From positions 930,001-994,000 of the forward strand of contig JADKKV010000005.1 of the NCBI GenBank assembly GCA_016720345.1: a stretch of DNA of 64,000 nt, read 5' to 3'. The notes under the pieces were generated by a model. The model was not told the origin of the DNA and searched no databases. It saw nothing but the letters and a program-made list of their open reading frames with translations. Shown here one piece after another: positions 1-64,000 of the stretch. Source of the DNA: Thermomonas sp. (GTDB taxonomy: Bacteria > Pseudomonadota > Gammaproteobacteria > Xanthomonadales > Xanthomonadaceae). The position numbers and the translations under genes are program-made. Numbering within the stretch: the stretch's first letter is position 1; each line of letters starts with the position of its first letter.

Positions 1-2
1 CC

Positions 3-636
3 TCAGCCCGGCGTCCTGACGATTTCCACCAGGTGGCGTTCGGCGTCCAGCCCGGGGACCTGCAGCGGATGCACCGCCCCGTAGCCCCCAGCCGGCCGGC
101 AGCGCCGCGATTTCGTCTGTGGGCAGCACCCCCTTCATCGCCAGCAGCCGCCCGGCGGGCTGCAGCAGGTGGCCGCCGAGCTGCAGGATCAGCGGCAGGG
201 TGGCCAGCGCGCGCGCGGTGATCGCGTCGAACCGCTGCGGCGGGTCGAACGCTTCGATCCGCGATTCGGCCACCGCCACGTTGCCCAGCTTGAGCTGGCG
301 CACCGCCTCGCGCAGGAAGCGCGCCTTCTTGCCGTTGCTCTCGACCAGGGTGACCTGCAGCCCGGGTCGCGCGATCGCCAGCGGGATGCCGGGCAGGCCG
401 GGCCCTGTGCCGAGGTCGGCCAGGGTGCCGATCCCATCGAGGTGCGCGTGCATCGCCAGCGAGTCCAGCAGGTGCTTGGCCAGCATCTCGCGGGTGTCGC
501 GGATCGCGGTCAGGTTGTAGGTCTGGTTCCAGCGCGCGAGCAGGGCGAGGTAGGCCAGCAGCGGTCCCGCGAGGGCGGTGTCGAGCCCGAGCTGGCGCAG
601 GCCGGCTTCCAGTTCGGGGCGGAGGGTGTCATCCAT
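3..636 (-). CDS. rsmG: 16S rRNA (guanine-N7) methyltransferase RsmG, apparent frameshift
   Basis: RsmG (GidB) methylates N7 of a guanine in 16S rRNA (G527 in E. coli) using SAM. From the ATG at 636 the translation has the family's N-terminal helices, the [10 protein letters not shown] segment, the SAM-binding loop [16 protein letters not shown] and the [15 protein letters not shown] motif. Near the C-terminus the frame breaks: after PAGW it reads into nonsense, while the adjacent frame continues with [22 protein letters not shown] and a TGA at 3-5. Removing one base from the C5 run at 85-89 restores a protein of about 210 aa, the usual RsmG length. A sequencing or assembly error is the simplest explanation, but a real mutation is possible. 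Next upstream on this strand is the phosphopantetheinyl transferase, with a REP-like palindrome between. Confidence 0.88.
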
Positions 637-660
637 GCGCGCATTGTAGAAGCCGCACGC

Positions 661-727
661 GGCGGGGTGGCCCGGTATTCGCGCAGCGCCATTTCGAGGC
701 GCGTGGCGAATGCCGGGCCACCCCGCC
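661..727. repeat. REP-like palindromic element, family 1, copy A
   Basis: Nearly perfect 22-bp inverted arms at 661-682 and 706-727 (one mismatch) flank an internal hairpin GCGCC-atttcga-GGCGC. The core (ttcgcgcagcg-catttcgag-cgcg-ggcgaat) recurs at 13001-13071 and, inverted, at 13783-13853. It lies between the rsmG start and the end of the phosphopantetheinyl transferase gene. Confidence 0.8.
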
Positions 728-739
728 GCCGCGAGGGGG

Positions 740-1312
740 TCAATCGGTGGATGCAAGGACGGCGACGAACCCCGCTTCCGGCTCGAGCATGTGCAGCGAC
801 CAATCCCCGACCTGGCCCAGCGCCGGATCGCAGCGGAGCATGCGCAGGCCCTCGCCGCCAACATCGAACACCGCCTTGTGCAGGCCGAACGCGATGCCGC
901 CGCCATGCGCCTTCAGCACCGCTTCCTTGGCGCACCACAGGCGCAGGAACGCGTCGTGCCGCAGGGCCTCGTCGAGCGCGGCGAGCGCCGCGGTTTCCTC
1001 CGGCGCGAAGTAGCGCCGCGCGATCCGCAGCGGGTCGGTGCCGCGCACGCGCGATTCGATGTCAACGCCGACGCGTCCGCGCGGCGTGTAGGCAACCAGC
1101 AGGCGCGCGTGGCTGTGCGACCAGCTAGTGTCGCCGTGCAGGAGCCGCGGCCGGTTGCGCGCATCCCGGTGCAGGCTGTCGGCCGCCGCATCCCCGGCGA
1201 CGACGCGCAGCCAGTGGATGGCGATGTCCCGTGCACGCGCGGTGCCCGGCAGGTGCTGCCATCGGCACTGCATCGCATCGATGGAAAAATCCCGCGTCCC
1301 GTCCATCAGCAT
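740..1312 (-). CDS. 4'-phosphopantetheinyl transferase (Sfp/AcpT superfamily)
   Basis: This enzyme should transfer phosphopantetheine from CoA to a serine on a carrier protein (ACP or PCP). The 190-aa protein has the superfamily signatures: GVDIE at about residues 82-86 (magnesium-binding D84 and E86) and WCAKEAVLK at 126-134 (E130 and K134), followed by a glycine-rich loop. A WSHSH segment near residue 64 fits the usual His-containing motif. The length suits the short Sfp type. A second in-frame ATG lies two codons in, and neither start has a strong Shine-Dalgarno sequence. No carrier protein or synthase gene is in the window, so the target is unknown; aryl polyene or lipid synthesis would be plausible in this family of bacteria. 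Confidence 0.87.
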
Positions 1313-1352
1313 GGTCGAAGGTCGTGGTGGCGGGCGTGCGACCGGTGCGCAA

Positions 1353-2123
1353 TCAGGGGCCGATCTCCACCCAGACCGGGGTGTGGTCGCTCGGCCGCTC
1401 CCAGCTGCGCGGCTCGCGGTCGATGCCGGCCGCGACGCAACGCGCCTTCAGCGCCTCGCTGACCAGCACCAGGTCGATGCGCAGGCCCCAACCGCGCTCG
1501 AAGCCCGACAGCCGGTAGTCCCACCAGCTGTGGTGCCCGGCCTCGTCGTTGAACAGGCGGAAGCTGTCGTGCAGGCCGAGCTCGAGCAGGGCGCGATAGG
1601 CCTCGCGCTCCGGGCTGGAGCACAGGACCTTCTCGCGCCAGCGCCTGGGATCGAACACGTCGCGGTCGTCGGGCGCGATGTTGAAGTCGCCGAGCACCAC
1701 CAGGTTCGGATGGGCGGCGATTTCCGCGCGCAGCCACTCGCGCACCGCGGCCAGCCAGCGCAGCTTGTAGTCGAATTTCCCGCTGCCGACCGCTTCGCCA
1801 TTCACCACGTACAGGTCGACGATTCGTGCGTCGCCAACGGTCGCCGCCAGCACGCGCTTCTGCGGGTCGTCGAAGCCCGGGATCGCGTTCACGCATTCGC
1901 CGGTGAACGGCAACCGGCTGATGATGGCCACGCCGTTATAGGTCTTCTGCCCGCTGAAGACGCTGCGGTAACCGAGTTCCAGCAACGCGTCCTCGGGGAA
2001 CTTGTGGTCTTCCTGCTTGGTTTCCTGCAGCGCGACCACATCCGGCTTCGCCTCGTCCAGCCAGCGTTGCAGGTGCGGCAGGCGCACGTTGAGCGAATTG
2101 ACGTTCCAGCTGGCGATCTTCAT
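1353..2123 (-). CDS. xth: exodeoxyribonuclease III
   Basis: This is an AP endonuclease and 3'-exonuclease of base-excision repair (Xth/ExoA family, endonuclease-exonuclease-phosphatase fold). The 256-aa protein begins MKIASWNVNSLNVRLPHL, which carries the conserved Asn, and has the metal-binding glutamate in VALQETKQ (about residue 34). It also has GDFNIAPDD with the catalytic Asp/Asn pair and ends with SDHTPVWVEI, which holds the catalytic Asp-His. The length equals the bacterial norm of about 255-268 aa. The phosphopantetheinyl transferase starts 40 bases downstream on the same strand, so the two may be co-transcribed. Confidence 0.96.
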   Translation of the reverse strand: MKIASWNVNSLNVRLPHLQRWLDEAKPDVVALQETKQEDHKFPEDALLELGYRSVFSGQKTYNGVAIISRLPFTGECVNAIPGFDDPQKRVLAATVGDARIVDLYVVNGEAVGSGKFDYKLRWLAAVREWLRAEIAAHPNLVVLGDFNIAPDDRDVFDPRRWREKVLCSSPEREAYRALLELGLHDSFRLFNDEAGHHSWWDYRLSGFERGWGLRIDLVLVSEALKARCVAAGIDREPRSWERPSDHTPVWVEIGP

Positions 2124-2163
2124 CGCCGCATCCTATTCGATGTGGTGGCGCTGGCGGCCCGCG

Positions 2164-3576
2164 TCAACGCACGATCAGGTCGAGCAGCCACTTCGCCTTC
2201 GAATACGGTGGCTTGAGCAGGTCGCCGCCGGTCCAGCGCGCCTGCCACAGCACCGGCAGTTGCTTGCTCATGGCGTCGAAGCCGGCGCGCGCGTGGTAGG
2301 CGCCCATGCCGCTGGGGCCGACCCCGCCGAACGGCAGGCCGCCGATCGCGAAGTGGAACAGGGTGTCGTTGACCGAGACCCCGCCGGACAGGGTGGCATG
2401 CAGGATCTTCTCCACCGTCTGGCGGTGGTTGCTGAAGGGATACAGCGCGAGCGGACGGTCGTGCGCATTGACGTAGGCGATCGCCTCGTCCAGCGTGCGG
2501 TAGGACTTCAGCGGCAGCAGCGGGCCGAAGATCTCGTCCTGCATCACCCGGGCGTCGTCGCCCGGATCCAGCAGCAGGGTGGGCGGCAGCACGCGTTGCG
2601 CCGCATCCGCGGCACCGGCCAGGGTCACCACCTCGACGCCGCGCGCGCGGGCGTCGTCGAGGTACCCCTGCAGGCGCGCGTACTGGCCGTCGTTGACGAT
2701 CCGGGTGTAGTCGCCGAGGTTGGACAGGGCGGCGCCGTAGCGCGCGTGCACCTGCGCGCGCAGCGCCGCGACCAGCGCATCGCGCCTGGCCGCCGGTACC
2801 AGCACGTAGTCGGGCGCGATGCAGGTCTGCCCGCAGTTGAACCACTTGCCGGTGGCGATGCGCGCGGCGGCCAGTTCGACCGGGTAGTCGTCGGCGATGA
2901 TCGCCGGCGACTTGCCGCCCAGCTCCAGGGTCAGCGGGGTCAGGTTGGGCGCGGCCGCGGCCATCACCTTGCGGCCGACCGCGGTGGAACCGGTGAACAA
3001 CAGGTGGTCGAACGGCAGTGCCGCGAACGCCGCGCCAACCTCCGCCCCGCCGAGCGCGACCGCGACCCGGTCGGCCGGGAACACCTCGGCCAGCAGCCGG
3101 CGCAGGAATTCGCTGGTGCGCGGGGTGTGTTCGGAAGGCTTGAGGTAGACGTGGTTGCCGGCGGCGATCGCGGTGGCCAGCGGAATCAGCGCCAGGTTGA
3201 CCGGATAGTTCCACGGCGCGATCACCCCGACAACGCCCAGCGGCACCGGCCGCAGCTGCGCGCGCGCCGGCAGGAAGCGCCAGCCCACGCCCACCCGGCG
3301 CGGCTTCATCCAGCCGCGCAGGTGCTTGAGCAGGTGGTCGATGTCGTTGAGCACGGTCATGCCGTCGGCGATCCGGCTCTCGTCCTTCGAGCGGTGCCCG
3401 AAATCCGCGGCGATGGCGTCGGCCATTTCGTCGAGCCGGCCCTTCAGCGCATCGCGCAGGCGCTGCAGGTCGCCGCGGCGCTGGGCATGATCCGGCTTGC
3501 GCTGCTGCCAGGCCGCGCGCAGGCGGGCCAGGGTGGGCGCAAGGTCGCTGGTGGCGGAATCGGCGGGGTTGTCCAT
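2164..3576 (-). CDS. calB: coniferyl aldehyde dehydrogenase-type NAD(P)+ aldehyde dehydrogenase
   Basis: This is an ALDH-superfamily enzyme oxidising aromatic or medium/long-chain aldehydes to acids. The 470-aa protein shows the N-terminal oligomerisation region, the cofactor motif GVVGVIAPWNYP (115-125), FTGSTAVG (194-201), the general base E218 in LELGGKSP and the nucleophile C252 in NCGQTCIAPD. The short C-terminus with a basic, hydrophobic tail (KAKWLLDLIVR) is typical of the CalB/ALDH3-like group, some of which are membrane-associated. The true substrate cannot be told from sequence. Given an olefin pathway elsewhere in the window, fatty aldehydes are as likely as lignin-derived ones. 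The gene is divergent from the carbonic anhydrase gene, with 38 bases between the two starts. Confidence 0.85.
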   Translation of the reverse strand: MDNPADSATSDLAPTLARLRAAWQQRKPDHAQRRGDLQRLRDALKGRLDEMADAIAADFGHRSKDESRIADGMTVLNDIDHLLKHLRGWMKPRRVGVGWRFLPARAQLRPVPLGVVGVIAPWNYPVNLALIPLATAIAAGNHVYLKPSEHTPRTSEFLRRLLAEVFPADRVAVALGGAEVGAAFAALPFDHLLFTGSTAVGRKVMAAAAPNLTPLTLELGGKSPAIIADDYPVELAAARIATGKWFNCGQTCIAPDYVLVPAARRDALVAALRAQVHARYGAALSNLGDYTRIVNDGQYARLQGYLDDARARGVEVVTLAGAADAAQRVLPPTLLLDPGDDARVMQDEIFGPLLPLKSYRTLDEAIAYVNAHDRPLALYPFSNHRQTVEKILHATLSGGVSVNDTLFHFAIGGLPFGGVGPSGMGAYHARAGFDAMSKQLPVLWQARWTGGDLLKPPYSKAKWLLDLIVR

Positions 3577-3614
3577 ACGGGTCAGTGTAGTCGGCTGCGG
3601 GCTAGAATCCAGCC

Positions 3615-4145
3615 ATGCACATCCGCCCTTATCGCGACATTTCCCCGACCCTCGGCGCGCGCGCCTACGTTGATCCCGCCGCCTGCGTGATCGGCGACGT
3701 GGTGCTGGGCGACGACGTCTCGGTGTGGCCGTTCACGGTGATCCGCGGCGACGTGAATTTCGTCCGCATCGGCGATCGCACCAATATCCAGGACGGCACC
3801 GTCATCCACGTCAGCCACGACGGCCCGCACGCCAAGCTGGGCGGCTTCGCCACCCGCATCGGCAGCGACGTCACCATCGGCCACAAGGCGATCATCCACG
3901 CCTGCACCATCGAGGACGCGGTGCTGATCGGGATGGGCGCGATCGTGCTGGACGGCGCGGTGGTGAAGAAGCACGCCTTCATCGGCGCCGGCGCGCTGGT
4001 GGCGCCGGGCAAGGTGGTGGGCGAAGGCGAGCTGTGGCTGGGCAACCCGGCGAAGAAGGCGCGGCTGCTCAGCGAGGCCGAGATCGAGGCGCTGTATTAC
4101 AGCGCCGGGCATTACGTGCGGCTGAAGGACGCGTATTTGCGCTGA
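3615..4145 (+). CDS. gamma-carbonic anhydrase family protein (YrdA-like)
   Basis: This is a left-handed beta-helix hexapeptide-repeat protein of the gamma-carbonic anhydrase/YrdA/CaiE group. The 176-aa protein is built of I-G-D/N type hexad repeats (VIGDVVLGDDVSVW, VRIGDRTNIQDG, RIGSDVTIGH). The metal ligands expected for the family are present as H65, H90 and H95. The C-terminal helix (LSEAEIEALYYSAGHYVRL) is standard. Many family members lack measurable carbonic anhydrase activity, so the catalytic role is an inference. It starts 38 bases from the divergent aldehyde dehydrogenase gene and ends before a hairpin-rich spacer. Confidence 0.9.
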   Translation: MHIRPYRDISPTLGARAYVDPAACVIGDVVLGDDVSVWPFTVIRGDVNFVRIGDRTNIQDGTVIHVSHDGPHAKLGGFATRIGSDVTIGHKAIIHACTIEDAVLIGMGAIVLDGAVVKKHAFIGAGALVAPGKVVGEGELWLGNPAKKARLLSEAEIEALYYSAGHYVRLKDAYLR

Positions 4146-4164
4146 CGGTTGGAGGGCTTGAGTC

Positions 4165-4290
4165 GGCCCGCTCGCATGAGTTCGAGCGGGCCATGGGTGA
4201 ACAACCGCCGCCTGCGCGGCATGCCGCGCGCGGTTGTGAACGCCCGGCACCAGTGCCGGGCCGGACCGCGAAGCGGGCCCGCGGCCGTGA
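4165..4290. repeat. cluster of hairpins between convergent genes
   Basis: The spacer between the ends of the carbonic anhydrase (+) and aroE (-) genes is a chain of inverted repeats: GGCCCGCTCG...CGAGCGGGCC, ACAACCG...CGGTTGT enclosing a GCGCGGCATGCCGCGC palindrome, and CCCGGCACCAGTGCCGGG. The segment tgtgaacgcccggc resembles the second interspersed repeat family seen near 35.8 and 41.6 kb. It lacks a clean T-tract, so I read it as REP/BIME-like DNA that may also stop transcription in both directions. Confidence 0.6.
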
Positions 4291-4360
4291 ACTCAGTCCT
4301 GGACGACTGCAGTGAGCGGCGAAGTCATGCGAGGGGGCCGGCTCATGCCAGCGTGGACGA

Positions 4361-5203
4361 TCAGTCGGCGGTGACCAGTGCCGCTGCGCGTCCGCTGAGC
4401 TCGGCGTACACGCCATCGGTTTCCGGGCGCGTGCCAAGCCACAGCGCGAAGCTTTCCGCCGCCTGTTCGACCAGCATGCCCAAGCCATCGACAGCATCGT
4501 GGCAGCCGTTCGCGCGTGCCCAGGCCAGGAACGGGATCGCGGCCTCGCCGTAGCTGAGGTCGACGGCGGCGCAGCGGCGCCCGACCAGCGACCGTGGCAG
4601 CGCTGGCAGCTGGCCGCCACGCGCGGCCGAGGTGGCGTTGACGATCAGGTCGAATTCGCCAAGTGCGGCAAGGTCGCCGAGGTAGCGCGGGTGCACCCGG
4701 CCGGGTTCGCCAAGCGCATCCGCCAGCGCGTCGGCGCGCTCGGGGGTGCGGTTGACGATGGTCAGCTCGCCGATGCCGGCTTCCAGCAATGCCGGTGCGA
4801 TGCCGCGCGCCGCGCCGCCGGCACCCAGCAGCAGGGTGCGCCGCGCGCGCAGGTCGAGCATGTGGCGGCCGGTGAGGTCGCGCACCAGGCCGGCACCGTC
4901 GGTGTTGTCGCCGTGCCAGCCGTCGCCGGCGCGGACCAGGGTATTCACGGCGCCGGCACGGCGTGCGCGTTCGCTGGCCTCGCTGCACAGCGCGAACGCG
5001 GCCTCCTTCAGCGGCAGGGTGACGTTCGCGCCGGTGCCACCGTGGGCGGCGAAGTCATCGAGTTTCGCGCGGAAGTCGCCGGCATCGGCTTCGATCGCGA
5101 GGTAGTCGAGTTCGATCCCGCACTGGCGCGCGAACGCGGCGTGGATGCGCGGCGACAGCGAGTGCGAAATCGGCGTTCCGAACACGGCGTGGTGCTTGCG
5201 CAT
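4361..5203 (-). CDS. aroE: shikimate dehydrogenase (NADP+)
   Basis: AroE reduces 3-dehydroshikimate to shikimate in the chorismate pathway. The 280-aa protein has the substrate-binding [13 protein letters not shown] at the N-terminus, NVTLPLKE with the catalytic Lys, NTDG, and the Rossmann loop [23 protein letters not shown] segment follows, where the arginine suits NADP+. The C-terminal [17 protein letters not shown] is typical. It lies 25 bases downstream of hemB on the same strand, so the two are probably one transcript. The product feeds chorismate, the substrate of the XanB2-like enzyme encoded at 8.7 kb. Confidence 0.95.
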
Positions 5204-5228
5204 CGCGATCCCCCCGGTTGTAGAGCGG

Positions 5229-6230
<1,002 letters not shown>

Positions 6231-6242
6231 TTACGCCGGCGC

Positions 6243-6270
6243 AAAAAAACCGGCGCCTTGCGGCGCCGGT
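6243..6270 (-). terminator. rho-independent terminator of the secreted metalloprotease gene
   Basis: Read on the minus strand this is a 9-bp GC stem (ACCGGCGCC / GGCGCCGGT) with loop GCAA, followed by seven T residues. It starts 28 bases after the protease stop codon. It also separates this unit from hemB. Confidence 0.9.
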
Positions 6271-6297
6271 CGGGTGGTGCTCCAAGATTTCCCTGGA

Positions 6298-7908
6298 TTA
6301 GAGCGGGAAGGCCGTGTTGTCGGCGACGCGCCGCGCGCAGGTCATCATCTTGCTGGCCTGGGTGGTGGTGATCAGGCTGGCCGCCAGCATCCGATCGCGG
6401 CTGGCCTGCATGCAGCTGTAGTAGCCCCAGCGGGTCTGCGCCGACAGCAGGCACATGTCATTGTTGGCCTGCACGGTACCGCCGACGATCAGGCCGCCTT
6501 CGCTGACTGCCTTGATCCCGGTGTCGCAATCCGCGACCCGCGGGCTGCCGATCTTGGCGTTGCCGGTGTTCAGCTTCCAGCCGATATCGGCCATCAGCGC
6601 CGGGGTGATGTCGAGGTTGTAGTAGCTGCGCAGGCTGTCGTTGATCGCCGGTTCCATCAGCAGGTTGGGCATGGCAACCGAATCGTAATGCGAGCCCGAC
6701 GAGCCGGCCTGCACCGGGTTCGGCATGAACAGGCGCGGCCGCCCAAGGCTGTCGGCGCCCTGCAGCAGCACCGGATCGGCGACGAAGCCCAGGCTGACCG
6801 GCAGGTTGGCCTTGAACAGGTTGCCGTCGGCCAGGGTGATGCGCACCGAGGGAATGGTGATCGTCGGATCCGCGCCACTCATGCCGGCGACGGCGCCCGC
6901 CACGTTGTCGGCGATGACCACGGCGCTTGCACCTGCGTTCTGCGCGTTCTTGGCCTTGATTGCGAAGCCACAGTTGCCGCGATCCATCAGCGCGACCTTG
7001 CCAACGACGTTGCTGGTGATCGGCTCGCAGCCGTCACCGGTGGTCCCCACACCGTCGGTGGCCAGCGCCAGCGAGCCGTTGAAGTTCGCCGGCGATGCGG
7101 CAGGGCCGAACGTGGCGGTACCGTATTGGTAGTCGCCTGCAACCGCGGCCGGCGCGGACGCACGGAAGTAAAGCCGCTTGTCCAGCAGCAACTGGGCACC
7201 TGCCGTCGCGCGCGGGCCGGTGAACACCACGTTGCCGGTGTTGATGCCGGACGTGGCGCGTTCGGCTACGGTCATCGCCGTCCAGTACTTGCCGGCGGTG
7301 TTGTCGTAGGTGAATGCCGAATAGATGTCGGGGACTCCACTCAGGAATGCACCGGTGGCCTCGGTCTCGAAGTTGGAGAAGCCCAGGCCATGCGCGTACT
7401 CGTGCATCACCACGTCCAGGAAATTCACCTGCCCGGTCGGGGTCTTGCCGTCGAGGCCATAGTAAAAGGGGTACGCGGTGCTGAAGTTGGAACTGATGTC
7501 GGTGAAGCCAGGACGCAGGTCGATGCCTGCGATGGAGTCTGCCAGTGCCGTGTGGTACCAAGTGCTGGCAACCGGGGCATTGGCGAAGTTTGCGTGCACT
7601 GCGGTCGCGCCGGCAGAACCCAGTACGCCTGGTGCCAGCGCGGTGAAGCGCGCGCCAACGTAGACAGGCACGTTGCTCTGCAGCACGCTGCCCCACAGGG
7701 AGGCGGCATAGTTGGCCACGATGCGGCGCTGTTCACCGAGGGTGGTGCCGGGGTTGCCGCCCACCGGGGCGACCGGGGTGGTGTCGTTGTAGCCAGTTCC
7801 CGCGGCATCGAAGATGACCGGAACGATATCGGCGGCGTTGGCCTGTGACAGGCCGGCCAGCGCGACCAGCACGGCGGTGGCGAGGGCGAGGCGGGGCGAC
7901 TTACTCAT
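6298..7908 (-). CDS. secreted zinc metalloprotease with PA domain
   Basis: Predicted exported protease of 536 aa. A signal peptide (MSKSPRLALATAVLVALAGL, cleaved near SQANA) is followed by a catalytic region with the zinc motif HEYAH at residues 169-173 in the context MHEYAHGLGF. A protease-associated (PA) domain follows, recognisable from VGKVALMDRGNCGFAIKA and AGASAVVIADN. The chain then returns to catalytic-domain-like sequence ending in MADIGWKL, and has a Cys-containing C-terminal tail. I chose the ATG at 7908 because it has AGGAGG just upstream and begins a good signal peptide; the longer frame upstream is arginine-rich shadow. The start overlaps the end of the preceding small gene. Substrate and exact peptidase family are not determined. 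Confidence 0.82.
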   Translation of the reverse strand: MSKSPRLALATAVLVALAGLSQANAADIVPVIFDAAGTGYNDTTPVAPVGGNPGTTLGEQRRIVANYAASLWGSVLQSNVPVYVGARFTALAPGVLGSAGATAVHANFANAPVASTWYHTALADSIAGIDLRPGFTDISSNFSTAYPFYYGLDGKTPTGQVNFLDVVMHEYAHGLGFSNFETEATGAFLSGVPDIYSAFTYDNTAGKYWTAMTVAERATSGINTGNVVFTGPRATAGAQLLLDKRLYFRASAPAAVAGDYQYGTATFGPAASPANFNGSLALATDGVGTTGDGCEPITSNVVGKVALMDRGNCGFAIKAKNAQNAGASAVVIADNVAGAVAGMSGADPTITIPSVRITLADGNLFKANLPVSLGFVADPVLLQGADSLGRPRLFMPNPVQAGSSGSHYDSVAMPNLLMEPAINDSLRSYYNLDITPALMADIGWKLNTGNAKIGSPRVADCDTGIKAVSEGGLIVGGTVQANNDMCLLSAQTRWGYYSCMQASRDRMLAASLITTTQASKMMTCARRVADNTAFPL

Positions 7909-8239
7909 GGTTCGCCTCCTGCTTCGCCGGCGCGGCCGGGCCATCGGTCTCGACGATGCGCACGTTGCCCTGGGCATCCACCTGCGCATGCAGGTAGTTG
8001 TGGAGGTCGTCAGGAACCTCGGTGCCGGTGCCGCCGCCCGGGGCGGCCAGGGTGGTCGGAGCAGTCTTGCGGGCGACCTGCTTGGTTGCGGCCCGCTGCT
8101 GGTAGGCGAGGGCCATCGCCTCGGCGGCGGCCTTCTTCTCAAGTACGTTCATGGGCTTGGCGGCCTGTGCGCTGCCGGCCGCAAGCGCGGCGATGGCAAG
8201 GCTGGCGGCCAGGCACCGGTTCCTGGTGTTTGCTGACAT
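7901..8239 (-). CDS. small secreted protein coupled to the PA metalloprotease
   Basis: Unrecognised 112-aa protein. It begins with a signal peptide (MSANTRNRCLAASLAIAALA, cleavage near AQA-AKP). Next comes a short helical stretch rich in Ala, Lys and Glu, then a Pro/Gly/Thr linker and a small conserved-looking domain (LHNYLHAQVDAQGNVRIVET). Start ATG 8239 has an AAGGGGA Shine-Dalgarno; an ATG at 8299 is possible but would put 20 basic residues before the signal peptide. Its TGA overlaps the protease ATG, so the two are translationally coupled. A role as inhibitor, chaperone or substrate of the protease is a guess from position only. Confidence 0.72.
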   Translation of the reverse strand: MSANTRNRCLAASLAIAALAAGSAQAAKPMNVLEKKAAAEAMALAYQQRAATKQVARKTAPTTLAAPGGGTGTEVPDDLHNYLHAQVDAQGNVRIVETDGPAAPAKQEANHE

Positions 8240-8395
8240 CGATTGGATCCCCTTGATGCGACAACGGTTGCGCCCGGCGGACCGGAACGGCCGCGGCATC
8301 CCCGGTGTGCTGTCGCCGCCACCGGTGACCGCTGTATAGCCAAAACCCCGTTTTGCGGCAACTGCCGTTCGGCACCCGGGGCCACCGGGCTTCGG

Positions 8396-8644
8396 TCAGA
8401 GCACGCCGCCGCCCATGCTCAACCGGATCGCGCCGACCACGATCGCGACCACGTTGAGGACCAGGCCGGCCTTGGCGCGGCCGCGACCCTCGCGCGGGGT
8501 GATGGCGATGCCGATCGCGGCGATGATCGCGCCGACCACGGCGAACGGGATCATGAACCAGTTGCCCCAGCCCAGCAGCGGGATGAAGGCCAGCACCATC
8601 CACAGCATGGCGACGATTCCCCACAGCACGCTGATCAGTCCCAT
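8396..8644 (-). CDS. small inner-membrane protein, unknown function
   Basis: 82-aa protein, almost wholly hydrophobic. It has three predicted membrane segments: residues about 3-24 (LWGIVAMLWMVLAFIPLLGW), 28-48 (WFMIPFAVVGAIIAAIGIAI) and 60-78, the last after a short basic loop ITPREGRGRAKAG that probably faces the cytoplasm. ATG 8644 has GGGGAA upstream at good distance. I do not recognise the family. It sits alone between the protease pair and the chorismatase, all on the minus strand. Confidence 0.7.
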   Translation of the reverse strand: MGLISVLWGIVAMLWMVLAFIPLLGWGNWFMIPFAVVGAIIAAIGIAITPREGRGRAKAGLVLNVVAIVVGAIRLSMGGGVL

Positions 8645-8703
8645 TGTCGGTTCCCCGGTTGTCGTTGCCGCCACTATGCCGCCGGATCGCGGCGATGCAA
8701 TGC

Positions 8704-9705
8704 TCAGGCGTGCACGCCGTCGATCTCGACCGCCAGTTCGCGCCGGCACACATGCCCGTGCAGGACGAGGCGCGGGACCATGGAAGGCAGCCGCTGGTCG
8801 AGCAGCGCCGCGACCTGCGCCAGCGCATCCGCATCGCGGACGTACACCTTGAGTGGCGAACCCGCCCCGAGCCGCGCCGCCAGGCCGGGCCGCAGCGCGC
8901 GCGCGGTGGCGACCAGGCTGTCGAGGTTGGCCAGGGTTTCGTCCAGTTGCGCGGCCAGCGAATCGCCGTGCTGCGAGGCATGCCCGACCACCGCGGCGGT
9001 GCCGGACAGCAGCAGCGGCATCGATTCGTTCGCCGGCAGCATGGCGCGGGCGAACCCGGGCGCCTGCGGCCCGTACTGGCGCGGGTAGCGCCAGGCCTGG
9101 GTCTGGCGCGGGTTCTCCAGCGCGGTGCCAGCCGCGCGCGCGGCCAGCCAGTACAACTGGAAGCGGCCGCTGCGGCGGGGATCGCCGATCGCGGTGGCGG
9201 CGGGCAGTTCGGCCGGCGCCAGTTCGCGGCCGATCCCGCGTGCCCGGCCCACGCAGAAACGGCGGTAGCGCTCGCCGTCGCCCTCGCCCTCGGTGATCGC
9301 ATCCATGTAGTTCCACAGGCGCAGCGGATGCGGGTAGCCACTGGCTGCCAGCCACGCCTGCAGGCGCTGGTAGGCCTGCGCGCTGGCGGCTTCGACATCG
9401 CCGTCGTCCGCCACCTCCAGCGCACCGAACTGCAGGGTGGCATCCGCGCTCCAGGCAATGCCGTCGTCGCGCCCGTGGCGCACGTTGCCTGCGACCGACC
9501 AGCATTCGAACGGCGCCGTGCCCAGCGCCTGCAGGGCGACGTGCAGGTAGCGCGGGTCGTCGTGCTGCGCGGGCGCCGCGTCGCCGAAGCCGAACACCGC
9601 CAGCAGGCAGGGATCGGCCAGCAGCATGTCCAGTGGCGCGTGCCGGTAGGCGACGCGCACGCTGGCCGCGGCGGGGTGCGGGAGGCTGTCGTTCAGGGCG
9701 TGCAT
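8704..9705 (-). CDS. xanB2: XanB2-like chorismatase (3-/4-hydroxybenzoate synthase)
   Basis: The 333-aa protein fits the FkbO/Hyg5/XanB2 chorismatase family in length and in features such as FECWSVAGNVRHGRDDG, LRLWNYMDAI, YRRFCVGRARG and the C-terminal VYVRDADAL. In Xanthomonas and Lysobacter, XanB2 converts chorismate to 3-hydroxybenzoate, a precursor of xanthomonadin-type aryl polyene pigments, and 4-hydroxybenzoate, a ubiquinone precursor. The neighbouring glycosyltransferase points the same way, but the polyketide-type pigment genes are not in this window. The family call is firm; the product ratio of this enzyme cannot be read from sequence. Confidence 0.83.
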   Translation of the reverse strand: MHALNDSLPHPAAASVRVAYRHAPLDMLLADPCLLAVFGFGDAAPAQHDDPRYLHVALQALGTAPFECWSVAGNVRHGRDDGIAWSADATLQFGALEVADDGDVEAASAQAYQRLQAWLAASGYPHPLRLWNYMDAITEGEGDGERYRRFCVGRARGIGRELAPAELPAATAIGDPRRSGRFQLYWLAARAAGTALENPRQTQAWRYPRQYGPQAPGFARAMLPANESMPLLLSGTAAVVGHASQHGDSLAAQLDETLANLDSLVATARALRPGLAARLGAGSPLKVYVRDADALAQVAALLDQRLPSMVPRLVLHGHVCRRELAVEIDGVHA

Positions 9706-9745
9706 CGGGGCGCGGATGATAGCGCGCGGGTCGCCGGCGGCCGCG

Positions 9746-10600
9746 TCACCGGGCCTGCGGCCGTGCCTGCACGCCGGCGAATTCGCCGGATGGATCGTCG
9801 ATCACCGGCGGGTGTTGCCGCACCCGCTTGTGCACCTCCCACAGGCCGCCGCGGCGCACGCACTGGAGCACGATATGGCTGGTGATCCGCCACAGGTCGC
9901 GCAATGGGCGAAAGTGGCTGGGGCGGAAGTCCGGCGCCCCGTGGACCTGGTTGTAGCGCGCCTCGATCGGCACCGACACGCAGCGCGTGCCCAGTTGCTG
10001 TGCGGCGGACATCAGGATCTGCGCCTCGAACACGAAGTCCTCGCCGGGCATGCCGCTGCAGCCAAGCCGGCAAACGTCCGCCGGATACAGGCGCTGCCCG
10101 CTCTGGCTGTCGGCGACCTGGTAGCCGGTGCCCCAGGCGATGCCCCAGTCGCCGAACCGGTTGGCCAGGCGGCGGTGGCGCGGCTGGTTGGCGCGCTTGC
10201 GCAGGCGCGCGCCGATCACGATCCAGCCGCGGAAGCGGTTGCCGGTGGCCAGCAGGCGCGGGATGTCGTCGCCGCTGTGCTGGCCGTCGCCGTCCATCGC
10301 GATCACCGCGTCGAAGCCGCGCCGCAGGGCTTCGGCGAAGCCGTCGCGCAGGCCCGCGCCCTTGCCCATGCGGCGGGCGTGGCGGAGCACCGTGACCGGC
10401 AGGCCGGCCAGCGCGGTGGCGGTGCCGTCGTCGGATCCGTCGTCGATGACGATGACATTCGGACAGTGGCGCAGCGCGCCTTCCACCACGTCGCGGATGC
10501 GCAGGGCCTCGTTGAGGGCGGGGATGACCACGGCGATGCGCTCGGGCGTCAAGGCGGGGGCGGTGACGACGTTCTCCATCCGTACCAGTATGCCAGCCAT
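9746..10600 (-). CDS. family-2 glycosyltransferase
   Basis: GT-A fold glycosyltransferase of about 284 aa. It opens with the nucleotide-sugar region IAVVIPALNEALRIRDVV, then VIDDGSDDGT and the DXD-like MDGDGQHSGDD, and keeps the acceptor-side QRLYP and GEDFVFEAQIL segments. No membrane segments are obvious. The ATG at 10600 and one at 10579 are both possible; neither has a strong Shine-Dalgarno. It lies 40 bases upstream of the chorismatase gene on the same strand, and the pair is probably co-transcribed. Similar genes accompany xanthomonadin clusters, so modification of a pigment or lipid is a reasonable inference. Confidence 0.8.
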   Translation of the reverse strand: MAGILVRMENVVTAPALTPERIAVVIPALNEALRIRDVVEGALRHCPNVIVIDDGSDDGTATALAGLPVTVLRHARRMGKGAGLRDGFAEALRRGFDAVIAMDGDGQHSGDDIPRLLATGNRFRGWIVIGARLRKRANQPRHRRLANRFGDWGIAWGTGYQVADSQSGQRLYPADVCRLGCSGMPGEDFVFEAQILMSAAQQLGTRCVSVPIEARYNQVHGAPDFRPSHFRPLRDLWRITSHIVLQCVRRGGLWEVHKRVRQHPPVIDDPSGEFAGVQARPQAR

Positions 10601-10682
10601 GCCGTTCGTCACGCGCCGCCGCCGCGCCGCGCGCGCTAGCATCGGCCGACTGCCGCGCGGCGGACGGGCGACGAGGATCGGG

Positions 10683-12989
10683 ATGGATGCGAAATACTGG
10701 CTGTTGGGTGCGCTGGCGGTGAGCGGCATGGGCATGGGCGACGCAGCGGCGCAGGTCACCGCGGCCGATTACGAGCGGGCCGCGAAGATGCTGGGCGACC
10801 GCACCGCGCCGCTGGTGGATGGCGGCGTGCGCGGGGTGGCGTGGCTGGACGACGGCAGCGTGGTCTACGGCGCGTCGGCCGGCGGCAAGACTGCATGGCT
10901 GCGCTTCGACCCGGCCAGCGGCACGCCCGCGCCGGCCTTCGACCACAAGGCGCTGGCCGCGGCGATCGACAAGGCCAACCCGAAGGGCAAGCCGGCCGAT
11001 CCCGACAAGCTGATGGCGGGCGGGTTCAAGCGTGATGGCGATGCCCTGCGCATCGACCTGCGCGGCAGCGCCTACCGCTGCGACGCGGCCGGCTGCGCCG
11101 CGTTGGCGAAGCCCGCGTCCGGCACCGAGCCGGGCGCCGCATCGCCAGATGGCAGCCGCGCGGCCTTCGTCCGCGACTGGAACCTGTGGCTGCGCGACCT
11201 CGCCAGCGGCAAGGAGACCCAGCTCACCTTCGACGGCAAGCCCGACTACGGCTACGCCACCGACAACGCCGGCTGGAAGCACACCGACAACGCGATCCTG
11301 GTGTGGTCGCCGGATGGCAACAGGATCGCCACCTTCCAGCAGGACCAGCGCAAGACCAGCACCATGACCCTGGTCGCGACCAATGCGGGTGCGCCGAAGG
11401 TCGAGCAGTGGAAATACCCGTTCGTCGGCGACGAACACATCACCATGATCGAGCGGGTGGTCATCGACCTGTCCGCCGACACCCCGAAAACCGTGCGCCT
11501 GCAGATGCCGCCGGACCAGCACCGTTCCACCTGCAGCGATGACGTGGTCTGCAGCGAGGGCTGGGAAGACGTGCAGTGGGCGAAGGACGGCAAGACCCTG
11601 GCCTTCGTCAGCACCGACCGCGGCCACAAGTCGGCGAAGCTGCGCGTCGCCGACGCCGCCACCGGCGCGGTCCGCGACGTGTTCGAGGAGACCGTGGCCA
11701 CCCAGTACCAGAGCGCGCCCGCGCTGGATTCGGTCAACTGGCGCTACCTGCCGGAAAGCAACGAATTCCTCTGGTTCAGCCAGAAATCGGATTGGGGCCA
11801 CCTGTACCTGCATGACCTGGCCACCGGCAAGCAGAAGCGGCAGCTCACCCGCGGCGACTGGAACGTGGCCAAGGTCGCCCACCTCGATGCCGCCTCGCGC
11901 ACGCTGTGGTTCGAGGGCGTCGGCCGCGAAGCCGGCCGCGACCCGTACTTCGTGCACTTCTACAAGGTCGGCCTGGACGGCGGCGACGTGCAGCTGCTGA
12001 CGCCCGAGGACGCCAACCACGCGATCACCCCGTCGAAGGACGGCAAGCGCTTCGTCGACATCCATTCGACCATCGGCACCGCGCCGGTGGCACTGCTGCG
12101 CGATGCCGACGGCAGGCAGGTGGCGGAACTGGCGCGCGCCGACCTGGCCCGGCTGCAGGCCGCGGGCTGGGTGGCGCCCGAGTCGTTCACGGTGAAGGCG
12201 CGCGACGGCAAGACCGACCTGTACGGCCAGATGTTCAAGCCGTCCGCGTTCGATGCCTCGAGGAAGTACCCGATCATCACCTACATCTATCCGGGCCCGC
12301 AGGTGGGTTCGGTGCGCAGCCGCAGCTTCCAGCCCGCGCATGGCGACCACCAGGCGCTGGCCGAGCTGGGCTTCATCGTCATCGCGGTGGACGGCATGGG
12401 CACGCCGATGCGCAGCAAGTCCTTCCAGGACGCGTGGTACGGCGACATGATCGACAACACCCTGCCGGACCAGGTGGCGGCGCTGAAGCAACTGGCGGCC
12501 AGGCATCCGTGGATCGATGCCGCCCGCACCGGCATCTGGGGCCATTCCGGTGGCGGCAACGCCACCGCGACCGCGCTGTTCCGCTACCCGGACGTGTACA
12601 AGGTCGGCATCGCCGAATCCGGCAACCATGACAACCTGCTGTACGAGGACGACTGGGCGGAGCGCTACCACGGCCTGCTGGAGAAGAAGGCCGACGGCAC
12701 CAGCAACTACACCGGCCAGGACAATGCCGCGTACGCGAAGAACCTCAAGGGCAAGCTGTTCCTGCTGCACGGCATGATGGACGACAACGTGCCGCCGCAG
12801 ATGACCCTGCTGGTGGTGGATGCGCTGGTCAAGGCCAACAAGGACTTCGACCTGCTGCTGCTGCCGCATGCGCGCCACGGCTTCGGCGCGGACAGCTACT
12901 ACGTCATGCGCCGGCGCTGGGACTACTTCGTCAGGCACCTGCTGGGCGTCGAGCCGCCACCGCAGTTCGAGCTGAAGCCGGCGATGTAG
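10683..12989 (+). CDS. dipeptidyl-peptidase IV family serine peptidase (S9)
   Basis: Secreted or periplasmic prolyl dipeptidase of 768 aa. A signal peptide (WLLGALAVSGMGMGDAAAQ) precedes an N-terminal beta-propeller (about 50-500) with typical WSPDGNRIATFQQDQR and DVQWAKDGKTLAFVS blades. A C-terminal alpha/beta-hydrolase domain follows. The catalytic residues are visible: S622 in WGHSGGGNA, an Asp at 700 or 701 in MMDDNVPP and H732 in HARHGFG. The nucleophile elbow GHSGGG differs from the classical GWSYGG of DPP IV but is known in bacterial relatives. The ATG at 10683 is preferred because it directly precedes the signal peptide. Confidence 0.9.
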   Translation: MDAKYWLLGALAVSGMGMGDAAAQVTAADYERAAKMLGDRTAPLVDGGVRGVAWLDDGSVVYGASAGGKTAWLRFDPASGTPAPAFDHKALAAAIDKANPKGKPADPDKLMAGGFKRDGDALRIDLRGSAYRCDAAGCAALAKPASGTEPGAASPDGSRAAFVRDWNLWLRDLASGKETQLTFDGKPDYGYATDNAGWKHTDNAILVWSPDGNRIATFQQDQRKTSTMTLVATNAGAPKVEQWKYPFVGDEHITMIERVVIDLSADTPKTVRLQMPPDQHRSTCSDDVVCSEGWEDVQWAKDGKTLAFVSTDRGHKSAKLRVADAATGAVRDVFEETVATQYQSAPALDSVNWRYLPESNEFLWFSQKSDWGHLYLHDLATGKQKRQLTRGDWNVAKVAHLDAASRTLWFEGVGREAGRDPYFVHFYKVGLDGGDVQLLTPEDANHAITPSKDGKRFVDIHSTIGTAPVALLRDADGRQVAELARADLARLQAAGWVAPESFTVKARDGKTDLYGQMFKPSAFDASRKYPIITYIYPGPQVGSVRSRSFQPAHGDHQALAELGFIVIAVDGMGTPMRSKSFQDAWYGDMIDNTLPDQVAALKQLAARHPWIDAARTGIWGHSGGGNATATALFRYPDVYKVGIAESGNHDNLLYEDDWAERYHGLLEKKADGTSNYTGQDNAAYAKNLKGKLFLLHGMMDDNVPPQMTLLVVDALVKANKDFDLLLLPHARHGFGADSYYVMRRRWDYFVRHLLGVEPPPQFELKPAM

Positions 12990-13000
12990 TGCATTGCGCA

Positions 13001-13071
13001 GCGGCGGGGCCGCCCGGAGTTCGCGCAGCGGCATTTGGAGCCGCGTAGCGAATTCCGGGCGGCCTCGCCGC
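13001..13071. repeat. REP-like palindromic element, family 1, copy B
   Basis: Arms of 24 bp at 13001-13024 and 13048-13071 pair with two mismatches around a core hairpin GCGGC-atttgga-GCCGC. It matches copies A (661-727) and C (13783-13853). It lies between the DPP IV stop and the UPF0114 gene and may stabilise or terminate the upstream mRNA. Confidence 0.8.
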
Positions 13072-13149
13072 ATCCGTCTTAACGACCGCGCGCTTGGCAG
13101 GGTCAAGTTCGCCCGCTACCCTGCGCGGGCTTTCCGCCCAAGGCCACCC

Positions 13150-13773
13150 ATGTCCAACGATTCGCAACGCCTGAACCCGCTGCCCGCGCTGATCTTCTCC
13201 TCGCGCTGGCTGCAGCTGCCGCTGTACCTCGGCCTGATCGTGGCGCAGGGCGTGTACGTGTTCCTGTTCCTGAAGGAGCTTTCGCACCTGGTCACAGACA
13301 TCAGGATCCTGGACGAGCAGGAGGTGATGCTGCTGGTGCTGGGCCTGATCGACGTGGTGATGATCAGCAACCTGCTGATGATGGTGATCGTCGGCGGCTA
13401 CGAGACCTTCATCTCGCGGATGCGCCTGGAGCGCCACCCGGACCAGCCGGAATGGCTGAGCCACGTCAACGCCAGCGTGCTCAAGGTCAAGCTGGCGATG
13501 GCGATCATCGGGATCTCCTCGATCCACCTGCTGAAGACCTTCATCGAGGCCGGCACCCTGGATGGGATGCCGCTGTGCGGCACGCCGGTGGCCTTCGCTC
13601 CGCCGAAGGACGCGCTGGCCGCCGGCTACGCCGGGGTCAGCTGCAACAAGGTCAGCGCCACCGGCGTGATGTGGCAGACCATCATCCACACCATCTTCAT
13701 CCTGTCCGCGCTGGGCATCGCCTGGACCGACAAGGTGATGTCGGCCACGCCGGGCAAGCGCGCCGCGCACTGA
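13150..13773 (+). CDS. UPF0114 (YqhA-type) inner-membrane protein
   Basis: 207-aa protein of the TIGR00645/UPF0114 family, function unknown. It shows about four hydrophobic segments: residues 22-42 (LQLPLYLGLIVAQGVYVFLF), 62-86, 118-136 (VKLAMAIIGISSIHLLKTF) and 178-196. The loop GGYETFISRMRLE between segments 2 and 3 is the family's most conserved part. ATG 13150 starts MSNDSQRLNPLPALIFSSRW, as in relatives. It is bracketed by two REP-like palindromes and transcribed with uvrD downstream in the same direction. Confidence 0.87.
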   Translation: MSNDSQRLNPLPALIFSSRWLQLPLYLGLIVAQGVYVFLFLKELSHLVTDIRILDEQEVMLLVLGLIDVVMISNLLMMVIVGGYETFISRMRLERHPDQPEWLSHVNASVLKVKLAMAIIGISSIHLLKTFIEAGTLDGMPLCGTPVAFAPPKDALAAGYAGVSCNKVSATGVMWQTIIHTIFILSALGIAWTDKVMSATPGKRAAH

Positions 13774-13782
13774 TGCCCGGAC

Positions 13783-13853
13783 GGGCGACGATCGCCGGGC
13801 ATTCGCCAAGCGGCTCGAAATGCCGCTGCGCGAACGCCCGGCCATCGCCGCCC
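13783..13853. repeat. REP-like palindromic element, family 1, copy C (inverted)
   Basis: 24-bp arms at 13783-13806 and 13830-13853 match at 21 positions. Its reverse complement aligns with copies A and B through the core ttcgcgcagcggcatttcgagccgc. It lies just after the UPF0114 stop and before the uvrD start. Confidence 0.78.
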
Positions 13854-13898
13854 TCGCTTGTCGAGGTCATGGGTGGTGCGCGCCGTTAGAATGGCGGC

Positions 13899-16103
13899 AT
13901 GGATGTCTCCCACCTCCTCGACGGGCTGAACCCGGCCCAGCGCGAGGCCGTGTCCGCCGCGCCGGGCCACTATCTCGTCCTCGCCGGCGCCGGTTCCGGC
14001 AAGACCCGCGTGCTCACCCACCGCATCGCCTGGCTGCACGAGGTCTACGGCGTGCCGATGCACGGCATCCTCGCGGTCACCTTCACCAACAAGGCGGCCG
14101 GCGAGATGCGCGCGCGCATCGCCCAGCAGCTGGGTGGCGAACCGCGCGGGATGTGGGTGGGCACCTTCCACGGCATCGCCCATCGGCTGCTGCGCCTGCA
14201 CTGGCAGGACGCGAAGTTGCCGGAAAGCTTCCAGGTGCTGGATTCCGACGACCAGCAGCGGCTGGTCAAGCGCGTGGCGCAGGCGCTGGAGATCGACGAG
14301 GCGCGCTTCCCGCCGCGGCAGATCGCGTGGTGGATCAACGCGCAGAAGGACGAAGGGCGCAGGCCGCAGCATATCCAGCCGGAAGCGGACGAGTGGGGCA
14401 GCGTGATGCTGCGCGCCTACACCGAATACCAGCTGCGCTGCGAACGCGCCGGGCTGGTCGATTTCGCCGAACTGCTGCTGCGCGCGCATGAAGTGCTGCG
14501 CGACACGCCGGCGTTGCTGGCGCATTACCGGCACCGCTTCGGCCAGTTGCTGGTCGACGAATTCCAGGACACCAACGCGATCCAGTACGGCTTCGTGCGC
14601 CTGCTTGCCGGCGAGACCGGGCAGGCGGCTTCTGGGCACGTCTTCGTGGTCGGCGACGACGACCAGGCCATCTACGGCTGGCGCGGGGCGAAGGTGGAGA
14701 ACGTGCAGCGCTTCCTGCGCGACTACCCGGGTGCGGTCACCCTGAAGCTCGAGCAGAACTACCGCTCCAGCGCGAACATCCTCAACGCCGCCAACGCGGT
14801 GATCGCGCACAACGACGATCGACTCGGCAAGCAGCTGTGGACCGATGCCGGCGAAGGCGAGCCGATCGACGTGTACGCCGCCTACAACGAGGTCGACGAA
14901 GCGCGTTACGCGATCGAGCGCATCGCCCAGTGGGTGCGCGACGGCGGCAGCCACGGCGAGGCCGCGATCCTGTACCGCAGCAACGCGCAGTCGCGTGCGT
15001 TCGAAGAGGCGTTGCTGGCGGCGCAGATCCCGTATCGCGTGTATGGCGGCATGCGCTTCTTCGAGCGCGCCGAGATCAAGGACACCCTGGCCTACCTGCG
15101 GCTGGTCGCCAACCGCGACGACGACGCGGCGTTCGAGCGCGCGGTCAACACGCCGACCCGCGGCATCGGCGGACGCACCCTCGACGAGGTGCGCCTGTGC
15201 GCGCGCGAACACGGCGTCTCGCTGTGGGGCGCGGTGCAGAAGCTGTGCACGCAAAGCGTGCTCGCCGCGCGCGCGCGCAATGCGCTGGCGGCGTTCGAGC
15301 GCCTGATCGATGCGCTGGCGGTGGAAACCGCTTCGATGCCGCTGCAGGAAAAGATCGACCACGTGCTCGCGCGCAGCGGCCTGCGCCTGCATTACGAGAA
15401 CGAGTCGCGCGGGCAGCTGGATTCGCGCACCGACAACCTGGACGAACTGGTCTCGGTCGCCTCGCGCTTCCGCCGCGGCGACGACGAAGACGCCGCGCAG
15501 ATGAGCGAACTGGTGGCGTTCCTCAGCTATGCCTCGCTGGAAGCCGGCGAAGGGCAGGCGCAGGCAGGCGCGGATGGCGTGCAGCTGATGACCCTGCACA
15601 GCGCCAAGGGCCTGGAATTCCCGCTGGTGTTCCTGGCCGGCCTGGAGGAAGGCCTGTTCCCGAACATGCGCTCCGCCGAAGAGCCCGGCCGGATGGCCGA
15701 GGAACGCCGGCTGGCCTACGTCGGCATCACCCGCGCGCGGCAGCAGCTGGTGCTCAGCCACGCCGAGACCCGGCGCATCCACGGCAGCGACATGTACGGC
15801 CTGCCGTCGCGGTTCCTGCGCGAGATCCCGAAGGCCCTGCTGCGCGAGATCCGCCCGAAGCCGCAGGTCGCGCGCGGGGGTTACGCAATGCAGGCGAATC
15901 GCTTCACCCCGCGCGATCGCGGGCATGCAGCGCTCGAGGCATCGCCAGTGCGGCTGGGCGCGAACGTGCGCCATCCCACCTTCGGCACCGGTTTCGTCAC
16001 CGATGTCGAGGGCAGCGGCGCGCACGCGCGGGTGCAGGTGAACTTCGAGGACGCCGGCAGCAAGTGGCTGGTGTTGGCCTACGCCAACCTGACCCCCGCG
16101 TAG
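13899..16103 (+). CDS. uvrD: DNA helicase II (UvrD)
   Basis: Superfamily-1A 3'-5' DNA helicase of 734 aa acting in nucleotide-excision and mismatch repair. It shows the Q motif LNPAQREAV, Walker A AGAGSGKTRVLTHR (about 30-43), AVTFTNKAAGEMR (Ia), LLVDEFQDTN (II), GDDDQAIYGWRGA (III), LEQNYRSSANIL (IV), LMTLHSAKGLEFPLVFLAGLE (V) and EERRLAYVGITRARQQL (VI). The C-terminal tail has the usual RNA-polymerase-interacting region (VRHPTFGTGFVTDVEGSG, then VLAYANL). The length is normal for UvrD. Confidence 0.96.
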   Translation: MDVSHLLDGLNPAQREAVSAAPGHYLVLAGAGSGKTRVLTHRIAWLHEVYGVPMHGILAVTFTNKAAGEMRARIAQQLGGEPRGMWVGTFHGIAHRLLRLHWQDAKLPESFQVLDSDDQQRLVKRVAQALEIDEARFPPRQIAWWINAQKDEGRRPQHIQPEADEWGSVMLRAYTEYQLRCERAGLVDFAELLLRAHEVLRDTPALLAHYRHRFGQLLVDEFQDTNAIQYGFVRLLAGETGQAASGHVFVVGDDDQAIYGWRGAKVENVQRFLRDYPGAVTLKLEQNYRSSANILNAANAVIAHNDDRLGKQLWTDAGEGEPIDVYAAYNEVDEARYAIERIAQWVRDGGSHGEAAILYRSNAQSRAFEEALLAAQIPYRVYGGMRFFERAEIKDTLAYLRLVANRDDDAAFERAVNTPTRGIGGRTLDEVRLCAREHGVSLWGAVQKLCTQSVLAARARNALAAFERLIDALAVETASMPLQEKIDHVLARSGLRLHYENESRGQLDSRTDNLDELVSVASRFRRGDDEDAAQMSELVAFLSYASLEAGEGQAQAGADGVQLMTLHSAKGLEFPLVFLAGLEEGLFPNMRSAEEPGRMAEERRLAYVGITRARQQLVLSHAETRRIHGSDMYGLPSRFLREIPKALLREIRPKPQVARGGYAMQANRFTPRDRGHAALEASPVRLGANVRHPTFGTGFVTDVEGSGAHARVQVNFEDAGSKWLVLAYANLTPA

Positions 16104-16134
16104 GCCGGCAGCGCGCACGCGGTCGCACGCGGGT

Positions 16135-16160
16135 GTAACCAAACGCGCCCCACCGACGAA
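16135..16160 (+). promoter_or_regulatory. SigF-type ECF promoter of the bufferin operon
   Basis: GTAACC at 16135-16140 and CGAA at 16157-16160 are separated by 16 bases. This is the GTAACC-N16-CGAA layout I know for promoters of the Caulobacter ECF sigma factor SigF, which drives bufferin genes there. A sigma/anti-sigma pair is encoded at the end of this same operon, so autoregulation is likely. The expected transcript start is near 16166-16168. Confidence 0.72.
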
Positions 16161-16163
16161 TCC

Positions 16164-16200
16164 TCCTGTGCAACCCGAGTGGCGGGTTGCGCCCACAGGA
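16164..16200 (+). promoter_or_regulatory. leader hairpin overlapping the bufA Shine-Dalgarno
   Basis: Inner stem GCAACCCG (16170-16177) pairs perfectly with CGGGTTGC (16183-16190) around loop AGTGG. Outer arms TCCTGT (16164-16169) and ACAGGA (16195-16200) extend it across a 4-base bulge. The outer arm contains most of the ribosome-binding AGGAG (16197-16201). If transcription starts near 16167, part of the outer arm is missing and the inner stem would sit at the mRNA 5' end. Confidence 0.6.
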
Positions 16201-16208
16201 GAATCCCG

Positions 16209-16535
16209 ATGTCCGATCTGCGTACCCCCGCCCTGACCGCCGCCGCGCTTGCCGCGGTCCTGGGTTCTGCCTTGCTGGGCGCCGTCACCCCGGCCCAGGC
16301 CGGCGACAAGGCGATGGCCAAGGAGAAGTGCTACGGCGTGGCGATGGCTGGCAAGAACGACTGCGCCGCCGGCCCCGGCACCAGTTGCGCCGGCACCTCG
16401 AAGAGCGACCACCAGGCGAATGCCTGGAAGTACGTTGCCGCCGGCACCTGCACCAAGACCGCCTCCAAGACCTCGCCGACCGGCAAGGGCCAGCTGGCGG
16501 CGTTCGAAGCCACGATGCCCGCCAAGGCGATGTGA
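16209..16535 (+). CDS. bufA: bufferin precursor peptide (DUF2282)
   Basis: Precursor of a copper/metal-binding RiPP. The 108-aa protein has a signal peptide ([23 protein letters not shown], mature start near residue 32). A DUF2282 core of about 50 residues has four cysteines, C41, C52, C60 and C81, in the family arrangement [24 protein letters not shown] and AGTCTKT. In studied bufferins two cysteines are modified by the MNIO enzyme (to thiooxazole-type rings) and the product buffers copper in the periplasm. ATG 16209 has AGGAGA at 7 bases. It is the first gene of a six-gene operon under a SigF-like promoter. Confidence 0.92.
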
Positions 16536-16543
16536 GCCCGCTG

Positions 16544-17431
16544 ATGCGCGCCAGTGCCACCCTCCCCCGCGCCGGCGCGCCCGGCCCCGGCCTGCCCATG
16601 CAGGCCGGGATCGGTTTCAAGCCGGAGCATTTCGATGCGCTGATGGCCGATCCCGCACCGCCGGCCTTCGTCGAGGTGCATGCGGAGAATTATTTCGGCG
16701 ATGGCGGCCTGCCGCATCGCCAACTGGCGGCGCTGTGCGGTCGCACGGCGCTGTCGGTGCATGGCGTGGGGCTGTCGATCGGCGGCCACGACCCGCTGGA
16801 TCGCACCCACCTGCAGCGCCTGCGCAGGTTGCTCGAGCGGCATCCGGCCGCGCAGTTCTCCGAGCACCTGGCGTGGTCCAGCCACGACGGCGTCCACTAC
16901 CCGGACCTGTTGCCGCTTCGCTACGACGACGCCGGCCTGCGCCGCGTGTGCAGCCACGTCGGCGAGGTGCAGGACCTGCTGGGCCGGCGGATGCTGCTGG
17001 AAAACCCGAGCACCTATCTCGAATTCGAAGCCGCCGACCACGCCGAGGCCGGCTTCCTGGCCGAGGTCGTGCGCCGCAGCGGCTGCGGCCTGCTGCTGGA
17101 CGTCAACAATGCCTATGTCAGCTGCCGCAACCATGGCCGCGACGTGCGTACCTACCTCGCCGGATTGCCGCTGCACGCGGTGGGCGAGATCCACCTGGCC
17201 GGGCACGCAACGGTGGCGGACCACGACGGCGGGCACCTGCTGGTGGACGATCACGGTGCGCCGGTTGCCGATGCGGTGTGGTCCCTGTACCGCGAGGTGC
17301 TGGCGCAGGTCGGCCTGGTGCCGACCCTGGTCGAATGGGACACCGACGTTCCCGATTACCCGGTGCTGCGCGCACAGGCGGCGCTTGCCGATGCCTGCCT
17401 GCGCGACGCAGCGACGGCGGTGGCGGCATGA
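16544..17431 (+). CDS. bufB: DUF692 multinuclear iron oxidase (BufB)
   Basis: TIM-barrel enzyme of the MNIO (DUF692) family that should modify cysteines of the BufA core. The 295-aa protein carries the expected metal-ligand motifs: VEVHAENYF (E48), SVHG (H73), SEHLAW (E107, H108), LLENPSTYL (E153), LLLDVNNAYV (D186, N188), EIHLAGH (E215, H217, H221) and EWDTDVP (E264, D266). It begins 8 bases after bufA, and its TGA overlaps the ATG of the next gene. Confidence 0.93.
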   Translation: MRASATLPRAGAPGPGLPMQAGIGFKPEHFDALMADPAPPAFVEVHAENYFGDGGLPHRQLAALCGRTALSVHGVGLSIGGHDPLDRTHLQRLRRLLERHPAAQFSEHLAWSSHDGVHYPDLLPLRYDDAGLRRVCSHVGEVQDLLGRRMLLENPSTYLEFEAADHAEAGFLAEVVRRSGCGLLLDVNNAYVSCRNHGRDVRTYLAGLPLHAVGEIHLAGHATVADHDGGHLLVDDHGAPVADAVWSLYREVLAQVGLVPTLVEWDTDVPDYPVLRAQAALADACLRDAATAVAA

Positions 17432-18219
17432 ACGGACACGCCGATTTCGCCGCCGGCCTGCTACGACCCGAGCGGCCGGCCCCGCAGGCGCTGCATGCCG
17501 CGGATCCGCAGGCGCGCGAGCATCGCTACGCGGTCTATCGCAACAACACGACCAGTGCCCTGATTGCCGCGTTCGCCGCGGCCTATCCGGTGCTGCGCGC
17601 GCTGCTGGGCGTGGACGGCTTCGCCCACCTCGCGCGCGAATGCGCGCGCGCAACCCCGCCGCGCACGCCGGTGCTGGCCGAATACGTGCAGGTCTTGCCC
17701 GGCTTCCTCGCCACCACCCCGCTGCCGGCGACACTGCCGTACCTGGTTGATGTCGCCCGGCTGGAAGCGGCCTGCCTGCGCGTGTTCCACGCCGCCGATG
17801 CCGACGCCTTGCCGGCCGCAGCCTGGCACGCGCTGCAGGCGGATCCGCAGCGGCTTGGGCAGGCGCGCGTGTTGCTGCACCCGGCCTGCGCATGGCTGGC
17901 CTGCACCCATGCGGCGGCCGACCTGTGGCTTGCGCACATGCGCGCGGCGCACCCGGAACTGGCCGAACTGGACCAGGTCGATGCCTACGCTGCGCAGGAC
18001 GCGCTGGCCTGGCGCGACCCGACGGGGCGGGTGCAGGTCGACGCGCTGCCGAGCGGTTGCGCGCTGGCGCTGGATGCGCTGCAGCGCGGCGCACCGCTGC
18101 TGCAGGCAGTGGCGGCGTTGTCCCCGCAGGCTTGCGCCGCGTTGCTGGCGCACCTGGCCGGCGATGGCCTGGCGGTTGCCGTGCAACCCGATCCAGACGG
18201 CCTCGCGGAGGTGTCATGA
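17428..18219 (+). CDS. bufC: DUF2063 partner protein of the RiPP maturase (BufC)
   Basis: 263-aa protein with an N-terminal DUF2063 domain: FAAGLLRPE, then YRNNTTSALIAAFAAAYPVLRALLG. The rest is helical and Ala-rich. In bufferin and related MNIO systems this partner binds the precursor and hands it to the DUF692 enzyme. Both ends overlap neighbours by ATGA (bufB stop at 17429-17431; next ATG at 18216), so expression is tightly coupled. Confidence 0.88.
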   Translation: MNGHADFAAGLLRPERPAPQALHAADPQAREHRYAVYRNNTTSALIAAFAAAYPVLRALLGVDGFAHLARECARATPPRTPVLAEYVQVLPGFLATTPLPATLPYLVDVARLEAACLRVFHAADADALPAAAWHALQADPQRLGQARVLLHPACAWLACTHAAADLWLAHMRAAHPELAELDQVDAYAAQDALAWRDPTGRVQVDALPSGCALALDALQRGAPLLQAVAALSPQACAALLAHLAGDGLAVAVQPDPDGLAEVS

Positions 18220-18704
18220 GTACGACATTTGCACGGCATGCCGCGCCCGTCGCTTCGAGCTGGGTAGCGGAAGCCATCGGCTGGCTCGCGCGCATCGGCC
18301 TGGCGTTCACGTTCTGGCTGTCCGGGCAGACCAAGATCGAGGGCCTGGTGCTGGATCCGCTGGCGCTGCAGGTGCAGTGGGGCTGGCCGCAGGTCAGCGC
18401 GTCGGCGCTGGAACTGTTCCGCAGCGAATACGCGTTGCCGCTGTTGCCGCCGGAGTGGGCGGCGTTGCTCGCCGCCGGCGCGGAGCATGTGCTGCCGCTG
18501 CTGTTGCTGCTGGGACTGGGCACGCGGCTGGCCGCACTGGGCATCCTCGGCATGACCCTGGTGATCCAGGTGTTCGTGTATCCGCTGGCGTTCCCGACCC
18601 ACGCGCTGTGGGCCGCCGCCGCGCTCTACCTGCTCGCCCACGGCGGTGGCCGGGTGGCCCTCGATCGCCTGCTGGCCGGGCGGCTCCGGCAGCAGGGTGC
18701 ATGA
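18216..18704 (+). CDS. DoxX-family membrane protein
   Basis: 162-aa integral membrane protein of the DoxX type. The conserved N-terminal ARIGLAFTFWLSGQTKIEG is followed by a periplasmic loop, then segments AEHVLPLLLLLGLGTRLAALG, MTLVIQVFVYPLAF and a fourth near ALWAAAALYLLAHGG. DoxX genes are regular members of bufferin operons; an electron-transfer or thiol-redox role has been suggested but is not shown by the sequence. It overlaps both neighbours by four bases. Confidence 0.87.
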   Translation: MSTTFARHAAPVASSWVAEAIGWLARIGLAFTFWLSGQTKIEGLVLDPLALQVQWGWPQVSASALELFRSEYALPLLPPEWAALLAAGAEHVLPLLLLLGLGTRLAALGILGMTLVIQVFVYPLAFPTHALWAAAALYLLAHGGGRVALDRLLAGRLRQQGA

Positions 18705-19333
18705 TGGGCGTCGTCCTCCGCCACCCGGCGTGTCCCGTGCCGACCGACGCTGACGCCGCCCCGCAAGCCGATCCATCGCCCGATGACTGGGGGACGTGGA
18801 TGGCGCTGGCGCAGGCCGGCGACCGCCAGGCCTACCAGGCCTTGCTGCAGGCGATCGGCCCGTACCTGCGCGCGATCGCGCGGCGCCTGCTCGGCCACGA
18901 GGATGTCGAGGACGCGGTGCAGGAGATCCTGCTGGTGGTCCACGGTATCCGCCACACCTACCAACCGGGGCGCCCGTTCAAGCCGTGGCTGGCCACCATC
19001 GCCAGCCGCCGTTGCATCGACCTGTTGCGGCGTCGCCAGCGCGAGGGCCTGCGGTTGGGCGAAGCGCTGGACGAGGAGGCCCACATGGACGCAGAGCCCG
19101 GGCCTGCCGAACGGCTCGAACGCGCGCAGCAGGATGCGCGGATGCGCGCTGCGGTGGGGCGCCTCAGCCCCGGGCAGCGCGACGCGGTGCGCCTGCTGCA
19201 CCTGCAGGAACTGTCGCTGCGCGAAGCCGAAGCAAGCGGCGGGCAATCCGCCGGCGCCCTGAAAGTCGCAAGCCATCGTGCGTTGAAGGCGTTGCGCCGC
19301 GCACTGCAAGGAGAACACGACCATGTCCCGTGA
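18701..19333 (+). CDS. sigF: ECF sigma factor, SigF-like
   Basis: RNA polymerase sigma factor of the ECF group, 210 aa. Region 2 is seen in YLRAIARRLLGHEDVEDAVQEILLVVH and in FKPWLATIASRRCIDLLRR. After a linker, region 4 is RLSPGQRDAVRLLHLQELSLREAEASGGQSAGALKVASHRALKALR. It starts with ATG at 18701 overlapping the DoxX stop, and its end overlaps the next gene by 11 bases. Pairing with an NrsF protein and a GTAACC-N16-CGAA site upstream of bufA identifies it as the likely operon regulator. Later starts are possible, because the first ~25 residues are not conserved-looking. Confidence 0.88.
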   Translation: MMGVVLRHPACPVPTDADAAPQADPSPDDWGTWMALAQAGDRQAYQALLQAIGPYLRAIARRLLGHEDVEDAVQEILLVVHGIRHTYQPGRPFKPWLATIASRRCIDLLRRRQREGLRLGEALDEEAHMDAEPGPAERLERAQQDARMRAAVGRLSPGQRDAVRLLHLQELSLREAEASGGQSAGALKVASHRALKALRRALQGEHDHVP

Positions 19334-19979
19334 CACCGATCGCCTGATCGAACAGTTGGCGCTGGAGGTAGTGCCGGTGCGGCCGCTGGCGTCGCCCATG
19401 CAGCGCACCGTGGGCTGGCTGGCCGCCAGCATGGCGGTGGTCGCGGTGCTCGCGGTGTTGCTGGGCTGGCGCGGCGGCATGCCCGCGGACATGGCGGTGC
19501 CCGGCGGCGGGCTGGCGTGGTGGGGCAGCCTGCTGACCGGGATCGTCGCCGCGCATGCGGTGTTCCAGGTCAGCGTGCCGGGGCGCTCGCCGGGCTGGGC
19601 CTGGCTGGCGCTGCCGCCGGCACTGGCCTGGTTCGCCGGCATGGGTTGGGGCTGCCTTGCGGAGGCGCGTGCCGGCACCCTGGCGTTCGGCCTGGAGAGT
19701 TGGCACTGCGCGCTGATGATCACCGTTGTCAGTACGCCGATGCTGCTGGTGATGCTGTTGCTGGTCCGCCACGCCGGCGTGCTGCGGCCGGTGCCGACCG
19801 CGGCGCTGGCGGTGCTGAGCGCGGCCGGCCTGTCGTCGGCGGCGGTCAGCCTGGTGCACGGCCAGGAGAGCGCCGCGCTGACCCTGCTCTGGCACGGCGG
19901 CGCGGTCCTGCTGCTGTGCGCGCTGGCCGCGTTGTCCGGGCGCCCGCTGCTGGGCTGGATCGGCTACGCGCGCCGCTGA
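19323..19979 (+). CDS. nrsF: NrsF (DUF1109) membrane anti-sigma factor
   Basis: 218-aa protein with a short cytoplasmic N-terminus (DTDRLIEQLALEVVPVRPL) and six hydrophobic segments. NrsF holds SigF at the membrane until stress, metals among them, releases it. Cys residues at 111 (MGWGC) and 129 (SWHC) lie at a membrane boundary and are candidates for the sensing cysteines known in Caulobacter NrsF; a third is at 199. It is the last gene of the operon, ending four bases before the convergent DUF2782 gene. Confidence 0.88.
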   Translation: MSRDTDRLIEQLALEVVPVRPLASPMQRTVGWLAASMAVVAVLAVLLGWRGGMPADMAVPGGGLAWWGSLLTGIVAAHAVFQVSVPGRSPGWAWLALPPALAWFAGMGWGCLAEARAGTLAFGLESWHCALMITVVSTPMLLVMLLLVRHAGVLRPVPTAALAVLSAAGLSSAAVSLVHGQESAALTLLWHGGAVLLLCALAALSGRPLLGWIGYARR

Positions 19980-19983
19980 GCGG

Positions 19984-20265
19984 CTACCAGCTGTACAGCT
20001 TGTAGTAGGTCAGCGGGGCTTCGCCCTTGCCCCAGTCCAGCTTGCCGTCGCCGTCGCGGTCGTGGATGTAGTAGGTCGGGCCACGGAACGGCACCACCTT
20101 GACCATCTTCAGCGCGCCGGCCACCCGGTATTCGGTGACGGTGTCGCCATTGGCTTCGGTGCGGGTGGTCGGCTCCGCGTTCGCCAGCATGTCTTCCGGC
20201 GGCACCGTGCTGCAGGCTGCGACGGCGAGGACCACGGCGAGGACGGACGGCAAGGCGATGCGCAT
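19984..20265 (-). CDS. DUF2782 lipoprotein
   Basis: 93-aa protein of unknown function. A lipoprotein signal with LAVAACS places the lipidated Cys at residue 18. The mature part ends with the DUF2782 pattern: YRVAGALKMVKVVPFRGPTY, YIHDRDGDGKLDW and a Tyr-rich tail LTYYKLYSW. DUF2782 genes commonly sit divergent to or beside polA in this group, as here, with 81 bases between the two start codons. Confidence 0.85.
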   Translation of the reverse strand: MRIALPSVLAVVLAVAACSTVPPEDMLANAEPTTRTEANGDTVTEYRVAGALKMVKVVPFRGPTYYIHDRDGDGKLDWGKGEAPLTYYKLYSW

Positions 20266-20346
20266 GGCGCGGCTCCGGTGCGGGATGCGCCCAGTATGCG
20301 GGAAGCACGCGGCCGCGGGTCCGGCAGCGCCCCGTACAATCGCGGC

Positions 20347-23112
20347 ATGCCGAAACTCGTGCTGATCGACGGTTCCTCCTACCTGTATCGCGCCTTCCAC
20401 GCGTTGCCGCCGCTCACCAACGCGGCCGGCGAACCGACCGGCGCGCTGTTCGGCGTGGTCAACATGCTGCGCGCGCACCTGAAGGAGAAGCCGGAGTTCG
20501 CCGCGTTCGTGATCGACGCGCCCGGCAGGACCTTCCGCGACGACCTCGACCCGCAGTACAAGGCGAACCGCCCGCCGATGCCGGACGAACTGCGCGCGCA
20601 GGTCGAACCGATGCTGCAGATCGTGCAGGCATTGGGCTTCCCGATCCTGCGCGTCGATGGCGTGGAAGCCGATGACGTGATCGGCACGCTGGCGGTGCAG
20701 GGCGCGCGCGCCGGCATCGACGTCACCATTTCCACCAGCGACAAGGACTTCGCCCAGCTGGTGCGGCCCGGGGTGGCGCTGGTCAACACCATGAGCGGCG
20801 GCAAGCTCGATTCGGACGCGGCGGTGGTCGAGAAATTCGGCGTGCGCGCCGACCAGATCATCGATTTCCTGGCGCTGATGGGCGACAGCGTCGACAACAT
20901 CCCCGGCGTGCCCAAGTGCGGGCCGAAGACCGCGGCGAAATGGCTTGCCGAATACGACACCCTGGACGGCGTGATCGCCAATGCCGGCAACATCGGCGGC
21001 AAGATCGGCGAGAGCCTGCGCGAGACCCTGCCGCGGCTGCCGCTGAACCGCGAACTGACCACCATCAAGACCGATGTCGCGCTGGAGCAGGCGCCGGATA
21101 ACTTGCCGCTGCGCGAGCGCGATGCCGGTGCCCTGCGTGCGCTGTACATGCGCTACGGCTTCAACCAGGCGTTGAAGGAGCTCGATGGCGGCGCGGCCGC
21201 CGCGCCGGCGGCGGACAAGGAGCCCGGCGTGGCGCGCGGCAACGGTTTCGTCGCCGCCAGCGCGCCTGCCGCGCCGGCGGACATCGATCCCGCGCTGTCC
21301 GCGCCCGGTGACTACGAATGCGTGCTGACCACGGCGCAGCTGGAAGCCTGGGTGGCGAAGCTGCAGGCGGCGGAAGCGTTCGCCTTCGACACCGAAACCG
21401 ATTCGCTGGACCCGTTGCGGGCGAACCTGGTCGGCATCAGCCTGTGCGTGGAGCCGGGCAAGGCCTGCTACATCCCGGTCGCCCACGAAGCGCCCGGCGT
21501 GGCCGCGCAATTGCCGCGCGATGCGGTGCTGGATGCCCTGCGCCCACTGCTGGCGGATCCGGCGAAGAAGAAGCTCGGCCAACACGGCAAGTACGACCTG
21601 CACGTGCTGCGCCGGCATGGCGTCGTGGTTGCGGGCTATGCCGACGACACCCTGCTGGAGAGCTTCGTGCTCAACGCCGGCATCGCGCGGCACGACATGG
21701 ATTCGCTGGCGCAGCGCCACCTCGGCTACACCACGATCAAGTACGAGGACGTGGCCGGCAAGGGCAGCAAGGCGATCGCGTTCTCGCAGGTCGCGCTCGA
21801 CGATGCCACCCGCTACGCGGCGGAAGACGCCGACATCACCCTGCGCCTGCATCGCGTGCTGCTGCCGAAGCTGCAGGCGGAACCGGGCCTGCTGTCGGTC
21901 TATCGCGACATCGAGATGCCGCTGGTTCCGGTGCTGGCGCGGATCGAGGCCAACGGCGTGATGATCGACGCCGACGAACTGCGCCGGCAGTCCGCCGACC
22001 TGTCGCGGCGCATGCTGGCCGCGCAGCAGAAAGCCACCGAACTGGCCGGGCGCAGCTTCAACCTGGATTCGCCCAAGCAGCTCGGCGCGCTGCTGTTCGA
22101 CGAACTCAAGTTGCCGGCGCTGGTGAAGACCCCGGGCGGCGCGCCCTCGACCAACGAGGAAGCGCTGGAAGCGATCGCCGACCAGCACGAACTGCCGCGG
22201 GTGATCCTGGAATACCGCGGCCTGGCGAAACTGCGCAGCACCTACACCGACAAGCTGCCGGAGATGGTGAACCCGGACACCGGCCGCGTGCACACCAGCT
22301 ACCACCAGGCGGGAGCGGCCACCGGGCGGCTGTCTTCGTCCGATCCGAACCTGCAGAACATCCCGATCCGCAGCGAGGAAGGCCGGCGCATCCGCACCGC
22401 CTTCGTCGCCCCCACCGGCCGCAAGCTGGTGGCCTGCGACTACTCGCAGATCGAGTTGCGGATCATGGCCCACCTGTCCGGCGACGCAGCGCTGGTGCGC
22501 GCGTTCGAAAGCGGCGCCGACGTGCACCGCGCGACCGCGGCGGAAGTGTTCGGCAAGCCGCTGGATGAGGTCAGCGGCAACGAGCGTCGCGCGGCCAAGG
22601 CGATCAACTTCGGGCTGATGTACGGCATGGGTGCATTCGGGCTGGCGCGCCAGCTGGGCATCGGCCGCGGCGAGGCGCAGGACTACATCGCGCTGTACTT
22701 CAGCCGCTATCCCGGCGTGCGCGACTTCATGGAACGCACCCGCCAGCAGGCGCGCGAACGTGGCTACGTGGAAACCGTGTTCGGCCGCCGGCTGGCGCTG
22801 GACTACATCCATTCGCGCAACGCCGCGCAGCGTGCAGGCGCCGAACGCGCCGCGATCAACGCGCCGATGCAGGGCACCGCGGCGGACATCATCAAGCGCG
22901 CGATGGTCGACATCGATGCCTGGCTGGCCGGGCAGGGCGGGCGCGCGCTGATGCTGATGCAGGTGCACGACGAACTGGTGTTCGAGGTCGACGAGGCCTT
23001 CCTGCCGACCCTGCTGGCCCAGGTGCCGGCCCGGATGGCGGCCGCCGCCACGCTGCGGGTGCCGCTGGTGGTGGATACCGGCGTCGGCGACAACTGGGAC
23101 CAGGCGCACTGA
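20347..23112 (+). CDS. polA: DNA polymerase I
   Basis: 921-aa repair and Okazaki-processing polymerase with three domains. The 5'-nuclease (1-~310) shows FHALPPLTN, PQYKANRPPMP and DGVEADDVIGTLA. The 3'-5' exonuclease (~340-520) keeps its carboxylates in AFDTETDSLDP, GKYDLHVLRR and YAAEDADIT, so proofreading should be intact. The polymerase domain has motif A DYSQIELRIMAHLSGD, motif B RRAAKAINFGLMYGMGAFG and motif C VHDELVFEV. The length matches E. coli Pol I. Confidence 0.97.
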   Translation: MPKLVLIDGSSYLYRAFHALPPLTNAAGEPTGALFGVVNMLRAHLKEKPEFAAFVIDAPGRTFRDDLDPQYKANRPPMPDELRAQVEPMLQIVQALGFPILRVDGVEADDVIGTLAVQGARAGIDVTISTSDKDFAQLVRPGVALVNTMSGGKLDSDAAVVEKFGVRADQIIDFLALMGDSVDNIPGVPKCGPKTAAKWLAEYDTLDGVIANAGNIGGKIGESLRETLPRLPLNRELTTIKTDVALEQAPDNLPLRERDAGALRALYMRYGFNQALKELDGGAAAAPAADKEPGVARGNGFVAASAPAAPADIDPALSAPGDYECVLTTAQLEAWVAKLQAAEAFAFDTETDSLDPLRANLVGISLCVEPGKACYIPVAHEAPGVAAQLPRDAVLDALRPLLADPAKKKLGQHGKYDLHVLRRHGVVVAGYADDTLLESFVLNAGIARHDMDSLAQRHLGYTTIKYEDVAGKGSKAIAFSQVALDDATRYAAEDADITLRLHRVLLPKLQAEPGLLSVYRDIEMPLVPVLARIEANGVMIDADELRRQSADLSRRMLAAQQKATELAGRSFNLDSPKQLGALLFDELKLPALVKTPGGAPSTNEEALEAIADQHELPRVILEYRGLAKLRSTYTDKLPEMVNPDTGRVHTSYHQAGAATGRLSSSDPNLQNIPIRSEEGRRIRTAFVAPTGRKLVACDYSQIELRIMAHLSGDAALVRAFESGADVHRATAAEVFGKPLDEVSGNERRAAKAINFGLMYGMGAFGLARQLGIGRGEAQDYIALYFSRYPGVRDFMERTRQQARERGYVETVFGRRLALDYIHSRNAAQRAGAERAAINAPMQGTAADIIKRAMVDIDAWLAGQGGRALMLMQVHDELVFEVDEAFLPTLLAQVPARMAAAATLRVPLVVDTGVGDNWDQAH

Positions 23113-23204
23113 ACGGTCGCGCGCGGATGAATAATTCCTGAACCGAACAGTTCTTTAACGCGAATCTTCACGAACCGTCAAGGCGCAGGGTGGTCATATC
23201 ACTC

Positions 23205-23331
23205 GCGACAGATGCAACGTCTGTCGCCGATCACTACCCCTCCCCTGGTGTGATCCAGGAACGCCCAGGTTCTCCCCAACCTGCGTTCCAACCCCGGCCC
23301 CGCAGCCCTCCCCCTGGCTGCGGGGCTTTTT
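23205..23331 (+). ncRNA. sX13: sX13-like small RNA
   Basis: Downstream of polA there is a run of four hairpins. The first is GCGACAGA/TCTGTCGC at 23205-23227. The second is GATCAC-(T)-ACC/GGT-GTGATC at 23229-23255 with loop CCTCCCCT. The third is GGAACG-(CC)-CAGGTT/AACCTG-CGTTCC at 23258-23289 with loop CTCCCC. The fourth is a terminator hairpin with loop CTCCCCCT. C-rich loops and a position just after polA are the hallmarks of sX13, the Xanthomonas sRNA that controls virulence and motility mRNAs by pairing with G-rich sites. The 5' end is uncertain; CATATC at 23195-23200 is a possible -10 box. If the RNA is about 115 nt, it would begin within the first hairpin. Confidence 0.72.
23298..23331 (+). 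terminator. rho-independent terminator of the sX13-like RNA
   Basis: Ten-bp stem CCCCGCAGCC (23298-23307) / GGCTGCGGGG (23316-23325), loop CTCCCCCT, then C and five T. The last T is the first base of the hemF stop anticodon triplet (23331-23333), so the sRNA and hemF ends abut. Confidence 0.9.
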
Positions 23332-24248
23332 CATTGCGGAACCAGCCAGTCGCGCGCCCGCAGGTACCCGGCCAGCCGCGCCTCGTCGCTGCCGGCGTCC
23401 GGCGCGTAGCCGTATTCCCAGCGCACCAGCGGGGGCAGGCTCATCAGGATCGATTCGGTGCGCCCGCCCGATTGCAGGCCGAACAGGGTGCCGCGGTCCA
23501 GCACCAGGTTGAACTCGACGTAGCGGCCGCGCCGGTACAGCTGGAACTGGCGTTCGCGCTCGCCCCACGGGGTGTCCTTGCGGCGCTGGACGATCGGCAG
23601 GTAGGCGGCCAGGAAACCGTCGCCGACCGCGCGCAGGTAGCCGAAGTCGGTTTCGAAATCGCCGTGCAGGTCGTCGAAGAACAGGCCGCCGACGCCGCGC
23701 GTCTCGTTGCGGTGCCTGAGGAAGAAATACTCGTCGCACCAGCGCTTGTGGGCTTCGTAGCGCGCCTGGCCGCCGAACGGTTCGCACAGCGAGCGCGCGA
23801 CCCGATGCCAATGCAGCACGTCCTCATCGAACGGGTAGAACGGGGTCAGGTCGAAGCCGCCACCGAACCACCACGCGACGGTTTCGCCATCGCGCATCGC
23901 ACGGAAATGGCGCACGTTGGCATGCGTGGTCGGCAGGTAGGGATTGCGCGGGTGGAACACCAGCGACACGCCGACCGCGCGCCACGAGGCGCCCGCGAGC
24001 TCCGGGCGCGCGGCGGTCGCCGACGGCGGCAACTGCGTGCCGGAGACATCGGAGAAGCCAATGCCGGCCTGCTCGAACACCGCCCCTTCGCGCAGGATGC
24101 GGGTGCGCCCGCCGCCGCCTTCGGCGCGCGTCCATGCATCCTCGACGAAGCGCGCGCCGCCGTCCGCCAACTCAATCGCCGTGCAGATGCGGTCCTGCAG
24201 GCCGGTGAGGTAGTCGCGGACGGTGTCGATGGAGGGGATGGGCGTCAT
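23331..24248 (-). CDS. hemF: oxygen-dependent coproporphyrinogen III oxidase
   Basis: HemF decarboxylates coproporphyrinogen III to protoporphyrinogen IX using O2. The 305-aa protein contains the family signatures [52 protein letters not shown], and [35 protein letters not shown]. The length is standard. It is the last gene of a minus-strand heme set (hemD-hemX-hemY-hemF), 31 bases after hemY. An oxygen-dependent enzyme fits an aerobic organism. Confidence 0.96.
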
Positions 24249-24279
24249 GCGCGCATTGTATGTGCGCGCATCCAAGCGC

Positions 24280-25530
24280 TCATTCGCGCAATCGCGGCAA
24301 CCCGTGCGCGTCGCGCTCCTCGATCGCCGCGGTATCGGCGATCTGCTGGCGCAGGTCGCGGCCTGGCAGGTCCAGCAAGGCGTCGCCGCGTTGGCTGCGC
24401 AGGGCATTCGCGTAGGCAAGGCGGGCGCGGGTTTCGTCGCCCGCGTTGAGCGCGCCGTCGCCCAGCGCTTCCCAGGCCGGTGCGCCGGCGCCCTGGGCGA
24501 TGGCGCGGTGCAGCCAGCGGTCGGCCTGCGGCCAATGGCCCTGGGCCTGGGCGATGCGCGCGGCGGCCAGCAGTAGCGCGGGGCTGGACGGATGCGCGGA
24601 CAGCCAGCGTTCGACCTGCGCGCGGCGCTGGTCGAGGCGGGAGACCGGCAGCCGTCCGTACAGGTCGGCCAGGGTGTCGCTCCAGCGTGCGTCCAGCGCC
24701 TGTTCGATCGCGCGCGTCGCCGCTTCGTCCCAGCGCAGCGCGGCGGCGCGCCGGGCATAGGCGGCGACCACGTCGGCGGTGTTGCGCAGCGTTTGCGGCA
24801 GTGCGTCCCAGCGGTCCGCCAGCGCGTTCGCATCGCCGGCCTGCTGCAGCGCCGCCGCGGCCCACTGCGCCTGCAGTGCGTCGAGTTGCGCCGCCGGCAG
24901 CGCCTGCTGCTGGCGCAGCGCGCCGAGCAGGCCATAGGCGTCGAAGCTGCGGCCGGTTGCCGCCAGTGCCTCCCCGCGCAGGCGCAGGCCGCGCGGTGGC
25001 AGCGGTTGCGCCGCGGGGGCATCCAGTGCCGCCAGCGCGGCGGGGGCATCGTTGCGCGCCAGTGCCTGCTGGGCGAGCAGCACCGCCCGGGCGGCGGGGT
25101 GGCGTGCGCCCAGCGCTTCGGCATGCGCGGCGGCCGCGGTCTCGTCGCCGCGCGCGTGTGCGGCGCGTGCCGCATGCGCGCGCGCCACCGCTTCGGCATC
25201 GCCCGCATCCGCGGCCTGCACCAGCAACTGCTCGGCGCGCGCGTACTCGCCGCGCTGGTAGGCGGACAGGCCTTCGCTGAGCTTCGCCCGTGCCTGCCTT
25301 TGCCGGTGCCGCTTCCACGCGCGGAACGGCAGCCGCAGCAGGTTCCAGGCCAGCACCAGGGAGAACAGCGCGGCCAGCAGGATGCCGACGCCGACCGCGA
25401 CGGTGGTGCTGTAGTCGGTGCCGCGGAAGCGCACCAGCACGTGCCCCGGATCCTGCAGCAGCAGCTGCGCCAGCAGCGCCCCCAGCACCGCCAGCACCAG
25501 CCAGGTCAGCACGCTGCGGAACAGGTTCAT
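24280..25530 (-). CDS. hemY: HemY, TPR-type inner-membrane protein of heme operons
   Basis: 416-aa protein anchored by two N-terminal membrane segments (residues ~7-25 and 43-65). A basic [19 protein letters not shown] stretch follows, then an Ala-rich TPR superhelix. The conserved [13 protein letters not shown] and [17 protein letters not shown] segments are family marks. HemY is thought to help organise late heme or tetrapyrrole enzymes but has no known catalytic activity; it is not the HemY/PgoX oxidase of Gram-positives. The gene follows hemX by 65 bases that include a short hairpin. Confidence 0.88.
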
Positions 25531-25595
25531 GTCGCCTCCGGTGGTGGGTTACCCGCGCAGCATCGCGGGCGCGACGCCATCGCGGCGTGGGTGGG

Positions 25596-26567
25596 TCATT
25601 GCCCGCGCAATGCGCGCAGCTGCTGCAACGTGGTGCCCGACAGCGGCGAGTCCGCGCGCAGCGGCAGCGCCCGCAATTCGGCGACGATCCTGCGCTTCCC
25701 CGCGAGCCCCGCCGACCCCGCAAGCAGCCGTTGCAGGCCGTCGTCGATGCGTGCCAGCGCGGCGGCCAGCGCGCTGCCGTCGCGGCGCTCGATCGCCGCG
25801 CGCGCCAGCGTGGCCTCGACCTGCAGTGCCGCCAGCGCGGCTTCGCGGTCGGGGCGTTGCTGGAGGCCGGCACCGGCGGTGGGCTGCACCCGGATCACCC
25901 GCGCCAGCAGGCGCTGGTACCACGGCTCCGGGCGGGTGCTGCCGGCGGTCGCCGCAGGCGCAGCGCGCAGGCCGCCCATCAGCGCGTCCAGCAACGCCTG
26001 TGCGCGCACCCGCGGATCCGCGCCCAACGCCTCCATCGCCGCCTGTTCCTGGGCCAGGGTCTGGCGCAGGTTGAGGTAGGCCGGGTCGTCGATGCCGTCC
26101 ACCAGCGGCGCCGCCAGCGCCAGCGCGCGGCGCGCACCATCCACGTCTTCGGCCAGCCGCAGGCGTTGCTGGCCGATGCCGAGCAGCAGTTCGATCTCGT
26201 CCAGCCGCAGCGATTGCGCGCCGCGGCGGTCGGGGTCGGCCAGCTTCGACACGCTGTCTTCCAGCAGCGCCGCGCGCTGGCCGATGCCGAGCAGTTCGTC
26301 GCGCAGCACCCGGTTGGTTGCCTCCGCCTGCTGCAGTCGCTGCGCCTGCGCCTGCTGGGTTGCGCGCAGGGCATCGATGCGGGCATCCAGCGCCTGCCGC
26401 TGCTGCAAAGCCAGGGACTCGATGCGTGCCTGCTCCTGCTGCCAATGCCGCCAGCCGTACCAGCCCGCCGCCGCCAGCACCAGTGCGAACAGCAGGAACA
26501 GCAGCAGCCCGCCGGCGAGCGAGCGTTTCGGTGGCGTGGGCGGGGCGGGGGAAGGCGATGGATCCAC
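25596..26567 (-). CDS. hemX: HemX, membrane-anchored coiled-coil protein
   Basis: 323-aa protein with a Pro-rich cytoplasmic N-terminus and one membrane helix (residues ~17-39). A coiled coil of about 70 residues rich in Q, A, R and E follows (EQARIESLALQQRQALDAR onward), then a helical domain with LRLDEIELLLGIGQQRLRLAEDV. It is often annotated as uroporphyrinogen-III C-methyltransferase, but it lacks the SAM-dependent CysG fold, so that name is misleading. It lies between hemD and hemY, with 23 bases after hemD. Confidence 0.86.
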   Translation of the reverse strand: MDPSPSPAPPTPPKRSLAGGLLLFLLFALVLAAAGWYGWRHWQQEQARIESLALQQRQALDARIDALRATQQAQAQRLQQAEATNRVLRDELLGIGQRAALLEDSVSKLADPDRRGAQSLRLDEIELLLGIGQQRLRLAEDVDGARRALALAAPLVDGIDDPAYLNLRQTLAQEQAAMEALGADPRVRAQALLDALMGGLRAAPAATAGSTRPEPWYQRLLARVIRVQPTAGAGLQQRPDREAALAALQVEATLARAAIERRDGSALAAALARIDDGLQRLLAGSAGLAGKRRIVAELRALPLRADSPLSGTTLQQLRALRGQ

Positions 26568-26590
26568 CGGCCAATCCTAAACGATGGCCG

Positions 26591-27370
26591 TCAGGCGAAG
26601 GCGTCGACCGCGGCGCGCAGCAACGACGCCGGGCGCGCATCGGTGGCGATGGCGATGCGGCGGAAACCGGCCGCGCGCGCGACGTCCGCGAGCCGCGCAC
26701 TGGCCGCGACCACGGCGATCCGCGCGAACGGCTTGCGCAGCGGCGCGGGCAGGCCGACCAGGACGTGCTGCAGGGCCTCGCCGCTGCTCACCGGCAGCAA
26801 CACCTGCCGCGGATCGGCGAGCACCGCGGCGAGCGCGTCCAGCCGCTTGGGCGGCAACGGCAGCGGCACGCGCGCATACACGTCCGCCCGCAACACCACG
26901 GCGCCGCGCAGGCGAAGCGCGGGCGCCAGGCGATCGCGTCCGCCGGCACCGGTCACCAGGCCAATCCGGCGGCTGGCGACAGCGGCGAGTTGCGGCATCG
27001 CCAGCAGGCCTTCGCTGTCCATCCGGCCAGGCGCGTCGGCGGCGACGCCGAGCCGGTGCAGCGCACGGCGGGTGCCGCTGCCGACCGCCAGTACCTGCTG
27101 TCCGCGGCTTGCCTTGGGTGCCCGGATCGCCGCCGCCGCGGCGACTGCATTCGGGCTGGTGTAGAGCACCACTTCGGCGCCCAGTGCCTGCGCCAGCGCG
27201 GCGCGGGTCGCGGCATCGGCGCGGGTTTCGATCGCGAACGGCGACAGCGCCAGCGTGCGCGCGCCGGATCGGGCCGCCGCCGCGCGCAGACCGCCATGCT
27301 GGTTGCGCGGACGCAGCGACAGTACGCACCAGTCTTGAAGTGGAAGTGCTTGATTCGCAATGCGCGGCAT
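26591..27370 (-). CDS. hemD: uroporphyrinogen-III synthase
   Basis: HemD closes hydroxymethylbilane to uroporphyrinogen III with inversion of ring D. The 259-aa protein has the two-domain HemD fold signatures: VLSLRPRNQHGGLRAAAARSGA at the start, VVLYTSPNAVAAAA, LAVGSGTRRALHRLGV, and LPVSSGEALQHVL. HemD is poorly conserved in sequence, and position upstream of hemX-hemY supports the call. hemC, the usual partner, is not here; the gene instead starts 45 bases from a divergent thioesterase gene. Confidence 0.88.
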   Translation of the reverse strand: MPRIANQALPLQDWCVLSLRPRNQHGGLRAAAARSGARTLALSPFAIETRADAATRAALAQALGAEVVLYTSPNAVAAAAAIRAPKASRGQQVLAVGSGTRRALHRLGVAADAPGRMDSEGLLAMPQLAAVASRRIGLVTGAGGRDRLAPALRLRGAVVLRADVYARVPLPLPPKRLDALAAVLADPRQVLLPVSSGEALQHVLVGLPAPLRKPFARIAVVAASARLADVARAAGFRRIAIATDARPASLLRAAVDAFA

Positions 27371-27415
27371 GCCGCCAGCTTGGCATGGCCTCGGGGTTTG
27401 CGTCAGGCTTCGGGC

Positions 27416-27901
27416 ATGGACGTACCCGCGACACCAGGCACCGCCCTCGCCGCCCTCGCCGCGCACTTCGCCGCGATGCCGCCGGTCGCGGCGCTGCAGC
27501 CCACCGTGGACGCGGCGGGCGACGGCCGGCTGCGGCTGCGCGCGCCGCTGGCGCCCAACATCAACGACAAGGGCTGCGCGTTCGGCGGCAGCCTGGTGTC
27601 GCTGATGACCATCGCCGCCTGGGGGCTGGTGTTCCTGGAGCTGGCGCAGGCCGGCATCGAAGCCGACATCTTCGTCGCCGACAGCCGGGTGCGGTACCTG
27701 AAGCCGGTGTTCGAGGACATCGTGGTCGAGGCCGGCTTCGACGACCCGTCCGAGCGCGCGACCCTGGTCGGGACCCTGCGCAGGCAGGGCCGCGCCAGCA
27801 TCCGCCTGAAGTCGGAGTCGATGCTTGCCGATGGCGGGGTGGCCGCCAGTTTCGTCGGCCGCTACGTGGCGATCGTCCGCACCACCGGGCAGCACGGCTA
27901 G
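27416..27901 (+). CDS. YiiD-C-type thioesterase (hotdog fold)
   Basis: 161-aa hotdog-fold protein of the PF09500 type, seen as a free-standing protein or at the C-terminus of YiiD. Recognisable parts are LRLRAPLAPNINDKGCAFGGSLVSLMTIAAWGLVF, which contains the active-site NxNDKGxAFGGS loop, and VADSRVRYLKPV. It probably hydrolyses an acyl-CoA or acyl-ACP; the substrate is unknown. It is divergent from hemD and alone in its direction until the lipoprotein at 27984. Confidence 0.82.
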   Translation: MDVPATPGTALAALAAHFAAMPPVAALQPTVDAAGDGRLRLRAPLAPNINDKGCAFGGSLVSLMTIAAWGLVFLELAQAGIEADIFVADSRVRYLKPVFEDIVVEAGFDDPSERATLVGTLRRQGRASIRLKSESMLADGGVAASFVGRYVAIVRTTGQHG

Positions 27902-27983
27902 CGCTGGCGGCGGACCGGCGCGGGTGCAGCGGCCCCGCGGCCGCTCGCGGTAGGATGCGGCGTCCCCCGGCCGAGCACGTGCG

Positions 27984-28403
27984 ATGACCCGACTGCTGCT
28001 GCGATGCGTCCTGATCTGCTGCCTGGCGCTGCTGGCCGGCTGCCCGAAATCCGCGAGCAAGGGCATCGCGCTGGAGGAAATCCAGTACGCCTACTCGGCT
28101 GCGATCCGCTGGGGCGATTTCGAGGGTGCGTGGAACCTGGTCGACCCGAAGGCGCGCGCGGAACATCCGCTGACGGACATCGATTTCTCGCGCTACAAGC
28201 AGGTGCAGATCTCCGGTTACCGCGATCTCGGCGGCACGGTGACGCCGGAGGGCGTGGTGATGCGCGAGATCGAGATCGGGGTGATCAACCGCAATACCCT
28301 GACCGAACGCAGCGTCCGCTACCGCGAGCGCTGGCGCTACGACGAGGCCGCCCAGACCTGGTGGCTGGTCAGCGGCCTGCCGGACCTGTGGGCCGACGAC
28401 TGA
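27984..28403 (+). CDS. predicted lipoprotein, unknown function
   Basis: 139-aa protein. The signal peptide MTRLLLRCVLICCLALLAGC has a lipobox LAGC with Cys at residue 20. The mature domain (IQYAYSAAIRWGDFEGAWNLVDP, then SGYRDLGGTV and WWLVSGLPDLW) looks like an NTF2-like alpha+beta fold, but this is an impression, not a match I can name. It is conserved next to secB in related bacteria as far as I recall. A strong hairpin follows its stop codon. Confidence 0.75.
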   Translation: MTRLLLRCVLICCLALLAGCPKSASKGIALEEIQYAYSAAIRWGDFEGAWNLVDPKARAEHPLTDIDFSRYKQVQISGYRDLGGTVTPEGVVMREIEIGVINRNTLTERSVRYRERWRYDEAAQTWWLVSGLPDLWADD

Positions 28404-28413
28404 CGCAGGCTTC

Positions 28414-28437
28414 GGCGTCGCCACCGTTGGCGACGCC
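28414..28437. terminator. intergenic hairpin after the lipoprotein gene
   Basis: Perfect 10-bp stem GGCGTCGCCA / TGGCGACGCC with loop CCGT, 11 bases after the stop codon. No T-tract follows, so termination would be weak or factor-assisted. Confidence 0.5.
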
Positions 28438-28481
28438 GGCATTGGCTACAATCGCCGGCCCTGCATGACCCGGTCGACCCC

Positions 28482-28919
28482 GTGACCCTCGCCGAATTCA
28501 TCGCCTTCGCCGGCCGCCACCCGATCCTGTCGCTGGCGCTGGCCGGCATCACCCTGGCCCTGCTCTACAACGAGATCGCCGGCCGCCTGTCCGGCATCCG
28601 CCGGATCGCGCCGGCCCAGCTGACCGCGCTGATCAACCGCGACAACGCGCTGGTGGTGGACCTGCGGATCGCCGGCGACTTCGAGAAGGGCCACATCGCC
28701 GGCGCCCGCAACGTGCAGATGAGCCAGTTCGACCCCGAGAACAAGCACCTGGCCCCGGCCAGGGCGCTGCCGGTGGTACTGGTATGCAAGGTCGGGCAGA
28801 CCGCGGACGGCGCCGCCAAGCGCCTGCGCAAGGCCGGCTTCACCAACGTCAACGTGCTCGAGGGCGGCATCCAGGCCTGGCAGGCCGCCGACCTGCCGCT
28901 GGTGAAGGGACGCGGCTGA
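28482..28919 (+). CDS. membrane-anchored rhodanese-like protein
   Basis: 145-aa single-domain rhodanese with an N-terminal membrane helix (residues ~12-30). It shows VVDLRIAGDFEKGHIAGARNVQ and the active-site loop VLVCKVGQTADGA with the sulfur-carrying Cys at residue 102. Start is GTG at 28482; no ATG gives the membrane segment. This type of gene precedes secB in many gammaproteobacteria (the YibN position). Role: persulfide transfer at the membrane, substrate unknown. Confidence 0.87.
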   Translation: MTLAEFIAFAGRHPILSLALAGITLALLYNEIAGRLSGIRRIAPAQLTALINRDNALVVDLRIAGDFEKGHIAGARNVQMSQFDPENKHLAPARALPVVLVCKVGQTADGAAKRLRKAGFTNVNVLEGGIQAWQAADLPLVKGRG

Positions 28920-29051
28920 GCCCTTGCAAGCGCCGTCCGCGCACCCCACGTCTGAACCGACGCACCGACCTGCCGTTGCATTCGGTGCGATAATCCGCGG
29001 CTTGCTTTCCCGCCCCTTTTTCCGCACGCAACGCATTTGCTGGAGCCACCC

Positions 29052-29582
29052 ATGTCCGATGAAATCCTGAACGGCGCCGCCGCCGAATCCCAAGCGCAGC
29101 CGCAGGGCCCGAGCTTCACCGTCGAGAAGCTGTACGTGAAGGACCTGTCGTTCGAGGCCCCGAACGCGCCGCAGGTGTTCAACGAACAGGGCCAGCCGGA
29201 CCTGCAGATGAAGCTGAGCCAGAAGGTCAATCGCCTGGCCGAAGCGGCGTTCGAGGTCAGCCTGGGCATCACCATCACCTGCACCGTGAATGGCAAGACC
29301 GCGTACCTGGCGGAAGTCGAGCAGGCGGGCGTGTTCGGCCTGGCCGGTTTCGACGAGCAACTGCTGGACGCGATGCTCGGCACCCAGTGCCCGAACATCC
29401 TGTATCCGTACGCCACCGCCGCGATCGGCCAGCTGATCACCCAGGGCGGCTTCCCGCCGTTCCCGATGCAGCCGATCAATTTCGACGCGCTGTATGGCGA
29501 AAGCCTGCGCCAGCGTGCCGCGCAGATCGCGCAGCAGGGCGGTGACGGCCTTGCCAACGCGGAAACCGCCGGCAACGCGTAA
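29052..29582 (+). CDS. secB: protein-export chaperone SecB
   Basis: SecB keeps preproteins unfolded and passes them to SecA. The 176-aa protein contains [65 protein letters not shown], the most conserved part of the family. The Ala/Gln-rich C-terminus ends without the basic SecA-contacting tail seen in E. coli, as in other xanthomonads. ATG 29052 gives MSDEILNG, the expected start. gpsA follows closely, as in many relatives. Confidence 0.95.
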
Positions 29583-29621
29583 GCTGCCGGCCGCATGGCG
29601 CAAGTCATGCCAAACAGCACG

Positions 29622-30655
29622 ATGACGCAGTCAGCCAAAAAACCGGCGGTCGCGGTACTGGGCGCGGGCTCCTGGGGCACCGCGCTCGCCGCGTTGATCG
29701 CCCGCCACGGCCACCCCACCGTGTTGTGGGGCCGCGATGCGGCCACCATCGCCGCGATCGAGGGCGAGGGCGAGAACCCGCGCTACCTGCCGGGCATCCC
29801 GTTGCCCGGCGGCCTGCGTGCCACCACCTCCCTGCATGAAGCGATGGCCAGCGCCGGCCTGGTGCTGGTGGTGGTCCCTTCGCATGCCTTCGCCGAGACC
29901 CTGCGCGCGCTGGCGCCGCTGCGCCCGCCACCGGCCGGGGTGGCGTGGGCGACCAAGGGCTTCGAGCCCGGCAGCGGGCGCTTCCTGCACGAAGTCGCCG
30001 GCGAGGTGCTTGGCGACGACGTGCCGCTGGCGGTGGTGACCGGCCCGTCGTTCGCGAAGGAAGTCGCGCTGGGCCTGCCCACCGCGCTGACCGTGCATTC
30101 GGACGATCCGGCCTTCGCCCAGCAGACGGCGGACGTGCTGCACGGCCCCGCGTTCCGCGCCTACACCGGCGACGACATGCGCGGCGCCGAGCTGGGCGGG
30201 GCGATGAAGAACGTGCTGGCGGTGGCCACCGGCGTGGCCGACGGCATGGGCCTGGGCCTGAACGCCCGCGCCGGCCTGATCACCCGCGGCCTCAACGAGA
30301 TGCTGCGGCTCAACATCGCCATCGGTGGCCAGCCGGAAACCCTGATGGGCCTGGCCGGCCTGGGCGACCTGGTGCTGACCTGCACCGGCGACCTGTCGCG
30401 CAACCGCCGCCTCGGGCCTGGCGCTGGGCCGCGGCCAGTCGATCGTGGATGCGGTGCGCGAGATTGGCCAGGTGGTGGAATCGATCCAGACCGCGGACGA
30501 AGTGATGCGCCAGGCCGAGGCGCATGGCGTCGAGCTGCCGATCGCCAGCAACGTGCGCGACGTCCTGCATGGCGACATCACCCCGGCCGAAGGCCTGCGG
30601 CGGCTTGATGGCGCGCGAACAGAAGGCGGAATACCCGCAGGCGCTGTTCGGCTGA
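29622..30655 (+). pseudogene. gpsA: glycerol-3-phosphate dehydrogenase [NAD(P)+], two apparent frameshifts
   Basis: GpsA makes sn-glycerol-3-phosphate for phospholipids. The reading frame carries [21 protein letters not shown] (Rossmann loop), [39 protein letters not shown] (catalytic Lys) and [19 protein letters not shown]. It is then broken. The adjacent frame continues correctly with [36 protein letters not shown] and EGLRRL, and a third frame gives the ending [14 protein letters not shown]-stop. Deleting one G from GGG at 30414-30416 and one T from TT at 30605-30606 restores about 343 aa, normal for GpsA. As it is an essential-type gene, two assembly errors are more likely than a true pseudogene. 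ATG 29595 is an alternative start. Confidence 0.85.
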
Positions 30656-30699
30656 GGCTCGGCGCCGGGTCGTGGCGGACCTGCGTTGGCCGCGGAACG

Positions 30700-30726
30700 A
30701 AAAACGCCCGGCATTGCCGGGCGTTT
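30700..30726 (-). terminator. terminator of the Ax21 gene, possibly bidirectional
   Basis: Read on the minus strand: stem AACGCCCGGCA / TGCCGGGCGTT followed by a T-tract (TTTTTCG). It lies between the end of gpsA (+) and the end of the Ax21 gene (-); on the plus strand only three T follow the stem. Confidence 0.85.
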
Positions 30727-30756
30727 CCGTGTCGCGGGGTCGAGCGGCTACATCGA

Positions 30757-31320
30757 TTACCAGCTGATGCGCGGGCCGACGAACCACTGGGTATCGCCAT
30801 CGGCGATCTTGACGTCGGCCACCACGCCCCAGCTCTGGTTGATCTTCAGCTGCGCGCCAAGGCGGCCGTAGGCGTCGCCGTCGAAGTCACCGCCGTCTTC
30901 GTAGCCGAGCAGGGCGTAACCCTCGAACTTCGGCGCCAGCACGCCGCGCACACCGGCTTCGATGCTGTAGCCGTCGAAATCCAGGCCGCTGCCGGCGTCG
31001 TACTTCTCGTACGCCACGTTGGCCACGAAGTCGGCCTTCGGCGAGAACGACTTGTTGTAGCCGGCGCCCACGCGCCACTGGTCGAAGTCGGCATTGACGC
31101 CGTCGACGTTCTGGCTTGTGTAGCTGCCGAACAGGTGCACGTTCGGGTGCACCGCGACCGAGCCACCCAGGGCCCAGCCGTCGGCATCGCCGGCGTCGGT
31201 ATTGGTGGAGACGTAGCCGCCCTGCACGTAGTTGTAGGACAGGCCGCTGTTGGCATCCTGCGCCGAGGCGGCGAACGGAAGGGCGGCGAGCAGGGCAAGG
31301 GCAATCAGGGAACGCTTCAT
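30757..31320 (-). CDS. Ax21-family outer-membrane beta-barrel protein
   Basis: 187-aa protein with signal peptide [20 protein letters not shown]. Alternating beta-strands ([58 protein letters not shown]) end in VGPRISW, where the aromatic last residue is the outer-membrane assembly signal. This matches the Ax21/OmpA-like small barrel family common in Xanthomonas, Stenotrophomonas and Lysobacter. Early claims that Ax21 is a secreted immune elicitor and quorum signal were retracted; its role is unsettled. ATG 31320 has GAGG upstream; an in-frame ATG four codons earlier is less likely. Confidence 0.88.
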
Positions 31321-31449
31321 GGGGAACCTCATTGTTGTTATTTGTCCACGCCATGGGGGATTGGCGTGGGCCGCATTCTGTGGAGGCGGCCACAACCTCG
31401 GCTGAATACGAAACCGAGTGGTACAGGAACTATTCCGGGCGCATTCAGG

Positions 31450-31929
31450 TTACGCGCCGCCGGCGAACCCGGCCTGCCGCCAGGCCTCGAACACCACCAC
31501 CGCGACCGTGTTGGACAGGTTCAGGCTGCGGTTGCCGGGGCGCATCGGCAGGCGCAGGCGCTGCGGCTCCGGGATCGCGTCGAGTACGGCCTGCGGCAGG
31601 CCGGCGGTTTCGCTGCCGAACAGGAAGGCGTCGCCGTTGCGACAGGCGACCTGGTCGAAGCGGCGGGTGCCGCGGGTGGACAGCGCGAACACGCGCGGGG
31701 GCGCGCCGTTGGCAGCGGCGATCGCCGCCAGCGCGGCATCCAGGTCGTCGTGCACCTGCATCGCCGCGTACTCGTGGTAATCCAGCCCGGCGCGGCGCAG
31801 TTGCTTGTCGTCGAGGTCGAAGCCGAGCGGCCGCACCAGGTGCAGGTGCGCGCCGGTGTTGGCGCACAGGCGGATCACGTTGCCGGTGTTGGGCGGGATC
31901 TCGGGGCGATGCAGGATGACGTGGAACAT
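31450..31929 (-). CDS. trmL: tRNA (cytidine/uridine-34 2'-O)-methyltransferase TrmL
   Basis: SPOUT-class enzyme methylating the wobble ribose of leucine tRNAs. The 159-aa protein has [44 protein letters not shown] and [28 protein letters not shown], which form the knotted SAM site. The length is typical (E. coli 157 aa). It is transcribed away from Ax21 on the same strand and lies 45 bases downstream of the SDR gene. Confidence 0.95.
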
Positions 31930-31974
31930 GCGTTCACGCCCTCCCTTGCGCAGCAGGGGAGGAGCAGGTCCGGC

Positions 31975-32811
31975 TCACCACGGCAGGGATTCGCCGCGCC
32001 AGTCGAGGAAGCTGCCCGATTGCGCCGGGCGGGCGGCGTCGATCACCGCCAGCAACCCGCGCACGGCGTCCGCGGTTGGCAGGGTCGCGTGTTCGCCGCC
32101 CATTTCGGTCATCACCCAGCCCGGATGCAGCGCCAGTACCACGATCCCGCGCTCACCCAGCGCCCGCGCCAGCAATGCGCTGGCCATGTTCTGCGCGGCC
32201 TTGCTGATGGCGTAGCTTGGGGTGCCGAAGCGCGTGGTGTTGGCGATCGAACCCAGCTGCGAGCTGATGTTGGCGACCACGGTGCGGCGAAGTTGGGTGC
32301 CGTCGGCGGGGCCGGGGGCGCGGTCAACCGAGCGAGTATCGGGGAGCGAATTGACCGCGCCCCCGGCCCCGCCGACGATATTGCGGACACGCTCGCCTTC
32401 AATATCCCGCAGCAACGGTGCCAACGCCTGCGAGAGCAGAAACGGTCCGATCGCATTGGTGCGCAGGCTGTCTTCCAGCAGCGCCTGCTCCATGTGCCCG
32501 AAGCGCTCCCCTGAGTGCAGCACGCCAGCGTTGTTGACGACCAGGTCGAGCTTGCCGGGGCTGCCGTCCTCCGCTTCGGCCAGCACCAGCGGCAGCTCGT
32601 GCAGCAGGTTGGCGCGGGATTTCGGCTCCGCCACGTCCAGCGGCAGCACGTGCAGCCGGCCCGGATGCTCGCCGGCCAGGCCGTTCAGCGCGGTGGCCTT
32701 GCCCGGGTGGCGGCAGGCGGCGACCACATGCTCGCCCCGCGCCAGCAGCTGGCGCACGAATTCCAGGCCGATGCCACGGTTGGCGCCGGTGACCAGGCAG
32801 TTGCGACGCAT
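31975..32811 (-). CDS. short-chain dehydrogenase/reductase with in-frame palindromic insertion
   Basis: SDR-fold oxidoreductase of the C-factor/YciK-like type, 278 aa. It has the cofactor loop TGANRGIG (8-15), VVNNAGVL (91-98), the catalytic Ser in NISSQLGSI (about 181-189) and YAISK (Y200, K204). Between [13 protein letters not shown] and VVANISS lies a stretch of about 30 residues that SDRs of this kind lack. The residues around 146-171 ([10 protein letters not shown]...DRAPGPADG) are encoded by a perfect 27-bp inverted repeat. The frame is kept. The extra peptide falls just before the catalytic Ser strand, so folding or activity may be affected. Substrate unknown. ATG 32811 directly precedes the Rossmann loop. 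Confidence 0.82.
32301..32377. repeat. 77-bp palindromic element inside the SDR gene
   Basis: Perfect 27-bp inverted arms at 32301-32327 and 32351-32377 enclose a 23-base loop. The element is read through in frame by the SDR gene on the minus strand. I found no second copy in the window. It recalls the coding palindromic elements of Rickettsia in behaviour, not in sequence. Confidence 0.85.
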
Positions 32812-32916
32812 GCGGCTTCCTCGGCAGGGCAAGGTCAGGAGTGGCTTTTGGCCTAGTGTATCGGCCTGCCGCCGCCGCTAACATCGGCCCTCTTTGCCGT
32901 CCCGCCGGAGTTCCGC

Positions 32917-35747
32917 ATGTCCCTGTTCCGTCCCGCCGCGCTCGCGCTTGCCCTCGCCACCGCGCTGTCCGCCGGTGCCTACGTCGCCCCGCTGCAGGCC
33001 GCGAACGCGCCGTCCGTGGACATCCCCCATGACAGCTTCACCCTGCCGAACGGCCTGCGCGTGGTCGTGCACACCGACCGCAAGGCACCGGTGGTGGCGG
33101 TCAACATCTGGTACCACGTGGGCAGCAAGGACGAGCCCAGCGGCCGCAGCGGCTTCGCCCACCTGTTCGAACACCTGATGTTCAACGGGTCCGAGAACAA
33201 CCCGGGCGAGTTCTTCGCCCCGTTCAAGCAGGTCGGCGTCACCGACCAGAACGGCACCACCAACACCGACCGCACCAACTACTTCCAGAACGTGCCGACC
33301 ACCGCGCTGGACATGGCGCTGTGGATGGAATCCGACCGCATGGGCCACCTGCTGGGCGCGGTCGACCAGGCCACCCTCGACGAGCAGCGCGGCGTCGTCC
33401 AGAACGAGAAGCGCCAGGGCATGAACCAGCCCTACGGCCAGTTGCGCGAAGTGACGACCTACACCCTGTACCCGAAGGGCCACCCGTACCACCATTCGGT
33501 GATCGGCTCGATGAACGACCTCAACGCGGCCAAGCTTGCGGACGTGCAGGCCTGGTTCAAGACCTGGTACGGCCCCAACAACGCGGTGCTGGTGCTGGCC
33601 GGCGACATCGACCTGGCCACCGCCAGGGAGAAGGTCAGCGCTACTTCGGCCACATCCCGGCCAGCCCGACGATGGCCCAGCCCAAGGTCGATGTGGCGGT
33701 GCTGGAGCAGGACGGCCGCACCGAGCTGGAGGACAAGGTCCCGCAGGTGATGGTGCGGCGGATGTGGAACGTGCCGCAGACCGGCACCCGCGACGCCGAC
33801 ATGCTGGACCTGTTCTCCGACGTGCTGGGCGGCAGTGCCAGCTCGCGGCTGGACCGGCGCCTGGTGCACCAGGACAAGCTGGTGGACAGCATCGGCACTG
33901 CCAACTGGGCCTCGCAGCTGGGCGGCAACTTCATGGTCAACGCGATGGTCAAGCAGGGTGTCGACCCCGCCAAGGTGGAAGCGGCGATCGACGAGGAGCT
34001 GAAGAAGCTGATCGCCGAAGGCCCCACCGCCGAGGAACTGGCGCGCGCCAAGACCAGCTACGAAGCTGGCTTCGTCCGCGGCGTCGAGCGCATCGGCGGG
34101 TTCGGCGGCAAGGCCGACGTGCTGGCCTCGTGCGCGATCTACGAGCGCAACCCGGGCTGCTTCCGTGATTCCCTGCAGGCGGTGGCCGGCGCCACCCCGG
34201 CGCAGGTGCGCGATGCGGCGGCGAAGTGGCTGGGCAAGCCGAGCCACGTGTTCATGGTGAAGCCGGGCGCGCGCAAGGAACTGGCCGAGGCCCCGGCCGG
34301 CACCCCGTCGCCGTTCGTGCTGCCCAAGGTCGATGCCCGCTACAAGACCACCGCCAGCAGCGTCGACCGCAGCAAGGGCGTACCGGTCACCGCCAGCTTC
34401 CCGGACCTGAAGTTCCCGGCCCAGCAGCGCGCCACCCTGTCCAACGGCACCACCGTGATCCTGGCCGAACGCCACGACGTCCCGGTGGTGCAGATGAGCT
34501 ACCAGTTCGCCGGCGGTTACTCGGCGGACCCGGCCGGCAAGCCCGGCATCGCCAACTTCACCGCCAGCCTGCTCGACGAAGGTGCCGGCGACCTCGACGC
34601 CCTCGGCTTCGCCGCGCGCAAGGAAGCACTCGGCGCGCAGCTCGGCGCCGGCGCATCGCTGGACGGCAACAACGCAATCCTGTCGGCATTGAAGAAGCAC
34701 CTGGAGCCATCGGTGGCGCTGTTCGCCGACATGTTGCGCAAGCCGCGCTTCGACCAGGCCCAGGTCGACCGCGTGAAGGGCGAGTGGATCGCAAGCATCA
34801 GGCAGGAGAAGGCGCAGCCGAGCGGCGTCGCCCTGCGCGTGCTGCCGGCGCTGATGTACGGCGCCGGGCACCCGTACGGCAACCCGCTCAGCGGCACCGG
34901 CACCGAGGCCGCGATCGCCGCGCTGACCCGCGACGACCTGGTGGCCTTCCACCAGCGCATGATGCAGCCCGCGGGCGCGACCCTGGTCGTGGTCGGCGAC
35001 ACCACCCTCGCCGAAATCGTGCCGCTGCTGGAGAAGCACCTCGGCAGCTGGAAGGTCGGCAGCGCTGGCGGCGCGCCGGCAATCCCGGCGGTGGCCAACG
35101 CCAGGCAGTCGCGGGTGTTCCTGATCGACCAGCCGGGCGCGGTGCAGGCCAACATCTTCGCGGCGCAGCTGGTGCCGTCCAGCAAGGATCCGGGCGCGAT
35201 CGCCTTCGACATGGCCAACCAGGTGTTCGGCGGCGACTTCACCGCGCGCCTGAACATGAACCTGCGCGAGGACAAGCACTGGTCGTACGGCGCGCGCAGC
35301 GGCGCCGCCAGCGCGGTCGGCCAGCGCATGTGGCGTGCCACGGCACCGGTGCAGATCGACAAGGCCGGCGAATCCGTGGCCGAGATCCGGCGCGAGATCG
35401 CCGAGTTCTTCGGCGGTTCGCGCGGCACCAGCGCGGAGGAACTGGCGCGCCAGCAGAAGGGCCTGACCCTGAGCCTGCCCGGCGCCTACGAGACCGCCGG
35501 CTCGGTGCTGGCCACCATCGGCAGCAACGTGCTGTACGGCCGCCCGGACGACTACGTGTTCAGGCGCAAGGCGGAGATCGAGGCGATCACCCCGGCCCAG
35601 GTCGATGCCGCGGCGAAGACCCTGGATCCGGGCGCGATCACCTGGGTGGTGGTCGGCGACCTGGCCAAGACCGAGGCCCCGATCCGCGCCCTGAAGCTGG
35701 GTGAGGTGACCATCCTCGACGCCGAGGGCAAGCCGGTTTCGAAGTAA
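32917..35747 (+). pseudogene. M16-family zinc metallopeptidase, apparent frameshift
   Basis: Periplasmic pitrilysin-type peptidase with two M16 modules. A signal peptide (MSLFRPAALALALATALSAG) is followed by an N-module with the inverted zinc motif HLFEH (residues 82-86), then an inactive C-module starting near ATLSNGTTVILAERHDVPVV. The frame from 32917 breaks after TAREKV at 33636; the continuation RYFGHIPASPTMAQPKVDVAVLEQDGRTELED lies in another frame and runs to 35747. Adding one C between 33636 and 33637 gives GTC-CAG-CGC and an intact protein of about 943 aa. A missing base in the assembly is the likeliest cause. A second, intact M16 gene lies at 48.4-51.2 kb. Confidence 0.87.
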
Positions 35748-35787
35748 GCGATCCGTTCAGCCACGCACGCACGATGCCGGCCACACT

Positions 35788-35872
35788 GCTGGGTGAGCAG
35801 GGTTTTCGAGCAGCGTAGCTGCGAGCCTGCGAACGCCCACCGGCATGCAAGCCGGTGGGCCGGGAGGAGACC
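35788..35872. repeat. interspersed repeat, family 2, copy E
   Basis: The segment gtgagcagggttttcgagcagcg...gaacgcccaccggcatgcaagccggtgggccggga matches the one at 41553-41630 over about 78 bases. It ends in a 9-bp hairpin CCCACCGGC-atgcaa-GCCGGTGGG. It lies directly upstream of the DUF4156 gene and supplies its ribosome-binding GGGAGGAGA. Confidence 0.72.
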
Positions 35873-35875
35873 CGC

Positions 35876-36187
35876 ATGAAAGTGAAGTTGCTTGCATCGA
35901 TGCTCGCGTTCTTGCTGACCGCCTGTACCTTCGTGCACATGGCCCCGGGTGCAACCGGCGTGAAGGTGCTGGCCACTGCCCCGGCAAATTGCCAGAAGCG
36001 CGGGGAAGTGGCGGTATCGGTCAAGGACCGGCTTGGCCCGTACGAACGCAGCGAGGCGCAGGTCCGCGACGAACTGGAAACCCTGGCCCGCAACGAAGCC
36101 CCGGGCCTGGGCGCCGACCGCATCAGCCCGCTGTCGCCGGTGGACGACGGCGAACAACGCTGGGCGCTGTGGCGCTGCGGGCGCTGA
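35876..36187 (+). CDS. DUF4156 lipoprotein
   Basis: 103-aa protein with lipoprotein signal MKVKLLASMLAFLLTAC (lipidated Cys 17). The mature domain has VKVLATAPANCQKRGEVAVSV, VRDELETLARNEAPGLGADRISPL and a C-terminal WRCGR. The Cys pair (about 39 and 101) and the NEA-GADRI pattern are typical of the DUF4156 family (YsaB/RcsF-like fold). Function unknown. The AGGAGA ribosome site lies at the edge of a repeat element. Two hairpins separate it from oleA. Confidence 0.83.
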   Translation: MKVKLLASMLAFLLTACTFVHMAPGATGVKVLATAPANCQKRGEVAVSVKDRLGPYERSEAQVRDELETLARNEAPGLGADRISPLSPVDDGEQRWALWRCGR

Positions 36188-36189
36188 GG

Positions 36190-36230
36190 CGAAAAGCGGC
36201 CACCTTTTCGGCCAGTACGCCAGCGTACTG
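36190..36230. promoter_or_regulatory. tandem hairpins upstream of oleA
   Basis: CGAAAAG-cggccac-CTTTTCG (36190-36210) is followed by CAGTACG-ccag-CGTACTG (36213-36230). Both stems are perfect 7-mers. They could terminate the lipoprotein transcript or act as operators or leader structure for oleA, whose ATG is 64 bases on. Confidence 0.5.
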
Positions 36231-36294
36231 ACGTGAAAACCGTTATCCTGCGCGGTTCATGCGCCACCGGCGCCCTCGCAGAAAGCCATCGCCC

Positions 36295-37311
36295 ATGCTG
36301 TTCCAACATGTCGCCATTGCCGGTCTTGCCCATATCGACGCGCCGCGCCGGCTGACCTCGGTCGAAATCAACGCCCGCCTGCGCCCCACCATGGAGCGCC
36401 TCGGCATCAAGACCGACGTGCTGGGCGAGATCGCCGGCATCCATTCGCGCTTCCTGTGGGAAGACAACGTGCTGGCCTCGGACGTCGCCACCCTCGCCGG
36501 GATCAAGGCGCTCGCCGATGCCGGCATCGACCCGGCCCGGGTTGGCCTGCTGGTCAACACCTCGGTCAGCCGCGACTACCTGGAGCCGTCCACCGCCTCC
36601 ATCGTCAGCGGCAACCTGGGCCTGTCGGACACCTGCCAGAACTTCGACGTGGCCAATGCCTGCCTCGCCTTCATCAACGGCATGGACATCGCCAGCCGCA
36701 TGATCGAGCGCGGCGAGATCGACTACGCACTGATCGTGGACGGCGAAACCGCCAACCTCGCCTACGAGAAGACCCTCGAACGGCTGGGCCGCGAAGACGC
36801 CACCGAAGAGCAGTTCCGCAACGAACTGGCCACCCTGACCCTGGGATCCGGTGCCGCCGCGATGGTGCTGGCGCGCGCCGAACTGGCGCCTGGCGCGCCG
36901 CGCTACAAGGGCGGTGTCACCCGCGCCGCCACCGAGTGGAACAAGCTGTGCCGCGGCAACCTCGACGGCATGGTCACCGACACCCGCATGCTGCTGATCG
37001 AAGGCATCAAGCTGGCGCAGAAGACATTCGCCGCGGCCAAGCTGGCACTGGGCTGGGCCTCCGAGGAACTGGACCAGTTCGTGATCCACCAGGTCAGCAA
37101 GGTGCATACCGCCGCCTTCACCAAGGCGATCGGCATCGACCCGAAGAAGGTCATGACCATCTTCGGCGAGCACGGCAACATCGGTCCGGCCAGCGTGCCG
37201 ATCGTGCTGTCCAAGCTGCGCGAACTCGGGCGCCTGAAGAAGGGCGACCGGGTGGCCCTGCTGGGCATCGGTTCGGGCCTGAACTGCTCGATGGCGGAAG
37301 TTGTCTGGTGA
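36295..37311 (+). CDS. oleA: OleA, acyl-CoA head-to-head condensing thiolase
   Basis: OleA condenses two fatty acyl-CoAs to a beta-ketoacid, the first step of long-chain olefin synthesis. The 338-aa protein follows Xanthomonas campestris OleA closely along its whole length. It has the nucleophile Cys at residue 123 (VANACLAFINGMD), the second-channel Glu at 97 (RDYLEPSTASIVSGNLG), ALIVDGETANLAYEKTLERL, FVIHQVSKVHTAAF (catalytic His) and FGEHGNIGPASVPIVLSKL (catalytic Asn). ATG 36295 gives MLFQHVAIAGLAHID as in relatives; the earlier ATG at 36259 adds a basic stretch without support. Unusually, oleBCD do not follow directly: 3.3 kb of other genes intervene. Confidence 0.95.
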   Translation: MLFQHVAIAGLAHIDAPRRLTSVEINARLRPTMERLGIKTDVLGEIAGIHSRFLWEDNVLASDVATLAGIKALADAGIDPARVGLLVNTSVSRDYLEPSTASIVSGNLGLSDTCQNFDVANACLAFINGMDIASRMIERGEIDYALIVDGETANLAYEKTLERLGREDATEEQFRNELATLTLGSGAAAMVLARAELAPGAPRYKGGVTRAATEWNKLCRGNLDGMVTDTRMLLIEGIKLAQKTFAAAKLALGWASEELDQFVIHQVSKVHTAAFTKAIGIDPKKVMTIFGEHGNIGPASVPIVLSKLRELGRLKKGDRVALLGIGSGLNCSMAEVVW

Positions 37312-37356
37312 GCTGCCACCAGATCCGGAGCTAGTGCGGGCTGGATATCAAGAAAC

Positions 37357-37381
37357 GTATATTTTTTTCAAAAAAATATAC
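37357..37381. promoter_or_regulatory. 25-bp perfect AT palindrome upstream of the Fic gene
   Basis: GTATATTTTTTT-C-AAAAAAATATAC is perfectly symmetric and stands out in GC-rich surroundings. It lies 60 bases before the Fic start codon and 46 after the oleA stop. It is a likely operator for the winged-helix domain of the Fic protein. As an all-AT hairpin it would be a poor terminator. Confidence 0.65.
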
Positions 37382-37440
37382 ATGTTTGGCCGGATATGTA
37401 TTAAAAGGGCCTTCTTCTAGACAAGAAGAGGGCACTTCCG

Positions 37441-38532
37441 ATGCCGCTCCCCCCCCTCCACATGGTCGATCCAGGGCGCTTTGACCGCGCGGACGTGCTC
37501 AAACGCTTGAACGGCGCGAGCCGCGCACTGGCGGAACTCAAGGGCGTCGCCGCCAGCATCCCCAACCAGAACATCCTCATCAATACGCTGACCTTGCAAG
37601 AGGCGCGGGATAGTTCGGCGATCGAGAACATCGTCACCACCCAGGACGACCTGTACCGGGAAGACAATGCTGCCGATGCCACCGGAACGGCCGTCAAGGA
37701 GGTTCTCCGCTATCGGCAGGCGCTGCAGGCCGGCTTCGCCCAGACCCGGGCCAGTGGCCTGCTGACACTGAACACGATCCTCGATATCCAGCAACAACTG
37801 GAATGCAACCGCGCCGGCCTGCGCAAACTCCCCGGCACCGCACTTCGGGATGGCGACGGCCGGCTGGTTTACGAACCGCCGCAGGATGCCAACGAAGTCG
37901 CACGCTTGATGGGCGAGCTGGAGCGCTTCATCCACGATGAGCCCGCTTTCCAAGCCGACCCACTGGTGAAGATGGCACTGATCCATCACCAGTTCGAGAG
38001 CATCCATCCCTTTTACGACGGCAACGGACGCACCGGCCGCATCATCAACGTGCTGTACCTGGTGAAGGAAGGGTTGCTGGACATTCCGGTGCTGTACCTG
38101 AGCCGCCATATCGTACGGACGAAGCCGGACTACTACAGGTTGCTGCAGGCCGTGCGCGAGACCGATGCATGGGAAGATTGGGTGTTGTACATGCTGGAAG
38201 CGGTGGCGAATACAGCGCGCGAAACCATCCGCACCATCCAGGCCATCCGGACCTTGTTGCAACAGACCAAGCAGCGTGTGCGTGACGGCTACCGCTTCTA
38301 CAGCCAGGATCTGATCAACAACCTGTTCAACCATCCCTACACCCGGGTGGAGTTCGTGCAGCGGGATCTTGGCGTTTCGCGGATAACCGCCACCCGTTAC
38401 CTGGACAAGCTGGCGGAGGATGGTGTTCTGGAAAAGCTGCGCATCGGCCGCAACAACTACTACGTCAATCGGCCCCTGTTCGGGTTGCTGGGGCGGGATC
38501 AGCTTGCGGATGAGGGGGCGCGGCCGCAGTGA
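37441..38532 (+). CDS. Fic-domain AMP-transferase with C-terminal winged helix
   Basis: Fic/DOC protein of 363 aa that should transfer AMP (or another nucleotide group) to a hydroxyl of a target protein. The active-site loop HPFYDGNGRTGR is at 189-200 with the catalytic His189. An N-terminal inhibitory helix is present as SSAIEN (58-63), the (S/T)xxxE(G/N) motif of class II Fic proteins, so activity is probably self-restrained. The N-terminal part contains a Fic_N-type region (LINTLTLQEARDSSAIENI), and the C-terminus a winged helix (TRVEFVQRDLGVSRITATRYLDKLAEDGVL) that could bind the AT palindrome upstream. Its TGA overlaps the GTG of the next gene, suggesting an original Fic-restriction operon. 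Targets unknown. Confidence 0.92.
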   Translation: MPLPPLHMVDPGRFDRADVLKRLNGASRALAELKGVAASIPNQNILINTLTLQEARDSSAIENIVTTQDDLYREDNAADATGTAVKEVLRYRQALQAGFAQTRASGLLTLNTILDIQQQLECNRAGLRKLPGTALRDGDGRLVYEPPQDANEVARLMGELERFIHDEPAFQADPLVKMALIHHQFESIHPFYDGNGRTGRIINVLYLVKEGLLDIPVLYLSRHIVRTKPDYYRLLQAVRETDAWEDWVLYMLEAVANTARETIRTIQAIRTLLQQTKQRVRDGYRFYSQDLINNLFNHPYTRVEFVQRDLGVSRITATRYLDKLAEDGVLEKLRIGRNNYYVNRPLFGLLGRDQLADEGARPQ

Positions 38533-39008
38533 GCCAGTCCATTCCCACCGAATTCGAAGCGGCCCACGCCCGCGTCTGCGAGCTGATCGAGCGCTTCGAG
38601 CGCCATGCGCGCGACAACTACCTGCAGCCCGGCTATCAGGAAGCCGAGGCGCGGAAGGACTTCATCGACCCGTTCTGGAAAGCCCTCGGTTGGGACGTGG
38701 ACCACGAGCGCGAGCACAATCCCTACGAGCAGGAAGTCAAGGTCGAGCGCGGCGTCAGCGTCGCACGCTCGCAGAAGCGGGCGGACTACGCGTTCTACCT
38801 GAAGCCCAACTTCCGCGACGTGCGCTTCTTCGTGGAAGCCAAGAAGCCAAGCGTGGACCTGGAGCGCAGCGCGGACGCGCATTTCCAGACGTTGCGCTAC
38901 GGCTACAGCGCCAACACGCCGCTGGCGGTGCTGACTGATTTCGAGCAGATCCGCGTGCTGGATTGCCGGTTGCGTCCCCACCCGGACAGCGCGCTGGACC
39001 AGGTCTGA
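38529..39008 (+). pseudogene. N-terminal remnant of a type I/IIG restriction-modification enzyme
   Basis: 159-aa fragment holding a PD-(D/E)xK nuclease domain: D86 in KRADYAFYL and E103-x-K105 in FFVEAKKPS, then HFQTLRYGYSANTPLAVLTDFEQIRVLDC. Such domains head large Eco57I-like or HsdR-like enzymes of about 1000 aa. Here the frame ends at TGA 39006-39008. The next coding piece, in another frame, belongs to the far C-terminus of the same kind of enzyme. The methyltransferase core (NPPY region) is missing, so a large internal deletion is inferred. It starts with GTG overlapping the Fic stop codon. An independent nuclease function of the fragment cannot be excluded. Confidence 0.72.
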
Positions 39009-39411
39009 TGAATTCCTTGGGCTCACCGACACCACCGTGTTGTTCGACAACGGCCAAGCCGAGTCGCTGCATTACCTGATGGGCCTGCTCAATTCGCGGC
39101 TGTTGACCTGGCGGTTCCGCTCGATCGGGAAACTCAAGAGTGGCGGCATCTACGAGTATTTCTGGAACAGCATTTCGCGCCTGCCGATCCGACGGATCGA
39201 TTTCGACTCGCCGCAGGACCGCGCGCGCCACGATCGCCTGGTATCGCTGGTCGGGCAGATGCTGGCCGCGTTGAGCCAGGATGCCGGTGGCCGCGACGCG
39301 GAGCTTCGCGACCGCAAATGCGCCGCGCTCGACCGCCAGATCGACCAGCTGGTGTACGAACTGTATGGCCTGACTGACGAGGAGATCGCGCTGGTGGAAG
39401 GCAATGCCTGA
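39009..39411 (+). pseudogene. C-terminal remnant of the same restriction-modification enzyme
   Basis: About 130 codons without a proper start; a GTG at 39037 is the first candidate. The translation (EFLGLTDTTVLFDNGQ, then LHYLMGLLNSRLLTWRFRSIG, YEYFWNSISRLPIRRIDF and IDQLVYELYGLTDEEI) is the typical end of a TaqI/Eco57I-type specificity domain. Together with the preceding piece it shows that the middle of the gene has been lost. The junction lies near 39005-39015. No ribosome site precedes it. Confidence 0.72.
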
Positions 39412-39487
39412 ATCTCCTGATCACGGCACTTTGCGCGGAGTGTCCAGCAAAATCAGCATGTTGCACGGGGAATCAGGCTCAATTGTC

Positions 39488-39528
39488 AAATCAAGCCATC
39501 TTAACTAGCAAATAAGCCGGTTTGATTT
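39488..39528. promoter_or_regulatory. candidate operator/promoter of the wHTH-ATPase gene
   Basis: AT-rich spacer with an imperfect inverted repeat AAATCAAGCC (39488-39497) and GGTTTGATTT (39519-39528), nine of ten positions paired, ending 12 bases before the ATG. It may be bound by the gene's own winged helix. Confidence 0.45.
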
Positions 39529-39540
39529 TAGAGTGCCGGC

Positions 39541-40596
39541 ATGGCCCGCCCCAACCGCTCCGCCGAGATCGACGCCGCCCTGCTGCAGGCAGTGGGTCAG
39601 CACCCACGGGACCTGGTAGGCATGGTGGCAGCGCAGCTGGGCCTGTCCACGGCGCGGATCAGCATGCAGGTGCGCGCATTGGTGGCCGGCGGCTACCTGT
39701 ACAAGCTTGGGACCACCCGGCCAACCTATTCGCTTGGCCCCAATCGCCGCTTCGAGCACACGTATCCGCGCGCGGGACTGGCGGAGGACCGGGTCTGGCA
39801 TGGCGACCTGCTGCCCCTGCTGGAGCGCCTGCCACGCAACGTGCTGGACATCGCCCAGCACGGCGTCACCGAGATGATCAACAACGCCATCGACCACTCG
39901 GAAGCAGCGTACGTGCAGGTGCGCATGCAGCAGCGCGATGGCCGGCTGCTGTTCGAGATTACCGATGCGGGCATCGGCATTTTCCGCAAGATCACCCGTG
40001 CGCTGGATCTGCCGGACGAACGCCTTGCATTGCTGGAATTGTCGAAAGGCAAGCTGACCACCGATCCGCAGCGGCACAGTGGCGAGGGCATCTTCTTCAC
40101 CTCGCGCATGTTCGATGCATACCGGATCGAATCCGGCGGCCTGGTGTTCGATCACGATGCAACCCATGACCTGGATCTGCTGGACGATACGCACGACGTG
40201 GCCGGAACCCGGGTAGTCATGCAGCTGGCGACCGATTCGCCGCGCACGGTGGAAGCGGTGTTCAGTCAATTCTCCAGTGGCCCGGACGACTACGCCTTTG
40301 CCCGCACCGTGGTCCCGGTCCGCTTGGCCCGGGTGGGCGACGAAAACCTGGTATCGCGTTCACAGGCCAAGCGTCTGCTGCAGCGCGTGGAGCACTTCCG
40401 CCATGTGGTGCTGGACTTTGCCGAGGTGGCCCGGGTGGGGCAGGCGTTTGCCGACGAGATTTTCCGTGTGTTCGCAAACGCCCACCCCGAGGTGGAGCTG
40501 CTGGCGGTCAACGCGCTGCCGGAGGTCCAACAGATGATCCGTCGTGCGGAAGTACTGCGCGATGAGCAGGGCGACCAGTTACCGCTATTGAAATGA
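39541..40596 (+). CDS. winged-helix / HATPase / STAS-like (DUF4325) fusion protein
   Basis: 351-aa protein that joins three parts. Residues 1-70 are a DNA-binding winged helix (LLQAVGQHPRDLVGMVAAQLGLSTARISMQVRALVAGGYLY). Residues ~85-245 are a GHKL ATPase with N box EMINNAIDHS (111-120), G1 DAGIGIF (142-148) and G2 HSGEGIF (179-185). Residues ~255-345 are an STAS-like DUF4325 domain (LVSRSQAKRLLQRVEHFRHVVLDFAEVARVGQAFADEIFRVF). The layout recalls anti-sigma kinase plus antagonist logic merged in one chain, or a stress/defence regulator; no phosphoacceptor is proven. Its TGA overlaps the ATG of the oleB frame, so it is physically coupled to the olefin genes although unrelated in function. Confidence 0.82.
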   Translation: MARPNRSAEIDAALLQAVGQHPRDLVGMVAAQLGLSTARISMQVRALVAGGYLYKLGTTRPTYSLGPNRRFEHTYPRAGLAEDRVWHGDLLPLLERLPRNVLDIAQHGVTEMINNAIDHSEAAYVQVRMQQRDGRLLFEITDAGIGIFRKITRALDLPDERLALLELSKGKLTTDPQRHSGEGIFFTSRMFDAYRIESGGLVFDHDATHDLDLLDDTHDVAGTRVVMQLATDSPRTVEAVFSQFSSGPDDYAFARTVVPVRLARVGDENLVSRSQAKRLLQRVEHFRHVVLDFAEVARVGQAFADEIFRVFANAHPEVELLAVNALPEVQQMIRRAEVLRDEQGDQLPLLK

Positions 40597-41510
40597 CAGG
40601 AGCCACATTGAATTTCCCCGACTACCCCTTCACCCCGCGGCGCGTCGAAGTGCGCCCCGGCATCGCCATGTCCTTCCTCGACGAAGGACCGCGCGACGGC
40701 GACGTCATCGTCATGCTGCACGGCAATCCGTCGTGGAGCTTCTACTGGCGGCACCTCGTCGGCGGGTTGTCGGATCGTTACCGCTGCATCGTGCCCGACC
40801 ACGTGGGCATGGGCCTGTCCGACCGGCCGGATGACGCGCCGTCGGCATCACCGAACTACGACTACAGCTTGCAGTCGCGGATCGAAGACCTCGATGCGTT
40901 GCTGAAGCACCTCGGCGTCGACGGGCCGGTGACGCTGGCGGTGCACGACTGGGGCGGGATGATCGGCTTCGGCTGGGCGTTGCGCGACCCGTCGCGGGTG
41001 AAGCGGCTGGTGATCACCAACACCGCCTCGTTCCCGCTGCCGCGGTCCAAGCGCTTCCCGAAGCGGCTGGCGATGGGCCGCGATTCGCGCCTCGGCGGCT
41101 GGCTGATCCGCCGCTTCAACCTGTTCGCGCGCGGCGCGGCGTGGATGGGCACCACCCGCTCGCTGCCGAAGGCCGTGCGCGCGGCGTATGCCGGCGTCTA
41201 CGACGGCTGGGACAACGCGATCTCCACCCTGCGCTTCATGCAGGACATCCCGCTGGACGCCGGCGACCGCGCGATGCCGCTGGTGCAGGCCGCGGCGGCC
41301 GCATTGCCGGGCTACGCGGACCGGCCGGCCTTCATCGGCTGGGGCCTGCGGGACTTCGTGTTCGACAAGCATTTCCTGGCCGGCTTCCGCGACGCATTGC
41401 CGAATGCCGAAGTCCACGCGTTCGAAGACGCCAACCACTACGTGCTGGAAGACAAGCACGAGGTGCTGGTGCCGGCGATCCGCCGCTTCCTCGACGAGCA
41501 CCCGCTCTGA
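40593..41510 (+). CDS. oleB: OleB, beta-lactone decarboxylase (alpha/beta-hydrolase)
   Basis: OleB converts the beta-lactone made by OleC to the cis-olefin and CO2. It is a haloalkane-dehalogenase-like hydrolase of 305 aa. It has VMLHGNPSWSFYWRHLV (oxyanion region), PDHVGMGLSDRP, the nucleophile Asp in AVHDWGGMIGFGWA, GWGLRDFVFDKHFL and the catalytic His in DANHYVLED. The ATG at 40593 overlaps the preceding stop, but a TTG at 40608 with AGGAG five bases before it gives MNFPDYPFTPRR and may be the native start. The overlap would then be a by-product of insertion of the upstream cassette. Confidence 0.93.
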   Translation: MTGATLNFPDYPFTPRRVEVRPGIAMSFLDEGPRDGDVIVMLHGNPSWSFYWRHLVGGLSDRYRCIVPDHVGMGLSDRPDDAPSASPNYDYSLQSRIEDLDALLKHLGVDGPVTLAVHDWGGMIGFGWALRDPSRVKRLVITNTASFPLPRSKRFPKRLAMGRDSRLGGWLIRRFNLFARGAAWMGTTRSLPKAVRAAYAGVYDGWDNAISTLRFMQDIPLDAGDRAMPLVQAAAAALPGYADRPAFIGWGLRDFVFDKHFLAGFRDALPNAEVHAFEDANHYVLEDKHEVLVPAIRRFLDEHPL

Positions 41511-41552
41511 CCATCGACGACGCGGCGACCCGCCAACGCGACGGCGGGACCG

Positions 41553-41678
41553 TCGGGGTGAGCGGGGAATTCGAGCGGCGCAGCCGCGAGCCCGTGAACG
41601 TCCTTCGGCATGCAAGCCGACGGGCCGGGGCGTAGCGGCATTTGGAGCCGCGGAGCGCGTCGCCCGGCGGTAGGCGCC
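41553..41678. repeat. interspersed repeats, family 2 copy F joined to a partial family 1 element
   Basis: 41553-41630 matches the repeat at 35788-35872 (ttcgagcggcgcagccgcgag...cggcatgcaagccg). It runs straight into gcgtagcggcatttggagccgcggagcgcg (41630-41660), which resembles the core of the REP elements at 661, 13001 and 13783. It fills the spacer between the convergent oleB and YkgJ-type genes. Confidence 0.68.
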
Positions 41679-41699
41679 GTCGCTGCGATAACGCTGCGC

Positions 41700-42089
41700 T
41701 CACGCCTCCGGCAATGGATTCTTCTCGCCCTCGTCGACGCCGATCCAGTCCTTCGGCACCAGCACCGGCAGCCCATGCGCGAGGCGCGCCTTGTCGCATT
41801 GCGCGCTGGCCGCGCCGAACTCCCAGCTCGCCGGCACCAGCGCGCACACCGACGGCCGGCGGTCGTGGATCGTGCAGCGCGAATGGCGGCCGATGTCCGC
41901 GTCCAGCGCGATGCAGCGCGGCTGCGCCTGCGAGGTGCCGCGCATCACCCGCTCGTGGGTGCGCAGCGGCTCGGTGAGTTCGAACGGCACCGCGCCGCCG
42001 AGCGCGGCATCCGCTTCCGACCAGTGGAAGCTGACCCGGAAGAACGCGCAGCAGGCGCCGCAGGTGAGGCAGGGGTGCTCGACGGGCAT
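41700..42089 (-). CDS. YkgJ-family cysteine-cluster protein
   Basis: 129-aa protein of the PF03692 (CxxCxxCC, iron/zinc-chelating) family. CLTCGACCAFF at the N-terminus and CTIHDRRPSVCALVP plus a further Cys (SAQCDKARLAHG) form the metal-binding set. Function unknown; related proteins are linked to [Fe-S] or zinc binding. ATG 42089 gives MPVEHPCLTCGACC; an in-frame ATG at 42113 is less likely. It is on the opposite strand to the ole genes, divergent from oleC with 26 bases between the starts. Confidence 0.85.
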   Translation of the reverse strand: MPVEHPCLTCGACCAFFRVSFHWSEADAALGGAVPFELTEPLRTHERVMRGTSQAQPRCIALDADIGRHSRCTIHDRRPSVCALVPASWEFGAASAQCDKARLAHGLPVLVPKDWIGVDEGEKNPLPEA

Positions 42090-42115
42090 GCGCCATTGTC
42101 GGCGACAATGCACGC

Positions 42116-43786
42116 ATGCGCGAGACGCCGCCCGCCACGCCCTGCAACATCGCCGCCGCGCTGCCGCGGCTGGCGCGCGAGCGCCCCGAGCAGGTGGCGA
42201 TGCGTTGCCCGGGCCGCGGTGGCGGCTACCAGGTCGCCATCACTTACGCCCAGCTCGATGCGCGCAGCGACGCCATCGCCGCCGGGCTGGCCAGGCGCGG
42301 GATCGTCCGCGGCACCCGCACGGTGGTGATGGTGCGGCCGACGCCGGAGTTCTTCCTGCTGATGTTCGCCCTGTTCAAGGCCGGCGCGGTACCGGTGCTG
42401 GTGGATCCCGGCATCGACAGGCGCGCGTTGAAGCAATGCCTGGACGAAGCCAGGCCCGAAGCCTTCATCGGCATCCCGCTGGCGCTGCTGGCGAAGGCGC
42501 TGCTCGGCTGGGCGAAGTCGGCGCGCGTCCGCATCACCACCGGCCGTCGCGCATGGCTCGCCGATGCGACGCTGGCCGATGTCGAACGCGATGGCGCGGG
42601 CGCGGGGCCGCAACTGGCGGACACGGCGCCGGACGATGTCGCCGGCCTGCTGTTCACCAGCGGCAGCACCGGCGTGCCGAAGGGCGTGGTCTACCGGCAC
42701 CGGCATTTCGTCGCCCAGGTCGGGATGCTGCGCGACGCCTTCGGCATCGAAGCCGGCGGCATCGACCTGCCGACCTTCCCGCCGTTCGCCCTGTTCGATC
42801 CCGCGCTCGGGCTGACCTCGATCATTCCCGACATGGACCCGACGCGCCCGGCGAAGGCGGATCCGCGCAAGCTGCACGCGGCGATCAGGCGCTTCGGGGT
42901 GACCCAGTTGTTCGGATCGCCGGCGTTGATGCGGGTGCTGGCCGGGCATGGCGAGCCGCTGCCCACGGTCCGCCGCGTGACCAGTGCCGGTGCACCGGTG
43001 CCGCCGGAGGTGGTGGCAAGGATGCTCGCGCTGCTGCCGCCCGATGCGCAGCTGTGGACCCCGTACGGCGCCACCGAATGCCTGCCGGTGGCGGTGATCG
43101 AAGGCCGCGAGCTGCTGGCCCTGCGCGAACGCACCGAGGCCGGCAGCGGCACCTGCGTCGGCCGCCCGGTCGCGCGGAACACGGTGCGCATCATCCGCAT
43201 CGATGACGGCGCAATCGCCGATTGGAGCGATGCGTTGCAGGTGGCACCGGGGCAGGTCGGCGAGATCACGGTCGCCGGCCCCAGCGCCACCGACGCCTAC
43301 TTCAACCGCGACGCGCAGACCGCGCTGGCGAAGATCCGCGAACGCCTGCCCGATGGCGGCGAACGCATCGTCCACCGCATGGGCGACCTTGGCTGGTTCG
43401 ATGGCGATGGCCGGCTGTGGTTCTGCGGCCGCAAGTCGCAGCGGGTTGTCGTCGATGCGGTCACCACGCTGTGCACGGAGCAGGTCGAGCCGGTGTTCAA
43501 CGCCCACCCCGCGGTGGCGCGCACCGCGCTGGTCGGGACCGGTGCGCAGGGCAAGCAATCGCCGGTGTTGTGCGTGGAATTGAATGCCGGGATCGGCAAG
43601 CGCGAATGGCCGCGGATCGAACGCGAACTGCGCCACCTGGGCGAAGGCTTCGTCCACACCGCCAAAGTCGATACATTCCTGCGCTATCCGAAACCATTCC
43701 CGGTCGACATCCGCCACAACGCCAAGATCGGGCGCGAGACGCTGGCGCGTTGGGCGGCGGCACGGCGGAACGGGGAGCGCGCGTGA
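42116..43786 (+). CDS. oleC: OleC, beta-lactone synthetase (AMP-dependent)
   Basis: OleC adenylates the beta-hydroxy acid from OleD and closes it to a beta-lactone. It is an ANL-superfamily protein of 556 aa with the P-loop [21 protein letters not shown] (about residues 180-200), [23 protein letters not shown], the A5 segment [12 protein letters not shown] and the A7 region [25 protein letters not shown]. It ends with the catalytic-Lys region [13 protein letters not shown]. The length and the DPALG segment agree with Xanthomonas OleC. oleD follows with a GTGA overlap. Confidence 0.94.
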
Positions 43787-44778
43787 ACGTCCTGGTCACC
43801 GGCGGCGGTGGTTTCCTCGGCCTGGCGCTGTGCCGCGCGCTGCTGGCGCAGGGGCATCAGGTGGCCAGCTTCAGCCGCAGCCGGCACCCGGCGCTGGACG
43901 CACTGGGCGTGCGCCAGCTGCAGGGTGACCTGGCCGACCGCGAGGCGGTGCTGCGCGCATTCCCGGAGGGCTTCGATGCGGTCCTGCACAACGCCGCCAA
44001 GGCCGGCACCTGGGGCAGCCACGCCAGCTACTTCAGCGCGAATGTCATCGGCACCCGCAACGTGATCGCGGCTTGCCGCGCGCACGGGATCGGCAAGCTG
44101 GTGCACACCTCCACCCCCAGCGTGGTGCATCGCGCCACCCATCCGGTGGAGGGCCTCGGCGCCGACGAGGTGCCGTATGGCGAGGGCGTGAAGGCCCACT
44201 ACGCGGCCACCAAGATCATCGCCGAGCGCGAAGTGCTGGCCGCCAACGATGCCGCGCTGGCCACGGTGGCGCTGCGCCCGCGCCTGATCTGGGGCCCGGG
44301 CGATACCCAGATCCTGCCGCGGCTGGTCGCGCGTGCGCGCAGCGGGCGCCTGCGGCTGGTCGGCGGCGGCGACAACCTGGTCGACACCACCTACATCGAC
44401 AACGCCGCGCAGGCGCATGTCGCGGCGCTGGACCACCTGCACCCCGGCGCGGCCTGCGCGGGCCGCGCCTACTTCATCAGCAATGGCGAACCGTGGCCGC
44501 TGCGCGAGGTGATCAACGGCCTGTTGCGCGCGGCCGGCGCGCCCGAGGTGCGCAAGTCCATCCCGTTCCGCGCGGCGTATGCGCTGGGCGCGGCCTGCGA
44601 GGGGCTGTGGACGCTGCTGCCGTTGCGCGGCGATCCACCGATGACCCGGTTCCTGGCCGAACAACTCGGCACCAGCCACTGGTATTCGATGGCGCCGGCG
44701 GCGCGCGACTTCGGTTATGTGCCGAAGGTGTCGATGGCGGAGGGATTGGAGCGGTTGCGACGAACTCTTCATCGCTGA
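43783..44778 (+). CDS. oleD: OleD, 2-alkyl-3-ketoacid reductase (SDR)
   Basis: OleD reduces the beta-keto acid made by OleA to the beta-hydroxy acid with NADPH. It is an extended SDR of 331 aa with [16 protein letters not shown] (7-22), [13 protein letters not shown], catalytic VHTSTPSVV and YAATKIIAE (Tyr-x3-Lys), and [11 protein letters not shown]. It starts with GTG at 43783 overlapping the oleC stop, with GGGGAG upstream. It belongs to the same enzyme assembly as OleB and OleC in characterised species. Confidence 0.94.
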
Positions 44779-44783
44779 CGCAC

Positions 44784-44890
44784 CGCATCGGCCGGCGGCA
44801 GTGCGCAGCCGCTCCATCCAGTCATCCACGACTGGGTCGCGGGCGCGGGCCGTCCCTGGCCCGCTCTGCGCACTGCCGCCGGCCGATGCG
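44784..44890. repeat. 107-bp composite palindrome after oleD
   Basis: Perfect 25-bp arms at 44784-44808 and 44866-44890 enclose a 57-base loop that holds two more hairpins: CAGTC-atccac-GACTG and GCGGGCC-gtccct-GGCCCGC. It starts six bases after the oleD stop. It could end or protect the ole transcript; no T-tract follows. Confidence 0.85.
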
Positions 44891-44935
44891 GCGCTCACGA
44901 CCTCTGTCGTGAAGCGAAGCCCATACAATGCCGGC

Positions 44936-45595
44936 ATGAGCCAGTCCCCCTTCAACTGGAAGCAACCCGCGGGCAAGGCGCTGGAAGCCGCGCTCAACCA
45001 CGCGCTGGCGCTGGACGCGGAAACCCGCGCTGCCCTGCGCGGGCTCGACGGGCAGCGCGTCGCCCTGCAGCTGACGTCGCCGCCGTTGGCGCTGCAGGTG
45101 CGGGTCGATGGCGAGGCGCTGCGGGTTGGCCCGGCCGACGCCGCGCGTGAACCCGACCTCGGCGTGCGCAGCACCCTGGCCGGGCTGCTCGGGCAATTGC
45201 CGTTGTTCCGCCGCGGCGACGCCCCGCCGGTCGGCAAGCTGCGGATCGAGGGCGACGCCGAACTGGCGCGGCGCCTGCAACGGCTCGCCCGCGACTTCGA
45301 CCCGGACTGGGAAGCGCCGTTCGTGCGCGTGTTCGGCGACATCGCCGGCGTGCAGGTCGCCAGGGCACTGGCCGCGGGCCTGCGGCAGGCGCGGGTCGCC
45401 GGCAGGAACCTCGCCGAAAGCGCCGCCGAATACGTGACCGAGGAAAGCCGCGACGTGGTCCCGCGCGCCGAGCTGGAGGCCTTCCACGACGACGTCGATG
45501 CGCTGCGCGACGACGTCGAGCGCATCGCCGCGAAGATCGCGCGCCTGCAACGCGGCATGCCCGGCAACGGCAACGGCAACGGGGCGGGCGCGTGA
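44936..45595 (+). CDS. ubiJ: UbiJ, ubiquinone biosynthesis accessory factor
   Basis: UbiJ is an SCP2-domain lipid-binding protein of the aerobic ubiquinone complex. The 219-aa protein has the SCP2-like N-terminal part ([51 protein letters not shown]) and a C-terminal coiled coil ([27 protein letters not shown]). The pairing with ubiB, whose GTG start overlaps the ubiJ stop, is typical; ubiE is not in this window. Confidence 0.9.
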
Positions 45596-47244
45596 AGTCC
45601 GCCCTGCGCGCGATGCGCATCGGCCGCGTGTTGCTGCGCTACCGGCTCGACGACCTGCTCGACGACACCCCCGCCGAGCGCTGGCTGAAGCTGATGCGGC
45701 CGTTCGTGCCGGGCGCGGCGCCGAGCATCGCCAGCATGCCGCGCGGCGCGCGCCTGCGGCTGGCGCTGCAGGAGCTCGGCCCGATCTTCGTCAAGTTCGG
45801 GCAGATCCTGTCGACCCGCCGCGACCTGGTGCCCGCCGACATCGCCGAGGAACTGACCCACCTGCAGGACCGGGTGGCCCCGTTCGATGGCGGCGTCGCC
45901 CGCGGCCTGGTCGAGCGCGAACTCGGGCGAAGCATCGCGGATGCCTACGCCAGCTTCGACACCACCCCGCTGGCGTCCGCCAGCATCGCGCAGGTGCACG
46001 CGGCCACCCTGCACGACGGCCGCGAGGTGGTGGTCAAGGTGCTGCGGCCGCGGATCGAGGTGCAGATCGCCGCCGACATCGCCCTGCTCAAGAGCGTGGC
46101 GGGCATCGTCGAGCGCGCGCATCCGAATGCCGACAAGATCCGCCCGCGCGAGATCGTGGCCGAGATCGAGAACACCCTGGCCGCCGAACTCGACCTCCAG
46201 CGCGAAGCCGGCAATGCCTCGCTGCTGCGCCGCAACTGGGAGAATTCGCCCGACCTGTACGTGCCGGAGGTGATCTGGTCGCACACCGCCGAGGGCGCGA
46301 TGACGATGGAGCGGGTGCGCGGCATCCCGTCGGACGACATCAAGGCGCTGGATGCCGCCGGGATCGACCGCCGTCGGCTTGCGGCCAAGGGCGTGCGCGT
46401 GTTCTACCAGCAGGTGTTCCGCGACAACTTCTTCCACGCCGACGCGCACGCCGGCAACATCTGGGTGGATGCGACGCGCAAGCAGGACCCACGCTTCATC
46501 GCGCTGGATTTCGGGATCATGGGCCAGCTGTCGAGCGAGGACCAGTACTACCTCGCCGAGAATTTCATGGCGATCTTCAACCGCGACTACCGGCGCATCG
46601 CCGAGCTGCACGTGCAGGCCGGCTGGATGCCGGCGCACATCCGCATCGACGAACTGGAAGCCGCCGCGCGCGCGATCTGCGAGCCGTACTTCACCCGCCC
46701 GTTGAGCGAGATTTCGCTGGCCGAGGTGCTGGTCAAGCTGTTCCGCATGGCGCAGCGCTACGAACTCACCCTGCAGCCGCAACTGATCCTGCTGCAGAAG
46801 ACCCTGCTCAACATCGAGGGCGTGGGCCGCCAGCTGGATCCGAAGATCGACATCTGGGCGGTGGCCAAGCCGGTGCTGGAGCAGATCCTGGTCGAACGCT
46901 ACAGCCCGCAGCGGCTGGCCGGCGAGTTCCGCAAGCGGCTGCCGGAAATGGTCACGCGCGCGCCCGAAGTGCCGCGCCTGCTGCACGCGTGGCTGCAGCA
47001 GCAGGTCGAGGGCAAGCACGAGCTGTCGATGCGCTCGCGCGACCTCGCCGAACTGGCGCGCATCGCGCATGCCGCGCAGAAGCGGGTGGTCGCGGCGGTG
47101 CTCGGATCCGGCCTGCTGATCGTGGCCGCCGTGCTGTACGCGCTGGAGGCGGGCGGGCCGCAGCTGCTTGGCGTGCCGGTGTCCACCTGGGTCGCAGGCC
47201 TGGGCGGTGCGTGGGCCCTGCTGGCGGCGTGGCCACGGCGCTGA
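45592..47244 (+). CDS. ubiB: UbiB, atypical kinase/ATPase of ubiquinone biosynthesis
   Basis: ABC1/UbiB-family membrane protein of 550 aa. The family KxGQ motif is in [21 protein letters not shown]; the atypical nucleotide loop [11 protein letters not shown] is Ala-rich in place of a Gly-rich loop. [11 protein letters not shown] carries the Lys, [12 protein letters not shown] the catalytic loop, and [10 protein letters not shown] the metal Asp. Two C-terminal membrane helices (about 500-548: [34 protein letters not shown]) anchor it. GTG start at 45592. Confidence 0.95.
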
Positions 47245-47320
47245 TGCGTTCCAGCGGCGATGCTGCCGCTGCAATCCGGTCGGAGTATGGTGCGGGCTCC
47301 CCGATCACCGCGGAGTCCGC

Positions 47321-48367
47321 ATGACCACCAAAGCCTATGGCGCCCACGCCGCCGACCAGCCCGTCGTCGCCCTCGACATCCAGCGCCGCGCGCCCGGCCC
47401 GGGCGACGTGCAGATCGACATCGCCTATTGCGGCGTCTGCCATTCCGACCTGCACACCGTGCGTTCGGAATGGCCGGGCACCCTGTATCCGTGCGTGCCG
47501 GGCCACGAGATCGTCGGCCATGTCAGCGCGGTCGGCAGCGACGTCAGCGGCTTCAAGGTCGGCGATACCGTCGGCGTCGGATGCCTGGTCGACAGCTGCC
47601 GCCACTGCGCGTCCTGCAGCGAAGGGCTGGAGCAGTACTGCACGAACGGCTTCGTCGGCACCTACAACGGTCCGACCGCGGACGCCCCGGGCCACACGCT
47701 GGGCGGTTATGCGCAGCGGATCGTGGTGGAGCAGCGCTTCGTGCTGAAGGTCCGCCATCCGGAAGACCAGCTGGCCGCGGTGGCGCCGCTGCTGTGCGCC
47801 GGCATCACCACCTATTCGCCGCTGCGCCACTGGCAAGCCGGGCCGGGCAAGAAGGTCGGCATCGTCGGCATCGGCGGGCTTGGCCACATGGGCATCAAGA
47901 TCGCGCATGCGATGGGCGCGCACGTGGTCGCGTTCACCACCAGCGAATCCAAGCGCGATGAAGCGCATGGCCTGGGTGCCGACGAGGTGGTGATCTCGAA
48001 GGATGCCGCGCAGATGAAGGCGCATGCCGGCAGCTTCGACTTCATCCTCAACACCGTGGCCGCGCCGCACGTGCTGGATGCGTTCACCGCGCTGCTCAAG
48101 CGCGACGGCACCCTGTGCCTGGTCGGCGCGCCGGCGTCGCCGCATCCCAGCCCCAGCGTGATGGGCCTGATCTTCGGCCGCAAGGCGATCGCCGGTTCGC
48201 TGATCGGCGGCATCCCGGAAACCCAGGAGATGCTGGATTTCTGCGCCGAGCACGGCATCGTGGCCGACATCGAGATGATCGCCGCGGGCGACATCGAGGC
48301 GGCCTACGAGCGCATGCTCAAGAGCGACGTGAAGTACCGCTTCGTGATCGACACGGCGTCGATGTAA
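47321..48367 (+). CDS. zinc-dependent NADP(H) alcohol dehydrogenase (YahK/CAD type)
   Basis: Medium-chain dehydrogenase of 348 aa, close to the cinnamyl-alcohol/broad-range aldehyde reductase group. It has the catalytic zinc Cys and His in [12 protein letters not shown] and GHEIVGHV, structural zinc cysteines in [15 protein letters not shown], and the Rossmann loop [21 protein letters not shown]. The [10 protein letters not shown] segment suggests NADP(H). It likely reduces aldehydes to alcohols; the native substrate is unknown. It is transcribed after ubiB with 76 bases between. Confidence 0.9.
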
Positions 48368-48407
48368 GCGCCAGACAAGCCGGGGTTCCCGGTTGGGGGG
48401 GGCGGCG

Positions 48408-51185
48408 TTACTTCGCCGGCGGGGGCGGGGTTTTCGCCGCATTGGCAAAGTCGCCGGCCACGAACACCGACAACTGGTCCGGCCTCAGGAATTTGCGGAT
48501 CGCCGCGTCCACCTGTTCGACGGTGAGCGCCTTCAGCTTCGCGTCGAATTCCGCCCGGCGCAGCATCGGCCGGCCGAGGAAGTTGTCCGAATTCAGCATG
48601 CCGGCGATGGTGCCGTCGCTGGCGCGTGCCTGTTCGCGGTTGGTGAGCAGGCCACTGACAGCATCCTTCAGTTCCGCGTCGGTGATGCCGTCCTTGACGA
48701 AGCGGGCCAGCTCTTCGCGGATCGCGGCTTCAAGCCTTGCCGCGTTCTGCGGGGCGGCGATGGCCTGGATGCTGAAGCTGCCGGCATCGTCCTTGCCGTC
48801 ACGGCTGGAATCGGCGGCGATGCCGCTGCCGATGCTGTAGCTCAGTCCGTCCTTCTGGCGTGCGCGATCGCCCAATCGCGAAGTCATTCCGCCACTGCCG
48901 AAGATGTTGTTGGCCACCATCAGCGCGGCGTAATCCGGGTCCTCGTCGTTGAGTGCCAGGTTGTGGCGCGCGGTGAACACGGCGCTCGACTTGTCCGGCG
49001 TCTCGAATGCCTGCTTGCGCGCAGCCACCGGGTGGTAGCGGGTGGGGATGGGCGCGAAGGCAACGCCTGGCTTCCAGTCGGCGAACAGCTTTTCCAGCAA
49101 CGGCTTGATTTGCGCGGGATCGAAATCGCCGACGATGGCGATCTGGCCTTCGGCGGTGCCGAATACGTCGCGGTGGTAGGCGCGCACGTCGTCGAGTTTC
49201 ATCGCCCGCAGGTTGGCCAGTTGATCGTCGATCGTGCGGAAGCGGAACGGATGGTCCGCCGGCCACGGGTCGAACGCCTTGCCCATGGCCTGGCCGACCG
49301 CCGTGCCCGGCTCCTTGCGCGCGGCTTCCAGCCCGGTGATCGCCTGCAGGCGAAGCTGCTCGAACTCTGCTTCCGGGAAGGCCGGGTTGCGCAGGATGTC
49401 GGCAGCCAGCGCCAGCGCCGCGGCGAGCTCGCCGCGCCGGCTCTGCAGGCTGATGCCTGCGCCCTGGGTGCCGCCGCTGACGCCACCCGTGGTCTTGAGT
49501 GCCTCGAAGCGCTTGTCGATCTGTTCGCGGCTCAGGGTCTTGCTGCCGCGCATCAGCATGCTGCCGGCGAAGCTGGCCGCGGGCGGCGGGCTGCGGCGGA
49601 TGGATTCCAGGTCGCCGAAGCGGAAGTCGGCGTTGAACACCACGGTACCGCCACGGGTCTTCTTCGGCAGCAGCGAAACCGTCAAGCTGTTGCCGATGGT
49701 GTAGGTCTCGGTGCGTGCGGCGATGTTCGCCGGGGTCGGATCGAAAGACTCGCCGGCTTCGATCGCGGCGCGGCCGGTGTAGCCCTCGACCAGGCTGGCC
49801 GCGGGCGGTGCTTCGGCGATGGTCGCGCGCACCGCATTGTCGGTGGGAACGAAGCGCGCCAGCGTGCGGTTGCTGGGCAGCAGGTAGGCCTTGGCCACCC
49901 GGTTCACGTCGTCCAGGGTCACCTTGTCCGTCGCATCGCGCAGCACGAACCACAATCGCCAGTCGCCGGCGGCCACGTACTCGGACAGGGCCATGCCCAC
50001 CGCATTGACGTTGTTGAAGGCCAGTTCGTAACCGTTGGCGATGCGCTGCCTGGCATCGGCAAGTTCCTGCGCGGTGACTGGTTGCGACGCGATGGCTTCC
50101 GCCTGCTTCAGCAACTCCGCTTCGGCCTTGCCGGCATCGCCATCCTTCGGCACCGCGACCACGAAGTTGAAGGTGCCCGGATCGCGCATCGCACCCGCGC
50201 CCGCGCCGGCGAACGCAGCGAGCTTGGATTCGACCAGCGCCTTGTGCAGGCGGCCGCCGGGCGCATGGCCCAGCAGGTTGCCGAGCACCACCAGCGCCGG
50301 CGTGTCCGGATGGGTGGCGGCAGGCATGTGGTAGGCCAGCGAGGTGATGCGGATGTCGCCGCTGCGACGCACGGTGACCTCGCGCTCGCCGTCCTGCGTC
50401 GGCTCCTTGGTGTACGCCACCGGCAGCGCGCGCGACGGCTTCCCCAGGCCGCCGAACTTCACCTTGATGTTTGGCAGCAGCGTGGCGGGATCGAACCGGC
50501 CGGCGACGATCAGCACCGCGTTGTCCGGCTGGTACCAGGTCTTGTAGAAGGCCTGCAGGCGTTCGATCGGCACGCGTTCGACGTCGCTGCGCGCGCCGAT
50601 GGTGGTGTTGCCGTAGTTGTGCCACAGATAGGCCGTTGAACGCAGGCGTTCGTTGAGCACGCTGCCGGGATTGTTCTCGTTGCGTTCCAGCTCGTTGCGG
50701 ACCACGGTCATCTCGCTGTCCAGGTCCTTCTTGGCGACGAAGGAATTGAGCATGCGGTCGGCTTCCAGGCCGAGCACGTAGTCGAGCGTGGCGTCGTTGG
50801 CCGGGAAGCTGCTGAAGTAATTCGTGCGATCCAGCGAGGTGCTGGCATTGAAGCCCACGCCGCGCTTCTTCAGTTCGCCGGGGATGTCCGCATGCTTCGG
50901 CGTGCCCTTGAACAGCAGGTGCTCCAGCAGGTGGGCCATGCCGGTTTCGCCGTAGTTTTCGTGCACCGAGCCGACCAGGTAGGTCAGGTTGACGGTGACC
51001 GTGGGCTTGCTGGCATCGGGGAACAGCAGCACGCGCAGGCCGTTCCGCAGCCGGTATTCGCAGATACCTTCCACGCAGGCGCCGGCGCTGATGCCCGTGG
51101 GAGGTGCGACACCCGCGGCAAAGGCGGAAGCCGGCATGGCGAGCAGGCAGGCGAGGGCGAGGGCGTGCAGGCGGTGATGGGTCAT
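48408..51185 (-). CDS. M16-family zinc metallopeptidase (intact)
   Basis: Periplasmic pitrilysin-like peptidase of 925 aa. The signal peptide [18 protein letters not shown] is cleaved near residue 24. The N-module carries HLLEH (85-89) with the distal zinc Glu in the ESEMTVV-like stretch [18 protein letters not shown] long helical linker follows, then the inactive C-module ([21 protein letters not shown] onwards). The architecture matches the M16 protein at 32.9 kb, but the sequences are diverged, so they are separate paralogues. ATG 51185 is chosen for the signal peptide. It is divergent from truC. Confidence 0.92.
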
Positions 51186-51243
51186 GGAATCCGTTCCGGT
51201 GCGGGACAATGGCGGCAGTCTAGCGAAGCGATGCAGGCCACCC

Positions 51244-51948
51244 ATGTCCGATTCGTCATCCCTGCCGGTGCTGTACCAAGACGAAGCACTTGCCGTCGTC
51301 GACAAACCAGCCGGGCTGATGGCCCACGACAGCGCGCTGGCGCGTGGTGAAACCGATTTCGCCGCGGATCGCCTGCGCGAGCAGTTCGGCAAGCCGATCT
51401 TCCTGGTGCACCGGCTGGACCGCGCCACCAGCGGCTGCCTGCTGCTGGCGTTCGACCGCGAGACCGCGTCCGCGCTCGGCAAGACCCTGATGTCGGGTGA
51501 GGTGGCGAAGGACTACTGGGCGGTATGCCGTGGCTGGCCGGCGGAGCAACGCTTCGTGGTCGACCATCCGCTCGACGGCGGCCCCGGCAAGCCGCTGAAG
51601 AAGCCGGCGCAGACCGCGTTCGAGGTGCTTGCCACGTGCGAGTTGCCGGTGCCTTCGGCGGGATTCGAGACCTCGCGCTATGCGCTGCTGCAGGCATCGC
51701 CGCTGACCGGCCGCTTCCGCCAGATCCGCAGGCACCTGAAGCACCTCTCGCACCATCTCATCGGCGACAGCAGCCATGGCGATGGCCGCCACAACCGCAA
51801 TTTCCGGATGCTCGGCATCCATCGGATGTTGCTGCATGCGCGGCGGCTGGCATTCGTGCACCCGCACACCGGCGCGCGCCTCGACGTGGCCGCGCCGGTC
51901 GATGCCGAATTCGCCAGGGCGCTGGCGCTGTTCGACAGACCCCTGTAG
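51244..51948 (+). CDS. truC: tRNA pseudouridine-65 synthase (TruC-like, RluA family)
   Basis: Pseudouridine synthase of 234 aa without an S4 domain. It has the catalytic HRLDRATSGCLLLAFD with the nucleophilic Asp, the N-terminal LYQDEALAVVDKPAGLMAHDSAL and the C-terminal LTGRFRQIRRHLKHLSHHLIGDSSHGDG. Length and the absence of an S4 domain fit TruC better than RluA/RluC. The gene starts 58 bases from the divergent M16 gene and ends at a GTAGGAGCG-type repeat. Confidence 0.88.
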   Translation: MSDSSSLPVLYQDEALAVVDKPAGLMAHDSALARGETDFAADRLREQFGKPIFLVHRLDRATSGCLLLAFDRETASALGKTLMSGEVAKDYWAVCRGWPAEQRFVVDHPLDGGPGKPLKKPAQTAFEVLATCELPVPSAGFETSRYALLQASPLTGRFRQIRRHLKHLSHHLIGDSSHGDGRHNRNFRMLGIHRMLLHARRLAFVHPHTGARLDVAAPVDAEFARALALFDRPL

Positions 51949-52014
51949 GAGCGAACCATGTCCGCGCCCGCTCGTTCTCGGAAGGATGCGGTCGCGGGCA
52001 GGGTCCGCTCCCGC
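51944..52014. repeat. degenerate GTAGGAGCG-type xanthomonad palindrome
   Basis: GTAGGAGCGAACCATGTCCGCG... pairs imperfectly with ...GTCGCGGGCAGGGTCCGCTCCCGC. This is the widespread Xanthomonadaceae intergenic palindrome, here decayed. It overlaps the last codon of truC. Confidence 0.7.
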
Positions 52015-52041
52015 ATGAGGCGAGCCCGTTAGAATCGCGCG

Positions 52042-52458
52042 ATGCTGCAGGTCGGATCCATCGCCATCGACGACGACGAACTGATCGAACGCTTCGTGCG
52101 CGCGTCGGGGCCGGGTGGGCAGAACGTCAACAAGGTGGCCACCGCGGTGGAGCTGCGCTTCGACATCGCGCGCTCGCCGTCGCTGCCGGAGCCGGTGCGG
52201 CTGCGCCTGCTGGCCCGGCGCGACCGCCGCGTCACCGACGACGGCGTGCTGGTGCTCGCCGCGCAACGCTTCCGCACCCAGGAGCGCAACCGCCAGGACG
52301 CGCGCGAACGCCTGGCGCATTTCATCGAGGGCGGCCTGCACGCGCCGAAGCCGAGGGTCGCGACCAAGCCGACGCGCGGGGCCAGGGAGCGCCGCTTGGG
52401 TGAGAAACGCGGACGTGCGACGATCAAGAAGGGGCGCACGGGGCGGGACTGGGATTGA
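52042..52458 (+). CDS. arfB: alternative ribosome-rescue factor ArfB
   Basis: Peptidyl-tRNA hydrolase (YaeJ/ICT1 family, 138 aa) that frees ribosomes stalled on truncated mRNA. The GGQ motif is in VRASGPGGQNVNKVATAVELRF (about residues 21-42). The long basic C-terminal tail (PTRGARERRLGEKRGRATIKKGRTGRDWD) that enters the empty mRNA channel is complete. Its stop codon overlaps the TTG start of the acyltransferase gene. Confidence 0.95.
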   Translation: MLQVGSIAIDDDELIERFVRASGPGGQNVNKVATAVELRFDIARSPSLPEPVRLRLLARRDRRVTDDGVLVLAAQRFRTQERNRQDARERLAHFIEGGLHAPKPRVATKPTRGARERRLGEKRGRATIKKGRTGRDWD

Positions 52459-53078
52459 GCGACGCGCGAGACAACGACGTGGTGCTGGCGCTGCCACCGG
52501 GCGCGCCACGGATGCCGCGCAACCGCCTGATGGAGGGGCTGGGCCGCGGGATCCTGCGGCTGTTCGGCTGGCGCATGGCAGGCGCGTTCCCGGACCTGCC
52601 GCGGCTGGTGCTGATCGCCGCCCCGCATTCCTCGAACTGGGACGGCTTGCTGGGCTTTGCCGTCAAGTTCGGGATGGGCGTGAAGCTGTCGATCCTCGGC
52701 AAGGACAGCCTGATGCGGGTCCCGCTGCTGCGCGCGCTGCTGCGCTGGCAGGGGGTCATCCCGGTGGACCGCAGCTCGCCGCACGGGGTGGTCGGCCAGG
52801 CCGTCGAGGCGATCCGCAGCGCCGACCGCATGTGGTACGCGATGGCCCCGGAAGGTACCCGCAAGCGGGTGGAGCGCTGGCGGCCGGGGTTCTGGCACAT
52901 CGCCCACGACGCCGGGGTGCCGGTGGTGCCGGCCTATTTCGACTACGCGAACAAGGTGATCGGGATCGGCCCGCCGTTCGAGCTGACCGACGACATGCAT
53001 GCCGACATCGCCCGCATCCAGCGCTGGTACAAGCCGTTCAAGGGCCGCAACCACGACGTGGTGCAGCCCGCGGACTGA
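52455..53078 (+). CDS. PlsC-type 1-acyl-glycerol-phosphate acyltransferase family protein
   Basis: 207-aa acyltransferase of the PlsC/LPLAT superfamily, probably acylating a lysophospholipid or related lipid at the inner membrane. The catalytic HX4D is in AAPHSSNWDGLLGF and the acceptor-binding block in MAPEGTRKRVERWRPGFWHIA; VIPVDRS supplies the third motif. It starts with TTG at 52455, overlapping the arfB stop; no better start exists nearby. The short length suggests a soluble or peripheral member. Substrate unknown. Confidence 0.85.
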   Translation: MSDARDNDVVLALPPGAPRMPRNRLMEGLGRGILRLFGWRMAGAFPDLPRLVLIAAPHSSNWDGLLGFAVKFGMGVKLSILGKDSLMRVPLLRALLRWQGVIPVDRSSPHGVVGQAVEAIRSADRMWYAMAPEGTRKRVERWRPGFWHIAHDAGVPVVPAYFDYANKVIGIGPPFELTDDMHADIARIQRWYKPFKGRNHDVVQPAD

Positions 53079-53100
53079 ACGACCCGCCCGGCAAGCAAGG

Positions 53101-53123
53101 AGCCCCGGCATGCCGGGGCTTTG
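53101..53123. terminator. terminator between acyltransferase and TonB-receptor genes
   Basis: AGCCCCGGCATGCCGGGGCT is a perfect palindromic stem followed by TTT on the plus strand. The two flanking genes converge here, so it may serve both. Confidence 0.72.
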
Positions 53124-53144
53124 CGTGCGCGCTCCGGGTCCCGC

Positions 53145-56100
53145 TTACAGCGGGGCGCCGCCCAGCTTCCAGGTCAGCTGCAGGTAGTAGCTGCGGCCCA
53201 TGCTGTCGAACCACGAGGTGTCGTAGTAGGGGTAGTTCGCCCAGGTCGCGTCCTTCGGCGGCATCTTGTCGAGCAGGTTGTTGACCGACAGCGAGACCCG
53301 CAGGTGGTCGCTGATGTCGTATCGCGCGCTGCCGTTGAAGCGCCAGGTGGCGGGCGTCCAGACGTCGTTGTTGTAGTTGGCGACGCGCCCCACGTAGTTG
53401 CCGAACAGGCCCGCGCCCCACGCATTCCTGTCCCAGTCCACGCCGAGGTTGCCCTTGGTGCGCGGCAGGGTGGTGGCGCTGAAGCTCAGGTCCAGCATGT
53501 CTTCTTCCGGATCGCCCGGATACTGCTGGCGGCTGTGGCGATCCGCCCAGGTGTAGTTGCCGGTGAAGCGGAAATCGCCGGCGCTGGCGCTCTGCAGGCG
53601 GTAGTTGGCGGTGACGTCGATGCCCGACGTCTCTTCGTTGGCGATGTTGATCGGGGCGAAGTGGACGCTGGTGATGGTGCTGTAGGGATCGTTGGGGTTC
53701 TCGCGGATCACGCGGGCCAACGCATCCACGCAGGTTGGCGAGTTGATGTCGACGGCCACGCCGGCATCGGTCACGCCGAGCAGGCAGTTGGCCTCGTCGG
53801 CACGCAGCCGCTCCCGGCTCTGCGCCTGCACCTGGTTGGCGATGCGGATGCGGTAGTAGTCCACCGCCAGGTCGAAGTTGGCGGTCGGCGACCACACGAA
53901 GCCGGCGGTGAACGACTTGCTGGTTTCCACGTCCAGCTGCATGTTGCCGGTGTAGACGTCGAACGTGTTCACGTCCCAGCTGCCGTCGTCGTAGCAGTCG
54001 GCGTCGCTGTAGCCGGGCTCGTCGGTGCGGCACTGGTAGTAGTCGGTGGAGACGGTGCGGTAGAAGTCGTCGCCGGCGAACAGGTAGTGCATGTCCGGCG
54101 CACGGAAGCCGGTGCCATAGGAGCCGCGCACCAGCAACGTATCCAGCGGACGCCACTCCAGGCCCATGCTGTAGGTGAATTTGCCCGGATCCTTGTCGCC
54201 GTAGCTGTACATGTCGTAGCGGCCGGCCACGCTGGCCTGCAGCGACTGCAACAGCGGCACGCGCAACTCGCCCGCGGCGCTCCAGTGGTCGCGGCTGCCG
54301 CGGCCATCGCCGTAGCGCGGGCCGTAGTAGGCGTCCGCGGTGAGCGCTAGCGGATCGGGGTTGATCTTGTAGGACTGGCTGCCGTACTCGATCGCGCCGG
54401 CGAAGCCGACATCGCCCGCCGGCATGGTGAACAGCGACGGCGTGTTCGCGGTAAAACTGAGGTTGTCGTTCTTGGCGACCGGATACCAGGTGGACATGGC
54501 GCCGATGTTGGCGAATTCGGTCGGCGTCAGCGGGGTGAACAGGCGCGCCGGGTCCGGGTTGAAGATGGCATAGCCGTCATCGTCATAGCCCAGCCGTTCG
54601 CCCAGGAAGAACCGGTTGGCCGCCTCCGCATTGATGCGCGGCATCTTCACCACGGCCTTGTACTCGGAATGGTTGTAGGCGGCTTCCCAGGTCCAGTCCT
54701 CGCCCAGCGTGCCGTTGAAGCCGGTGGTGATCGCGAAGGTCTTCTGGGTGGTGCTGTTCATGCGGTTTTCCAGACCGCCCACTTCCTCCGGCGCGAACTG
54801 GCGCGACCAGATCTCGTAGTGGCCGGTGCCGGCGTTGAAGAAGATCTTGTCGTTGTTGTCGGTCGAGTTCGGGTCGTGGAATTCCCACCCCATGTGGTCG
54901 CTGGCGACGTCATTGCCGTTGGTGCCGGTCAGCAACTTGACGGTCTGCCGGCCCATCTGGAAGTCCGCGAACCACGACAGCTCGGAGGAAAAGCGGTACT
55001 CGAGCGCGCCATAGAGGTTCGCGCCCTCGCGCTGGTTCTGGATCGTGCGATACGCGATGGCGCGCTCGCTGCCGCACAGCGGTTCGCCCCAGCGGTCTTT
55101 GGACGGCACGGTGGTGCCGTCGTTGAGACCGGCCATCGCCGCGCAGTCGTCGGCCGGACCGATGTTGACGTCGTCGTCCCAGTCGTAGAGCTGGGCGACG
55201 AGACGCGGCAGGCGACGACGCGACGTGGGCGCATCGAGGGTCGAGTCCTGGATATCGCGGTCAAAGCCCCACAGCGGACGCTTGTCGAGCAATTCCAGGC
55301 CGACGATGCCGCTGAACTCGCCGCGCTCGAAGCCGGTGGTCAGCGACAACCGGTGCGATTCGCCGCCACCGCGCTGGGTGTCGCCATAGCGGTAATCGAT
55401 GATGGTGCCGTCGGTGGATTTCTTGAGGATGAAGTTGATCACGCCGGCCATCGCGTCCGAGCCGTACACGGCCGAGGCGCTGCCGGTCAGCACTTCGACA
55501 CGGTCGATCATGCCCAGCGGGATGTTGCCGATGTCGGTGAAGTTGCTGCGGCTGTTGAGCGGCAGCGGGAAGTCGGCGATGCGGCGGCCGTTGATCAGCA
55601 CCAGCGTGTGGTTGGGGCCAAGGCCGCGCAGGTCGACCGCCTGTGCGCCGGGCGTGGACTGCGCGCTGGTGGTGTTCTGCTGGCCCTGCACGCTGCCGCT
55701 GTTCTGGCTGAGCGAGCGCAACACATCCGGGACCGAGGTCAGGCCGGCGGCCTGGATCTGCTCGGCGGTGATCATGGTGATCGGCGCCGGCCCTTCTACC
55801 TGCGCACGTGGGATGCGCGAACCGGTGACCTGCACTGTCGCGATGTCCGTCACCGGCGGTGCGGCGTTCGACTGCGGCTGCGGGGCCGCCGGCCTGCGGT
55901 TGGCAGGCGCCGGCGACGTCGGCCTGGGCGCGGCTTGCGGGACGATCAGGACCGCGCCGGATTCATCGCGCTGTGCGTGGAAGCCGCTGCCCTTCAGCAG
56001 CGCGTTCAGTGCCTGCGGGGATGCGGGCTGGCCTTTCAGGCCACCGCTGCGCGCGCCCTTCAACTGGTCGGCGCGATACACCAGCTGGGTGCCCGACTGC

Positions 56101-56234
56101 CGGGCATAGGTATCCAGCGCAGTGGCGAGGTCGCCGGCGGGAACGTCGACGCGCCCACCCTGCGCCTGCGCGGCGAGCGCGGCAGAACAGGCCAGCGACA
56201 GGAACAGGACGCGCAGCGGACACGATGGTTTCAT
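53145..56234 (-). CDS. TonB-dependent receptor/transducer with secretin-TonB N-terminal domain
   Basis: Outer-membrane receptor of 1029 aa. It has a signal peptide and then an STN domain (residues ~28-100: VDVPAGDLATALDTYARQSGTQLVY, LNALLKGSGF) used to signal to FecR. After a Pro/Ala linker comes the plug (VTGSRIPRAQVEGPAPITMIT, VDLRGLGPNHTLVLINGRRI, VEVLTGSASAVYGSDAMAGVINFI). A large barrel ends in YYLQLTWKLGG. The plug style is that of the large xanthomonad TonB-receptor group for carbohydrates or peptides rather than classic siderophore receptors, so the ligand is open. FecR and the sigma factor genes lie directly upstream on the same strand. Confidence 0.93.
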   Translation of the reverse strand: MKPSCPLRVLFLSLACSAALAAQAQGGRVDVPAGDLATALDTYARQSGTQLVYRADQLKGARSGGLKGQPASPQALNALLKGSGFHAQRDESGAVLIVPQAAPRPTSPAPANRRPAAPQPQSNAAPPVTDIATVQVTGSRIPRAQVEGPAPITMITAEQIQAAGLTSVPDVLRSLSQNSGSVQGQQNTTSAQSTPGAQAVDLRGLGPNHTLVLINGRRIADFPLPLNSRSNFTDIGNIPLGMIDRVEVLTGSASAVYGSDAMAGVINFILKKSTDGTIIDYRYGDTQRGGGESHRLSLTTGFERGEFSGIVGLELLDKRPLWGFDRDIQDSTLDAPTSRRRLPRLVAQLYDWDDDVNIGPADDCAAMAGLNDGTTVPSKDRWGEPLCGSERAIAYRTIQNQREGANLYGALEYRFSSELSWFADFQMGRQTVKLLTGTNGNDVASDHMGWEFHDPNSTDNNDKIFFNAGTGHYEIWSRQFAPEEVGGLENRMNSTTQKTFAITTGFNGTLGEDWTWEAAYNHSEYKAVVKMPRINAEAANRFFLGERLGYDDDGYAIFNPDPARLFTPLTPTEFANIGAMSTWYPVAKNDNLSFTANTPSLFTMPAGDVGFAGAIEYGSQSYKINPDPLALTADAYYGPRYGDGRGSRDHWSAAGELRVPLLQSLQASVAGRYDMYSYGDKDPGKFTYSMGLEWRPLDTLLVRGSYGTGFRAPDMHYLFAGDDFYRTVSTDYYQCRTDEPGYSDADCYDDGSWDVNTFDVYTGNMQLDVETSKSFTAGFVWSPTANFDLAVDYYRIRIANQVQAQSRERLRADEANCLLGVTDAGVAVDINSPTCVDALARVIRENPNDPYSTITSVHFAPINIANEETSGIDVTANYRLQSASAGDFRFTGNYTWADRHSRQQYPGDPEEDMLDLSFSATTLPRTKGNLGVDWDRNAWGAGLFGNYVGRVANYNNDVWTPATWRFNGSARYDISDHLRVSLSVNNLLDKMPPKDATWANYPYYDTSWFDSMGRSYYLQLTWKLGGAPL

Positions 56235-56309
56235 GCAGATTCCCCCAGGCGCTCGACGCGGCGCCGTTACAGCTCCATGACGAACGAGCCTGCGAAATCC
56301 CCCGCGCGG

Positions 56310-57404
56310 TCAGGGCGACGCCAGCACGATGCTGTCCGCGGCGTATGCGGCGCGCACCGGGAACCCGCGTTCGAGCAGCCGGGCGAAGCCTTCCGCATTG
56401 TCCCAGCGGAAGCTGCCGCCGATCCGCAGGGCACCGGCGTCGGCGTCGGCCACCACGAGCTTGCGTGCGTTGTAGCGGTTGAACTCCGCGGCGACGTCGG
56501 CCAGCGTGGCATCGCGAAACACCAGCAGGCCATTGCGCCAGTCCAGCAGGCGCTCGGCGTCGGCGATCGGGATGCTGCGCACCAGCACGCCATCGGCGCG
56601 GACCAGGGCCATGCTGCCGGCCGGCAACAGCGTGGTGGGACGCGTGCCCCGCTTGCCGCCTGCCGGTGACTGCAGCCGAACCGTCCCCTCGGTGACCACC
56701 ACGCGCAGGTCGCGCGCGTCGCGTCGCACCGAGAAGCGGGTGCCGATAGCCACCACTTCGCGGTCGCCGCCGTCGACGACGAACGGGCGGCGGGAATCCT
56801 TGGCCACGTCGAAGATCGCTTCGCCGCGGGCCAGCTCGATGCGCCGCTGGCGCCGCGACAGCTGGACCTCGATCAGGCTGTCGCTGGCCAGGATCGCCTG
56901 CGAGCCGTCGCTGAGCGACACCGTCTCGATGCCGCCCAGGGCGGTGCCGTAGAGGGCGGACTCGACGCGGTGGTAGGACTGCCATCCCCAGGTCGCAAGC
57001 AACCCGCAGGCGGCCAGGCAGAGCGCGGCGACGGCGCGTGCGGCGGGCCGTCGCGCGGTGTGCGTGCGTGGTGCCAGCCGGAGCTCGCGCAGGTCCGGGG
57101 GCGCGGGCAGCGGCGGGGCATCGTCGCCGAGCGAGGCGATGCCATGGCCATGCGCGGGCGTGGCCCAATGGCCGCGCGGCGGCGGACCGGCATGCGGCCA
57201 ACCCGCGCCCAGCGCCTGCAGTCGCCGGCTCTCGTCCCATGCAGCCAGCAGGCGCAGGAATGCGACGCGGTGCCGGGTGTCCGCACCCAGCCAAGCCTCC
57301 AATGCGGCGGCATCGGCGGGCGCCAGTGCGCCGCCGTCCTGGCGCGCCAGCCAATCGGCCGCGACGCGCTCCGCGTCAGTCCGCGCGTCGCCGTTCATCG
57401 TCAT
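56310..57404 (-). CDS. FecR-type anti-sigma/sigma regulator
   Basis: 364-aa protein. The cytoplasmic N-terminus has the DUF4880-like part (AERVAADWLARQDGGALAPADAAALEAWL, RHRVAFLRLLAAWDES). One membrane helix follows at about 128-146 (AVAALCLAACGLLATWGW). The periplasmic FecR domain includes SLSDGSQAILASDS, RRIELARGEAIFDVAKD and VVTEGTVRLQS, and the C-terminal STN-like segment ADVAAEFNRYNARKLVV contacts the receptor. Two ATGs, at 57404 and 57398, are equally placed; the gene overlaps the sigma-factor gene end by 29 bases. Confidence 0.92.
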   Translation of the reverse strand: MTMNGDARTDAERVAADWLARQDGGALAPADAAALEAWLGADTRHRVAFLRLLAAWDESRRLQALGAGWPHAGPPPRGHWATPAHGHGIASLGDDAPPLPAPPDLRELRLAPRTHTARRPAARAVAALCLAACGLLATWGWQSYHRVESALYGTALGGIETVSLSDGSQAILASDSLIEVQLSRRQRRIELARGEAIFDVAKDSRRPFVVDGGDREVVAIGTRFSVRRDARDLRVVVTEGTVRLQSPAGGKRGTRPTTLLPAGSMALVRADGVLVRSIPIADAERLLDWRNGLLVFRDATLADVAAEFNRYNARKLVVADADAGALRIGGSFRWDNAEGFARLLERGFPVRAAYAADSIVLASP

Positions 57405-57951
57405 GTTCCGGGATTGCCGGGGCGCCATCGCGCGACGGCAAGTCCCCGCTGAACAGGGAGGCGGCGAGCAGGTGCATGCCCTTGGCGATGTGCTTTTCCA
57501 CGGTCTTCTCGCTGATGCCCAGGCGCAATGCCACGTCCTTCTGCGACAGCTCGTCCACGCGTCGCAGCCACACCACTTCCCGGCAGCGGTCGGGCAACCG
57601 GTCCAGGGCCTCGGCCAGTCGCTTGAGCGCTTGCCTGCCCCCGCACCAGCGTTCCGGCGACACCTCATCCACCAAGACGTGCGAAGGCTCGAAATCACCC
57701 ATGGGCTCGATCGACACCACCCTTGCACGGCGTGCGCGGTCGGCCAGCAGGTGGCGCGCGCTGGCGAACAGGAACGCCTTGGGTTGCTGCGGCAGCCCCT
57801 TGCCTGCGGCCTGGTAGACCCGTGCGTAAACCTCCTGGCGCAGGTCATGCAACTCGTCGCGGTGCGGCCAGTTGCGCTGCAGGTAGCGAAGCAGGGCCTC
57901 CTCGTGGACGAGGATCGCGTCGATGAACCACCTGTCCAGCGCAGTCGGCAT
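57376..57951 (-). CDS. FecI-type ECF sigma factor
   Basis: 191-aa sigma factor of the FecI group. Region 2 is LLRYLQRNWPHRDELHDLRQEVYARVYQ, with AFLFASARHLLADRARRARV; region 4 is LDRLPDRCREVVWLRRVDELSQKDVALRLGISEKTVEKHIAKGMHLLAASLF. With FecR and the STN-bearing receptor it forms a complete cell-surface signalling set. It starts 99 bases from the divergent cyanophycinase-fusion gene, so a shared control region is possible. Confidence 0.92.
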   Translation of the reverse strand: MPTALDRWFIDAILVHEEALLRYLQRNWPHRDELHDLRQEVYARVYQAAGKGLPQQPKAFLFASARHLLADRARRARVVSIEPMGDFEPSHVLVDEVSPERWCGGRQALKRLAEALDRLPDRCREVVWLRRVDELSQKDVALRLGISEKTVEKHIAKGMHLLAASLFSGDLPSRDGAPAIPEHDDERRRAD

Positions 57952-58050
57952 CGGCCGAAGATAGCGGATGCCGCGGCGCGTCGCAGCACGGGGGAAATCG
58001 CGCCCCGGTTCGTCTAGGACAGGACTGCCGGATGAAGGACGCGGATCACG

Positions 58051-59991
58051 ATGAAGCGATGCAAGGGTTGGGCGGTGGTGCTTGCGGCGTTGCTGGCGGC
58101 ATGTCCGGCGATGCCGCTGCTGGCGGCGGACACCGGTCGTTACCTGCTTGGCGACACCACTGCGGCGACGCCCGGCAAGACCGCGCCGGGCTTGTTGCTG
58201 ATGGGGGGCGGCGACCGCAACTTCGAGGCGCTGCGCTGGTTCATGAAGAAGGCCGGCAATGGCCATATCGTGGTGCTTCGCGCCTCCCAGGCGGGTGAGA
58301 TCGGGGAGGAATTCTTCAACGAGGTCGGCGGCATCCGCTCCGTCGAGACCTTCGTGTTCAACGATCGCGAGGCATCCACCGACCCGAGGATCCTGGCCGC
58401 GCTGAAGCGGGCGGACGGCATCTTCCTGGCCGGCGGCGACCAGTCCCGCTATGTGCGCTTCTGGCGCGGCACGCCGGTGGCCGAGGCGCTGGATGCGCAT
58501 GTGCGCGCAGGCAAGCCGCTTGGCGGCACCAGCGCAGGCCTGGCCATGCTCGGCGAGTACCTGTACGGCGCGATGGACGGCGGCAGCCAGACCAGCCCGC
58601 GTGCGCTGGCCGATCCGCTGGGCGCCGAGAACACCATCGAAACCGGCTTCCTGCGCATCGCGCTGTTGAAGGGCGTGGTCACCGACACCCATTTCAGCGA
58701 GCGCAACCGGCTCGGCCGCCTGATCGCCTTCGTCGCCAAGGGCGAAGCGATGGCGGGCAGGCCATTGATCGGCCTGGGCGTGGACGAAGACGCCGCGGTC
58801 GCGGTGGAAGGCGATGGCAGTGCGCGCGTCTACGCGACTTCGCCGATGGCGGGCGCGACGGTGGTGCGCGGCGGCCTCGCCAAACAGGTCGAAGACGAAG
58901 CGATGCAACTCGAACGCGTCGAGACCATCGGTGCGGGGCCGAACTCCGTGTTGCACCTGCCCGATGGCCGGGTCGAGCGACCGGTGTTCCAGCGTCGCTA
59001 CGCGGTGCGCGATGGGGTGCTGGCCGCGCTGGATGCGCCGTTGCTGGTGATCCATGGCGGTGCCGGCGTGGAGCCGGGCGACCTGACCAGGGAAGAAGAA
59101 CAGGCGGCGCGGGCGGCGCTGGAAGCGGCGCTGCGTGCAGGTCATGCGCGGCTCAAGGCGGGCGGATCGTCCGTGGATGCAGTGGCGGCGACGATCACCG
59201 TGCTGGAGGATGCGCCGCAGTTCAACGCCGGCCGCGGCGCGGTGTTCACCCACGACGGCCGCAATGAACTGGACACCTCGATCATGGATGGCGCCACCGG
59301 CAAGGCTGGCGCGGCCGCGGGCCTGCATCGGGTGAAGAACCCGATTACCCTGGCCCGCGCGATCATGGATCGATCGCGGCACGTGATGATGGTTGGCGAA
59401 GGTGCGGAAACGTTCGCGCAGGAGCAGGGCGTCGCGCTGGTCGATCCCTCGTATTTCCGCACCGAGAAGCGCTGGCAGCAGTTGCAGAAGGCGTTGCAGG
59501 AAGAGAGCACCGCGAAGGAGGTCGGCGCCCGGCTGGTGCTTGCGGGCAAGGCCTACTTCGGCACCGTCGGTGCCTTGGCGCTGGATGCGCAGGGGCGGCT
59601 GGCCGCGGGGACCTCGACCGGCGGCATGACCAACAAGCGCTACGGCCGCGTCGGCGATGCGCCGATCCTCGGCGCCGGCACCTGGGCCGATGCACGATGC
59701 GCGGTCTCCGGCACCGGCTGGGGCGAGTTCTACATCCGTGCCGCCGCCGCGCACGAGATCTGCGCGCGCGTGCGCCTGGCCGGGCAAGGCATCGTCCGCG
59801 CCAGCGAGGGCGTGATCAACGGCGACATCCCCAAGGCCGGCGGCGACGGCGGCGCGATCGCGCTGGATGCGCAGGGCGTGGCCGCATTCCCGTTCAATAC
59901 CGGCGGCATGTACCGCGGCTGGATCGGCGCGGATGGCGTGCCGCACGTGGCGATCTACAGGGACGACGCACTGCCGCTGCCGGCCTACTGA
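58051..59991 (+). CDS. secreted cyanophycinase-isoaspartyl peptidase/asparaginase fusion
   Basis: 646-aa exported protein combining two enzymes. After a signal peptide (GWAVVLAALLAACPAMPLLA) residues ~45-300 are a peptidase-S51 cyanophycinase domain: LLLMGGGDRN, IFLAGGDQSRYVRFW and the nucleophile Ser161 in GGTSAGLAMLGEY. Residues ~330-640 are an Ntn-hydrolase isoaspartyl peptidase/type III asparaginase: LLVIHGGAGV, FNAGRGAVFT, ELDTSIMDG and the autocatalytic Thr505 in FGTVGALALD, then GTSTGGMTNK. The first should cut cyanophycin (multi-L-arginyl-poly-L-aspartate) to beta-Asp-Arg; the second should split the dipeptide. General isoaspartyl peptide clearance is an alternative. Divergent from the sigma/FecR/TonB set. 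Confidence 0.88.
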   Translation: MKRCKGWAVVLAALLAACPAMPLLAADTGRYLLGDTTAATPGKTAPGLLLMGGGDRNFEALRWFMKKAGNGHIVVLRASQAGEIGEEFFNEVGGIRSVETFVFNDREASTDPRILAALKRADGIFLAGGDQSRYVRFWRGTPVAEALDAHVRAGKPLGGTSAGLAMLGEYLYGAMDGGSQTSPRALADPLGAENTIETGFLRIALLKGVVTDTHFSERNRLGRLIAFVAKGEAMAGRPLIGLGVDEDAAVAVEGDGSARVYATSPMAGATVVRGGLAKQVEDEAMQLERVETIGAGPNSVLHLPDGRVERPVFQRRYAVRDGVLAALDAPLLVIHGGAGVEPGDLTREEEQAARAALEAALRAGHARLKAGGSSVDAVAATITVLEDAPQFNAGRGAVFTHDGRNELDTSIMDGATGKAGAAAGLHRVKNPITLARAIMDRSRHVMMVGEGAETFAQEQGVALVDPSYFRTEKRWQQLQKALQEESTAKEVGARLVLAGKAYFGTVGALALDAQGRLAAGTSTGGMTNKRYGRVGDAPILGAGTWADARCAVSGTGWGEFYIRAAAAHEICARVRLAGQGIVRASEGVINGDIPKAGGDGGAIALDAQGVAAFPFNTGGMYRGWIGADGVPHVAIYRDDALPLPAY

Positions 59992-60007
59992 CCAGGTACT
60001 CGGGAGG

Positions 60008-60039
60008 AGGGGCGGAGGGGATGGATGTCCTCCGCCCCT
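60008..60039. terminator. bidirectional hairpin between convergent genes
   Basis: Eleven-bp stem AGGGGCGGAGG / CCTCCGCCCCT with a 10-base loop, between the end of the fusion gene (+) and the end of the LysR gene (-). The T-tract is short on either strand. Confidence 0.65.
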
Positions 60040-60047
60040 TCGCTCGT

Positions 60048-61016
60048 CTATCGCTCCGAGTGCCCGCTCTGGTCGTACTCGCGGCTGGCCAGCAGCTCCG
60101 GCTTGATCAGTTCGACGAAGGCGCGCGCCTGCGCGGACAGGAACTTGCCCTTGCGCATCACGATGCCGTAGCTGCGCGAGGGGAACCAGCGCGCCAGCGA
60201 GCGCGCGGCCAGGCGCTGGCGGTCGGCTTCGGTCAGGCAGATCGCGGTGACGATGCTGATCCCCAGGCCCATCGCCACGTACTGCTTGATGACCTCCCAG
60301 CCGCCGACTTCCAGCGCCACCGTGTACGGCACCCGGTTCTGCTGGAACACCAGGTCGACCAGCCGGTAGGTGGTCAGGCGCTTGGGCGGCAGGATCAGGC
60401 CGTACGGCGACAGGTCCTCCAGCGAGAGGTCGCGCTTGTCCGCCAGCGGATGGTCCAGCGGCATGATCAGCATCGGCTCGAAGCGGTACACCGGCGCGTA
60501 GCTGAGGTCGGCCGGCACGTCCAGCATCGAGCCCACCGCCAGGTCCACCGCGTCGTTGCGCAGCAGGTCCAGGCCGCTGGCGCCGGTGACGTTGTGCAGG
60601 CTCAGGCGCACGTCCGCATGGCGCTGGCGGAAGGCATCGACGATCCCGGGCAGCAGGTACAGGATGGTCGAGCTGCCGGCGGCCACGTTCAGCTCGCCCG
60701 CATCCAGCCCGCGTACCTGTTCGCGGAAGCTGGCGGCCAGCCCGTCCAGCCCCTCCACCAGCGGGCGCGCCATCTCGTACAGCAGCTCGCCCTCGCGGGT
60801 GGGGGTCAGGCGGCGGCCGCTGCGCTCCAGCAGGCGTACCCCCAGTTCGCGTTCCAGCGCCTGCAACTGCAGGGTCACCGCGGGCTGGCTGAGGTACAGC
60901 GCTTCCGCCGCGCGCGACACCGAGCCCAGCCGCGCCACCTGGCAAAACGCCCGCAAGGGCTTCAGGCGGGAGCCCTTGTAGGCGAATCGCAGGGCGCTGG
61001 GACCGGTCTCGGCCAT
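60048..61016 (-). CDS. LysR-family (CysB-like) transcriptional regulator, likely of aceBA
   Basis: 322-aa LysR regulator. The N-terminal helix-turn-helix is LRAFCQVARLGSVSRAAEALYLSQPAVTLQLQALERELG (about 20-60). The effector domain has LNVAAGSSTILYLLPGIVDAF and LSLHNVTGASGLDLLRNDAVDLAVG, whose TGA loop is of CysB/Cbl-like type. It is divergent from aceB, with a perfect 21-bp palindrome just upstream of its own start, so it probably controls the glyoxylate shunt and itself. The effector is unknown. Confidence 0.9.
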   Translation of the reverse strand: MAETGPSALRFAYKGSRLKPLRAFCQVARLGSVSRAAEALYLSQPAVTLQLQALERELGVRLLERSGRRLTPTREGELLYEMARPLVEGLDGLAASFREQVRGLDAGELNVAAGSSTILYLLPGIVDAFRQRHADVRLSLHNVTGASGLDLLRNDAVDLAVGSMLDVPADLSYAPVYRFEPMLIMPLDHPLADKRDLSLEDLSPYGLILPPKRLTTYRLVDLVFQQNRVPYTVALEVGGWEVIKQYVAMGLGISIVTAICLTEADRQRLAARSLARWFPSRSYGIVMRKGKFLSAQARAFVELIKPELLASREYDQSGHSER

Positions 61017-61028
61017 TGATCTGATTAC

Positions 61029-61049
61029 ACTATTTGGAATTCAAATAGT
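61029..61049. promoter_or_regulatory. LysR-type operator between the regulator gene and aceB
   Basis: ACTATTTG-GAATT-CAAATAGT is a perfect 21-bp palindrome containing the T-N11-A pattern of LysR sites. It lies 12 bases from the regulator's start codon and 79 from the aceB start. Confidence 0.75.
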
Positions 61050-61128
61050 ACGCATTGATAAAACTGCTTTGTCAAATACCAGACGCAGGCGGATGGTTCG
61101 TATCCCCACCGTTGTCCTGGAGTTGGCG

Positions 61129-62778
<1,650 letters not shown>

Positions 62779-62824
62779 GCCATCACACCCCTTCACCGCA
62801 CCGCCAACCCCACGAGAGAGCCCC

Positions 62825-64000
<1,176 letters not shown>

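Follow-up and report, generated by a model that had tools for sequence, protein, structure and literature searches.

Thermomonas sp. very probably carries a self-switching bufferin (captophorin) operon of the Buf1 type, which would respond to copper stress and amplify its own expression. It occupies positions 16209–19979 of the analyzed 64,000-nucleotide stretch of contig JADKKV010000005.1 (hereafter the window) and, judged by its genes, is an ordinary Buf1 cluster of a known, widespread kind. Sigma factor and NrsF genes within Buf1 clusters have already been published (PMC12452194). Two features, namely the association of a sigma-F promoter box with NrsF-containing loci and a His179/Cys111 variant of NrsF, extend an earlier sequence-only reading of this DNA.

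All six genes are intact, lie on the forward strand, extend from ATG to TGA, and are separated by gaps of never more than eight bases. The first, bufA (16209–16535), encodes a DUF2282 (Buf1) precursor of 108 amino acids (PF10048, 82 bits; cut-off 22.4) and is followed after 8 bases by bufB (16544–17431) for an MNIO bufferin maturase of 295 amino acids (PF05114, MbnB_TglH_ChrH, 326.3 bits). Downstream lie bufC (17428–18219), encoding a 263-amino acid DUF2063 partner of the PME1 type (PF09836, 59.6 bits; cut-off 27.2), doxX (18216–18704) for a DoxX-family membrane protein of 162 amino acids (PF07681, 62.5 bits; cut-off 23.6), the gene of a sigma-F-like ECF sigma factor of 210 amino acids (18701–19333; PF04542, Sigma70_r2, 56.1 bits), and nrsF (19323–19979), whose product is a His179-type NrsF (DUF1109) anti-sigma factor of 218 amino acids (PF06532, 84.3 bits; cut-off 26.8). 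The later junctions overlap by 4, 4, 4, and 11 bases, just as the earlier reading had stated for the last five genes (4–11 bases), and its six-gene operon stands, since DUF2282, MNIO, DUF2063, DoxX, Sigma70_r2, and NrsF all score above the curated Pfam cut-offs. The proposed bufferin-type cluster in a xanthomonad-like genome is likewise borne out by its Buf1 type and by an affiliation with the Lysobacteraceae/Xanthomonadaceae, Lysobacter tabacisoli being the nearest named relative returned. A sample of 198 genomes of this family contained 22 DUF2282 places, seven of which have the six-gene layout on one contig and an eighth has it split across two contigs; the layout also occurs in two genomes of another class. 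Base composition gives no support for a recent transfer of the operon (genes 70–75% GC, window 69.6%).

In its four-cysteine DUF2282 precursor, MNIO enzyme, DUF2063 partner, and DoxX protein, the operon resembles the bufferin 1 cluster of Caulobacter vibrioides/crescentus (bufA1B1C1 and a DoxX gene) as described in PMC12452194 and PMC3511200. The four cysteines of BufA, at positions 41, 52, 60, and 81, and its PF10048 score agree with the precursor type originally assigned. The core peptide and its cysteine spacing had also been considered new and specific to this organism. This is ruled out, because 97 of the 108 precursor rows, among them that of the window, have the 11-8-21 spacing (93 distinct cores with that of the window; L020 and L172 stem from the same genome), and the core of L177 matches that of BufA at 37 of 41 residues. 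The N-terminus of BufA is hydrophobic, ends in AQA, and looks Sec-like on visual inspection alone. BufB exceeds the cut-off of the NCBIfam model NF050167 (MNIO_BufB; 353.6 versus 310 bits), retains the conserved residues at the 22 polar positions that are conserved in at least 97% of 106 MNIO rows, and matched eight distinct chains of solved structures, with 3BWW at the top and MbnB entries included. BufC matched no solved structure at an E-value of 0.001 and missed the cut-off of the HvfC equivalog NF050145 (34.9 versus 142 bits). A quick tree placed BufB in an 11-row group with seven other His179-type bufferin operons of the family; the support of 93 for the 8-row fork is below the program's starred level.

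From what is known of these families, BufB and BufC would convert the central BufA cysteines C52 and C60 to 5-thiooxazoles, C41 and C81 would form a disulfide, and the peptide would be exported by the Sec system and then bind excess copper in the periplasm. A thiooxazole product and copper buffering agree with the literature, the identities of product and metal being presumed by analogy. Fontiphorin, oxazolin, and other EGKCG captophorins also involve an MNIO with a DUF2063 partner and are copper-binding 5-thiooxazole peptides (PMC13097082), a product that is here predicted from the genes; their precursor is an EGKCG repeat, whereas that of the window is a DUF2282 protein. The genome has a second MNIO locus, L085, which is an EGKCG captophorin cluster with a DUF2063 partner (87 bits).

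The sigma-F promoter box GTAACC-N16-CGAA (-35 and -10) that had been noticed upstream of the operon is an exact match at positions 16135–16160 of the forward strand, 48 bases from bufA. It is the only exact copy in the window (shuffled sequences averaged 0.02 copies, two of 100 containing one) and in the whole 2.66-Mb genome. The reversed pattern has three genome matches, so that the single match is unsurprising by itself and its location is what matters. A relaxed form, GTAACN-N15/16-CGAA, which was chosen post hoc after earlier box results, precedes bufA in 27 of 36 NrsF-containing loci versus one of 64 that lack NrsF, the loci compared being related; in the remaining nine NrsF loci the region ahead of bufA lacks it. 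The relaxed box is found in none of 57 loci that lack NrsF and have ample flanks, and in 18 of 18,881 control windows. The strict form gave 6 of 36 versus 0 of 64. These comparative counts agree with the self-regulation that had been claimed for the operon, which carries a sigma-F box of its own. All eight His179-type bufferin loci of the family have GTAACY-N15/16-CGAA ahead of bufA, including G007, whose sigma gene lies on a different contig, and all eight His179-type loci from family genomes lacking a DUF2282 match have it ahead of the sigma gene. A wider sigma-F regulon in the Thermomonas genome was considered and rejected, as this relaxed pattern has three sites, fewer than the eight of the reversed control; with two mismatches allowed the pattern is uninformative. 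Sigma-F control of L085 found no support: all eight sites (4.88 expected) have two mismatches, and no box with fewer than two was detected at this locus. Between the box and bufA, the 5′ UTR contains a hairpin on the forward strand (16163–16201; −25.5 kcal/mol, z −2.95), whose 3′ arm includes the likely ribosome-binding site of bufA; no clear conservation of it was seen among the relatives looked at.

The sigma factor was recognized by general ECF models (TIGR02937, 74.8 bits, above the cut-off of 42.9), with Sigma70_r4_2 falling marginally short (25.5 versus 25.7 bits); the best specific model, PRK12512, stayed below its cut-off (127.4 versus 198), and no ECF16 model was among those compared. 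Caulobacter also combines sigma-F with a DUF1109 anti-sigma factor and the promoter GTAACC-N16-CGAA (PMC3511200, PMC12452194). In the Caulobacter system as described, however, sigF-nrsF is a separate unit and sigma-F serves further promoters, whereas here the pair comes last in the bufferin operon and a single exact box occurs genome-wide.

NrsF matches PF06532 over the full profile (1–204 of 204) and misses the cut-off of the NCBIfam equivalog AntiSigF_NrsF (27.4 versus 300 bits). The published two-cysteine rule of the SigF/NrsF equivalog does not describe this protein, in which C129 is kept, position 179 is His, and Cys111 is added; H191 accompanies them. The key cysteines of Caulobacter NrsF are C131 and C181 (PMC3511200), and since one of these two functional cysteines is replaced, the second being His179 here, the protein differs from the NrsF type investigated in Caulobacter. 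Profile-profile alignment places H179 in the C179 column and H191 against a Tyr. All 67 readable NrsF rows have Cys at position 129. Among the proteins examined, Cys111 is present in 28 of 30 with His179 versus 0 of 36 with Cys179, and the two His179 proteins without it (L275 and L277) each have a Cys (178) beside the His. H191 is less strict, being replaced by Gln in two and Asn in two of the 30. A single change in the NrsF tree accounts for the Cys/His difference; C111 and H179 are therefore coupled through one old event that was retained, not through repeated origins. Eight of the 16 His179-type genomes in the family sample have no DUF2282 match, and their sigma/nrsF pairs retain the same C111, C129, H179, and H191; this sensor is thus not bufferin-specific.

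In the resting state, NrsF, as a six-helix membrane anti-sigma factor, would hold sigma-F; this topology comes from the papers, simple hydropathy having failed to resolve six helices cleanly. Copper or another soft metal in the periplasm would disturb NrsF, and the freed sigma-F would read its own operon, so that peptide and switch would both be amplified. The least certain element is the candidate input site of this lineage, Cys111-Cys129-His179, perhaps with His191, a Cys-Cys-His metal site through which NrsF may sense. As Cys179 is absent, metal binding fits better than Cys179 oxidation. In Caulobacter the sigma-F regulon is reported to be copper-induced and a sigF mutant copper-sensitive (PMC8224329). 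Cupriavidus metallidurans has a comparable cluster with genes for an ECF sigma and an anti-sigma factor, gigPABT-rpoQ-rsqA, which PMC8224329 equates with the Caulobacter cluster and whose reported inducers are gold and copper, the latter acting in the periplasm (PMC10304878). There, the sigma pair is described as divergent from the gig genes and RpoD-dependent, whereas in the window the genes are co-directional and overlap, and the Cupriavidus anti-sigma protein, unlike the NrsF of the window, is said to keep both NrsF cysteines (PMC3511200). The higher gig expression reported after rpoQ deletion (PMC10304878) counts against the proposed mechanism.

Possible, though doubtful, is that the same operon is governed by oxidation, with C111 taking over from C179 as C129's partner, sigma-F being freed by a disulfide between C111 and C129 or when either residue is oxidized, and His179 having only a structural role. 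All 30 His179 proteins indeed retain at least two cysteines (C129 with C111 in 28, with Cys178 in L275 and L277), and a Caulobacter sigF mutant showed weaker oxidative-stress resistance in stationary phase (PMC8224329). A related system is EcfF/OsrA of Bradyrhizobium japonicum, which likewise has a DUF1109 anti-sigma factor with conserved C129 and a self-regulated sigma factor; OsrA, a Cys179 relative, responds to H2O2, with C129S being constitutive and C179S not H2O2-inducible (PMC3420878). The C179 required for this response is His in the window, and the EcfF regulon includes methionine-sulfoxide reductases, whereas the present operon makes a predicted bufferin. An oxidation sensor, however, leaves the retention of His179 in 30 of 30 proteins unexplained. 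Moreover, according to PMC3511200, Caulobacter sigma-F genes are induced by chromium and cadmium but not by agents generating reactive oxygen species, and an intramolecular C131-C181 bond was excluded for that Cys-Cys type; copper induces these genes as well (PMC8224329). It is rather unlikely that NrsF just holds sigma-F while the signal comes in by another route, such as DoxX or unmodified BufA. Although doxX immediately precedes the sigma gene in all seven contiguous six-gene family loci, and other inputs would then be expected for the orphan His179-type pairs, the four residues kept in the eight genomes lacking a DUF2282 match argue that the function resides in NrsF itself. Improbable, too, is another soft metal (gold, silver, cadmium) as the main metal of the peptide, or a general guard against envelope stress: gig takes its name from gold (PMC10304878) and Caulobacter sigma-F genes are induced by chromate and cadmium (PMC3511200, PMC8224329), but characterized thiooxazole peptides are said to bind copper generally (PMC13097082), and loss of sigF impaired growth in copper with chromium and cadmium sensitivity reported as unaltered (PMC8224329).

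Returning to metal sensing by NrsF, the His in place of a sensing Cys amounts to a natural, ready-made experiment, as His binds metal and cannot form a disulfide. We tentatively suggest, as a minority prospect, that there are two NrsF sensor chemistries: the Cys129-Cys179 type would read thiol chemistry, and the Cys111-Cys129-His179 type, often with His191, would be a membrane-embedded periplasmic sensor releasing sigma-F upon direct binding of Cu(I) or a comparable soft metal. Together with the bufferin operon, the latter would constitute a copper-triggered positive-feedback loop that is shut off by its own copper-binding product.

The six genes of the bufferin string (bufA for the DUF2282 precursor, bufB for the MNIO, bufC for the DUF2063 partner, doxX, a sigma-F-like ECF sigma gene, and nrsF for the DUF1109 anti-sigma) are all present, in frame and intact at 16209–19979 on the + strand, and the last five overlap by 4, 4, 4, and 11 bases, as the sequence-only reading had proposed. 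The enzyme scores 353.6 bits with the NCBIfam model MNIO_BufB, whose cut-off is 310. Since the nearest named relative returned is Lysobacter tabacisoli (BufB identity 69%), the xanthomonad placing was also right. A further proposal, that the core peptide and its cysteine spacing are specific to this organism and the product possibly new, did not hold: of 108 rows of DUF2282-like precursors taken from the fetched loci, with 93 distinct cores when the window is counted, 97 have exactly the 11-8-21 spacing, and the core of one locus, L177, differs at only 4 of 41 residues, which rules out a novel core. According to the consulted sections of PMC12452194, Buf1 precursors keep four Cys, with modification of the central two and a disulfide between the outer two, while sigma and NrsF genes are found in Buf1 but not in Buf2 clusters. 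Because of the shared spacing, the near-identical L177 core, and this description, the prediction for the product is an ordinary Buf1 bufferin, which the consulted text of PMC13097082 calls a captophorin. The cluster itself is a well-formed new member of an already known kind.

The Caulobacter sigma-F promoter, given as GTAACC-N16-CGAA in the consulted part of PMC3511200, has one exact copy in the window, 48 bases upstream of bufA, and no other anywhere in the 2.66-Mb genome; the reversed pattern gives three genome matches and one chance match is expected, so the position of the copy is what matters. For a comparative test, the 260 bases upstream of each bufA match were scanned in 100 loci with a DUF2282 gene, using a relaxed form (GTAACN-N15/16-CGAA) picked after the family boxes had been inspected. 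This box occurs in 27 of 36 loci with an NrsF gene vs. 1 of 64 without (0/57 among NrsF-less loci with at least 2 kb before and at least 4.5 kb after bufA), and in 18 of 18,881 control windows of the same loci. The strict published box is found in 6/36 and 0/64 loci, respectively. As the loci are related, the Fisher value is no strict probability, but the contrast is nonetheless very large. Because the box thus accompanies NrsF across loci, self-regulation of the operon is well supported. Between box and bufA start, a strong hairpin at 16163–16201 (−25.5 kcal/mol, z −2.95) would conceal the bufA ribosome-binding site; a similar stem is possible in the related locus L181, but not clearly so in the other relatives examined.

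In Caulobacter and Cupriavidus, as far as the consulted accounts describe them, the sigma pair stands apart from the bufferin genes or runs divergently to them, and fetched alphaproteobacterial loci with a sigma match mostly have a divergent pair. In the window, by contrast with Caulobacter and Cupriavidus, the pair forms the tail of the bufferin string; sigma-F, once freed, should for this reason boost its own synthesis. The six-gene layout is a recurrent arrangement and not unique, since it occupies one contig in 7 of 22 DUF2282 places in the 198 sampled family genomes (window included), is divided between two contigs in an eighth family genome (G007), and recurs in two genomes of another class (loci L284 and L285). 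DUF2282 was seen in four of eight sampled genomes of the genus. Two Thermomonas loci (L171, L173) carry bufABC-doxX with a BufB of different lineage, and a sigma/nrsF match is absent from the fetched stretch.

Other MNIO clusters were also seen. On another contig, the window's own genome has a second one (L085:5076–7087), in which an EF-hand and EGKCG-repeat precursor is accompanied by an MNIO and by a DUF2063/NGO1945_C partner; the 12-kb stretch that holds it gave no sigma-F box below two mismatches. In genomes G040 and G183 (L174:900–3440 and L183:1–3290), nrsF is directly followed by a Cys-rich, duplicated precursor that is Buf2-like and has an MNIO of its own, and in G040 a second, exact GTAACC-N16-CGAA precedes that precursor.

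The anti-sigma departs from its published description. Two conserved cysteines are reported for this family in the consulted parts of PMC3511200, PMC3420878, and PMC8315932; in OsrA, C129S causes constitutive expression and C179S loss of H2O2 induction (PMC3420878). The window's NrsF, whose numbering coincides with OsrA, keeps C129 but has His at 179. Among 51 distinct NrsF proteins the first Cys is invariant (51/51), 35 have Cys and 16 have His at position 179, and Cys111 is present in 16/16 His179 proteins vs. 0/35 others. Class- and phylum-wide searches, both including the window's own genome, gave a match in at least 4 of 369 and at least 14 of 398 genomes, lower bounds since 7 or 8 first-look candidates were scored per genome. 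In the enlarged set, C129 is kept in 67/67 readable rows, one of which has Glu at 179, and C111 occurs in 28/30 His179 and 0/36 Cys179 proteins; in the two His179 proteins without it, a Cys immediately precedes the His. Position 191 of the 30 His179 proteins is His in 26, Gln in two, and Asn in two. In a profile–profile alignment of the two types, H179 falls in the C179 column, whereas H191 is opposite a conserved Tyr. Trees from which these columns were left out require one change for the His179 set (support 100/100 with family and alphaproteobacteria, 91/80 in the wider set), so the change is a single old, well-kept one and not repeated evolution. Just outside the His179 group branch two intermediate NrsF proteins, of L261 (Cys129/Cys179/His191, no C111) and of L276 (Glu at 179), which may represent steps of the switch.

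The His179-type pair is not tied to Buf1, because eight family genomes (one, G176, only 85% complete) have it with zero DUF2282 matches, and because in G281 and G404 (loci L262 and L263; same class, different family) it lies divergent from an EGKCG-type captophorin cluster. A sigma-F box stands 68–249 bases before the sigma match in each of the eight, and precedes the EGKCG-type precursor in G281 and G404; the consulted sections of PMC12452194 mention sigma/NrsF for Buf1 and not Buf2, and no sigma gene in connection with EGKCG clusters. At L190:5915–11719, a bufferin-less His179-type pair is followed by what may be a gene set for metals or metalloids: a fusion of a VTT domain with a pyridine-nucleotide oxidoreductase, a transporter of the PHO4 family, and a methyltransferase that contains Cys pairs.

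As the published topology places these residues, a Cys-Cys-His metal site, perhaps with His191, could form near the periplasmic side. Since the peroxide-response Cys of OsrA is lost while a His and another Cys are gained, we infer that such a site fits better than sensing via a 129–179 cysteine pair. A C111–C129 disulfide is a possible alternative to the metal site. A 129–179 pair is impossible in the window's NrsF, as position 179 is His. Among the titles and abstract openings listed for DUF1109/NrsF, bufferin-sigma, and ECF16, from a collection with few subscription journals, none describes the His179 variant. The window's anti-sigma is a variant outside the two-cysteine description in the consulted texts. 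It is this anti-sigma, not the peptide, that gives reason for renewed interest in the locus, as the His179 variant allows a direct test of NrsF sensing.
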